Shown piece by piece: positions 1 through 34,177 of a stretch of DNA of 34,177 nt. Below the pieces are notes generated by a model. It had not been told where the DNA came from, searched no databases, and saw only the letters and a list, made by a program, of their open reading frames with translations. The DNA comes from Actinomycetota bacterium (GTDB lineage Bacteria > Actinomycetota > Acidimicrobiia > Spongiisociales > UBA5794). Each line of letters starts with the position of its first letter. Within the stretch, counting starts at the first letter, position 1. Location: the NCBI GenBank assembly GCA_030125685.1, contig JASJYA010000007.1, forward strand, positions 1 through 34,177, given 5' to 3'. The position numbers were made by a program, and so were the translations under genes.

Positions 1-75
1 TCAACCAGGTGATCTCTTCAGACTTGAGCCTCGTAAGCATGACGTGAATCTAGCGGGTCGTGTGTGTGGCGCGCT

Positions 76-1275
76 TCACCCGTTCACAAACTTCACGAAG
101 CGCCGTTTGCCGACCTGGACAGTCGCTCCGAGCAGCACCGACCGAGGCAGCAACTCCTCTGTGACCCGCTCGCCGTCGATCTTCACAGCGCCGTGCTTGA
201 TGAGTCTTCGCCCTTCGCTGTTCGACGCGACAAGGCCGGCGTCAGCGAGCGCCCTTGGCAGCCAGACCTCCTCATCGGCGGGAAGCGGCGCCGTTGGGAT
301 GTCATCAGGGGCTAGCTTCTCCTTGAAAAGACGGTCGAACGCTCGCTCGGCCTCTCCCCCACTCTCGGGTCCGTGGTACCTCTCAACGATCCTGCGAGCA
401 AGGTCACGCTTGGTCTCGCCTGGATGCGCAGATCCGTCCGCAAGGCTCGATACGACGTTCGCGGTCTCGTCTGGTGTGGCGCCGGCGGCAAGCCGAAACC
501 ACTGAGGCAGGAGCTCATCAGGGATCGACATCGTCTTTCCGAACATGTCCTCTGGAGATGCGTTCACTGAGATGTAGTTGCCGAGGGACTGAGACATCTT
601 GTGCACGCCGTCAACGCCGACGAGGAGCGGCACAGTTAGAACCGACTGTGGCGCTTGACCTGCTCGCTCCTGGAGGTCGCGCCCCATGAGGAGGTTGAGG
701 AGCTGGTCGGTCCCACCGATCTCAACGTCAGCTCGTATCGCGACTGAATCCGTGCCCTGGAGTATCGGGTACATGAATTCGATGAGTGAGATCGGTTCGT
801 TCTTCTTCCATCGTGTGGAGAAGTCCTCACGGTCCATCAGTCGTGACACGGTTACCTGTGCGGTGAGTTCGAGGACGTCCGCCATGTCCATCGGAGCGAG
901 CCACTCGCTGTTTCGGCGGATCTCGAGGTTCTCATCGAGTAACAGCGTCCGAATCGTTGGGAGGCAGGAGTCGACGTAGGCGTCGATCTCGTCGGATGAG
1001 AGGCGTTTACGAGTTGCATTCGTGCCTGAAGGATCGCCTACCTGCGCGGTGAAGTCACCAAGGATGAGCACAGCGGTGTGCCCCATCTCCTGAAATCGGC
1101 GCAACAGATCGAAGACAACCGCCCAACCGAGGGTCACGTCCGGAGCGGTCGGGTCGACACCGAGCTTGACTCGCAGCGGTTCTTCACGCTCGAGTTGGCG
1201 CATGAGTTCACCTTCTGGGAGGGCGACATCGACAGTTCCGGTGATGTATTCGAACTGCTGTGCTGGAGCTTTCAT
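76..1275 (-). CDS. tyrS: tyrosyl-tRNA synthetase with altered HIGH motif
   Basis: Charges tRNA-Tyr with tyrosine in the cytoplasm. The 399-aa protein has the class I Rossmann catalytic domain in the N-terminal two thirds. DPTAPD lies at residues 41-46, IGGTDQ near 187-191, a KMSKS-type motif read as KMSQS at 226-230, and a C-terminal S4 RNA-binding domain from about 335 (RRLIKHGAVKIDG). Length and domain order fit the TyrZ-like bacterial group. The odd point is the HIGH signature: where HLGH is expected, residues 48-51 read TLGW, so both histidines are absent. The ATG has no visible Shine-Dalgarno. It follows mpg after 43 nt, and mpg-tyrS adjacency is also known in mycobacteria. Identity is very secure; catalytic competence is an open question. 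Confidence 0.96.
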   Translation of the reverse strand: MKAPAQQFEYITGTVDVALPEGELMRQLEREEPLRVKLGVDPTAPDVTLGWAVVFDLLRRFQEMGHTAVLILGDFTAQVGDPSGTNATRKRLSSDEIDAYVDSCLPTIRTLLLDENLEIRRNSEWLAPMDMADVLELTAQVTVSRLMDREDFSTRWKKNEPISLIEFMYPILQGTDSVAIRADVEIGGTDQLLNLLMGRDLQERAGQAPQSVLTVPLLVGVDGVHKMSQSLGNYISVNASPEDMFGKTMSIPDELLPQWFRLAAGATPDETANVVSSLADGSAHPGETKRDLARRIVERYHGPESGGEAERAFDRLFKEKLAPDDIPTAPLPADEEVWLPRALADAGLVASNSEGRRLIKHGAVKIDGERVTEELLPRSVLLGATVQVGKRRFVKFVNG

Positions 1276-1318
1276 ATGCGCTGGGAGGCTAGCGGTCTCG
1301 TGTCAGGCAGCCGTTGCA

Positions 1319-1864
1319 CTACTCGTGCATGACGACGAACCTCTTCAATGCATCAACGCCGTTGCGCACCCCGATCCTCGGCGTGGTCGTGTATGCAGGC
1401 TCAGAGGCAGGGTGGTAGATGATGGAGAGGGTATCTGCACCAAGCATCGAGCCAGACAGACGCCCTGTAACGCCGAGCGCCTGACCGAGCTTTCCTGGCC
1501 CATCAGTGAGATGATCGTGTCGACCGCGTCGGTTCATAGCCGTCCGCACGCCATCGACGACCTCGCCTCCGCGTAGAAGCACAGCCTGCGGGTCATCTTG
1601 TGCCCCTGTCACGAGGTTTATACACCAGTGGATCCCGTACGAGCGATAAATGTAGATGGTCCCTGCCGGACCATACATCGGTTCGTTTCGCATCGTTCTG
1701 GTTCGATACGCATGACTCGCAGGGTCATCGCTTCCGCCGTACGCCTCGACCTCGGTCAGTTTCACAGACACGGTGTGCCCATCAACAGTGCTCGAGATGA
1801 TGGTACCCAGCAGCGCGACCGCGGCGATCGAGGCGTCTTGCTCAAGGAACGACGGATCGTACAA
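1319..1864 (-). CDS. mpg: 3-methyladenine DNA glycosylase (AAG/MPG family)
   Basis: Base-excision repair enzyme that removes alkylated purines such as 3-methyladenine. The 181-aa protein has the MPG family signatures: LLG near the N-terminus, the catalytic-site stretch TEVEAYGG (glutamate base), ASHAYR with RNEPMYGPAGTIYIY, then GIHWCINLV and the LLRGGE block, and DGPGKLGQALG near the middle. It probably starts at a TTG five bases after the pheT stop, with GAGG about 10 nt upstream of it, which suggests coupling to pheT. No earlier start is possible without running back into pheT, and the N-terminus matches the family length. The call is secure; the start codon is likely but less certain. Confidence 0.93.
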   Translation of the reverse strand: MYDPSFLEQDASIAAVALLGTIISSTVDGHTVSVKLTEVEAYGGSDDPASHAYRTRTMRNEPMYGPAGTIYIYRSYGIHWCINLVTGAQDDPQAVLLRGGEVVDGVRTAMNRRGRHDHLTDGPGKLGQALGVTGRLSGSMLGADTLSIIYHPASEPAYTTTPRIGVRNGVDALKRFVVMHE

Positions 1865-1869
1865 GCCTG

Positions 1870-4269
1870 TTACGCCTCGCCTCGCAATTCGCCGCCTGTG
1901 CTCTTAGCGACGCTGTCCGCGATCGCTTTCCGGATAGGTACCACATCTTCATCAGTCAGTGTGCGATCCGCCGCCCTGAGACGGATCCTTACCGCGATGG
2001 ACTTGCGTCCCTCTCCGATCGACTCCCCCTCGAACACGTCGAAGACGGTCACATCCTCGAGAAGCCCGGCTGCACCGCGACGAACTGCTTGGAGCAAATC
2101 CGACGATGCAACCTGGACGTTGACGGCAAAGGCGAGGTCGAACACAACGGGGGGAAACACGCTGGGAGGGTCGAACTGCCAGGGAGTGCTCTCCAACAGA
2201 AGCGCATCGAGATCGAACTCCGCGGCAACAACGCGCCCGGATATCCCGAAGGCCTCCGAGACGTTCGGATGGATCTCCCCCACTGCGCCGATCACCACGC
2301 CGTCAATCACGATCTCAGCGCATCTGTTCGGGTGGAAAGGCATGGACGCGGCCTTCCGCAATTCGGCGTTCTCAAGGGCGAGCTTCTCAGCCAACAACGC
2401 CCACACCCCTGTTCCATCGAAGATATCGAAACCGGCGCCCTCGGTGAGCCAATCACTCCCCGTCTCTCCCGCGATCACAAACGCGAGCCGCTCTGGCTGC
2501 ACCGGCAGCTTTCCTGTACCTGGGAGGAACACGATGCCCACTTCGAAGAGTCGGGTGGTTGCGTTCTTACGCCCGATGGCCGCTGAAGCCGCTTTCAGGA
2601 GGCCGGCGAGGAGCGTTGTTCTCATGACGCCCTCGGTCTCGCTCAATGGCTTCACCAGGTTGATCCTCGCTCCGGAAGGCCCCTCCACGTCGAATCCGAG
2701 ACGATCGAGGTCGTGACTCCCGATGAAGGAGAAACCGATCAACTGGTAGAAACCTGCGCCGACCATGATGTCGCGTATCCGCCGCAACTGTTGCTCGCGT
2801 CGGCCCAATCCACCTCCGGGTCCCTGGGGCACCGTGTCTGGGATTTGGTCGAATCCGTGCAATCGTGCGATCTCCTCGACGAGATCTACGGGCCTGCGGA
2901 CGTCCGGACGCCTCGTGGGCACGGTGACTACGATCGGGTCGCTTCCCGCAGTCTCGAACGAGAGTCGATTGAGCAGGTCGATGGTTGTTGCGGAATCAAG
3001 CGAAATGCCTAGTATCCGATCGGTCTCAGACAGCGGGTACTCGATGGTCCACGGCGTGATCTCGCCGGGATTGATGTCCACGGGATTCGGAGCAGGTGAA
3101 CCTCCTGCGATGTCAGTGAGGAGTTGTGCCACCCGGTCTGCGGCAAGATGGCAGAAGGATGGGTCCGCGCCTCGTTCGAATCGAGCAGACGCTTCGGAAC
3201 GGAGTCCGAGCCGTTTCGATGTCATGAGGACGCTCGCGGGATCCCAGTAGGCGGCTTCGACGAATACGTCGGTCGTCTCATCACCGACTTCTGTCGAGGC
3301 TCCGCCCATCACGCCTGCTACTGCGACAGGATATTCACCGTCTGTGACAAGGATGTCCGAGCTGGTGAGTTCCCTGGTTTGTTCGTCGAGCGTTACTATC
3401 TCTTCCCCGTCGTGCGCCCTGCGTACAAGGATCCTGTCTCCAAGTCGACCAACGTCAAACGCGTGGGTTGGATGTCCAAACTCGATCATTGCATAATTCG
3501 ATGCGTCGACGACGTTGGAGATCGGTCGCACACCGGCCTGGGTGAGGCACCACCGCAACCAGTGGGGAGAGATCCCAACGGTGATTCCACGTACCTGTCG
3601 ACCTGCGAACCTCGGACACGCTTCCGCGTCTTCGATAGTCACCGCCACTGTCGTGGGCTCACCAGACTCCGCAACAGAGATGCCATGGTCTTTGAGCGGT
3701 ATTTCGTAAAAGGCAGCGAGATCTCGCGCCAGGCCGTAAACAGAGAGGCAGTCCGGACGATTCGGCGTGACGCCAACCTCGAGATAGACGTCGGGAAGCC
3801 CGATGACGTCTTCGAACGGTTCGCCGACCATGCCGAACGCATCGGGGTAGTCCTCGTTGAGAACCATGATGCCTTCGGCGTCCTCGCCGAGATCGAGTTC
3901 CGCCTCGGAGCAGATCATTCCATTCGATGTAACGCCGCGGATCTCCCGGCGCGCGATCTCGAAGTTACCTGCCAGAACGGCGCCTGGCACGGCTACAGGC
4001 ACGATCGCCCCGGCTTCGAAGTTCCACGCGCCACAGACAATGTCAAGCACCTCGCTCCCGACATTCACCTTCGTGAGCCGTATCTTGTCCGCATCGGGGT
4101 GTGCCTCCACCTCGAGGACCTCGCCAACAACGACTCGTGTGAAGGTCGGCTCGATGACATTCCAGTTCTCGATCTCATGACCGAGGCTCTCGAACGCCTC
4201 AACAAGTTCGTTCGGATCCTCCGTTGGAATGTCGATGAACTGCCTGAGCCAGGAGACCGTGAGTTTCAT
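1870..4269 (-). CDS. pheT: phenylalanyl-tRNA synthetase beta subunit
   Basis: Large subunit of the alpha2-beta2 synthetase that charges tRNA-Phe; it supplies editing and tRNA-anticodon contacts. The 799-aa protein has the full bacterial architecture. A tRNA-binding (EMAP/OB-like) domain lies near residues 40-150 (VVVGEVLEVEAHPDADKIRL), followed by the B3/B4 editing region (GHPTHAFD), the B5 domain (RRPDVRRPVDLVEEIARLHG), the catalytic-like core, and a C-terminal ferredoxin-fold anticodon-binding domain (VFPPVVFDLAFAV to the end). Its ATG overlaps the pheS stop by four bases (ATGA), so the two subunits are translationally coupled. No anomaly was seen. Confidence 0.97.
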   Translation of the reverse strand: MKLTVSWLRQFIDIPTEDPNELVEAFESLGHEIENWNVIEPTFTRVVVGEVLEVEAHPDADKIRLTKVNVGSEVLDIVCGAWNFEAGAIVPVAVPGAVLAGNFEIARREIRGVTSNGMICSEAELDLGEDAEGIMVLNEDYPDAFGMVGEPFEDVIGLPDVYLEVGVTPNRPDCLSVYGLARDLAAFYEIPLKDHGISVAESGEPTTVAVTIEDAEACPRFAGRQVRGITVGISPHWLRWCLTQAGVRPISNVVDASNYAMIEFGHPTHAFDVGRLGDRILVRRAHDGEEIVTLDEQTRELTSSDILVTDGEYPVAVAGVMGGASTEVGDETTDVFVEAAYWDPASVLMTSKRLGLRSEASARFERGADPSFCHLAADRVAQLLTDIAGGSPAPNPVDINPGEITPWTIEYPLSETDRILGISLDSATTIDLLNRLSFETAGSDPIVVTVPTRRPDVRRPVDLVEEIARLHGFDQIPDTVPQGPGGGLGRREQQLRRIRDIMVGAGFYQLIGFSFIGSHDLDRLGFDVEGPSGARINLVKPLSETEGVMRTTLLAGLLKAASAAIGRKNATTRLFEVGIVFLPGTGKLPVQPERLAFVIAGETGSDWLTEGAGFDIFDGTGVWALLAEKLALENAELRKAASMPFHPNRCAEIVIDGVVIGAVGEIHPNVSEAFGISGRVVAAEFDLDALLLESTPWQFDPPSVFPPVVFDLAFAVNVQVASSDLLQAVRRGAAGLLEDVTVFDVFEGESIGEGRKSIAVRIRLRAADRTLTDEDVVPIRKAIADSVAKSTGGELRGEA

Positions 4270-5297
4270 CGGTACTGCTCCAGGGTTCGTACGTCTGGGT
4301 CGATCAGCGTCCTGAGGTCGGTGATGCCGTGCCGCACCATCGCCATGCGTTCGACTCCCATGCCGAACGCGAACCCTGTGAAGGCGTCAGGATCGTAGCC
4401 GGCGTGTTCGAAGACGGCGGGGTCCACCATGCCACACCCGAGCAGCTCGATCCATCGTCCCTGGGTATAGGCGTGCATCTCCGCCGATGGCTCAGTGAAG
4501 GGGAAATAGTGTGGGATGAACTTCACCTCGGTGTCGACCCCAAAGTACTGGCGTGCGAATTCGGCGAGGGTGCCTTTGAGATCAGCGAACGTGATGCCGT
4601 CATCCACGGCGAGTCCCTCAATCTGGTGAAAAACAGGGAGATGCGTCGCGTCGATCGCGTCTGCACGAAAGACTTTGCCGGGGACGACAATGTACACAGG
4701 CGGATCGTTCACCTCCATGTGACGAGCTTGCACCGGCGAGGTGTGGGTACGGAGAAGGATCTCCTCGTCGCTCTCGCCGTAGTCGAGGTACAAAGTGTCG
4801 CTCTCATGCCTCGCCGGGTGTGTCTCGGGGATGTTGAGCGCAGTGAAGTTGTAGAAAGCCGTCTCGGCTTCGGGTCCTTGCACCATCGTGTATCCGAGAC
4901 TCACGAAGATGTCAACGATCTCATCCATGGTCTGCTGAATGAGATGGTGCGTGCCCCTTCGAGGGACCCGACCGGGGAGCGTGACGTCCACCTTGTCTGA
5001 CAGCAGTCTGGCATTCACCTCGGCCCCCTCGAGCACCTGGCGTCTGGCGGCGATCTGACTCGTGAGGTCATTGGCAATGTCATTGATCGCTTTGCCGGCC
5101 GCGCCCCGATCGGCAGCATCCTTGATCCCTCCAAGGGCGCTACGGGCTTCCGCGATCGGCGACCTTCGGCCGACGGTGTCGGCCTCGATTTCGTCGAGTG
5201 CGACGATCGTCTCCGCCGCATCGATGCGACCCGGAGCGTCCTGTATGAGTTGTTCGAGTGGATCCATGCGATCGCGCAGGTTAGCGGCCGCGTTCAT
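4266..5297 (-). CDS. pheS: phenylalanyl-tRNA synthetase alpha subunit
   Basis: Catalytic subunit of PheRS. The 343-aa protein has an N-terminal coiled-coil tRNA-binding arm (about residues 1-90) and a class II aminoacyl-tRNA synthetase core: the LPGRVPRRGTHHL entry, motif 2 (PGKVFRADAIDATHLPVFHQIEG) and motif 3 (GFAFGMGVERMAM). The start is ambiguous. The first in-frame ATG lies in the last unit of a CCAGATG heptamer array at 5295-5322. A second ATG (M11, 5267) would give MDPLEQL as N-terminus, and neither has a clear Shine-Dalgarno. The longer start overlaps the upstream methyltransferase gene by 17 nt. The downstream overlap with pheT is ATGA. Confidence 0.95.
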   Translation of the reverse strand: MNAAANLRDRMDPLEQLIQDAPGRIDAAETIVALDEIEADTVGRRSPIAEARSALGGIKDAADRGAAGKAINDIANDLTSQIAARRQVLEGAEVNARLLSDKVDVTLPGRVPRRGTHHLIQQTMDEIVDIFVSLGYTMVQGPEAETAFYNFTALNIPETHPARHESDTLYLDYGESDEEILLRTHTSPVQARHMEVNDPPVYIVVPGKVFRADAIDATHLPVFHQIEGLAVDDGITFADLKGTLAEFARQYFGVDTEVKFIPHYFPFTEPSAEMHAYTQGRWIELLGCGMVDPAVFEHAGYDPDAFTGFAFGMGVERMAMVRHGITDLRTLIDPDVRTLEQYR

Positions 5298-6060
5298 CTG
5301 GCATCTGGCATCTGGTATCTGTCAAGACGTACATCGCTATCGATGCGGCGACGGCGGCGTTGAGGCTCTCCGCGTTACCCGGCATCGGAAGGGTCAGTCT
5401 TCGATCAGTTTCGGCAATGAGTTCGCGTGTAAGTCCGTGGGCTTCGGATCCGATCAGAAGGGCGATCGGCGCCTGGCGACGCTCGGGCGCATCTCCCCCG
5501 GAAACCACGGCAGCGACGACTTCGAGGCCGACCTTGCGCGCCTCTGCGACAGGATCGCGCGATGTGCTGAGATGACGGCCGAAGTGTGCTCCTGCGCCTG
5601 CCCGAATCACTTTGGGGCTCCAGGGATCCGCAGTCGTGCCGGTGACACACACATCCCATCCGAACGCCGCAGCCGACCTGATCATCGTCCCAACGTTTCC
5701 CGGATCTGACACGTCCGTGATGATCAACGTGTCTCTCGACCGGATCGCCAGGGGATGTGGGATCTTGATCATCGCAACAGGGCTCTGGGGTTGCTTGCTA
5801 TCGGCCGCGGCCACAAGAACTTCAGCCGACACGACGACCGGTTCCCAACTGCGGTCTGTACACACGCTCGCGGTCGTCGCGTCCGATTCCACCCTGAGCA
5901 CAGCCTCGGGCACGATACCGACATCGACCGCGAGGCCGAATACCTTCGGCCCCTCGATGAGTGTGTGGCCACTCTCCCCCCTGCCGCGAGAACGATGAAG
6001 CCTCTTGAACTGCTTGACGAGCGGGTTGCTAAACGATGTAATCGGCGTGACCGGAGTCAC
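5281..6060 (-). CDS. TrmH/SpoU-family 23S rRNA 2'-O-methyltransferase
   Basis: SPOUT-fold methyltransferase that probably methylates ribose in 23S rRNA; it is often annotated TrmH or RlmB-like in this neighbourhood. The 259-aa protein has an N-terminal substrate-binding domain ([10 protein letters not shown], then LIEGPK, about residues 10-90). The three SPOUT motifs follow: [15 protein letters not shown] near 115-130, [10 protein letters not shown] near 202-211, and [21 protein letters not shown] near 225-245, which form the knotted SAM site. It starts with a GTG overlapping the rplT stop (GTGA). The extreme C-terminus (TDTRCQMPD) is encoded by the CCAGATG heptamer array and does not look like conserved family sequence. 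A change in repeat number would frameshift this tail. The exact rRNA target cannot be told from sequence. Confidence 0.9.
5295..5322. repeat. four-unit heptamer array CATCTGG
   Basis: Plus-strand units are CATCTGG at 5295-5301, 5302-5308 and 5309-5315, then TATCTGT at 5316-5322, with an exact 7-bp period. On the coding (minus) strand the word is CCAGATG. The array lies inside the last codons of the methyltransferase gene and contains the first in-frame ATG of pheS. Because 7 is not a multiple of 3, the three ATGs in the units fall in three different frames. It is one of several 7-bp-period arrays in this window. Confidence 0.85.
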
Positions 6061-6431
6061 CCGGCCTGTACCGTCTCCGGCGCCGCTGCAACGGCTACCT
6101 CAACAAGAGCGGCGAACGCTTCCGGATCGTTCACAGCCATCTCGGCGAGCATCTTGCGGTCGACCTCGATGTCGGCGGCCTTGAGTCCAGCCATGAAACG
6201 CGAGTACGTCGTACCGTTGATCCGGGCCGCAGCGTTGATCCGCTGAATCCAGAGGCGACGGAACTGCCCCTTGCGTGCGCGACGATGGTCATACGAGTCC
6301 TGCATCGCGTGCATCACCTGCTCGCGAGCCGCGCGGTACCTCCGTGAGCGTGCCCCGGTGTAACCGGAAGCCCGCTTCATTATCTTCTTGCGCTTCTTCC
6401 GCGCGTTCACAGATCGTTTGACACGAGCCAT
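6057..6431 (-). CDS. rplT: 50S ribosomal protein L20
   Basis: Primary 23S rRNA-binding protein needed for early 50S assembly; in some bacteria it also represses its own operon. The 124-aa protein has the basic N-terminal helix ([19 protein letters not shown]) and the globular C-terminal part ([16 protein letters not shown], then [24 protein letters not shown]). The C-terminal extension past residue 115 is Ala/Val-rich and slightly longer than in most L20 proteins. Only nine bases separate it from rpmI, and AGGAGGCC lies just before its ATG. It completes the conserved infC-rpmI-rplT set. Confidence 0.97.
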
Positions 6432-6440
6432 GAGGGCCTC

Positions 6441-6635
6441 CTAGTTGTTCAGCATGCGGTCGACGCGCTTGGCGTTCTTCCCGCTGAGGTTGGCTTTACC
6501 TTCAACCCGGCGCCAACGCGCCGAGGACTTCTTGTTTCTGTTATGGCCCCGCCAGGCGCGGTCGTGCCTGATCTTGCCGGTGCCTGTGCGCTTGAATCGC
6601 TTCGCAGCACCCTTATGGGTCTTCATTTTCGGCAC
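6441..6635 (-). CDS. rpmI: 50S ribosomal protein L35
   Basis: Small basic large-subunit ribosomal protein. The 64-aa sequence opens [15 protein letters not shown], the invariant L35 N-terminus, continues [15 protein letters not shown] and has the usual length. It starts with GTG, preceded by AGGAGG at a 5-nt spacing. It lies 63 nt downstream of infC and 9 nt upstream of rplT, so all three are co-transcribed. Confidence 0.96.
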
Positions 6636-6698
6636 GATTGCCTCCTGTTGGGAGGGAGAGAAGCGCCTACCGGCAATTTCTCTTCCGCGTTCTCGTCA

Positions 6699-7265
6699 CT
6701 ATTGGTCACTGTCGCCTAAGTTGTCGCTCTGGTCGTCACTCGGATTGTCGAGCGGCTGGTTCTTCAGTGGCATAAGCACCATGGTCATGTTCCGTCCTTC
6801 GAGCTTCGGCATCGTCTCGATTTCGCCGTAATCAGAAACGTCATCGAAGAGGCGTTTGAGGATGTCCCTTCCAAGCTCAGGGTGGGCCATCTCTCGGCCT
6901 CGGAACCGCATGGTGCATTTGACCTTGTCACCCTGGCGCAGAAATTTGACGACACGCTTCCGTTTCACATCGAAGTCGCTCGACCCGATTTTTGGTCGGA
7001 ACTGGACTTCCTTGATCACGGTGCGGGTCTGATTCTTGCGAGCCTCGCGAGCCTTGACCGACTGGTCGTACTTGTACTTACCGTAGTCCATCATCCTGAC
7101 GACCGGCGGCCTGGCGTCCGGCGCGACCTCGACCAGGTCGAGTCCCAACTGGGCGGCGAGCCAACGAGCTTCATCAATGTCTTTCTCGCCGATCTGTGCA
7201 CCGTCCGGCGCGATAAGGCGCACGCGCTTGACGCGAATTCGGTCATTGACCCGTGGCTCTGCGAT
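6699..7265 (-). CDS. infC: translation initiation factor IF-3, probable AUC start
   Basis: IF-3 binds the 30S subunit, prevents premature 50S joining and discriminates against non-canonical start codons. The 188-aa protein has the N-terminal domain (EPRVNDRIRVKRVRLI, then DLVEVAPDARPPVVRMMDYGKY, about residues 3-72), a lysine-rich linker, and the C-terminal domain (KEVQFRPKIGSSDFDVK, then VKCTMRFRGREMAHPELG). The conserved protein begins at IAEPRVND, and that isoleucine codon is ATC at 7263-7265. A perfect AGGAGGT ends 6 nt before it. No ATG, GTG or TTG lies near this point in frame. The open frame does run on to 7505, but through a hairpin and a repeat array and without IF-3 homology. Rare starts are a known autoregulation device of infC (AUU in E. 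coli). The family call is certain; the start is strongly supported. Confidence 0.95.
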   Translation of the reverse strand: MAEPRVNDRIRVKRVRLIAPDGAQIGEKDIDEARWLAAQLGLDLVEVAPDARPPVVRMMDYGKYKYDQSVKAREARKNQTRTVIKEVQFRPKIGSSDFDVKRKRVVKFLRQGDKVKCTMRFRGREMAHPELGRDILKRLFDDVSDYGEIETMPKLEGRNMTMVLMPLKNQPLDNPSDDQSDNLGDSDQ

Positions 7266-7271
7266 GAGAGT

Positions 7272-7278
7272 ACCTCCT
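7272..7278 (-). promoter_or_regulatory. infC Shine-Dalgarno (AGGAGGT) that fixes the AUC start
   Basis: Seven bases fully complementary to the 16S rRNA anti-Shine-Dalgarno, followed by six bases and then ATC GCA GAG (I/M-A-E). This spacing is ideal. The nearest ATG codons downstream in frame (the MM of RMMDYGKY) would delete the conserved N-terminal domain. Confidence 0.85.
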
Positions 7279-7318
7279 GGTTCGTGGCGGTCTACGCGCA
7301 GGAGGGTACCTACAAGAA

Positions 7319-7349
7319 CATGGGCGGCACGGCTGGGTGCCGTCCCATG
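7319..7349 (-). promoter_or_regulatory. stable hairpin in the infC 5' leader
   Basis: CATGGG CGGCAC, a six-base loop (GGCTGG), then GTGCCG, a single T bulge, and CCCATG: a 12-bp stem in plus-strand writing, equally palindromic in the mRNA. In the transcript it is followed by TTCTTGT, a poor U-tract, so it is not a convincing terminator. It ends 53 nt before the AUC start. It could be a leader attenuator or a structure used for autoregulation by IF-3 or L20, but I do not recognise a known L20 leader fold. Confidence 0.55.
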
Positions 7350-7427
7350 GTCGGAACCCGAACCACCTTGAACGGCGGGCAGGTGGGAAGCAGGCGCTTC
7401 CTCTTGCGTCGATTGTGCGACGGAGGG

Positions 7428-7570
7428 TAGTACGTATCGCGTAGTACGTAGCACGACAGAGTGAGAGCCACGTCCGGCGAACAATACCAAGAGCGACGAA
7501 GCCACGCCGATGCCGGCTCGCCTCTCTCACCGGTGCAGAAGGCGTACTACGTCATACGTACTACGTAATA
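7428..7570. repeat. inverted pair of TAGTACG heptamer arrays (infC-ribH gap)
   Basis: Left arm 7428-7455: units TAGTACG, TATCGCG, TAGTACG, TAGCACG. Right arm 7543-7570: CGTACTA, CGTCATA, CGTACTA, CGTAATA, which is the same word on the other strand. Each arm is four units with an exact 7-bp period, and with a one-unit shift the arms match at 19 of 21 positions. Nested inside is a second inverted repeat, GTGAGAG (7461-7467) against CTCTCAC (7524-7530). The whole 143-bp block can fold into one long interrupted hairpin. The right arm runs into ribH and supplies its TAG stop and last three codons. This block and the leader hairpin account for most of the 295-nt gap between infC and ribH. Confidence 0.85.
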
Positions 7571-8031
7571 CGCATCTCTTCCAGCGCCCTTGCTGCTTGC
7601 ACCGCAGTCATCGCGGCTTCCCTACCCTTGTTCTCCGGCCCTGGCTGTGATCGAGCGACTGCGGCGTGGACATCTCGCACAGTGAGTATCCCGAAGGCGA
7701 TAGGTACACCTGTATCGAGCTGCACGCGCATGAGACCCTCAGAGGCGCGATGCGCAACGTGTTCGTAGTGGTCTGTATCTCCCTCGATCACCGTTCCAAG
7801 GCAGACAACAGCGTCATATCCTGCCCGTGCTAGCCGCTGGGCGAACAACGGAAGCTCGAAGGCGCCAGGCACATCCACGACCCGCACCTCGGTTGCACCC
7901 GACTCCTTGAGAAATTCGAGTGCTCCTGCCTTAAGTCCTGACGTAATCTGCTCGTTGAACATCGCCACAACGACGCCTATTCGAAGTCCCTCGGCTGATG
8001 TGAGTCCATCGTCCCTAGCGTCGATGCGCAT
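7561..8031 (-). CDS. ribH: 6,7-dimethyl-8-ribityllumazine synthase
   Basis: Condenses the ribityl-aminouracil product of the RibD pathway with dihydroxybutanone phosphate to make lumazine, the riboflavin synthase substrate. The 156-aa protein has the family motifs FNEQITSGLKAGA near residues 25-37, VPGAFELP near 54-61, CLGTVIEGDTDHYEHVA near 78-94 (phosphate- and substrate-binding loop), FGILT near 113-117, and NKGREAA near the C-terminus. Its ATG overlaps the ribBA stop by one base (TGATG). The last residues (RIT) and the TAG stop come from a TAGTACG heptamer array, so the gene's 3' end seems to have been set by the repeat. It is the last gene of the riboswitch-controlled operon. Confidence 0.96.
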   Translation of the reverse strand: MRIDARDDGLTSAEGLRIGVVVAMFNEQITSGLKAGALEFLKESGATEVRVVDVPGAFELPLFAQRLARAGYDAVVCLGTVIEGDTDHYEHVAHRASEGLMRVQLDTGVPIAFGILTVRDVHAAVARSQPGPENKGREAAMTAVQAARALEEMRIT

Positions 8032-9239
8032 CAGACGGCGCCCTCGGCAAGATGGCCCATGCGCACGGTCTTCGTCTGGAGGTAGTCGTGGTTCTCGGGC
8101 GTCTCCCCAACCCAGAGAGGTTCTCTGCCCACAACGTCTATGCCGAACCGGCGTAACTGGACGATCTTGTCCGGATTGTTCGTGAGGAGACGGACACTCG
8201 ACACCTTCAGATCATGCAGTATCTGAGCATCAACGCCGTAGTGCCTGCTGTCGTCGGCGTGACCAATTTCACGGTTCGCGTCAACCGTGTCGAGACCCTG
8301 TTCCTGAAGGTCGTACGCCATTATCTTGTTCAGGATGCCGATCCCCCGACCCTCGTGCGCCGTGTTGTAGACGATGACCCCTTGGCCTGCCCCCGCTATC
8401 CGACGCATCGACTCGTTTAGTTGGGTTCCGCAATCACAGCGCAACGATCCAAACACATCCCCTGTGAGACACACTGAGTGGACCCTTGTCAGGACATCTT
8501 GGCCCCCCGTCACATCACCCATGACGAGAGCCACATGCTGGGTGCCGTCAACCGATGATCGGTATCCGACGATTTGAAATGTCCCATGCTCAGTTGGGAG
8601 GGACGCAGAGGCTTCGCGCAGGACTATCGCCTCGGTCTTCCATCGGTAGGCGACGAGATCGTCGATCGACACCATCACGAGGCTGTGTGTACGCGCAAAT
8701 TCTTGGAGCGTGTCGCCTCGCGCCATCGTCCCATCGTCGTTCACGAGTTCACTGAGGACGCCCGCGGGGTACAGCCCTGCGAGGCGGGCCAAGTCGACGG
8801 CGGCCTCGGTGTGACCAGGACGAACCAGCACGCCACCCTCGCTGTATCTCAGAGGGAAAATATGTCCCGGTCTCGAAAAGCTCGACGCTGCGGCGCCGGG
8901 ATCTACCGCTGCCCGGATCGTGCTTGCTCTGTCCGAGGCGGAGATTCCGGTGGTCGTTGTCGGCGCGTGATCGATAGAGATCGTGAATGCTGTCTGGTGC
9001 GCATCGGTGTTATCAACGACCATCAACGGGAGGTCGAGTTCGTCAAGCCGCTCCGCCGTCAGAGGGAGACAGATGAGGCCGGACGTGTGGCGCACCATGA
9101 ACGCGATCTGTTCCGGCGTGACCATTTCGGCCGCAACAATGAGATCGCCTTCGTTCTCTCGATCTTCGTTGTCAACAACGACGACGAAGTCGCCCCGCCG
9201 AATCGCCTCGATTGCTTCGTCAACCGGCGCGAGAATCAT
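8031..9239 (-). CDS. ribBA: bifunctional DHBP synthase / GTP cyclohydrolase II
   Basis: Makes both riboflavin precursors: the N-terminal domain converts ribulose 5-phosphate to dihydroxybutanone phosphate, and the C-terminal domain opens GTP. The 402-aa protein has RibB motifs [10 protein letters not shown] (about residues 23-32), [10 protein letters not shown], and [10 protein letters not shown] with [13 protein letters not shown]. It also has RibA motifs [20 protein letters not shown] (zinc-binding cysteines), EGRGIGI, and [12 protein letters not shown] at the C-terminus. Both halves look intact. The ATG overlaps the ribE stop (ATGA). Confidence 0.97.
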
Positions 9240-9844
9240 CGTGGCGTCCCGACCATTCGCTCGAGATACTTCGCTACTACGTCGACCTCCAGATTCACGG
9301 CGGCGCCGACGCCTCTCTGCCCGAAGATAGTGACATCAAGGGTATGGGGGATAAGTACGATCTCGAACCACGGATTCTCCTCGCCGACTTCGGACACCGC
9401 TGTGACCGTGAGACTCACCCCATCCACCGCAATCGATCCCTTCTCCACAACGTAGACGTCCAGAGCCGAGGGAAACGAGATCCGGTACCTTGCAGCTTCG
9501 CCCTCTGGGACGATCGATGTGATCCGTCCGACGCCGTCGACGTGGCCTTGGACGATATGCCCATCGAATCGCCCCGAGGCGGGCAGCGGTCGTTCGAGGT
9601 TCACCGCATCACCTTCGACGATCGCTCCGAACGAGCTTCGCCCGAGCGATTCGTCCACGATCTGCACGCTGAATGTTCGGTCCTCAAAGTCGACCACTGT
9701 CAGACAGACGCCGTTGAGAGCGACCGAATCTCCAACACCAACGCCGCTCACGGTTTCGGGAGCTTCCACGGTGAGGTGCATCCCGCCGTCGATACGCTCG
9801 ATGTGTCTGACAAATCCGAGTTCGGAAACAATACCTGTAAACAT
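9236..9844 (-). CDS. ribE: riboflavin synthase (alpha chain)
   Basis: Dismutates two lumazine molecules into riboflavin. The 202-aa protein opens MFTGIVSELG, the invariant N-terminus of the family. It has the duplicated lumazine-binding barrels: VGVGDSVALNGVCLTVVDF with MDESLGR-like IVDESLGRSSFG in the first half, and GHIVQGHVDGVG with EKGSIAVDGVSLTV in the second. I chose the second of two adjacent ATGs because it gives MFTG and stands 5 nt after AAGGAG. The other ATG (9847) overlaps the ribD stop but has a spacing of only 2 nt. Translation is coupled to ribD. Confidence 0.96.
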   Translation of the reverse strand: MFTGIVSELGFVRHIERIDGGMHLTVEAPETVSGVGVGDSVALNGVCLTVVDFEDRTFSVQIVDESLGRSSFGAIVEGDAVNLERPLPASGRFDGHIVQGHVDGVGRITSIVPEGEAARYRISFPSALDVYVVEKGSIAVDGVSLTVTAVSEVGEENPWFEIVLIPHTLDVTIFGQRGVGAAVNLEVDVVAKYLERMVGTPR

Positions 9845-10890
9845 CATGGCTCCTTGCTGCACACTGCCGTGACCTTGAGATCGGGCCCGATACGGTCGAA
9901 ACCTGTGATGGTGACGCCTGTGATGTCAGACATCGCTCTGAAATCGCCGGCGATTGCAGGGATGCCCGAGCCTCCTGCAATCTTCGACGCTATGTACCAG
10001 ACAATTTCATCGACGACTCCCGAGCGGAGAAACGAACCTGCGATGCTCGGCCCGCCTTCGATCATCGCGGCCACGATCCCTCGCTCGCCGAGGTCTTTCA
10101 CGACGTCGACAGGATCCACTCCCCCCGGGCCCGTAGGCCGGTAGATGATCGGATCGCGCGTGAGGATCCTGCTGTCTTCAGGAATCTCCCTGGCGCCACA
10201 GATGATGACCGGCAGTGGTTGAGGTCCGTCGTATCCGTCGAGTCGCACGGTGAGTTCAGGGTCGTCCTGGATCACCGTGCCGGCGCCGACGATTATTACA
10301 TCGTTCTCGGAACGCAGCCGGTGGGCGTCCTCTCGTGCTTCCGGAGACGTGATCCACTGCGATGATCCGTCTGAGGCGCCAGCCTGGCCATCGAGCGTCG
10401 AAGCGAGCTTCAACGTGACTCTCGGTGTACCGACCGATCGGTGGTGGAAATACCCCGGATCGTTTTCGACAACCTGCTCCGCGAGAACACCGACGGTCAC
10501 CTCGATTCCTGCGCCGCGGAGACGCTCAATCCCCTGCCCTGAGACTCGGGGATCAGGATCTGTCTTCCCGACGACGACGCGGCTGACGCCCGCGTCGATG
10601 ATTGCGTCCGTACATGGGGGTGTTCTTCCGTGATGGTCGCACGGCTCGAGAGAGACGTAGAGTGTTGTACCAGAGGTGTGTTCCGCAAGGCCAAGCACGA
10701 GAGCCTCGGCGTGGGATTCACCGGGAGTCCTGTGAGCCGCGACAGAGAGCACTGCGCCGTCCGGCGAGGTGAGCACAGCACCTACACGTGGATTCGGATG
10801 CGGGTACGTCCATCGACTCGCTTCGATCGCGCGACCCATCATCTCGTCCACGTACGTGCTGTCGACTGGGTTGTCTCCAGCGCGACGCAT
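9844..10890 (-). CDS. ribD: bifunctional riboflavin deaminase/reductase RibD
   Basis: Performs the second and third steps after GTP opening: deamination of the pyrimidine ring, then NADPH reduction of the ribosyl side chain. The 348-aa protein has a zinc deaminase domain (PHPNPRVGAVL near residues 25-35, HAEA, then EPCDHHGRTPPCTDAI) and a DHFR-like reductase domain from about 145 (PRVTLKLASTLDGQ, IIVGAGTVIQDDPELTVR, AAMIEGGPSIAGSFL). A longer in-frame ATG at 10911 lies inside the conserved 3' end of the FMN riboswitch (its GGATGGGAGAA), so I take the ATG at 10890. The Shine-Dalgarno is AAAGGGG, 7 nt upstream, inside riboswitch helix P1. Confidence 0.95.
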   Translation of the reverse strand: MRRAGDNPVDSTYVDEMMGRAIEASRWTYPHPNPRVGAVLTSPDGAVLSVAAHRTPGESHAEALVLGLAEHTSGTTLYVSLEPCDHHGRTPPCTDAIIDAGVSRVVVGKTDPDPRVSGQGIERLRGAGIEVTVGVLAEQVVENDPGYFHHRSVGTPRVTLKLASTLDGQAGASDGSSQWITSPEAREDAHRLRSENDVIIVGAGTVIQDDPELTVRLDGYDGPQPLPVIICGAREIPEDSRILTRDPIIYRPTGPGGVDPVDVVKDLGERGIVAAMIEGGPSIAGSFLRSGVVDEIVWYIASKIAGGSGIPAIAGDFRAMSDITGVTITGFDRIGPDLKVTAVCSKEP

Positions 10891-10897
10891 CAAGCGT

Positions 10898-11015
10898 CCC
10901 CTTTCTCCCATCCGGACTCTTACCGTCGGTTCCGGAACTCCACCGGATCAGCCCCGTAGCCGGGGGTCGCGGACTCTCACCGCCGGTCGGGAATTGCACC
11001 CTGCCCTGAAAGAGG
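10898..11015 (-). promoter_or_regulatory. FMN riboswitch (RFN element) upstream of ribD
   Basis: The minus strand carries the conserved RFN blocks in order: AGGGCAGGGTG with AATTCCCGACCGGCGGT, AGAGTCCGCGAC, a variable CCCCGG/ACGGGG hairpin, CCGGTGGAGTTCCGG, CCGACGGTAAGAGTCCGGA, and TGGGAGAAAGG. Helix P1 is an 8-bp pairing of CCTCTTTC (11008-11015) with GAAAGGGG (10898-10905). The second strand is also the ribD Shine-Dalgarno. FMN binding should therefore lock P1 and block ribosome access, giving translational control of ribD-ribE-ribBA-ribH. No intrinsic terminator lies between it and ribD. Confidence 0.96.
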
Positions 11016-11030
11016 TATTCCGTAGAATCG

Positions 11031-11120
11031 TAGTACGTATCACGTAGTACGAAGTACGAACGTGGCTCGGAGCCTCACGAACAGCTCAAGGTGGGGAGTC
11101 GTACTACGTCGTACGTACTT
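11031..11120. repeat. second inverted pair of TAGTACG heptamer arrays
   Basis: Left arm 11031-11058: TAGTACG, TATCACG, TAGTACG, AAGTACG. Right arm 11100-11120: CGTACTA, CGTCGTA, CGTACTT, the same word inverted. The arms agree at 18 of 21 positions over three units. Between them is a small hairpin, GGCTC/GAGCC flanked by CGT/ACG, at 11061-11079. The block fills the gap between the response-regulator gene and the FMN riboswitch, and with the block at 7428-7570 it brackets the riboflavin operon. Confidence 0.85.
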
Positions 11121-11135
11121 CCGCGACGAAGTCGC

Positions 11136-12062
11136 TTACGTTCGGCGATCGATCTGGTAGTTCGTGCCGGAGACCCGCTTCGCGACTTCCTTCATCTCGG
11201 AGGCGACTGCGGAAGCCTCCCACTTACTCGCGAGAGCCTTGCGAGCGGTCGACGCGACACCCATAGACAGCGAGCAGACGGGGAATGCATGGCGCTCACC
11301 ACGCCTGTCCGTGACCTCAATGTAGCCTTGGAGCGCGTCGGCCGTGTCGTAGAAATCGAGAATGCCGTCGTCGAATTGAAACACGACCTCGTCGCAGAAC
11401 TGTTCAATGTTGTCGTTCGCGACGATGGCCACAAAGTCGTCGCCTCCGACGTGGCCGACGAACGTAGCATCGTCCCCGACTTTGCCGGCGGCGTCCGTGA
11501 GAACCTTGGCGGTAAACTTGATGACAAGATCCCCGCGCATGAACCCGTAGTGGTCGTTGTAAGCCTTGAAGTCGTCGAGATCGGCATGCACCACGGCGAA
11601 ATGGTTGCTCCCTCCGACTCTCCGTTCAAGTTCTCCTGCGATCTGAAAATTTCCCGGCAGTCCTGTGAGAGGTGACAGGTCGCGCATCTGTTGACTACGA
11701 CGCAGAATCGTGCGGATTCGTGCGAGGAGCTCCTCTAGGTCGAAGGGTTTGGTGATGTAGTCGTCTGCACCGAGATCAAGTCCTTTGACTCGATCTTCGG
11801 CGAGGCTCCTCGCGGTCACCACGATCACGGGGATGTTCGCTGTTGATGGATCCGAACGCATCCGCCGCAGGACCGTCAAGCCGTCGATCTCAGGCATCAT
11901 GACATCAAGCAACATCAGATCCGGAGCAGACGCTCCGACTTTTTCAAGCGCCTCACGGCCGCCTCCCGCGAGTTCAACCTCGAAACCATCGAGTTCAAGA
12001 TTCATTCGCACAAACTGCAATATGTCGGGGTCGTCGTCAACGACAAGGATTCGCTCGGTCAT
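11136..12062 (-). CDS. response regulator with degenerate GGDEF domain
   Basis: Two-domain signalling protein of 308 aa. The REC domain (about residues 4-118) has the acidic pocket DDD at 9-11, the phosphoacceptor D53 in LLDVMMPEIDG, and K105 in TKPFDL. The C-terminal GGDEF-family domain (about 130-300) keeps LTGLPGN, the metal-binding HADLDDFKAYND near 159-170 and GFMRGD, but the signature reads GGDDF (206-210) instead of GGDEF/GGEEF. No RxxD inhibitory site is visible five residues upstream. It may be a weak diguanylate cyclase or a c-di-GMP/GTP sensor. No kinase gene is nearby. The ATG lies one base after the rpe stop, so it is co-expressed with rpe and precedes the riboflavin operon. Confidence 0.92.
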   Translation of the reverse strand: MTERILVVDDDPDILQFVRMNLELDGFEVELAGGGREALEKVGASAPDLMLLDVMMPEIDGLTVLRRMRSDPSTANIPVIVVTARSLAEDRVKGLDLGADDYITKPFDLEELLARIRTILRRSQQMRDLSPLTGLPGNFQIAGELERRVGGSNHFAVVHADLDDFKAYNDHYGFMRGDLVIKFTAKVLTDAAGKVGDDATFVGHVGGDDFVAIVANDNIEQFCDEVVFQFDDGILDFYDTADALQGYIEVTDRRGERHAFPVCSLSMGVASTARKALASKWEASAVASEMKEVAKRVSGTNYQIDRRT

Positions 12063-12063
12063 G

Positions 12064-12729
12064 TCACATCCGGTCTAGGATCGTACGCAGTTCCTTCACA
12101 GCGGCGACGGGGTCGGTTGCACGAAACACCGATGTTCCTGCGACAAACACATCCGCTCCAGCCACTCGGGCCGGTCCCGCTGTGCGAAGATCTACGCCTC
12201 CGTCAACCTGTATATCGGTTGACAGAGCACGCGAGTCAATCGTTTTTCTGAGCTGCTCGATCTTCTCGAGGGCGCCCTCAATGAAGGACTGTCCACCGAA
12301 TCCCGGGTTGACGCTCATAACGACGACCATCGAGGTCAGCTCGAGATACGGCTCGATCGCAGACACGGGCGTCGGTGGGTTCATCACCAGACCAAAATCC
12401 AAGCCGAGTTGAGCGGCTTCAGCAACGACAGGCGCCGGATTCGGGACGGCTTCGATGTGCACGGTGACACCGTTCGCACCTGCCTCCTTGAGGGGTTCGA
12501 GGTAAGCCAGCGGGTCGGTGATCATGAGATGGCAGTCGAGATACAGGTCGGTCGCTCTGCGTAGCGATGCGATCACCGGCGGGCCGAGAGAGATGTTCGG
12601 TACGAAATGGCCGTCCATCACATCGATGTGGAGCATATCCACATGATCCTCAACGGTTTCGATGTCGCGTTTCAGGTGAGCGAAATTTGCTGCGAGTATC
12701 GATGGTGCGATTCGTGCTGCTGGTCTCAT
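12064..12729 (-). CDS. rpe: ribulose-phosphate 3-epimerase
   Basis: Interconverts ribulose 5-phosphate and xylulose 5-phosphate in the pentose phosphate pathway; ribulose 5-phosphate is also the RibB substrate in the downstream riboflavin operon. The 221-aa TIM barrel shows APSILAANFAHL near the N-terminus, HIDVMDGHFVPNISLGP (metal-binding His and Asp), DCHLMI, VVMSVNPGFGGQSFI, and QVDGGVD with AGADVFVAGTSVF. Length is normal. The family usually follows rsmB after fmt in Actinobacteria; here rsmB is absent and an 80-nt gap precedes rpe. Confidence 0.96.
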   Translation of the reverse strand: MRPAARIAPSILAANFAHLKRDIETVEDHVDMLHIDVMDGHFVPNISLGPPVIASLRRATDLYLDCHLMITDPLAYLEPLKEAGANGVTVHIEAVPNPAPVVAEAAQLGLDFGLVMNPPTPVSAIEPYLELTSMVVVMSVNPGFGGQSFIEGALEKIEQLRKTIDSRALSTDIQVDGGVDLRTAGPARVAGADVFVAGTSVFRATDPVAAVKELRTILDRM

Positions 12730-12809
12730 CGTGGGCGAGTGTAAAGGGAAAGCGCGTCGCTGCCGTGCTTACTCTCACACGATTGAGATCGGGTAGCTCC
12801 CTGAGAGAG

Positions 12810-13718
12810 TCAATCGAACGGCACCGGTTCGCCCCTGCGACCGTGCATCCACGACGTAGCATCGAGTCTCTGCTTCCCAGCCGGTTGGACGACGCCAAGC
12901 TGCAACGCTCCCTCCTCGAACCCGGCGGTGACCCGACCGCCATGAACCGCTATCTCACCGCACGCGCCCTCCGCCTCGGATATGGAGGCGCTGTGTACGC
13001 GCAGGGCGCCGTCTGAGGTATTCAGCCATGCGACAGGACGGGGTTGAAATGCACGTACTGCACGTTCTGCCTCCTGGGAGGTGAGGTTCGAGGCGAGCTG
13101 AGCGTTGCCCTTCGTCAGGCGGCGTGCCACGGTGACTCCGGACGTGATCTGGGGCACCGGGCGTCTCCGGTTGTTGAGGTACTCCGGCATGGCGACATCG
13201 ATAAGTGAGGCGCCGAGGAACGACAACCGGGCTGTAAGGCTCCCCCCGGTCTCAAGAGGACCGATCGGAGTTGCGACCTCCGCAAGGACCGGGCCGGTGT
13301 CGAGCCCTTCGTCGATCTTCATCAGGGTGACGCCAGTCACGGTGTCACCTGCCTCGATGGCGCGTTCTACCGGCGCAGCGCCTCGCCATCGAGGCAGGAG
13401 GGAGAAGTGAACGTTGAGAAATCCGTACGGCACGGCTGCGAGCATCGTTGGCGTGAGGATGCGCCCGAACGCAACGATCAACCCGAAGGAGAATCCACCC
13501 GAAGTTAGGAGCGTGTTGAGTTCCTCGGTTGATTCGGGTTGCACGATAGGGAAGCCGAATTGCTCAGCAGCGATCTTGACAGGGGGGGAAGTAATTGCTC
13601 CCCCGCGACCGGCCCTGCGGTCTGGTTGTGTGATAACGAGGTCTACATCCTCAACATCAGCAAGAGCTGCCAGGCTCGGAATGGCCGCTGAGGGTGTTCC
13701 GAGAAAGACGCCGCCCAT
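12810..13718 (-). CDS. fmt: methionyl-tRNA formyltransferase
   Basis: Formylates Met-tRNA-fMet for initiation, using 10-formyl-tetrahydrofolate. The 302-aa protein has the N-terminal catalytic domain (FLGTPSAAIPSL, VITQPDRRAGRGG, LNVHFSLLPRWRGAAPVERAI with catalytic Asn and His, and MKIDEGLDTGPVL with the catalytic Asp) and a C-terminal tRNA-binding OB domain from about residue 205. The ATG at 13718 overlaps the last base of the def stop codon. A GTG one codon earlier (13721) is equally possible. The pairing with def matches the matched functions of adding and removing the formyl group. Confidence 0.96.
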   Translation of the reverse strand: MGGVFLGTPSAAIPSLAALADVEDVDLVITQPDRRAGRGGAITSPPVKIAAEQFGFPIVQPESTEELNTLLTSGGFSFGLIVAFGRILTPTMLAAVPYGFLNVHFSLLPRWRGAAPVERAIEAGDTVTGVTLMKIDEGLDTGPVLAEVATPIGPLETGGSLTARLSFLGASLIDVAMPEYLNNRRRPVPQITSGVTVARRLTKGNAQLASNLTSQEAERAVRAFQPRPVAWLNTSDGALRVHSASISEAEGACGEIAVHGGRVTAGFEEGALQLGVVQPAGKQRLDATSWMHGRRGEPVPFD

Positions 13719-14221
13719 CACGGCGCCCTGTCGATGCCGAGGGATTCCTCCCGAAGCTCCTTGAGTACCTGTCTACGGACGCGTGGTCCGAGACGTTCTA
13801 GCAGAAGTGTGCCATCGAGATGATCTATCTCATGTTGGAGTACCCGCCCCATCAGGTCATCACCTTCGTACATCACCGGCGCCCCATCCACAGAGACCCC
13901 GACGGCTTTCGCATAGTCAGGCCTCTTGATCTGCCAGAAACGGCCAGGCACCGAGAGGCACCCTTCCTCGGACTTCACCCTGCCCGACGTCTCGACAACA
14001 ACGGGGTTGATCATCGCAAAGGGGCCTTCTCCGATGTCAGCGACGAAGACCCGCTTCAACACGCCGATCTGAGGCGCTGCAAGTCCCACGCCCGGAGCGT
14101 CGCACATCGTGTCGAACAGATCACGGACGAGGCGTGCAAGATCGTCGTCAAAGTCCGTGATCTCGGCAGGAACCATCGAGAGCACCGGATCGGGGAACGT
14201 ACGTATCGGGTAAATGGGCAT
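13718..14221 (-). CDS. def: peptide deformylase
   Basis: Removes the formyl group from nascent N-terminal methionine; metal-dependent and ribosome-associated. The 167-aa protein shows all three motifs: GVGLAAPQIG (motif 1, about residues 44-53), EGCLSVPG (motif 2, metal-binding Cys) and LQHEIDHLDG (motif 3, HExxH). The chosen ATG gives MPIYPIRTFPDPVL, matching the usual family N-terminus. A TTG at 14245 would add eight residues encoded by a repeat. No Shine-Dalgarno precedes the ATG: the 12 bases upstream are pyrimidine-rich and then run into an AGACAWG heptamer array, so initiation may be leaderless. Confidence 0.95.
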   Translation of the reverse strand: MPIYPIRTFPDPVLSMVPAEITDFDDDLARLVRDLFDTMCDAPGVGLAAPQIGVLKRVFVADIGEGPFAMINPVVVETSGRVKSEEGCLSVPGRFWQIKRPDYAKAVGVSVDGAPVMYEGDDLMGRVLQHEIDHLDGTLLLERLGPRVRRQVLKELREESLGIDRAP

Positions 14222-14232
14222 GGGGGAACGAT

Positions 14233-14278
14233 AGACAAGAGACAAGAGACATGAGACTTGAGACCTTGTCTCATGTCT
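14233..14278. repeat. AGACAWG heptamer array upstream of def
   Basis: Units in plus-strand writing are AGACAAG (14233-14239), AGACAAG (14240-14246), AGACATG (14247-14253), AGACTTG (14254-14260) and an 8-base AGACCTTG (14261-14268). An inverted TCTCATGTCT (14269-14278) follows, complementary to the third unit. The array lies 11 bases upstream of the def ATG, where a promoter or ribosome-binding site would be expected. It fills about half of the 99-nt gap between priA and def. Confidence 0.85.
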
Positions 14279-14320
14279 CCAAGCGAGGCGCCAGCCGAGC
14301 GGTCCGCGAGCGCAGCGAGC

Positions 14321-16069
14321 TCACAGATCAATCGGGTCGACGTCGACACGTACCCTCGCACCCCTGGCACGCAGCGTGTTGATGACGGGCCGGAGCGCCA
14401 CGCGGGCATCATCAAGGTTGCGGCCCTGGAGCAACCACCTTGTCCGGTTTCGCTCTTGTGCAGGGCCCATGAGCGTCGCGAGCGGCCTGATTTCCTTCAG
14501 AAGAAGTTCTTCCTCGGCGTCACCGCCCTCGGTCTCGATCGCGATGAGCTCTCCAATCGGTGGGAAACCGAATCGCTTCCTTCCACCCAACTCTGCTCGT
14601 AGAAAGGGACCGGATCGCCCATCGACGAGGGTTCTTACAACCTCCTGGTTGGGCAGGGCTGTCTGTATCAGGCAGCGATGACCCCCTCCGCGACGGACCG
14701 TATGGGCGAGCCGAACGAGGAGTCTGAGAGCATCCTCAGCAGCGCGGTAGTGCGGCGCCATCGTAAGGCCGTCGACATCGACCGCGAGGGCGAGTCCCAT
14801 GCCGGAGACTCCGATGAGATCACGCTCCGACCCGACGGTTACGGCCTTGTCGTCTCCCGCCTGCCCGACTTGATCCCCTATCACGCGCCTGATGTCCTCG
14901 AGCAGCCTACCGATACCCGCGCCGAGGGGCTGGAAGCGCCTGCCGCCGCAGTGGGGACACGATCCAAAGAGTTCCCCGCATCGCCGACAATCATTCTGAC
15001 GAGACGCGGCGCTCCCGCACGCGGCGCATCTGCGGAGGTCACCACAGCCGACGCATCTGAAGGCAGGCGCGTACGCTCGGGATCCGACGAGGACGAAAGT
15101 TCGATCGCCGATCGCGGTGGAACGGCGGAGTGCCGCCTTCGCCCTCTCCGAGAGCACACCACCGCCGGGTGGATCCTCGCCCCGGTCTACGACCTCGACG
15201 ATCGGCCACTGCCGCCCGCTGGGGTACTCGACGTTGACCCTGTGGGCAATCGTCTCGAGAGTCGGAACGGGACCGAAGAAGACAACGTCGAATCCTTCAG
15301 ACTTCGAGCGTCGCAGAACGACTTCGCGTACGCTCACCGTTGGCGCACGTTGCGACCGCATCACCCGTCGTCCATCCTCGACGACAACCACGAGTCCTAC
15401 ATCGCCGAACGGCCAGAACATGACCTCCCGGGTACCGACCAGAATCGTCCCGACGCCAGTCGCAACCCGAGCCCACGAAGCGGTGACCGCCTTTGGCGCC
15501 ATCGACGAGGTCGCTACCACGACGCGATCGGGGTACTCCCTTTCGAGTTGCGACGCTATGACGTCAACCTCGAGGACGCTTGGCGCAATGACCACTATGT
15601 TCCGGAGTTTCGCGACGGACTCGCCGATCGTCTCAGCTACAGCAGGACCATACGGCGGGGCGCCAACACGGTACCGCGGCGGATCGCCGCTTAGACGCGT
15701 CGGCTTCTTCCCCTTCCACGGGGCGGTCTCGATTTGAGGAAGCTTTGGGATGTTTGGTGGGAGGGTTCGCTTTAGCAGAACAGACAACGGGGCCACGTAA
15801 TGGGTGGCCGCCCAGCGCAGCGACTCAAGCGTCACATCGTCAAAGGAAGGGATTAGACCCGACATCCCGTCGATGGGCAGGAGCTTCCTACTTCCGGCGG
15901 CGTCGAAAATCGCCGTGACGAAACCCCTGGTTCTGCGTCCGGACACCCTGATACGAACCCTACTGCCGACGACCACATCACTGGATTGTGGCAACTGGTA
16001 TGCGAACCCGTCATCGACAGAGAACGTCGAGATCTCCGGTACGACCTGGCAAGCAGGTTGGGAGCTCAG
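14321..16069 (-). CDS. priA: PriA-like primosomal protein lacking ATPase motifs, probable CTG start
   Basis: PriA restarts stalled replication forks. This 582-aa version has the N-terminal DNA-binding domain (FAYQLPQSSDVVVGSRVRIRV-type entry and RRTRGFV), a WAATHYVAPL winged-helix part, a helicase-like core, and eight zinc-site cysteines in four CxxC pairs. It has no GxGKT Walker A, and the DEEH Walker B position reads VEDGRR. Such helicase-dead PriA proteins are typical of Actinobacteria. The first canonical in-frame start is TTG at 15994, but clear homology (DDGFAYQ) is encoded upstream of it, and an in-frame TAA lies further up. The best start is CTG at 16067-16069, overlapping the coaBC stop as CTGA. 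Confidence 0.9.
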   Translation of the reverse strand: MSSQPACQVVPEISTFSVDDGFAYQLPQSSDVVVGSRVRIRVSGRRTRGFVTAIFDAAGSRKLLPIDGMSGLIPSFDDVTLESLRWAATHYVAPLSVLLKRTLPPNIPKLPQIETAPWKGKKPTRLSGDPPRYRVGAPPYGPAVAETIGESVAKLRNIVVIAPSVLEVDVIASQLEREYPDRVVVATSSMAPKAVTASWARVATGVGTILVGTREVMFWPFGDVGLVVVVEDGRRVMRSQRAPTVSVREVVLRRSKSEGFDVVFFGPVPTLETIAHRVNVEYPSGRQWPIVEVVDRGEDPPGGGVLSERAKAALRRSTAIGDRTFVLVGSRAYAPAFRCVGCGDLRRCAACGSAASRQNDCRRCGELFGSCPHCGGRRFQPLGAGIGRLLEDIRRVIGDQVGQAGDDKAVTVGSERDLIGVSGMGLALAVDVDGLTMAPHYRAAEDALRLLVRLAHTVRRGGGHRCLIQTALPNQEVVRTLVDGRSGPFLRAELGGRKRFGFPPIGELIAIETEGGDAEEELLLKEIRPLATLMGPAQERNRTRWLLQGRNLDDARVALRPVINTLRARGARVRVDVDPIDL

Positions 16070-17250
16070 GACTCCGCCCGTAAGGTCATAACCGTGTCCC
16101 AGATCTGGGTTGCTACGTCGCGCTTAGACATGAGCGGAAGATCTCTGGTCGAGCCGTCCCTGAACACGAACCGGACCTCGTTCGTGTCGGACCCGAAGCC
16201 CGAACCCTCCTTGGCGATGTCGTTCGCTACGAGCAGGTCAACATCCTTCGCCGTCGCCTTCTCCGACGCGGTGTCAAGCGAACCGGTCTCAGCCGCGAAG
16301 CCGACCAGGAAGGGTCGAGACGTCATCTCGCTGACTCCCTTGAGAATGTCGGGAGTCGGCACGAGTCGGATCTCTGGAACACCAGCTGTGCGCCGAATCT
16401 TGGTGCGGTGGACCTGATCGGGTCTGAAATCAGCGACCGCAGCGGCCAACACCGCTACGTCGGCGGCGCCAGCCCGCGACCATACAGCTTCAGCCATCTC
16501 ATCTGCGGTCTCGACCTGCACGATCTCAATGGATCCCACCGGCGTTTGAGTCGTCGTGGTCACCAGAACGACCTCCGCCCCTCGTTCTACGGCGACTTCG
16601 GCGATCGATGCGCCCATTTTCCCCGACGAACGATTGCCGATGTAACGCACGGGATCAATCGGCTCTCTCGTCCCCCCGGCCGTGACGATCACCCGAAGGC
16701 CCGCCATATCCAGTCTTGGGAAAGCCTCCCGTACGGCGTCTGCGATCACCTCGGGGTCGGCAAGTCGCCCAGGCCCTTCATCGCCGCCTGCGAGCGGCCC
16801 GTCCTCGGGGTCAACAATCTCGTACCCGTAGGCGCGGAGCGTCTCAATGTTCTTCTGGACGGCTGGCTGATCCAGCATCTCTGTGTGCATCGCCGGAGCA
16901 ATAACCACGCGCGCCCTCGATGCAAGGACAGTAGCTACGAGCACGTCAGACGACTGACCGGCCGCTAGTTTCGAGATCGTCGAGGCGGTCGCCGGAGCAA
17001 TGACGATCACATCGGCCCACCGGCCGAGCGTTGTATGGGGAGACACGTCCTCTCCACCAAAGAAGCTCGTGACTGGATCTGTGCCGGTAATGGCGCCGAA
17101 GGTGGCAGACCCGACGAACTCGAGCGCTGACTCGGTCATGACGACACGAACCGTGGCTCCACGGTCGATCAGTCTTCGAGCGAGGTAGACGGCCTTGTAA
17201 GCAGCGACTCCCCCGGTCACCCCGAGGACGACGTGCCGCCCTTCGGCCAT
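16066..17250 (-). CDS. coaBC: bifunctional phosphopantothenoylcysteine decarboxylase/synthetase
   Basis: Two successive steps of coenzyme A synthesis: CoaB ligates cysteine to phosphopantothenate with CTP, and CoaC, an FMN flavoprotein, decarboxylates the product. The 394-aa protein has the CoaC domain at about residues 1-180 (GVTGGVAAYKA, SPHTTLGRWAD with the catalytic His, APAMHTEM, GDEGPGRLADPE) and the CoaB domain from about 185 (VTAGGTREPIDPVRYIGNRSSGKMG, AAVADFRP, KIRR, LVANDI). The PxMNxxM asparagine is His, and the ACGD cysteine is Gly. As I recall, these exchanges are also seen in mycobacterial CoaBC, so I do not take them as loss of function. Its start lies 3 nt after rpoZ. Confidence 0.96.
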   Translation of the reverse strand: MAEGRHVVLGVTGGVAAYKAVYLARRLIDRGATVRVVMTESALEFVGSATFGAITGTDPVTSFFGGEDVSPHTTLGRWADVIVIAPATASTISKLAAGQSSDVLVATVLASRARVVIAPAMHTEMLDQPAVQKNIETLRAYGYEIVDPEDGPLAGGDEGPGRLADPEVIADAVREAFPRLDMAGLRVIVTAGGTREPIDPVRYIGNRSSGKMGASIAEVAVERGAEVVLVTTTTQTPVGSIEIVQVETADEMAEAVWSRAGAADVAVLAAAVADFRPDQVHRTKIRRTAGVPEIRLVPTPDILKGVSEMTSRPFLVGFAAETGSLDTASEKATAKDVDLLVANDIAKEGSGFGSDTNEVRFVFRDGSTRDLPLMSKRDVATQIWDTVMTLRAES

Positions 17251-17253
17251 GGG

Positions 17254-17529
17254 TTACTCCCCGGTTGGGGCGATGACGACTTTGTCTTCGAAAATCTCCT
17301 CGAGGGCGATCGAGAGAGGTTTCCTCGACATTGAATGCACCTGAGGAGGAATGTATCCGCCGAGGCCGGCGCCGAGCTCGTTGAAGTAGGCGTTGATCTG
17401 GCGCGCTCGGCGGGCTGCGAGCACAACAAGTGCAAAGCGGGAGTTAGTCTTCGCGACCATTTCTCCGATTGGGGGTTCAACCATCATGTCGGTGGGCTCC
17501 TCAGATTGTACAGGCACTATCTCTGGCAA
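17254..17529 (-). CDS. rpoZ: RNA polymerase omega subunit
   Basis: Small RNA polymerase subunit that helps fold and assemble beta-prime. The 91-aa protein carries the core motif NSRFALVVLAARRARQINAYFNELG (about residues 29-53; compare SKYALVxxAAKRARQIN in other Actinobacteria) and the KPLSIALEEIFEDKV C-terminal helix. It has the actinobacterial size rather than the longer proteobacterial form. The start at 17529 is likely; M15/M16 (MMVEPPIGEMV) is an alternative. It sits 15 nt after gmk, in the conserved gmk-rpoZ-coaBC order. Confidence 0.93.
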   Translation of the reverse strand: MPEIVPVQSEEPTDMMVEPPIGEMVAKTNSRFALVVLAARRARQINAYFNELGAGLGGYIPPQVHSMSRKPLSIALEEIFEDKVVIAPTGE

Positions 17530-17544
17530 GCGAGCGTGTCGAAA

Positions 17545-18150
17545 CTACGCGACATGTACGCCTTCGGAGCGAAGTATACCGAGAACTTGTTCGATCGTGC
17601 GCGTCAGGTCGTCGTTCTCAACAATGTGGTCGTACACGTATGGCGCCTCAGCCATCTGAGCGGTCGCGACATCGAGACGAACCTCCATGTCGCTCTCCGG
17701 CGTGTCACCCCGTCCGACAAGGCGTTCCTGGAGAGCCGAGAGCGTCGGCGGCGAAACAAAGATCAACACGGCATTCTCATAGGCGCCCCGAATCTGCTTC
17801 GCTCCCTCGTTCTCAATGTCGAGGATCACGCTCTGCCCGGACCTCAGGACGGGATCGACCGCTGCTCGGAGCGTTCCGTAGAGGTACCCGCCGTATTCGA
17901 CCCACTCAAGGATGTCTCCCTCCGTTACTTTCGCCTCGAAATCTTCTCGATTCAGAAAGTGGTAGTCCTCACCGTCGACCTCGCCCCTACGCGGTGGACG
18001 CGTTGTGGCGGAAACGGAGAACACGGACGATGTCCGATCAAGCACAGCCTCCACAATGGTTGTCTTTCCGACGCCGGAAGGGCCGGAGATCACGACAAGT
18101 CTGCCCCTATGAGATGAGGTCTGGTCGGAAGTGTTCTGGGAAGTGTCCAA
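17545..18150 (-). CDS. gmk: guanylate kinase
   Basis: Phosphorylates GMP to GDP. The 201-aa protein has the Walker A loop GPSGVGKTT (about residues 23-31), the GMP-binding SATTRPPRRGEVDGEDYHFL, FLEWVEY-like ILEWVEYGGYLYGT, and LDIENEGAKQI (Asp of Walker B). It appears to start at TTG with GAGG 6 nt upstream. A -10-like TACAAT stands 35 nt before the start. It is the first gene of the gmk-rpoZ-coaBC-priA unit and diverges from the plus-strand PH-domain pair. Confidence 0.95.
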   Translation of the reverse strand: MDTSQNTSDQTSSHRGRLVVISGPSGVGKTTIVEAVLDRTSSVFSVSATTRPPRRGEVDGEDYHFLNREDFEAKVTEGDILEWVEYGGYLYGTLRAAVDPVLRSGQSVILDIENEGAKQIRGAYENAVLIFVSPPTLSALQERLVGRGDTPESDMEVRLDVATAQMAEAPYVYDHIVENDDLTRTIEQVLGILRSEGVHVA

Positions 18151-18184
18151 CGAGAACCTCGCGTGGATAGGAAGCGCCGTCCCG

Positions 18185-18190
18185 ATTGTA
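18185..18190 (-). promoter_or_regulatory. possible gmk -10 box (TACAAT)
   Basis: TACAAT on the minus strand, 34-35 nt upstream of the gmk TTG, in a divergent intergenic region where a promoter is expected. No convincing TTGACA-like -35 is present at 16-18 nt (the hexamer there is GGCATC), so this is only a candidate. Confidence 0.3.
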
Positions 18191-18221
18191 CGGCTGCATG
18201 GGACACCGATGCCGGCTTAAG

Positions 18222-18249
18222 CCGTGTCCTCCCTGAAGGGAGGACACGG
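18222..18249. repeat. perfect 12-bp hairpin in the gmk / PH-protein divergent gap
   Basis: CCGTGTCCTCCC, loop TGAA, GGGAGGACACGG: a perfect palindrome with a tetraloop. It is followed by further dyads, CTCCC/GGGAG near 18260-18271 and GGGAGG/CCTCCC across about 18268-18301. There is no T-tract on either side, and both flanking genes point away, so it is not a terminator for them. It may be a REP-like extragenic palindrome, an operator, or a scar at the edge of the plus-strand unit. The rest of the 163-nt gap shows only the TACAAT candidate. Confidence 0.6.
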
Positions 18250-18313
18250 ACTTCGAGCACTCCCCCGGGAGGGAGCTGGAGCATGCGCCCCGTGCCTCCC
18301 TAGCATTGGCGAC

Positions 18314-18826
18314 ATGTGGGACGCCCCCGGATTCGAGGCCCTGCCGGCTAAAGCCCTATTCGTGTTGCGGCTCCGCAGAGGCTTCATGATGCTCATCATC
18401 ATCGTCATGCTGGTCGTCGCCGATGTGGTCATCCGGCAGCTCGTTGGAGTGCCTCTCCCCCCGCTCGTCCTGCCCGCCATGACAGCCTTGGCCGCTCTCG
18501 CCGTCGGGTGGACCTGGACCCGGCTCGCCTGGGAAGCAGTGGGCTGGCGCCTCAACGACAGCACATTTGAGACCCGATCCGGCGTCTACTGGAAGGTTTG
18601 GAAGGGGATCCCCCGAGACCGCGTCCAATTCGTCGAAGTCACCTCAGGTCCCCTCCAGCGCTACTACGGGTTGGCGACGCTGGTGGTTCGCACCGCAGGG
18701 GTCCGCACGCCGGCCGTCAGTGTCGAAGACCTCGCGGCCGACGTCGCGGAGCGTCTCCGCGCCGAACTCAGCCCCGAGGCGCCCGGTCCTGTGCCAGGGA
18801 ACCGGGTGACGGAGCCGGGCCTGTGA
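18314..18826 (+). CDS. bacterial PH-domain membrane protein (YdbS-like)
   Basis: Membrane protein of 170 aa with one bacterial PH domain (bPH_2, DUF304). Two hydrophobic segments near the N-terminus (about residues 23-42, FMMLIIIVMLVVADVVI, and about 50-70, PPLVLPAMTALAALAVGW) are followed by the PH domain: WRLNDSTFETRSGVYWK, then IPRDRVQFVEVTSGPLQRYYGLATLVVRTAG. This is the classical l-P-r-i-Q-x-V ... R-x-x-G-L pattern. The open frame extends to 18224, but the upstream part runs through the palindromes, so ATG 18314 (MWDAPGFEALPA) is preferred. No strong Shine-Dalgarno is seen. Its TGA overlaps the GTG of the next gene. The biochemical role of the family is poorly defined; links to envelope stress are reported for YdbS/YdbT-type pairs. 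Confidence 0.85.
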   Translation: MWDAPGFEALPAKALFVLRLRRGFMMLIIIVMLVVADVVIRQLVGVPLPPLVLPAMTALAALAVGWTWTRLAWEAVGWRLNDSTFETRSGVYWKVWKGIPRDRVQFVEVTSGPLQRYYGLATLVVRTAGVRTPAVSVEDLAADVAERLRAELSPEAPGPVPGNRVTEPGL

Positions 18827-20349
18827 CCGAATCCGAACCTCCCACCGCCGAGGAGTCCCAGCCGGTACCTCAGCTCGACAACGGCCCCGACAACGGAAAT
18901 GGGTGGCAGCGCCTTCACCCGGCCACCATCGCCGACGACATCCTCCAACGCATCCCCAGTGTTGCGATCGGCCTCTTCCTCATCTTGACGAGCGGTGGGC
19001 GCAACGCCCTCTTCGAACTCATCCAACTCACAGTCGGTTTCGGCGCCGTCGCCCCTGTCGTCGTCCGGTATCTCACCGGCCGCTACCGGGTCGGACCCGA
19101 GCTGCTCCAGTGGCGGGTCGGCGTCCTCAAGAAGGTCGACACCGACATGCCACGTCACCGCATCCAGTCGGTCGACACCCGCATCAACATCATCGGTCGG
19201 ATGTTCGGCCTCGAGACTGTCGTCATCAGCTCGGCAGGGGGCGAGGGAGAGATCACGATCGGCCTCGTCGGCGCTCCGGAGGCCCACCGACTGCGAGCCC
19301 AACTGTCACCGGAAGCGGTGGGGGTGACCGGCGCCGAGCCGGTGGAAGGCGGTTCAACCGAGGTTCGAGGAGCACCGGTGATCCCGGAGACCGAACTGGC
19401 GATCCTCACCGCCTCTGACCTGCCGAGGGTGATGCTGGTCAACACCGGCAGGCTGACAGGGATCCTCGGCCTCATCGCCATCAGTGTCGCAGTCGTCATC
19501 GGCGTCTCAACGGGGTTCCTGAGACCGGGGCAGTTGCTGTTCTTCCTCCCAGTGCTAGGCGGCATGTTCGCGCTGGGAACAGGCGTCGCCACCCAGGCGA
19601 TCGGCTTCTCGTCAAGGCTGTACGGCGACCGGATCCGAGTCGCCCGCGGCATCGTCACCCGAACCGAGTTCGAGGCGCCGCTAGCCAGAGTCCAGGGTGT
19701 AACGATCAGGCGCAGCGTTCCCGCCCGTCGGATCGGGACCGAGGCCATCTCCGTCGACACCGCAGACGTAAGCGGTAGGGACGCCTCGAATCAGACCCTA
19801 GTGCACCCCATCGCCCCTTCGGGGCAGTGGGAGGAGTGGGTTCCGCTCTTCCTCGGCGCCCCGGTTCCTGACCCGGACGAGTTCCGCCGGGTCGCTCCGG
19901 TGTCGCTGCGCCGGCGCTGGATCGCCGTTGCCCGTCACGCCATCGTGCTGTGGGCGGTGGCCGGCATCGTCGCATGGATGCTCACACAGTGGATCGGGCG
20001 AGGCCGGCTCGTGATTGGGATCGCCATCGCTGTCGCCGTGCTCGTACCGCTCGCATCCGGTGTCGTCGAGACGCTTCGCTACCGCAACGAGCGATGGGCT
20101 CTCGGAGACGAAACCGTTGCATTCCGCCACGGCGCCCTCACCATGTCGCTCGTGATCGTGCCCAGGGCGAGGACTCAGGGTGTCCTGATCCGGGCCAACT
20201 GGTTCCAGCGCAGGCACGGTGTGGCCAACGTTTCGGTCGACACCGCCTCTCCCAGCGTTGCCGGTGAGGGTCGGGATCTCTACCTCGCCGACGCCGTCAC
20301 GCTCGCAGAAGGTCTGCTGGCCACCATCGACGAGGGGGGCGGCGTGTGA
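18823..20349 (+). CDS. multi-PH-domain membrane protein (YdbT-like)
   Basis: Membrane protein of 508 aa and the usual partner of the single-PH protein upstream. It has about six hydrophobic segments in three pairs (near residues 40-85, 205-255 and 360-410), each pair followed by a bPH_2 domain. The first reads RYRVGPELLQWRVGVLKKVDTDMPRHRIQSVD, then GRMFGLETVVISSAGGEG. The second has SRLYGDRIRVARGIVTRTEFEAPLARVQGV. The third has ALGDETVAFRHGALTMSLVIVPRARTQGV with the final RRHGVANVSVDTA. The frame is open back to 18598, but that part reads another frame of the upstream gene. The real start is the GTG that overlaps the upstream TGA (GTGA). This pair is the only plus-strand unit in the window. 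Confidence 0.88.
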   Translation: MTESEPPTAEESQPVPQLDNGPDNGNGWQRLHPATIADDILQRIPSVAIGLFLILTSGGRNALFELIQLTVGFGAVAPVVVRYLTGRYRVGPELLQWRVGVLKKVDTDMPRHRIQSVDTRINIIGRMFGLETVVISSAGGEGEITIGLVGAPEAHRLRAQLSPEAVGVTGAEPVEGGSTEVRGAPVIPETELAILTASDLPRVMLVNTGRLTGILGLIAISVAVVIGVSTGFLRPGQLLFFLPVLGGMFALGTGVATQAIGFSSRLYGDRIRVARGIVTRTEFEAPLARVQGVTIRRSVPARRIGTEAISVDTADVSGRDASNQTLVHPIAPSGQWEEWVPLFLGAPVPDPDEFRRVAPVSLRRRWIAVARHAIVLWAVAGIVAWMLTQWIGRGRLVIGIAIAVAVLVPLASGVVETLRYRNERWALGDETVAFRHGALTMSLVIVPRARTQGVLIRANWFQRRHGVANVSVDTASPSVAGEGRDLYLADAVTLAEGLLATIDEGGGV

Positions 20350-20455
20350 TATCAGTTCGTCGGAAATGAGCCACTTCGGATGTAACCGGGTTCACCTGGG
20401 TGGGCGACCGAGCATCACACAGCCAACGACACCCCGCTCAAATCCGAACTGCCTC
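20350..20455. other. convergent gap between the PH-protein pair and mihF
   Basis: The 106 bases between two converging genes were checked for a terminator. There is a GTGTGAT...ATCACAC inverted repeat (20344-20350 and about 20413-20419) and a weak CAGTTCG...CGAACTG dyad, but no compact GC stem with a T-tract in either direction. Nothing definite can be annotated. Confidence 0.4.
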
Positions 20456-20764
20456 TTAGGAGAATCGTTCGATCAGAGCCTCACGTTGATTTGAACCGAG
20501 ACCCCTGATTGTGCGGTTCTCCGCGATGCCGATCTCCTCGAGAAGGCGCTTCGTGCTTACCTTGCCCATGCCCGGCATCGACACCACAATAGCTTTAATC
20601 TTCGTGCCTGCAACGAGATCGTTCTCCGCAGCACGATCGAGGACGTCCTGAAACGTGAGACTCCCTGTCTTGAGCAACGCCTTGATCTCCGCTCGCACCC
20701 TTCGGGCTTCACCTGCACGCGCGAGCGCCGTTGCTCGCTGTTCCTCGGTCATTTCTGGAAACAC
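20456..20764 (-). CDS. mihF: mycobacterial-type integration host factor (mIHF)
   Basis: Small actinobacterial nucleoid protein that bends DNA. The 102-aa protein matches the family along its length: LTxEQRAAAL-like MTEEQRATALARAGEARRVRAEIKALLK, then VLDRAAENDLVAGTKIKAIVVSMPGMGKVSTKRLLEEIGI (the H2TH-like DNA-binding part), and the signature RTIRGLGSNQREAL. AGGAGG precedes a GTG start by 4 nt; the ATG five codons later is the alternative. It follows pyrF after 27 nt, a linkage conserved in Actinobacteria, but its usual next neighbour gmk is displaced by the plus-strand PH pair. Confidence 0.93.
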   Translation of the reverse strand: MFPEMTEEQRATALARAGEARRVRAEIKALLKTGSLTFQDVLDRAAENDLVAGTKIKAIVVSMPGMGKVSTKRLLEEIGIAENRTIRGLGSNQREALIERFS

Positions 20765-20791
20765 ACGCCCTCCTGTTCAAGGAACATCGTA

Positions 20792-21505
20792 TCAAATAGA
20801 GGTTCCTGTGGCGGTGATATCAGCCAGAATCGCCGCGGCCGCAGCCGCCGGGTCCTCCGCTTGCGTGATCGGCCTCCCGATGACAAGCATCGTGGCGCCT
20901 CTTGCAATGGCCTCCCGAGGTGTCGCCGTTCTTTCCTGGTCGTCTCCCAGATCGGTCAATCGAATACCAGGAGTCACACGCTTGAGCGTTGGCGCCGCCT
21001 GGGCGACAACGTTCAGCTCGAGGGGGGAGCACACCAGACCCTCACATCCAGCCTCGTCCGCCACCTTGGCCATCTTCCCCACGAGCTGGCCCGGGGTGCG
21101 CTGGATGCCGACCCGCTCGAGGTCGGATTTGGCGAGTGATGTCAGCACGGAGACACCAAGCACACCGGCCTCCGAGCCGGCCGCTCCCCTCGCCAGTCCC
21201 TCAACCGCGGCTTCGAGCATGTCGCCACCCCCACTCGCGTGCGCAGTTACCCAGCGTGCACCGTGCTTTCCGATGCGCTCGGCGGCCGCGGCGACCTGGG
21301 AGGGAATATCGTGGAGCTTTGCGTCTACGAAGACCGGCTTTCCGACGCGAACGAGCGCGTCGATCGTCCCCGGCCCCGGGCCGTACAGCAACCCGAGCCC
21401 GATCTTGAACGCTCCGACATAGGGGGCGACGACCTGGGCCATACGTACCGCGTCTTGGGCCGTCGGCATGTCGAGGGCTACGATGATCGGATTCTCGCTC
21501 ACCAT
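20792..21505 (-). CDS. pyrF: orotidine 5'-phosphate decarboxylase
   Basis: Last step of UMP synthesis. The 237-aa protein starts [14 protein letters not shown] and contains the catalytic D-x-K-x-x-D-I-P signature as FVDAKLHDIPSQV (about residues 59-71), plus VTAHASGGGDML and TPGIRL toward the C-terminal phosphate-binding loop. This is the short bacterial class I form rather than the longer mycobacterial-type enzyme. Its ATG lies within the final codons of pyrD (7-nt overlap). Confidence 0.95.
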   Translation of the reverse strand: MVSENPIIVALDMPTAQDAVRMAQVVAPYVGAFKIGLGLLYGPGPGTIDALVRVGKPVFVDAKLHDIPSQVAAAAERIGKHGARWVTAHASGGGDMLEAAVEGLARGAAGSEAGVLGVSVLTSLAKSDLERVGIQRTPGQLVGKMAKVADEAGCEGLVCSPLELNVVAQAAPTLKRVTPGIRLTDLGDDQERTATPREAIARGATMLVIGRPITQAEDPAAAAAAILADITATGTSI

Positions 21506-22407
21506 GGTTCAAATGCTCCGATCAATTCGGTGATCGACGAAATCTTCCGCCGCCGCATATACCGCTTCAGGTCGCGGGTGATACGTCGTGCAATTCGCGG
21601 CGTCTTGAAGTGAGCCGAGCCTATCGCTACTGCCGAAGCTCCAGCGAGCATGAACTCGACAACGTGGTCGGCGTGGGAGACACCGCCGCAGCCGACGATC
21701 GGAAGGCCCGGAACGTCCCGCGTTACCTCAAGAACACTCTTGATGGCAATCGGTCGGATCGGAGCGCCGGAGTAGCCGCCGATGAGTCCGCTCAACGCCG
21801 GCTTGCGGGTATCGGGATCGATGCGGGCGCCCATTACCGTGTTCGAGACCACGACCCAGTCTGCTCCCGCATTCTGGACGGCAGCCGCCACACGGCTTAT
21901 GGGCTGTGCGTCGGAGGACAATTTCGCTCCGATAGGAAGCCCGGTAGCTGACCTGACGCTGCGTACGACTTCAGCGGAGAGCATCGCGTCGAGAGCAAAA
22001 GGGACGCCGTCAAGATTCGGGCAGGAGAGGTTCACTTCGATTGCCGCCACACCCACCGAAGCCATCTTGGCCGCGACCTCGGCGAAGCCTGCAACGTCAT
22101 GTGCTACCACGCTCCCCCACACATCGGTCGGGAGAGCGTCGAGGGAGCTCGCATGCGTCTCGATCCAGGCGTCGATTCCTGGATTCTGGATCCCGATGCC
22201 GTTGAGCATCCCGATCTCTCCGGGCGTGATCCGAGGAGGTTTCCTCCCCGGCCAGGATTCCGGGGCGACTGACTTCACCGTCGCAGCGCCGTACAGCGAA
22301 AAGTCAATGACCTTCGCGAAGTCAATGACCGAACCGACCGTTCCAGAGGCCGCTACAAGCGGCGAAGAGAGGGAGTATGCACCGAGCGCCGTCGCCAGCG
22401 GGCTCAT
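21499..22407 (-). CDS. pyrD: dihydroorotate dehydrogenase, class 1B-like
   Basis: Oxidises dihydroorotate to orotate with FMN. The 302-aa protein has class 1 features: [11 protein letters not shown] near residues 15-25, [28 protein letters not shown], and the active-site EVNLSCPN with cysteine as base. IGAKLS and GCGGV phosphate/FMN loops follow. The N-terminal region resembles the catalytic subunit of class 1B enzymes, which normally pass electrons to the iron-sulfur flavoprotein PyrK. No pyrK is present: carB overlaps the pyrD start directly (ATGA). The physiological electron acceptor is therefore unclear from this window. Confidence 0.94.
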
Positions 22408-25400
22408 GCCAGGCCTGCCGAGGCGTGGAGGTCCTGAATGCTGACAACGTCGAACTGTCCGGCACGAGCGGCTTCGATGCTCCTCGCAACCGCGAGCCCG
22501 CCTTCAGCAGTCGTGATGCACGGGATACCGTGCCGGGTAGCGGCAAGCCGGATCGTTCGGCCGTCCCCTCGAGCTTTTCCTCCCGCGGGTGTGTTCACGA
22601 TGAGGCCGATCCGGCCTTCCTGTATCAATCGGACCGGGTCGTAGGCGCCCTCCCCCACCTTGTCGACGTGCGTTGTGGCAATGCCGCTGCGCGCCAGATG
22701 TCCCGCCGTTCCGTGAGTGGCGAAAAGCTTGAACCCGAGATTCGACAATAGCTGGGCAATCTCGACGCCGTTCGCCTTGTCCCTGTCGGCGAGCGAGATA
22801 AAGACGCCCCCGGATTCGGGAACTTCGTGGCCTGCCCCCTTCAGAGCTTTGGCGTAGGCCACGGCTGTCGTCTCGCTGACACCCATCACTTCGCCTGTGG
22901 CCCGCATCTCAGGCCCAAGCAGTGTGTCCTCGTTCGGGAAGCGCTTCCACGGAAGCACCGCCTCCTTGACTGCCGTGTACGGAAGCTCCACGGCCATGCG
23001 CGGCACGAGGCCTGCGTCTCTCAGATCCGCGAGCCTCTCCCCCATCATCACCCTGGTCGCCACCTTGGCGAGAGGCACCCCTGTTGCCTTCGAGATGAAC
23101 GGAACTGTACGCGACGCTCGTGGGTTGGCTTCAAGCACCCAGACGTCGTCGCCCCGTATCGCGAACTGGATATTCAGCAAGCCGCACACTCCGAGCGCTT
23201 TCGCCAGCTTGAGCGTATCAGAGAGGATCTGCTCAATGACATGATCCGAGAGTGTCGGCGGCGGCACCACGCACGCCGAATCCCCCGAGTGCACACCCGC
23301 CTCCTCAACATGTTCCATGATCCCACCGATGTAGATGTCGTCGCCGTCAAATACCGCGTCGACGTCAACCTCGATCGCGGACTCGAGGAATCGATCGATA
23401 AGGAGCGGCGACTCACCAAGGTCGACCTCTCCGCCCGGCGTTGCGCCGTAGAGATCAGTCAGATATTCGCTGAGTTCCTCGATGCTGTAGATGATCCGCA
23501 TCGCTCTGCCGCCTAGAACGTATGAGGGTCGCACGACGACAGGGAACCCGATCTCATCGACGACCCCCATCGCCTCGACGACGCTCCTCGCTGTCCCGTG
23601 GGGCGGCTGGCGGATGCCGTGGTCGGCGCAGAGCGCTGAGAATCGTTCCCTGTCCTCAGCCATGTCGATCGCATCCGGGCTCGTGCCTGCAATACGAACC
23701 CCCGCCTCCTGGAGATCGCGAGCGAGTCCGAGGGGTGTCTGGCCCCCAAGCTGGACGATCACGGCCAGAGGCTTCTCGACAGCCACCACAGCCAGTACAT
23801 CCTCCATGGTGAGTGGCTCGAAGTACAAGCGCGTCGATGTGTCGTAGTCGGTCGAAACGGTCTCCGGGTTGCAATTGAGCATCACGGGCTCGTACCCGGC
23901 GTCTTCGAGCGCGAAAGCTGCGTGGACGCAGCAGTAGTCGAACTCGATCCCCTGCCCTATCCGGTTCGGACCAGACCCGAGCACCAATACCGTTCGGTCC
24001 CCTGGGGCGGTCGCTTCAGACTCGTCCTCGTATGTCGAATAGAAGTACGGAGTCTCGGCCTCGAATTCCGCGGCGCACGTGTCGACGGTCTTGTACGTAA
24101 CCTCGATGCCGTGAGTCGCGCGCATCGCTGCGACGTCCGCCGCCGTGAGCCGCCAAAGGTACGCGAGCTGTTCGTCTGAGAAGCCGAACCGTTTCGCCTC
24201 GCGAAGCAGCTTCGGGTTCGGACCTCCAGACTCGATGGCGCCTCGAAGTTCGACGATCTGCGCGATCTGATCGAGAAACCAGGGATCAATGTAGGTTGAA
24301 CGGGCCAGTACCTCAGGGTCGACTCCGCGTCGTATCGCTTCAGCAACTTCGAACAGCCGGTCGGGACTCGGAACGGCGACTCGGGAAGCCAGGTCGTCAT
24401 CGCTGAGGATCGCGCACCCCTCCTCCCCCGGGTCGGCGTTGAGACCGTGTCGACCGGTCTCCAGACTCCGCAACGCCTTCTGAAGCGCCTCAGGGAAAGT
24501 TCGACCGAAAGCCATAGCCTCCCCGACCGACTGCATAGAGGTTCCGAGCACGGGATCGACGGAGGGGAACTTGGCAAAGTCGAATCTCGGGATTTTGACG
24601 ACTACGTAGTCGAGTGCGGGTTCGAAGGAGGCCGGGGTCGCTCCGGTGATGTCGTTCGTGATCTCATCGAGTGTGAGGCCGACCGCGAGCATCGCCGCTA
24701 ACTTCGCTATCGGGAACCCTGTCGCTTTCGACGCTAGGGCCGACGACCGCGAGACGCGCGGATTCATCTCGATGATGATCCGTCTGCCGGTCTCGGGGTC
24801 AACGGCGAACTGCACATTCGAGCCACCCGTATCAACTCCTATGATCCGGAGACACGCGATCGCGGCGTCGCGCATCTCCTGGTACTCCCGATCCGAGAGC
24901 GTCATGGTGGGCGCTACGGTGATCGAGTCGCCTGTGTGGACGCCCATTGGGTCCAGATTCTCGATCGCACAGACAACCACGGCATTGTCAGCGCTGTCTC
25001 GCATGACTTCGAGTTCGAACTCCTTCCATCCGTAGATGGACTCCTCTACGAGCACTTCGCTGACCGGCGAAGCGTGGATGCCTGCCCGAACGATCCGGTC
25101 GAACTCATCCTCGTCGTGCGCAATGCCGGTACCGCCCCCGCCAAGTATGTAGCTCGGGCGCACCATCACGGGGAAGCCCAGGTCTCTCGCCACGGCCTTT
25201 GCAGCGTCCAACGAATCCACGTACTCCCCCCTCGTCGTCTCCATGCCGGCGGCTTCCATGATCTCTTTGAACCGCCCGCGATCCTCCGCGGCCTCGATCG
25301 CGTCGAGCGAAGCCCCGATGAGTTCGATGCCGAGCTCTTCGAAGACGTTGGCTTCGGCAAGCTCCATCGTCACGTTCAACGCTGTCTGGCCACCGAGCGT

Positions 25401-25664
25401 CGGGAGAAGGGCGTCGGGGCGCTCCTTTCGTAGGATCTGCTCAATCACAGACGCAACGATGGGCTCAATGTAGGTGGCGTCGGCAAACTCGGGATCGGTC
25501 ATGATCGTTGCAGGATTCGAGTTCACGAGGATGACCCGGTAACCCAGTTCCCGAAGGATCTTGACGGCCTGAGTGCCGCTGTAATCGAACTCGCACCCCT
25601 GCCCGATGATGATGGGGCCCGAACCGATGATCAGGATCGACTCAATGTCACTTCGCTGCGGCAT
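22404..25664 (-). CDS. carB: carbamoyl-phosphate synthase large subunit
   Basis: Synthesises carbamoyl phosphate from ammonia, bicarbonate and two ATP. The 1086-aa protein has the expected internal duplication. The first ATP-grasp half has [22 protein letters not shown] near residue 10 and [15 protein letters not shown] near 170. The second half has [21 protein letters not shown] near 565 and [16 protein letters not shown] near 710. The C-terminal MGS-like allosteric domain begins near 945 ([29 protein letters not shown]), where UMP is usually sensed. GGGGAG lies 2 nt before the ATG, and the gene is 9 nt from carA. Confidence 0.97.
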
Positions 25665-25673
25665 AACTCCCCT

Positions 25674-26831
25674 TCATGACACGGCCCCCTTCACAATGTT
25701 GGCGAAGCGGTCGAAGAGAGTCGACGCGTCGTTCGGTCCGGGCGCCGCTTCAGGGTGATACTGAACCGAATATGCCGTGATGTCGTGACATTGCAGACCC
25801 TCGTTCGTGCCGTCGTTGAGGTTCTGATGGGTCGCGGAGACGGTTCCGAAGGCTGTGGCGACATGGCTCGGAAGTAGATCCGGGGTCGGTAGTCCGCTGG
25901 TTACGGGTCGTTCCTCACCGTTGATCGACCAGAGGTCGACAGCGAAACCGTGATTCTGGGAGGTTATCTCGACTGCCCCGTCCGCAATTCTCCGTACCGG
26001 GTGGTTCCCCCCGTGATGACCGAACGGCAGCTTGTACGTCTCTGCGCCGAGAGCGAGGCCGAGGAGCTGGTGCCCGAGGCAAATTCCGAACATCGGCGTC
26101 TGCCCCAGCAGTCCTCTGATCGCCTCTATCGGCCCCGTAAGCGGCGCCGGGTCGCCAGGCCCATTCGAGAGGAAGACGGCGTCCGCACCGATGGCGAGAA
26201 CCTCGGTCGACGTCGTAGACGCAGGCACAACAGTCACGTCTAAACCCCGACTGTTCATGGCAGCCACGATGTCGGACTTGATCCCGAAGTCATACGCGAC
26301 GACATGGCCGATCCTGCCCACAGTCGCCCTCCGCTGATACCGCTCTCGGGTTGTGACACCGGATACGAGGTCCTGCCCCTCCATCGGGGGCGCCGCCGCC
26401 GCGAGGGCGACAAGCTCAGCCTCATCGACGTCGGTCCCGACCGCGACCGGCATTGCTCCTGCCTCCCTGATGTGCCTGGTGAGCCTTCTGGTGTCAATGT
26501 CGCTCAGCGTCACGATCTCGTTGCGGAGCAGATATTCGTTAAACGGCAGGCTTGAGCGCCAGGACGAAGCCATCCTGCTCATCGAACGCGTGATGAGCGC
26601 TTGTGCGTGCACTCTCGGCGACTGATCATCCGTTGCGGTCGTGCCGTAGTTACCGATCTGAGGCGCGGTCAGGACCACAACCTGACCGGTATAGGACGGA
26701 TCTGTGACAATCTCCTGGTAACCCGTCATCGCGGTGTTGAACACGGCCTCTCCGACAGCAACTCCATCTACACCCACAGACCGGCCCCGAAAGACCGTGC
26801 CGTCCGCCGTGACCAGAAGACCTTCCTTCAT
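25674..26831 (-). CDS. carA: carbamoyl-phosphate synthase small (glutaminase) subunit
   Basis: Hydrolyses glutamine and channels ammonia to CarB. The 385-aa protein has the N-terminal CPSase_sm domain ([26 protein letters not shown]) and a class I glutamine amidotransferase domain from about residue 190. Its catalytic triad is visible: Cys in [16 protein letters not shown], and His and Glu in [17 protein letters not shown] and the [15 protein letters not shown] block are also present. It begins 3 nt after the pyrC stop, with GGAGT a short distance upstream. Confidence 0.97.
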
Positions 26832-26834
26832 CCG

Positions 26835-28091
26835 CTACTCCGCATAGGTGAGCACACCGTCGAGGAGGGTTGCTCGTACCTTTCCGGTGAGCTCCCGCCC
26901 CAGATACGGAGAGTTGTTGGACCTCGATCGAGTGGAGCTCGGTGTCCATCTCTTGTCAGGGTCGAACACGACGATGTTCCCTGCGGCGCCCTCGGCGAGT
27001 GGCTGGCCGTGATCGGTGAATCCGGCGATGCGAGCCGGTGCAATCGAGATACGATCGAAGAAGTCGTGTTGGTCAAGGCCGACGACGCCGTTGACAACCG
27101 ACGCAGCCCATTCGAGACCGGTCACGCCGCTCATCGACTGCTCGAAGGGGACATCCTTCTCAACCGCAGCGTGAGGTGCGTGGTCTGTCGCTACAACGTC
27201 AATGATCCCTCTCCGCAGCCCTTCGATGAGCGCAGCAGTGTCGCTCGGTTCCCTGAGCGGCGGCGTCATCCTGTAGTTCGCGTCCATCGACAGCACTTCA
27301 CCATGGTCGAACATGAGGTGGTGAGGTGTCACCTCGGCGGTGACGGGGAGCCCATCCTCCTTAGCCGCCTTCACAAGCGCGACTCCCCGTGCTGTTGAGA
27401 GGTGTTGCACGTGGTAACGGACGGCTGTCAGTCGCGCGAGCTCGATGTCGCGCGAGATCGTCAGGTCGTCCGCTTCCCGTGGGATGCCCTGCATGCCGAG
27501 TCGGGAGGAGATGCTCCCCTCGTGCATGAACCCTGCTGCACTGAGGTCACGGTCGACAGCGTGCTGCGACACGACGCCACCGAGCTGGGCGACGTACTCC
27601 ATGGCTGCGCGAAGCACGCTCGCGTTCTGAACTGTGTCGCCGTCGTCGGTGAAGATCCGGACCCCCGCATCCCAGAGCTCGTCGAGGTGCGCCATCCGCT
27701 CCCCCGCCCGCTCCATAGTGAGGCACCCGGCCGAGACGACGTACGCGTTCCGGGCCCTGAACGCCTGATCCGAGACGTAGCGCGCCAGATGCGCCGAGTC
27801 GATGGGTGGATCCGTGTTCGGCATGGCCAGCAACGCGGTGTAACCCCCGGCGGCCGCTGCCGCTGTACCGGACGCAATGTTCTCTTTCCACTCCTGTCCC
27901 GGTTCACGGAGGTGCGTGTGCATGTCCACAAATCCTGGACCTACCCATGCTCCTCCACATTCGATCGTCTCGCCCGCCTCCCCGAGATCGCTGCCGATTG
28001 CAGCCACTCGTCCGTTCGCGATCGCCACGTCGGTGACGCTGATGCCTTCATGTGTCAGAACAGACCCACCTTTGAGGAGAAGATCATGCAT
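26835..28091 (-). CDS. pyrC: dihydroorotase
   Basis: Cyclises carbamoyl aspartate to dihydroorotate; zinc metalloenzyme of the amidohydrolase fold. The 418-aa protein has the metal-binding VDMHTHLREPGQEWKE near residue 60, AMPNTDPPIDS, SQHAVD, VQHLSTARG (second His pair), and ATDHAPHAAVEKD (catalytic Asp). I chose the ATG at 28091 (MHDLLLKGG) because GGAGGT stands 7 nt upstream of it. The frame is open further upstream only because it reads through the end of pyrB, which it overlaps by 8 nt. Confidence 0.96.
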   Translation of the reverse strand: MHDLLLKGGSVLTHEGISVTDVAIANGRVAAIGSDLGEAGETIECGGAWVGPGFVDMHTHLREPGQEWKENIASGTAAAAAGGYTALLAMPNTDPPIDSAHLARYVSDQAFRARNAYVVSAGCLTMERAGERMAHLDELWDAGVRIFTDDGDTVQNASVLRAAMEYVAQLGGVVSQHAVDRDLSAAGFMHEGSISSRLGMQGIPREADDLTISRDIELARLTAVRYHVQHLSTARGVALVKAAKEDGLPVTAEVTPHHLMFDHGEVLSMDANYRMTPPLREPSDTAALIEGLRRGIIDVVATDHAPHAAVEKDVPFEQSMSGVTGLEWAASVVNGVVGLDQHDFFDRISIAPARIAGFTDHGQPLAEGAAGNIVVFDPDKRWTPSSTRSRSNNSPYLGRELTGKVRATLLDGVLTYAE

Positions 28092-29001
28092 CGTGCTCAC
28101 CTCCGAGCAGTCGGAACAGCACAGCCATCCTGGCGGCGACACCGTTCGTTACTTGTTCCAAGATGAGGGCACGCTCATCGTCGGCTACGTCGTAGGAGAT
28201 CTCGACACCACGGTTCATGGGGCCGGGGTGCATCACCACGGCTTCAGGTTTCAACCGCGAGAACCGCTCAGGTGTCATCCCGAATCTCGTCGCGTACTCT
28301 GCGAGCGACGGGAACACGGAAGCGCCACCTCGCTCGGTCTGCACTCTGAGCAGATACACGACGTCTACCTCCTCAATCACCGAGTCGAGGTCATGGGACA
28401 CGCTCACAGGCCACGCCTCAGGGTCGAGTGGCAGCAGCGTGGGAGGCCCGACGAGAATGACTTCGGCCCCGAGGGTCGTCATGGCGAAAATGTCGGATCG
28501 CGCGACTCTCGAGTGCTTGATGTCTCCGACTATCGCGATCTTCAATCCATCGAGGCTGCCGAACCGCTGCCGGATCGTGAGGCAGTCGAGGAGGGCCTGG
28601 GTCGGATGCTGGTGAGCCCCATCTCCTCCGTTCACGATCGGGATGTCGAGCCATTCGGCGAGTCTCCAGGGGGCGCCCGTTGCGGTGTGGCGCACCACGA
28701 TCAGGTCGACGCCCATTGCGCGAATCGTCAAGGCCGTGTCTTTGAGTGACTCTCCCTTGGAAATCGCCGAGGTACCCGGCGAGAACGAAACTGTGTCAGC
28801 GGAGAGTGCCTTGGCCGCCTTCTCGAAGGACAACCGCGTCCGGGTAGAGGGCTCGAAAAACATCGTCGCGACGGTTTTGCCTCGGAGCGCGGGCACTTTC
28901 GGGATCGGCCGTGTCAGGACTTCAGCGAACCCTTCGGCCTCATCGAGGAGCTCCTCAAGCGTTGATCGATCGAGATGCTCCGTTGAAAGGAGATGGTTCA
29001 T
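28084..29001 (-). CDS. pyrB: aspartate carbamoyltransferase catalytic subunit
   Basis: First committed step of pyrimidine synthesis. The 305-aa protein has the carbamoyl-phosphate motif [18 protein letters not shown] (about residues 51-68), [26 protein letters not shown] (near 127-142), and the aspartate-binding HPGPMNRG near 258-265. No pyrI regulatory subunit is nearby, as expected outside enterobacteria. The ATG overlaps the pyrR stop (ATGA) and has GGAGGT 5 nt upstream. Confidence 0.97.
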
Positions 29002-29531
29002 CCGTCACCTCCCTGGTCCACCCAGACGCCGTCCTCGCCATCGATTTCTTCGAACCGCACCAGTATCCGCTCAGATGCGGCCGTTGGGATGTTCTTTCCG
29101 ACGAAGTCAGCCCTGATCGGTAGCTGTCTGTGGCCTCTGTCGACCACAACCGCGAGCTGCACGGCCCCTGGTCGACCGAGGTCGGCGAGCGCGTCGAGAG
29201 CCGCTCTGATCGTTCGACCTGTGAAGAGCACATCGTCGGCGATAACGACCGTCTTGCCGTCGATGTTCTCAGGAATCTCCGTTGGTCCGATTCTGGTTCT
29301 CGGCCTCGTGTCGAGATCGTCCCTGTACATCCCGATGTCAAGGCTGCCTGCTGTGATCTCTCGCCCCTCGATGTCCGAGAGAACCCTTGCAATGCGGTCT
29401 GCGAACGGCCTGCCCCGAGTTGGGATACCGACGATCACTACTTCGTTCGTGCCTTCGTTCCGTTCCACGATCTCGTGGGCGATACGTGTGGTGACCCGTC
29501 TCAGGTCCTCGGTGGACATCACTTGTCGCAT
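28998..29531 (-). CDS. pyrR: PyrR, pyrimidine operon regulator / uracil phosphoribosyltransferase
   Basis: UMP-responsive RNA-binding protein that represses the pyr operon by binding its leader, with minor uracil phosphoribosyltransferase activity. The 177-aa protein has the PRPP-binding loop [21 protein letters not shown] (about residues 92-112), [15 protein letters not shown] near 35-49, and the C-terminal [16 protein letters not shown]. The ATG at 29531 ([10 protein letters not shown]) has GGAGG 6 nt upstream. The frame open further upstream runs back through the terminator hairpin and is not coding. First gene of the pyr operon, preceded by a PyrR-binding hairpin. Confidence 0.95.
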
Positions 29532-29593
29532 GTGTGGCCTCCAGGCGTAGAAAAACCGTGCGCCTTGGCGCACGGCATCGTGGCATGAATCAT
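29519..29593 (-). CDS. possible 24-codon pyr leader peptide
   Basis: ATG at 29591-29593, preceded by AAAGGA at an 8-nt spacing, opens [13 protein letters not shown] and runs through the terminator hairpin to a TGA that overlaps the start region of pyrR (stop at 29519-29521). Its Shine-Dalgarno directly abuts the PyrR-binding stem at 29608-29625. Protein binding could therefore mask it, and ribosomes translating it would disrupt the terminator. I see no homology in the short product, so coding is uncertain. Confidence 0.35.
29551..29575 (-). terminator. intrinsic terminator in the pyr leader (attenuator)
   Basis: On the minus strand CCGTGCGCC, AA, GGCGCACGG is followed immediately by TTTTT: a 9-bp GC-rich stem and a U-tract, 20 nt before the pyrR start codon. 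Together with the upstream PyrR-binding hairpin this is the arrangement expected for UMP/PyrR-dependent attenuation. Confidence 0.85.
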
Positions 29594-29607
29594 GTGTTTC
29601 GTCCTTT

Positions 29608-29625
29608 CCGGCCTCGCTGGACCGA
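29608..29625 (-). promoter_or_regulatory. PyrR-binding loop in the pyr leader
   Basis: Minus strand TCGGTC, hexaloop CAGCGA, GGCCGG, followed by AAAGG. This matches the known PyrR-site consensus (UCCAGAGAGGCU followed by a purine-rich AAGG tail) in the loop and flanks, with a six-pair stem that includes G-U pairs. It lies 33 nt upstream of the terminator stem. Confidence 0.8.
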
Positions 29626-29684
29626 GTTAAAGGTTTATGTTGGGGAGGACTCTACTACTCGGGTGAAGTCTCCGGTTCCTGACA

Positions 29685-29699
29685 CGTATTTACGTACTA
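29685..29699. repeat. short TAGTACG repeat at the end of nusB
   Basis: On the minus strand TAGTACG is followed by TAAATACG: two units, the second with one extra base. The first three bases are the nusB stop codon, as also happens at the end of ribH. It is a weaker copy of the arrays around the riboflavin operon. Confidence 0.5.
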
Positions 29700-30062
29700 C
29701 TGCCTATCTCCAGCTACCGCTGAAAGTATGCCATTGACAAACGCGCTGCTCTTCGCGGTTGAGAACTTCTTTGCTAGCTCAATGGCTTCTGAGATCACGA
29801 TGCCGATCGAGAGGTCCGTGTTCTCAAGCTCATAGACCCCGACTCTGAGAATGTTGCGGTCGACGATCGGCATACGTTCAATCCGCCACTTCGTTGAAGC
29901 ATCCGAGATCTTTGCGTCGATGGCCTCCCGGTTGGTCCAGACACCCTCAGCAAGATCGGCGGCACGACGCGGGAGCTTCGCGACGTCAACCAAGTCGAGT
30001 CCGCTGGAGTCAGCCGCGTACAGCGCTTCGAGCGCCTGTTCCCTGGCCTCGGCTTGTTTCAC
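29697..30062 (-). CDS. nusB: transcription antitermination protein NusB
   Basis: Binds boxA RNA with NusE (S10) to support antitermination, mainly of rRNA operons. The 121-aa all-helical protein shows AREQALEALYAAD at the N-terminus, then WRIERMPIVDRNILRVGVYEL (about residues 58-78) and SIGIVISEAIELAKKFSTAKSSAFVNGILSAV near the C-terminus, all typical. It starts with a GTG that overlaps the efp stop (GTGA). Its TAG stop is the start of a TAGTACG repeat. efp-nusB adjacency is conserved. Confidence 0.95.
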   Translation of the reverse strand: MKQAEAREQALEALYAADSSGLDLVDVAKLPRRAADLAEGVWTNREAIDAKISDASTKWRIERMPIVDRNILRVGVYELENTDLSIGIVISEAIELAKKFSTAKSSAFVNGILSAVAGDRQ

Positions 30063-30619
30063 GAGACGCGAGTGATGTAGTCACCGGTGCGCGTGTCCAC
30101 CTTGACGACGTCACCCTCATTGACGAAGAGAGGCGCTTGGATGACCCGCCCGGTGGCGAGCGTCACGGGCTTCGTCGCCCCTGACACACGGTCGCCCTTC
30201 ACACCAGGCTCGGCGAACGTGACTTCGAGCTCAACAGAAGCGGACATCTCGATATCGATCGGCGTTCCTTCGAACATCGCGATGCGCACGGTCATGCTCT
30301 CCGCCAAGAAGTCCGCCTTCTCTCCGACGAGGGACTCTGCTATCGAGATCTGCTCGAATGTCTCGCCATCCATGAAGTTGAAGCCCAAATCGTCTTTGTA
30401 GAGGTATGTGAAGTCCCTCCGATCGATGGTCGCCTTTGGGACGTTCTCGCCGGCTCTGAACGTCTTGTCGAGCACCGCGCCGGTCCGAACATTCTTGAGC
30501 TTCATGCGCACAAAGGCCTTGCCCTTGCCAGGTTTCACATGCTGGTAATCGACCACGGAGAAGAGGCCCTCCGGAAGGTTCAGCGCCATTCCAGGCCTCA
30601 CATCATTAGTCGAGATCAT
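30059..30619 (-). CDS. efp: elongation factor P
   Basis: Rescues ribosomes stalled at polyproline. The 186-aa protein has the three-domain EF-P layout: KOW-like domain I with the tip loop VKPGKGKAFVR, where K32 corresponds to the modified lysine 34 of E. coli; OB domain II (FLAESMTVRIAMFEGTPIDIEMSASVELEV); and domain III, ending with GDVVKVDTRTGDYITRV. A lysine at the tip is the form used both unmodified and modified; no modification genes are in this window. GGAGG lies 9 nt upstream of the ATG. Confidence 0.97.
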   Translation of the reverse strand: MISTNDVRPGMALNLPEGLFSVVDYQHVKPGKGKAFVRMKLKNVRTGAVLDKTFRAGENVPKATIDRRDFTYLYKDDLGFNFMDGETFEQISIAESLVGEKADFLAESMTVRIAMFEGTPIDIEMSASVELEVTFAEPGVKGDRVSGATKPVTLATGRVIQAPLFVNEGDVVKVDTRTGDYITRVS

Positions 30620-30652
30620 CGGTCGTTTCCTCCGTGGCGCGAATTGGTCGGT

Positions 30653-31699
30653 TCACGTGAGACCGATCCCCTCGAATGCAGCCTGTACGGTAGCGTCGTC
30701 CACGTGTACCAGCTTTGGTGACGCGAACTCCTCGAGGAGGACCATTCGGAGGCCCTCCGCGTCGCGCTTCTTGTCCCTCTGCATCAGCGCGAGCACAGTC
30801 TGCGCGGTCGCGTCCGGCGCCTCGAGCGGTAATCCGACCTGTTCGAGGACCGCTCTCTGGCGTTCCTCACCAGTGAAGCCCAAGGCTGCCCTGGATGCTG
30901 CGCCTTCAGCGACCATGCCAACCGCTACCGAGTCTCCGTGGCTGCGCCCGGTCGTCGTCTCGATCGCATGCCCGACGGTATGGCCGTAGTTGAGGATCGC
31001 CCGCCGCCCACGTTCTCGAAAGTCTTCGTTCACGACGCCAACCTTGACCGCAACAGACCGGTTGACTATCTCTTCCAGGTCGACTCCGAGAGCCTCTCTC
31101 TCGTACGCTTCAACGATCGACATGTCCTCGATGAACCCGACCTTGAGCGCCTCTGCCGCGCCTTCACGCTTCAGCGAGTCCGGTAGTCGATCGAGGATGT
31201 CGACATCGATGAGTACTGCCTCAGGATGAGCGAAGACGCCTGCAAGGTTCTTGCCGTCCACATTGACTCCGGTCTTTCCGCCGATAGCAGCATCTACCGC
31301 GCCAACAAGGGTTGTCGCTATGTACATGACAGGCACACCGCGTAGATAGGTGCCCCCAATGAAACCTGCGACGTCGGTGAGCGCGCCTCCGCCGACTCCT
31401 ATCACGAGATCGTCCCGTGTGAAACCGCTCTCGTTGAGGAACCGGTACACGTCCTCGACCACGCTCAGACGCTTCGCCTCTTCACCGTCGGGAACCGTGT
31501 ATCCCGTCACCTGAAATCCCTCGTCGACGAGGGAGCCTGAGTACAAGTCGGCGAGACCCATCGTCGTGGGTTGGCACAACACGGCGATGAGTCGGCTCGT
31601 TCGAGTCCCTGCGAACTCGACGAGGGCGTCTTCGACGCCGCGCCCGACGACGATCGTCGAGGCAGGTTCGCCGTTGATCGAGATCACGTGTCGATGCAC
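30653..31699 (-). CDS. aroB: 3-dehydroquinate synthase
   Basis: Second step of the shikimate pathway; NAD- and metal-dependent. The 348-aa protein has PDGEEAKRL near residue 70, GGGALTDVAGFIGGTYLRG near 102-120, AAIGGKTGVN near 136-145, EALKVGFIED, and the metal-binding LNYGHTVGHAIE near 237-248 with HGDSVAVGM following. It is taken from a GTG with GAGG 7 nt upstream, overlapping the end of aroK by 16 nt. A second GTG four codons later would give a GTGA overlap and is possible. Part of aroC-aroK-aroB-efp-nusB. Confidence 0.95.
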   Translation of the reverse strand: MHRHVISINGEPASTIVVGRGVEDALVEFAGTRTSRLIAVLCQPTTMGLADLYSGSLVDEGFQVTGYTVPDGEEAKRLSVVEDVYRFLNESGFTRDDLVIGVGGGALTDVAGFIGGTYLRGVPVMYIATTLVGAVDAAIGGKTGVNVDGKNLAGVFAHPEAVLIDVDILDRLPDSLKREGAAEALKVGFIEDMSIVEAYEREALGVDLEEIVNRSVAVKVGVVNEDFRERGRRAILNYGHTVGHAIETTTGRSHGDSVAVGMVAEGAASRAALGFTGEERQRAVLEQVGLPLEAPDATAQTVLALMQRDKKRDAEGLRMVLLEEFASPKLVHVDDATVQAAFEGIGLT

Positions 31700-32178
31700 G
31701 CCGCCACCTCTCTCGCTACCGCACTCGGTTCTCGCCCAACAGTCTCCACGACGTGATCAGCAACGGCGTTATACATCTCGCGTCTGATCTCGAAAATGTC
31801 TGCGACTGCGTCCACAGAGTTCAGCAGCGGCCTCTCCGGATCGAGTCCGACGCGGTCGACGATTGTGGCCACGTCAACATCGAGCAGAATGATCGTGCCT
31901 GACGCCTGCATGACAGACACGTTCTGGCGCAACACGATGGCGCCACCGCCCGTGCCTATCACCGAACGCTCCCCCCCAGCGATTCTCTTCAGAGCCTCAG
32001 TCTCGACGTTGCGGAAGTGATCCTCTCCATCGTCGAATAGTTCTGCGATCGTTCGGCCCGTGTCTGCCATGATCTTGGCATCGATGTCTACAAAGGGAAG
32101 GCCGAGGATCTGCGCGACGAGGACGCCCACCGTTGTCTTCCCAGATCCCATCATGCCGACGAGCCACACATGGTCCAT
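31684..32178 (-). CDS. aroK: shikimate kinase
   Basis: Phosphorylates shikimate. The 164-aa protein has Walker A GMMGSGKTT (about residues 8-16), VDIDAKI (shikimate-binding Asp), FRNVETEAL, GTGGGAIV near 75-82 and the lid arginine in ERPLLN. The start ATG (MDHVWLVGMMG) is one base downstream of the aroC stop. The frame open further upstream overlaps aroC and lacks homology. Confidence 0.95.
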   Translation of the reverse strand: MDHVWLVGMMGSGKTTVGVLVAQILGLPFVDIDAKIMADTGRTIAELFDDGEDHFRNVETEALKRIAGGERSVIGTGGGAIVLRQNVSVMQASGTIILLDVDVATIVDRVGLDPERPLLNSVDAVADIFEIRREMYNAVADHVVETVGREPSAVAREVAACIDT

Positions 32179-32179
32179 C

Positions 32180-33331
32180 TCAGAAAGCCCGCAGCCTGGC
32201 CTTGTACGCGTCGCAGGACGCAACGAGATCCGCGACCGTATCGCCACCGAACTTGCGCATCACTTCGTTTGCGAGCACATATGCAACCATCTGTTCGGCT
32301 ACGACGCCTGCCGCCGGGACGGCGCAAACGTCGCTGCGTTCTCGGAACGCAGCCTCTTGTTGCTTGGTCTCGACGTCAACCGTTTCGAGAGGCCGCATGA
32401 GAGTCGAGATGGGCTTCATGGCCGCGCTGACACGCAACACGCCCCCGGTCGTCATCCCACCTTCGAGGCCACCCGACCGATTCGTTCGCCTCGTGAACTC
32501 ACCCCCGGTCATCGTGATCTCGTCGTGAGCCGCTGATCCGCGGGACTCGGCCTGGGTCAGGCCGTCCCCGATCTCCACGGCCTTGATCGCCTGGATCGAC
32601 ATGAGGGCGCCTGCGAGGAGGCCGTCGAGCTTTCGGTCCCAGTGGACGTGGCTCCCGAGGCCCGGAGGGAGCCCATACGCAAGCACCTCGACAACGCCGC
32701 CGAGGGTATCCCGATCAGCTTTCGCTGCTTCGATCTCAGCGATCATCGCCTTCTCAGCATCCGCGTCGAAAGCCCGCACCTGCGACGCGTCTACCGCGTC
32801 GAGATCGTCGGGAGCGGGGAGAACATCACGGGGCGCCTTGACGGACCCGATAGCGACAACGTGACTCAACACTGTCACACCGATCTCGGCGAGAAGCTGC
32901 TTGGCGAGGTAGCCGACGACGGTTCTTGCAGCGGTCTCGCGCGCAGAGGCACGCTCAAGGATGTCTCGTGCATCGTGGGTGTCGTACTTCTGCATTCCCA
33001 CGAGGTCGGCGTGTCCCGGGCGAGGCTTCGTCTCGCGCTTCGAGGACTCTCCAGGGTCAGGTGACATCTCTTCTCGCCACTTCTCCCACTCGGTGTTCCT
33101 GATCAGCACCGTGACGGGCCCCCCGAGAGTCTTGCCGAACCGGATTCCTGCGAGGATCTCTAGTTCATCCTTTTCGAGGCGCATCCGTGGTCCCCGGCCG
33201 AAGCCGAGTCTGCGACGAGCGAGCTCGCTCGCGATGCCCTCCCTAGTCACGGTCAACCCGGCTGGGAGGCCTTCAACGGTCGCGACGAGACCGGGACCGT
33301 GCGATTCGCCTGATGTGAGAAACCTAAGCAT
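32180..33331 (-). CDS. aroC: chorismate synthase
   Basis: Makes chorismate from EPSP using reduced FMN; last step of the shikimate pathway. The 383-aa protein starts MLRFLTSGESHGPGL (signature 1) and has RRRLGFGRGPRM, KPRPGHADL, RASARETAARTVVGYLAKQLL (signature 2, about residues 124-144) and RSGGLEGGMTTG (signature 3), with SDVCAVPAAGVV near the C-terminus. The ATG at 33331 fixes the family N-terminus; an upstream in-frame start at 33352 would add seven unrelated residues. Confidence 0.97.
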   Translation of the reverse strand: MLRFLTSGESHGPGLVATVEGLPAGLTVTREGIASELARRRLGFGRGPRMRLEKDELEILAGIRFGKTLGGPVTVLIRNTEWEKWREEMSPDPGESSKRETKPRPGHADLVGMQKYDTHDARDILERASARETAARTVVGYLAKQLLAEIGVTVLSHVVAIGSVKAPRDVLPAPDDLDAVDASQVRAFDADAEKAMIAEIEAAKADRDTLGGVVEVLAYGLPPGLGSHVHWDRKLDGLLAGALMSIQAIKAVEIGDGLTQAESRGSAAHDEITMTGGEFTRRTNRSGGLEGGMTTGGVLRVSAAMKPISTLMRPLETVDVETKQQEAAFRERSDVCAVPAAGVVAEQMVAYVLANEVMRKFGGDTVADLVASCDAYKARLRAF

Positions 33332-33373
33332 GAAACCCCAGGGTAGAAGCACGGGGAAGTAGAGGAGCGTCCA

Positions 33374-34120
33374 TCATCCCAGATACCAGGCGATGATGTC
33401 CTGTCCTACCACGACAGCGACCAACCCAGCGGTGGTCATGAACGGCCCGAACGGGATGGCGTCCTTCCGGCCCCGCTTGCGGGTGATGAGCAGATACCCG
33501 GCGACGGTTCCACCGATCAGGAAGGACCCCAATCCGGCAACGACAACGAATCCGAGGCCGAGATATCCGGTGAACATTCCAATCAGAAATGCAAGCTTGA
33601 CGTCCCCGAACCCGAGCCCACCCCGCACGATGAGCGCAAGGACAAACATCACACCGAAGTAGGCGGCGGCGCCGATAGCAGCGTCGATCAGGTTGCCTGC
33701 GACTGGGTCTAGGAAGTGCCCGGCGACGAGAAGCACTGCTCCGGTGAGCGTTGCAGGGCCGAGCATCCGGTTCGGGATGAGCTTGGTGTCGAGGTCAGTC
33801 ACTGTGAGTAGGATCATCGCCCACAGGAACACCAGATACGCAGGGAGGAGCCAGAGCGAGGGCACGGCGGCTGGTAGCAGACCGGAGAGAACCACGGTTG
33901 CGAGAAGCACAACGACGTTCGTGCGCCGCTGGGTGTGTCTGTTCTTACGGCAGGACGCCAGCACTGCGTCGAGCCCTGACCCACACTCCGCGCACAGGGG
34001 TCCGAACCAGCGGTCCGGCATCTCCCGCCTGTGTGTGTCGGAGACAGCAACGATCGAGCGCGATACAACTGCGCCCAGGACGACGGCGATGACGACGGCA
34101 ATAACCATTGCGGAGAGCAT
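33374..34120 (-). CDS. type IV prepilin peptidase (A24 family)
   Basis: Membrane aspartyl protease that cleaves class III leader peptides of pilins and pseudopilins. The 248-aa protein has six to eight hydrophobic segments. The catalytic aspartates are visible in LTVTDLDTKLIPNRM (about residues 104-118) and in GLGFGDVKLA (about 169-178). The N-terminal cytoplasmic loop keeps one CAEC pair near 43-46 but only a single later cysteine (ASC) instead of a second CxxC, so the methylase-type zinc motif looks reduced. No pilin gene is in the window. A CTCTCAG heptamer array lies 12 bases upstream of the ATG, and no Shine-Dalgarno is evident. Confidence 0.9.
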   Translation of the reverse strand: MLSAMVIAVVIAVVLGAVVSRSIVAVSDTHRREMPDRWFGPLCAECGSGLDAVLASCRKNRHTQRRTNVVVLLATVVLSGLLPAAVPSLWLLPAYLVFLWAMILLTVTDLDTKLIPNRMLGPATLTGAVLLVAGHFLDPVAGNLIDAAIGAAAYFGVMFVLALIVRGGLGFGDVKLAFLIGMFTGYLGLGFVVVAGLGSFLIGGTVAGYLLITRKRGRKDAIPFGPFMTTAGLVAVVVGQDIIAWYLG

Positions 34121-34131
34121 ACGGGCATCGG

Positions 34132-34177
34132 CTCTCAGCTCTCGGTTCTCAGTTTTCAGATCTTCTCTGGTGTCTGG
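34132..34177. repeat. CTCTCAG heptamer array running off the window edge
   Basis: Units are CTCTCAG (34132-34138), CTCTCGG (34139-34145), TTCTCAG (34146-34152) and TTTTCAG (34153-34159). After four bases come TCTCTGG (34164-34170) and TGTCTGG (34171-34177), again 7-bp periodic and similar to the CATCTGG word at the pheS junction. The array lies directly upstream of the prepilin peptidase gene and may continue beyond the window. Confidence 0.8.

Follow-up and report, generated by a model that had tools for sequence, protein, structure and literature searches.

A strongly supported ATC start for the IF3 gene infC, downstream of an L20-leader-like RNA, in an actinobacterium

The gene for translation initiation factor IF3, infC, in the 34,177-nucleotide stretch of actinobacterial DNA analysed here (hereafter the window) appears to start at ATC. 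This assignment is strongly supported by conservation of the site and by closed reading frames upstream of it, and suggests that AUC is used in the cell. We give a probability of about 93% to the overall explanation, in which infC starts at AUC under feedback by IF3, with an L20-leader-like RNA upstream. infC heads an infC–rpmI–rplT operon on the minus strand, behind ribH, in which the products L35 and L20 are confirmed by Pfam (Table 1). From position 7278 the start site reads AGGAGGT ACTCTC ATC GCA GAG CCA CGG GTC. A previous sequence-only reading had proposed an AUC start with this Shine–Dalgarno sequence, a six-base spacing and ATC GCA GAG as the first codons; all of this is borne out, on a strand that it left unstated.

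Table 1 Features of the infC operon and its upstream region in the window
Feature	Positions	Strand	Basis
infC coding sequence from ATC, 188 amino acids plus stop, translation initiation factor IF-3	6699..7265	-	TIGR00168, Pfam
ATC start codon	7263..7265	-	Sole start-like codon at the Shine–Dalgarno site; ATC in all close relatives
Shine–Dalgarno AGGAGGT, six-base spacer 7266-7271	7272..7278	-	AGGAGG invariant in relatives
L20-leader-like structured RNA, directly upstream of infC, between ribH and infC	7311..7411	-	Rfam RF00558, covariation, own model
Leader hairpin P1, GGAAGC-GCCT-GCTTCC	7386..7401	-	Pairing 100% across 21 sequences; sequence nearly invariant
Terminator-type hairpin of leader, then TTCTTGT (7318-7312)	7319..7349	-	Covariation
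Possible Shine–Dalgarno-masking hairpin, CCTCCTG (7305-7299) with CAGGAGG (7279-7273)	7273..7305	-	Predicted fold
rpmI (L35), GTG start with AGGAGG	6441..6635	-	Pfam
rplT (L20), ATG start with AGGAGG	6057..6431	-	Pfam

The frame is clearly that of IF3, scoring 205 bits against NCBIfam TIGR00168 (cut-off 60), with 5lmn_X as the best PDB match for its product. Position 4 of the TIGR00168 profile aligns with the third codon counted from ATC, which places ATC at the N-terminus of the IF3 family, as had been claimed; in a profile search, Pfam IF3_N begins at the sixth codon and is followed by IF3_C. The claim that no ATG, GTG or TTG is available nearby also holds: the nearest in-frame canonical codons are GTG at 7454, 63 codons upstream, and GTG at 7223, 14 codons downstream and inside the conserved N-domain, neither with a Shine–Dalgarno match. 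The 7-base match of infC itself ranks second among 30 gene starts in the window, with only pyrB (8) longer. A search of the organism's own genome for 16S rRNA, which would give a direct reading of the anti-Shine–Dalgarno sequence, found none. The 1.88 Mb genome contains three copies of the pattern AGGAGGTN6ATC and none of a reversed control pattern; of the three sites, only that of infC opens a recognisable gene, and the other two run into stops.

ATC and AGGAGG are found at the same distance in all eleven close relatives (L002–L011, L081), which are Acidimicrobiia or Actinomycetota metagenome-assembled genomes, a few with other labels, and whose proteins are about 83–96% identical. In one of them, L008, the frame is closed by a TAA six codons ahead of ATC, and the interval contains no canonical start; L005 and L010 also have in-frame stops shortly upstream. 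This comparison of starts among relatives had been suggested as a check, and its expectation is matched both by ATC in eleven of eleven and by the prevalence of ATC, ATA and ATT in a broader survey. The survey drew on 160 infC loci from genomes of the phylum and class and 80 named loci; 238 were analysed, including the window, mostly from Actinomycetota. Its starts are the in-frame start-like codons with the best Shine–Dalgarno match, called automatically and partly checked by hand. They are ATC in 130 loci, ATA in 56, ATT in 18, GTC in 10, GTA in 10, TTG in 3 and CTG in 2, with nine loci lacking a Shine–Dalgarno sequence; one GTC call (L167) is ambiguous and one CTG call (L169) is probably GTA. 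No ATG was placed as the start in any of the 238 loci, and ATH, GTC or GTA accounts for 224 of the 229 with an assigned start.

A test that is independent of the Shine–Dalgarno rule points the same way. Counting back from the conserved Arg-Ile/Val-Asn motif, a stop closes the frame within 25 codons in 130 loci, and 106 of these have no ATG, GTG or TTG between the stop and the motif. On an N-domain tree built on about 66 residues, at least 35 third-base changes occur among ATC, ATA and ATT (an approximate count) and none leads to ATG. The downstream genes serve as controls: with ATH codons permitted in the search, only ATG or GTG starts were found for rpmI (126 of 126) and rplT (75 of 75). Shine–Dalgarno matches of at least 7 bases precede 41% of infC genes, as opposed to 2% for rpmI and 15% for rplT. 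The avoidance of AUG by IF3's own gene across a whole phylum is a clean and repeated natural experiment on start-codon choice.

Some lineages are predicted to start infC at GTC or GTA. L142 and L168 exemplify the arrangement in families f15, f49 and f52: an extended Shine–Dalgarno sequence (AGGAGGTGA) is followed by an in-frame TGA, by GTC 2–3 codons on and finally by the IF3 motif. GTC starts are predicted here in L094, L106, L109, L111, L142, L144, L153, L168 and L194, and a GTA start in L147. GTA is the sole start-like codon in Rubrobacteraceae (L029, L034, L037, L038, L040) and in family f19, giving predicted GTA starts in these five loci and in L190, L202 and L236; in L029, the frame is interrupted by TGA six codons ahead of GTA. 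Families f22 (L185, L200), f34/f42 (L098, L154, L165, L187) and f45 (L177) have apparently abandoned the non-canonical start, which suggests that it is not essential everywhere. Their IF3 is about 15–17 residues longer at the N-terminus, with an apparent GTG or TTG start that is conserved in f22 and f34/f42, where the frame runs about 17 codons further; some of these loci have no Shine–Dalgarno sequence. Two loci of family f12 (L146, L240) have a strong AGGAGGTG before infC, but at normal spacing the frame offers neither AUN nor GUN, and L076, from Dehalococcoidia, has CTG at ideal spacing from AGGAGG.

Upstream, the sequence-only reading described the start site correctly and overlooked the structured RNA. 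A default Rfam search does not report this RNA either; a permissive search by E-value matches it to RF00558 (L20_leader) with 27.8 bits and E 0.0013. Since this score is below the curated cut-off of 58.7 bits, we call the RNA L20-leader-like. Across 21 sequences, the proposed helices have 92.0% of cells paired, compared with 37–54% when the helices are slid, and 12 pairs show changes on both sides; no shuffle was as high as the observed values. In the terminator-type hairpin, seven of nine counted pairs are altered on both sides in relatives. The U-run that follows is clear in L006, L022 and L019 and weak in the window. The element AAGNGGARGCGCCTGCTTCCCACC is common to close relatives, about 145 bases before the IF3 motif. 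A mini-ORF, ATG TTC TTG TAG (7321-7310, minus strand), overlaps the end of the terminator-type hairpin and its tail; it is not conserved as an ORF and was rejected.

Our own model, R1, gives 88.8 bits on the window leader, which is one of its training sequences. In whole-genome searches, a site of this type lies directly before infC in all 15 genomes by which the class sample represents the window's order, ten of them outside the training set. A second, weak match to the leader model (22 bits) is present elsewhere in the genome, at G000:C64:5006-5089 (L246). In the phylum, 30 of 198 genomes carry a match to the Rfam L20 model with E ≤ 0.001; among the matches listed, most directly precede infC, judging by infC coordinates, and only one exceeds the curated cut-off. 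The L20 leader has been described as narrowly distributed to Firmicutes (PMC6097659, 2018), and if the RNA reported here binds L20, a regulator described as specific to that group would extend to another phylum. Between leader and gene, the predicted hairpin that may mask the Shine–Dalgarno sequence is kept as tentative because its CCTCC, which the window shares with several close relatives, is lost in L008–L011.

Together, these elements suggest how the operon may be controlled. The strong Shine–Dalgarno sequence would set the 30S subunit on AUC, where initiator tRNA would pair with the first two bases and mismatch at the third. IF3 would reject such complexes, so that abundant IF3 would lower infC translation and scarce IF3 would raise it, with rpmI and rplT downstream retaining ordinary starts. 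Excess L20 may bind the RNA at 7311-7411 and would probably terminate transcription of the whole operon by attenuation. In E. coli, by contrast, L20 regulates the translation of rpmI. IF3 works against start codons other than AUG, GUG and UUG, which produces feedback in E. coli. Feedback in the window organism is proposed by analogy with that published work, and such feedback is also stated for Streptomyces infC (PMC5472188); in vitro, IF3 lowers the use of mismatched third positions (PMC10158994). Across Actinomycetota, we favour, with some reserve, a general picture in which selection holds the infC start at a codon with any third base but G, GUC in f15/f49/f52 and GUA in Rubrobacteraceae among them. 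With an L20-type attenuator of the kind described in Firmicutes upstream in many lineages, including that of the window, IF3 and L20 would each control their own operon.

Could translation begin elsewhere? Upstream of ATC, no stop interrupts the frame for 87 codons, back to TGA at 7529, and the ORF finder lists an extended form of 268 amino acids, as would follow from an upstream GTG or TTG start (for example GTG 7505) and an IF3 with an 80-residue N-terminal extension. We regard this as very improbable and reject the extended protein: none of the upstream in-frame GTG or TTG codons has a usable Shine–Dalgarno sequence, the region is a conserved structured RNA and no conserved protein, the extension has no Pfam domain, and relatives L005, L008 and L010 interrupt the frame close upstream. 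A shortened IF3 starting at GTG 7223 is less probable still, to the point of being negligible. This codon is the nearest canonical one on the downstream side, but it has no Shine–Dalgarno sequence, its use would remove the conserved RVNDRIRV of the N-domain, and the conserved AGGAGGT would be left without a purpose.

A different alternative accepts the AUC start and holds that it merely keeps IF3 synthesis low, with no functional feedback. In its favour, feedback in the window's group is a prediction, and non-canonical starts of other genes in S. aureus give about 10% of AUG expression (PMC13009471). We nevertheless consider this explanation unlikely. E. coli IF3 disfavours codons of this kind, and in Streptomyces the GTC-started SigR declines when IF3 is raised (PMC5472188), so that some dependence of AUC on IF3 is to be expected.

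The AUC start with IF3 feedback has close counterparts, and the reading of the start is sound but describes an already known design. E. coli infC has an ATT start and IF3 autoregulation (PMC5472188); as in the window, an IF3 gene with an AUH start precedes ribosomal protein genes with canonical starts, although autoregulation was measured there on AUU and feedback on AUC is deduced here. Streptomyces infC starts at ATC and is commonly misannotated (PMC5472188). It shares codon, phylum and misannotation risk with the window gene, which belongs to another class and has the L20-leader-like RNA upstream. The AUC start had been presented as noteworthy for an actinobacterium, whereas a non-canonical infC start is the rule there and was already published for Streptomyces. 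B. subtilis infC–rpmI–rplT, with an ATT start (PMC6097659), similarly combines a non-canonical codon with an L20-type leader and terminator hairpin; the window differs in its ATC, its sub-threshold leader score and its weak U-run. S. aureus infC likewise has an AUH start with a strong Shine–Dalgarno sequence, but the codon is AUA, the host is a Firmicute and the site was mapped directly with initiation-trapped ribosomes (PMC13009471), as opposed to a start predicted from sequence. The GTC starts predicted in f15/f49/f52 resemble that of the IF3-repressed Streptomyces sigR, described as the first known GTC start (PMC5472188), although sigR is a sigma factor gene.

What is new here is the phylum-wide extent of the design, the predicted GTC and GTA starts and the covarying L20-leader-like RNA. 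infC is probably misannotated in many genomes, with false N-terminal extensions or truncations. Elsewhere in the window, an FMN riboswitch (RF00050, 111 bits; 10896-11017, minus strand) precedes ribD–ribE–ribBA–ribH, and a repeated TACGTAGTACG-type sequence lies at 7425-7575, between ribH and the L20-leader-like RNA.
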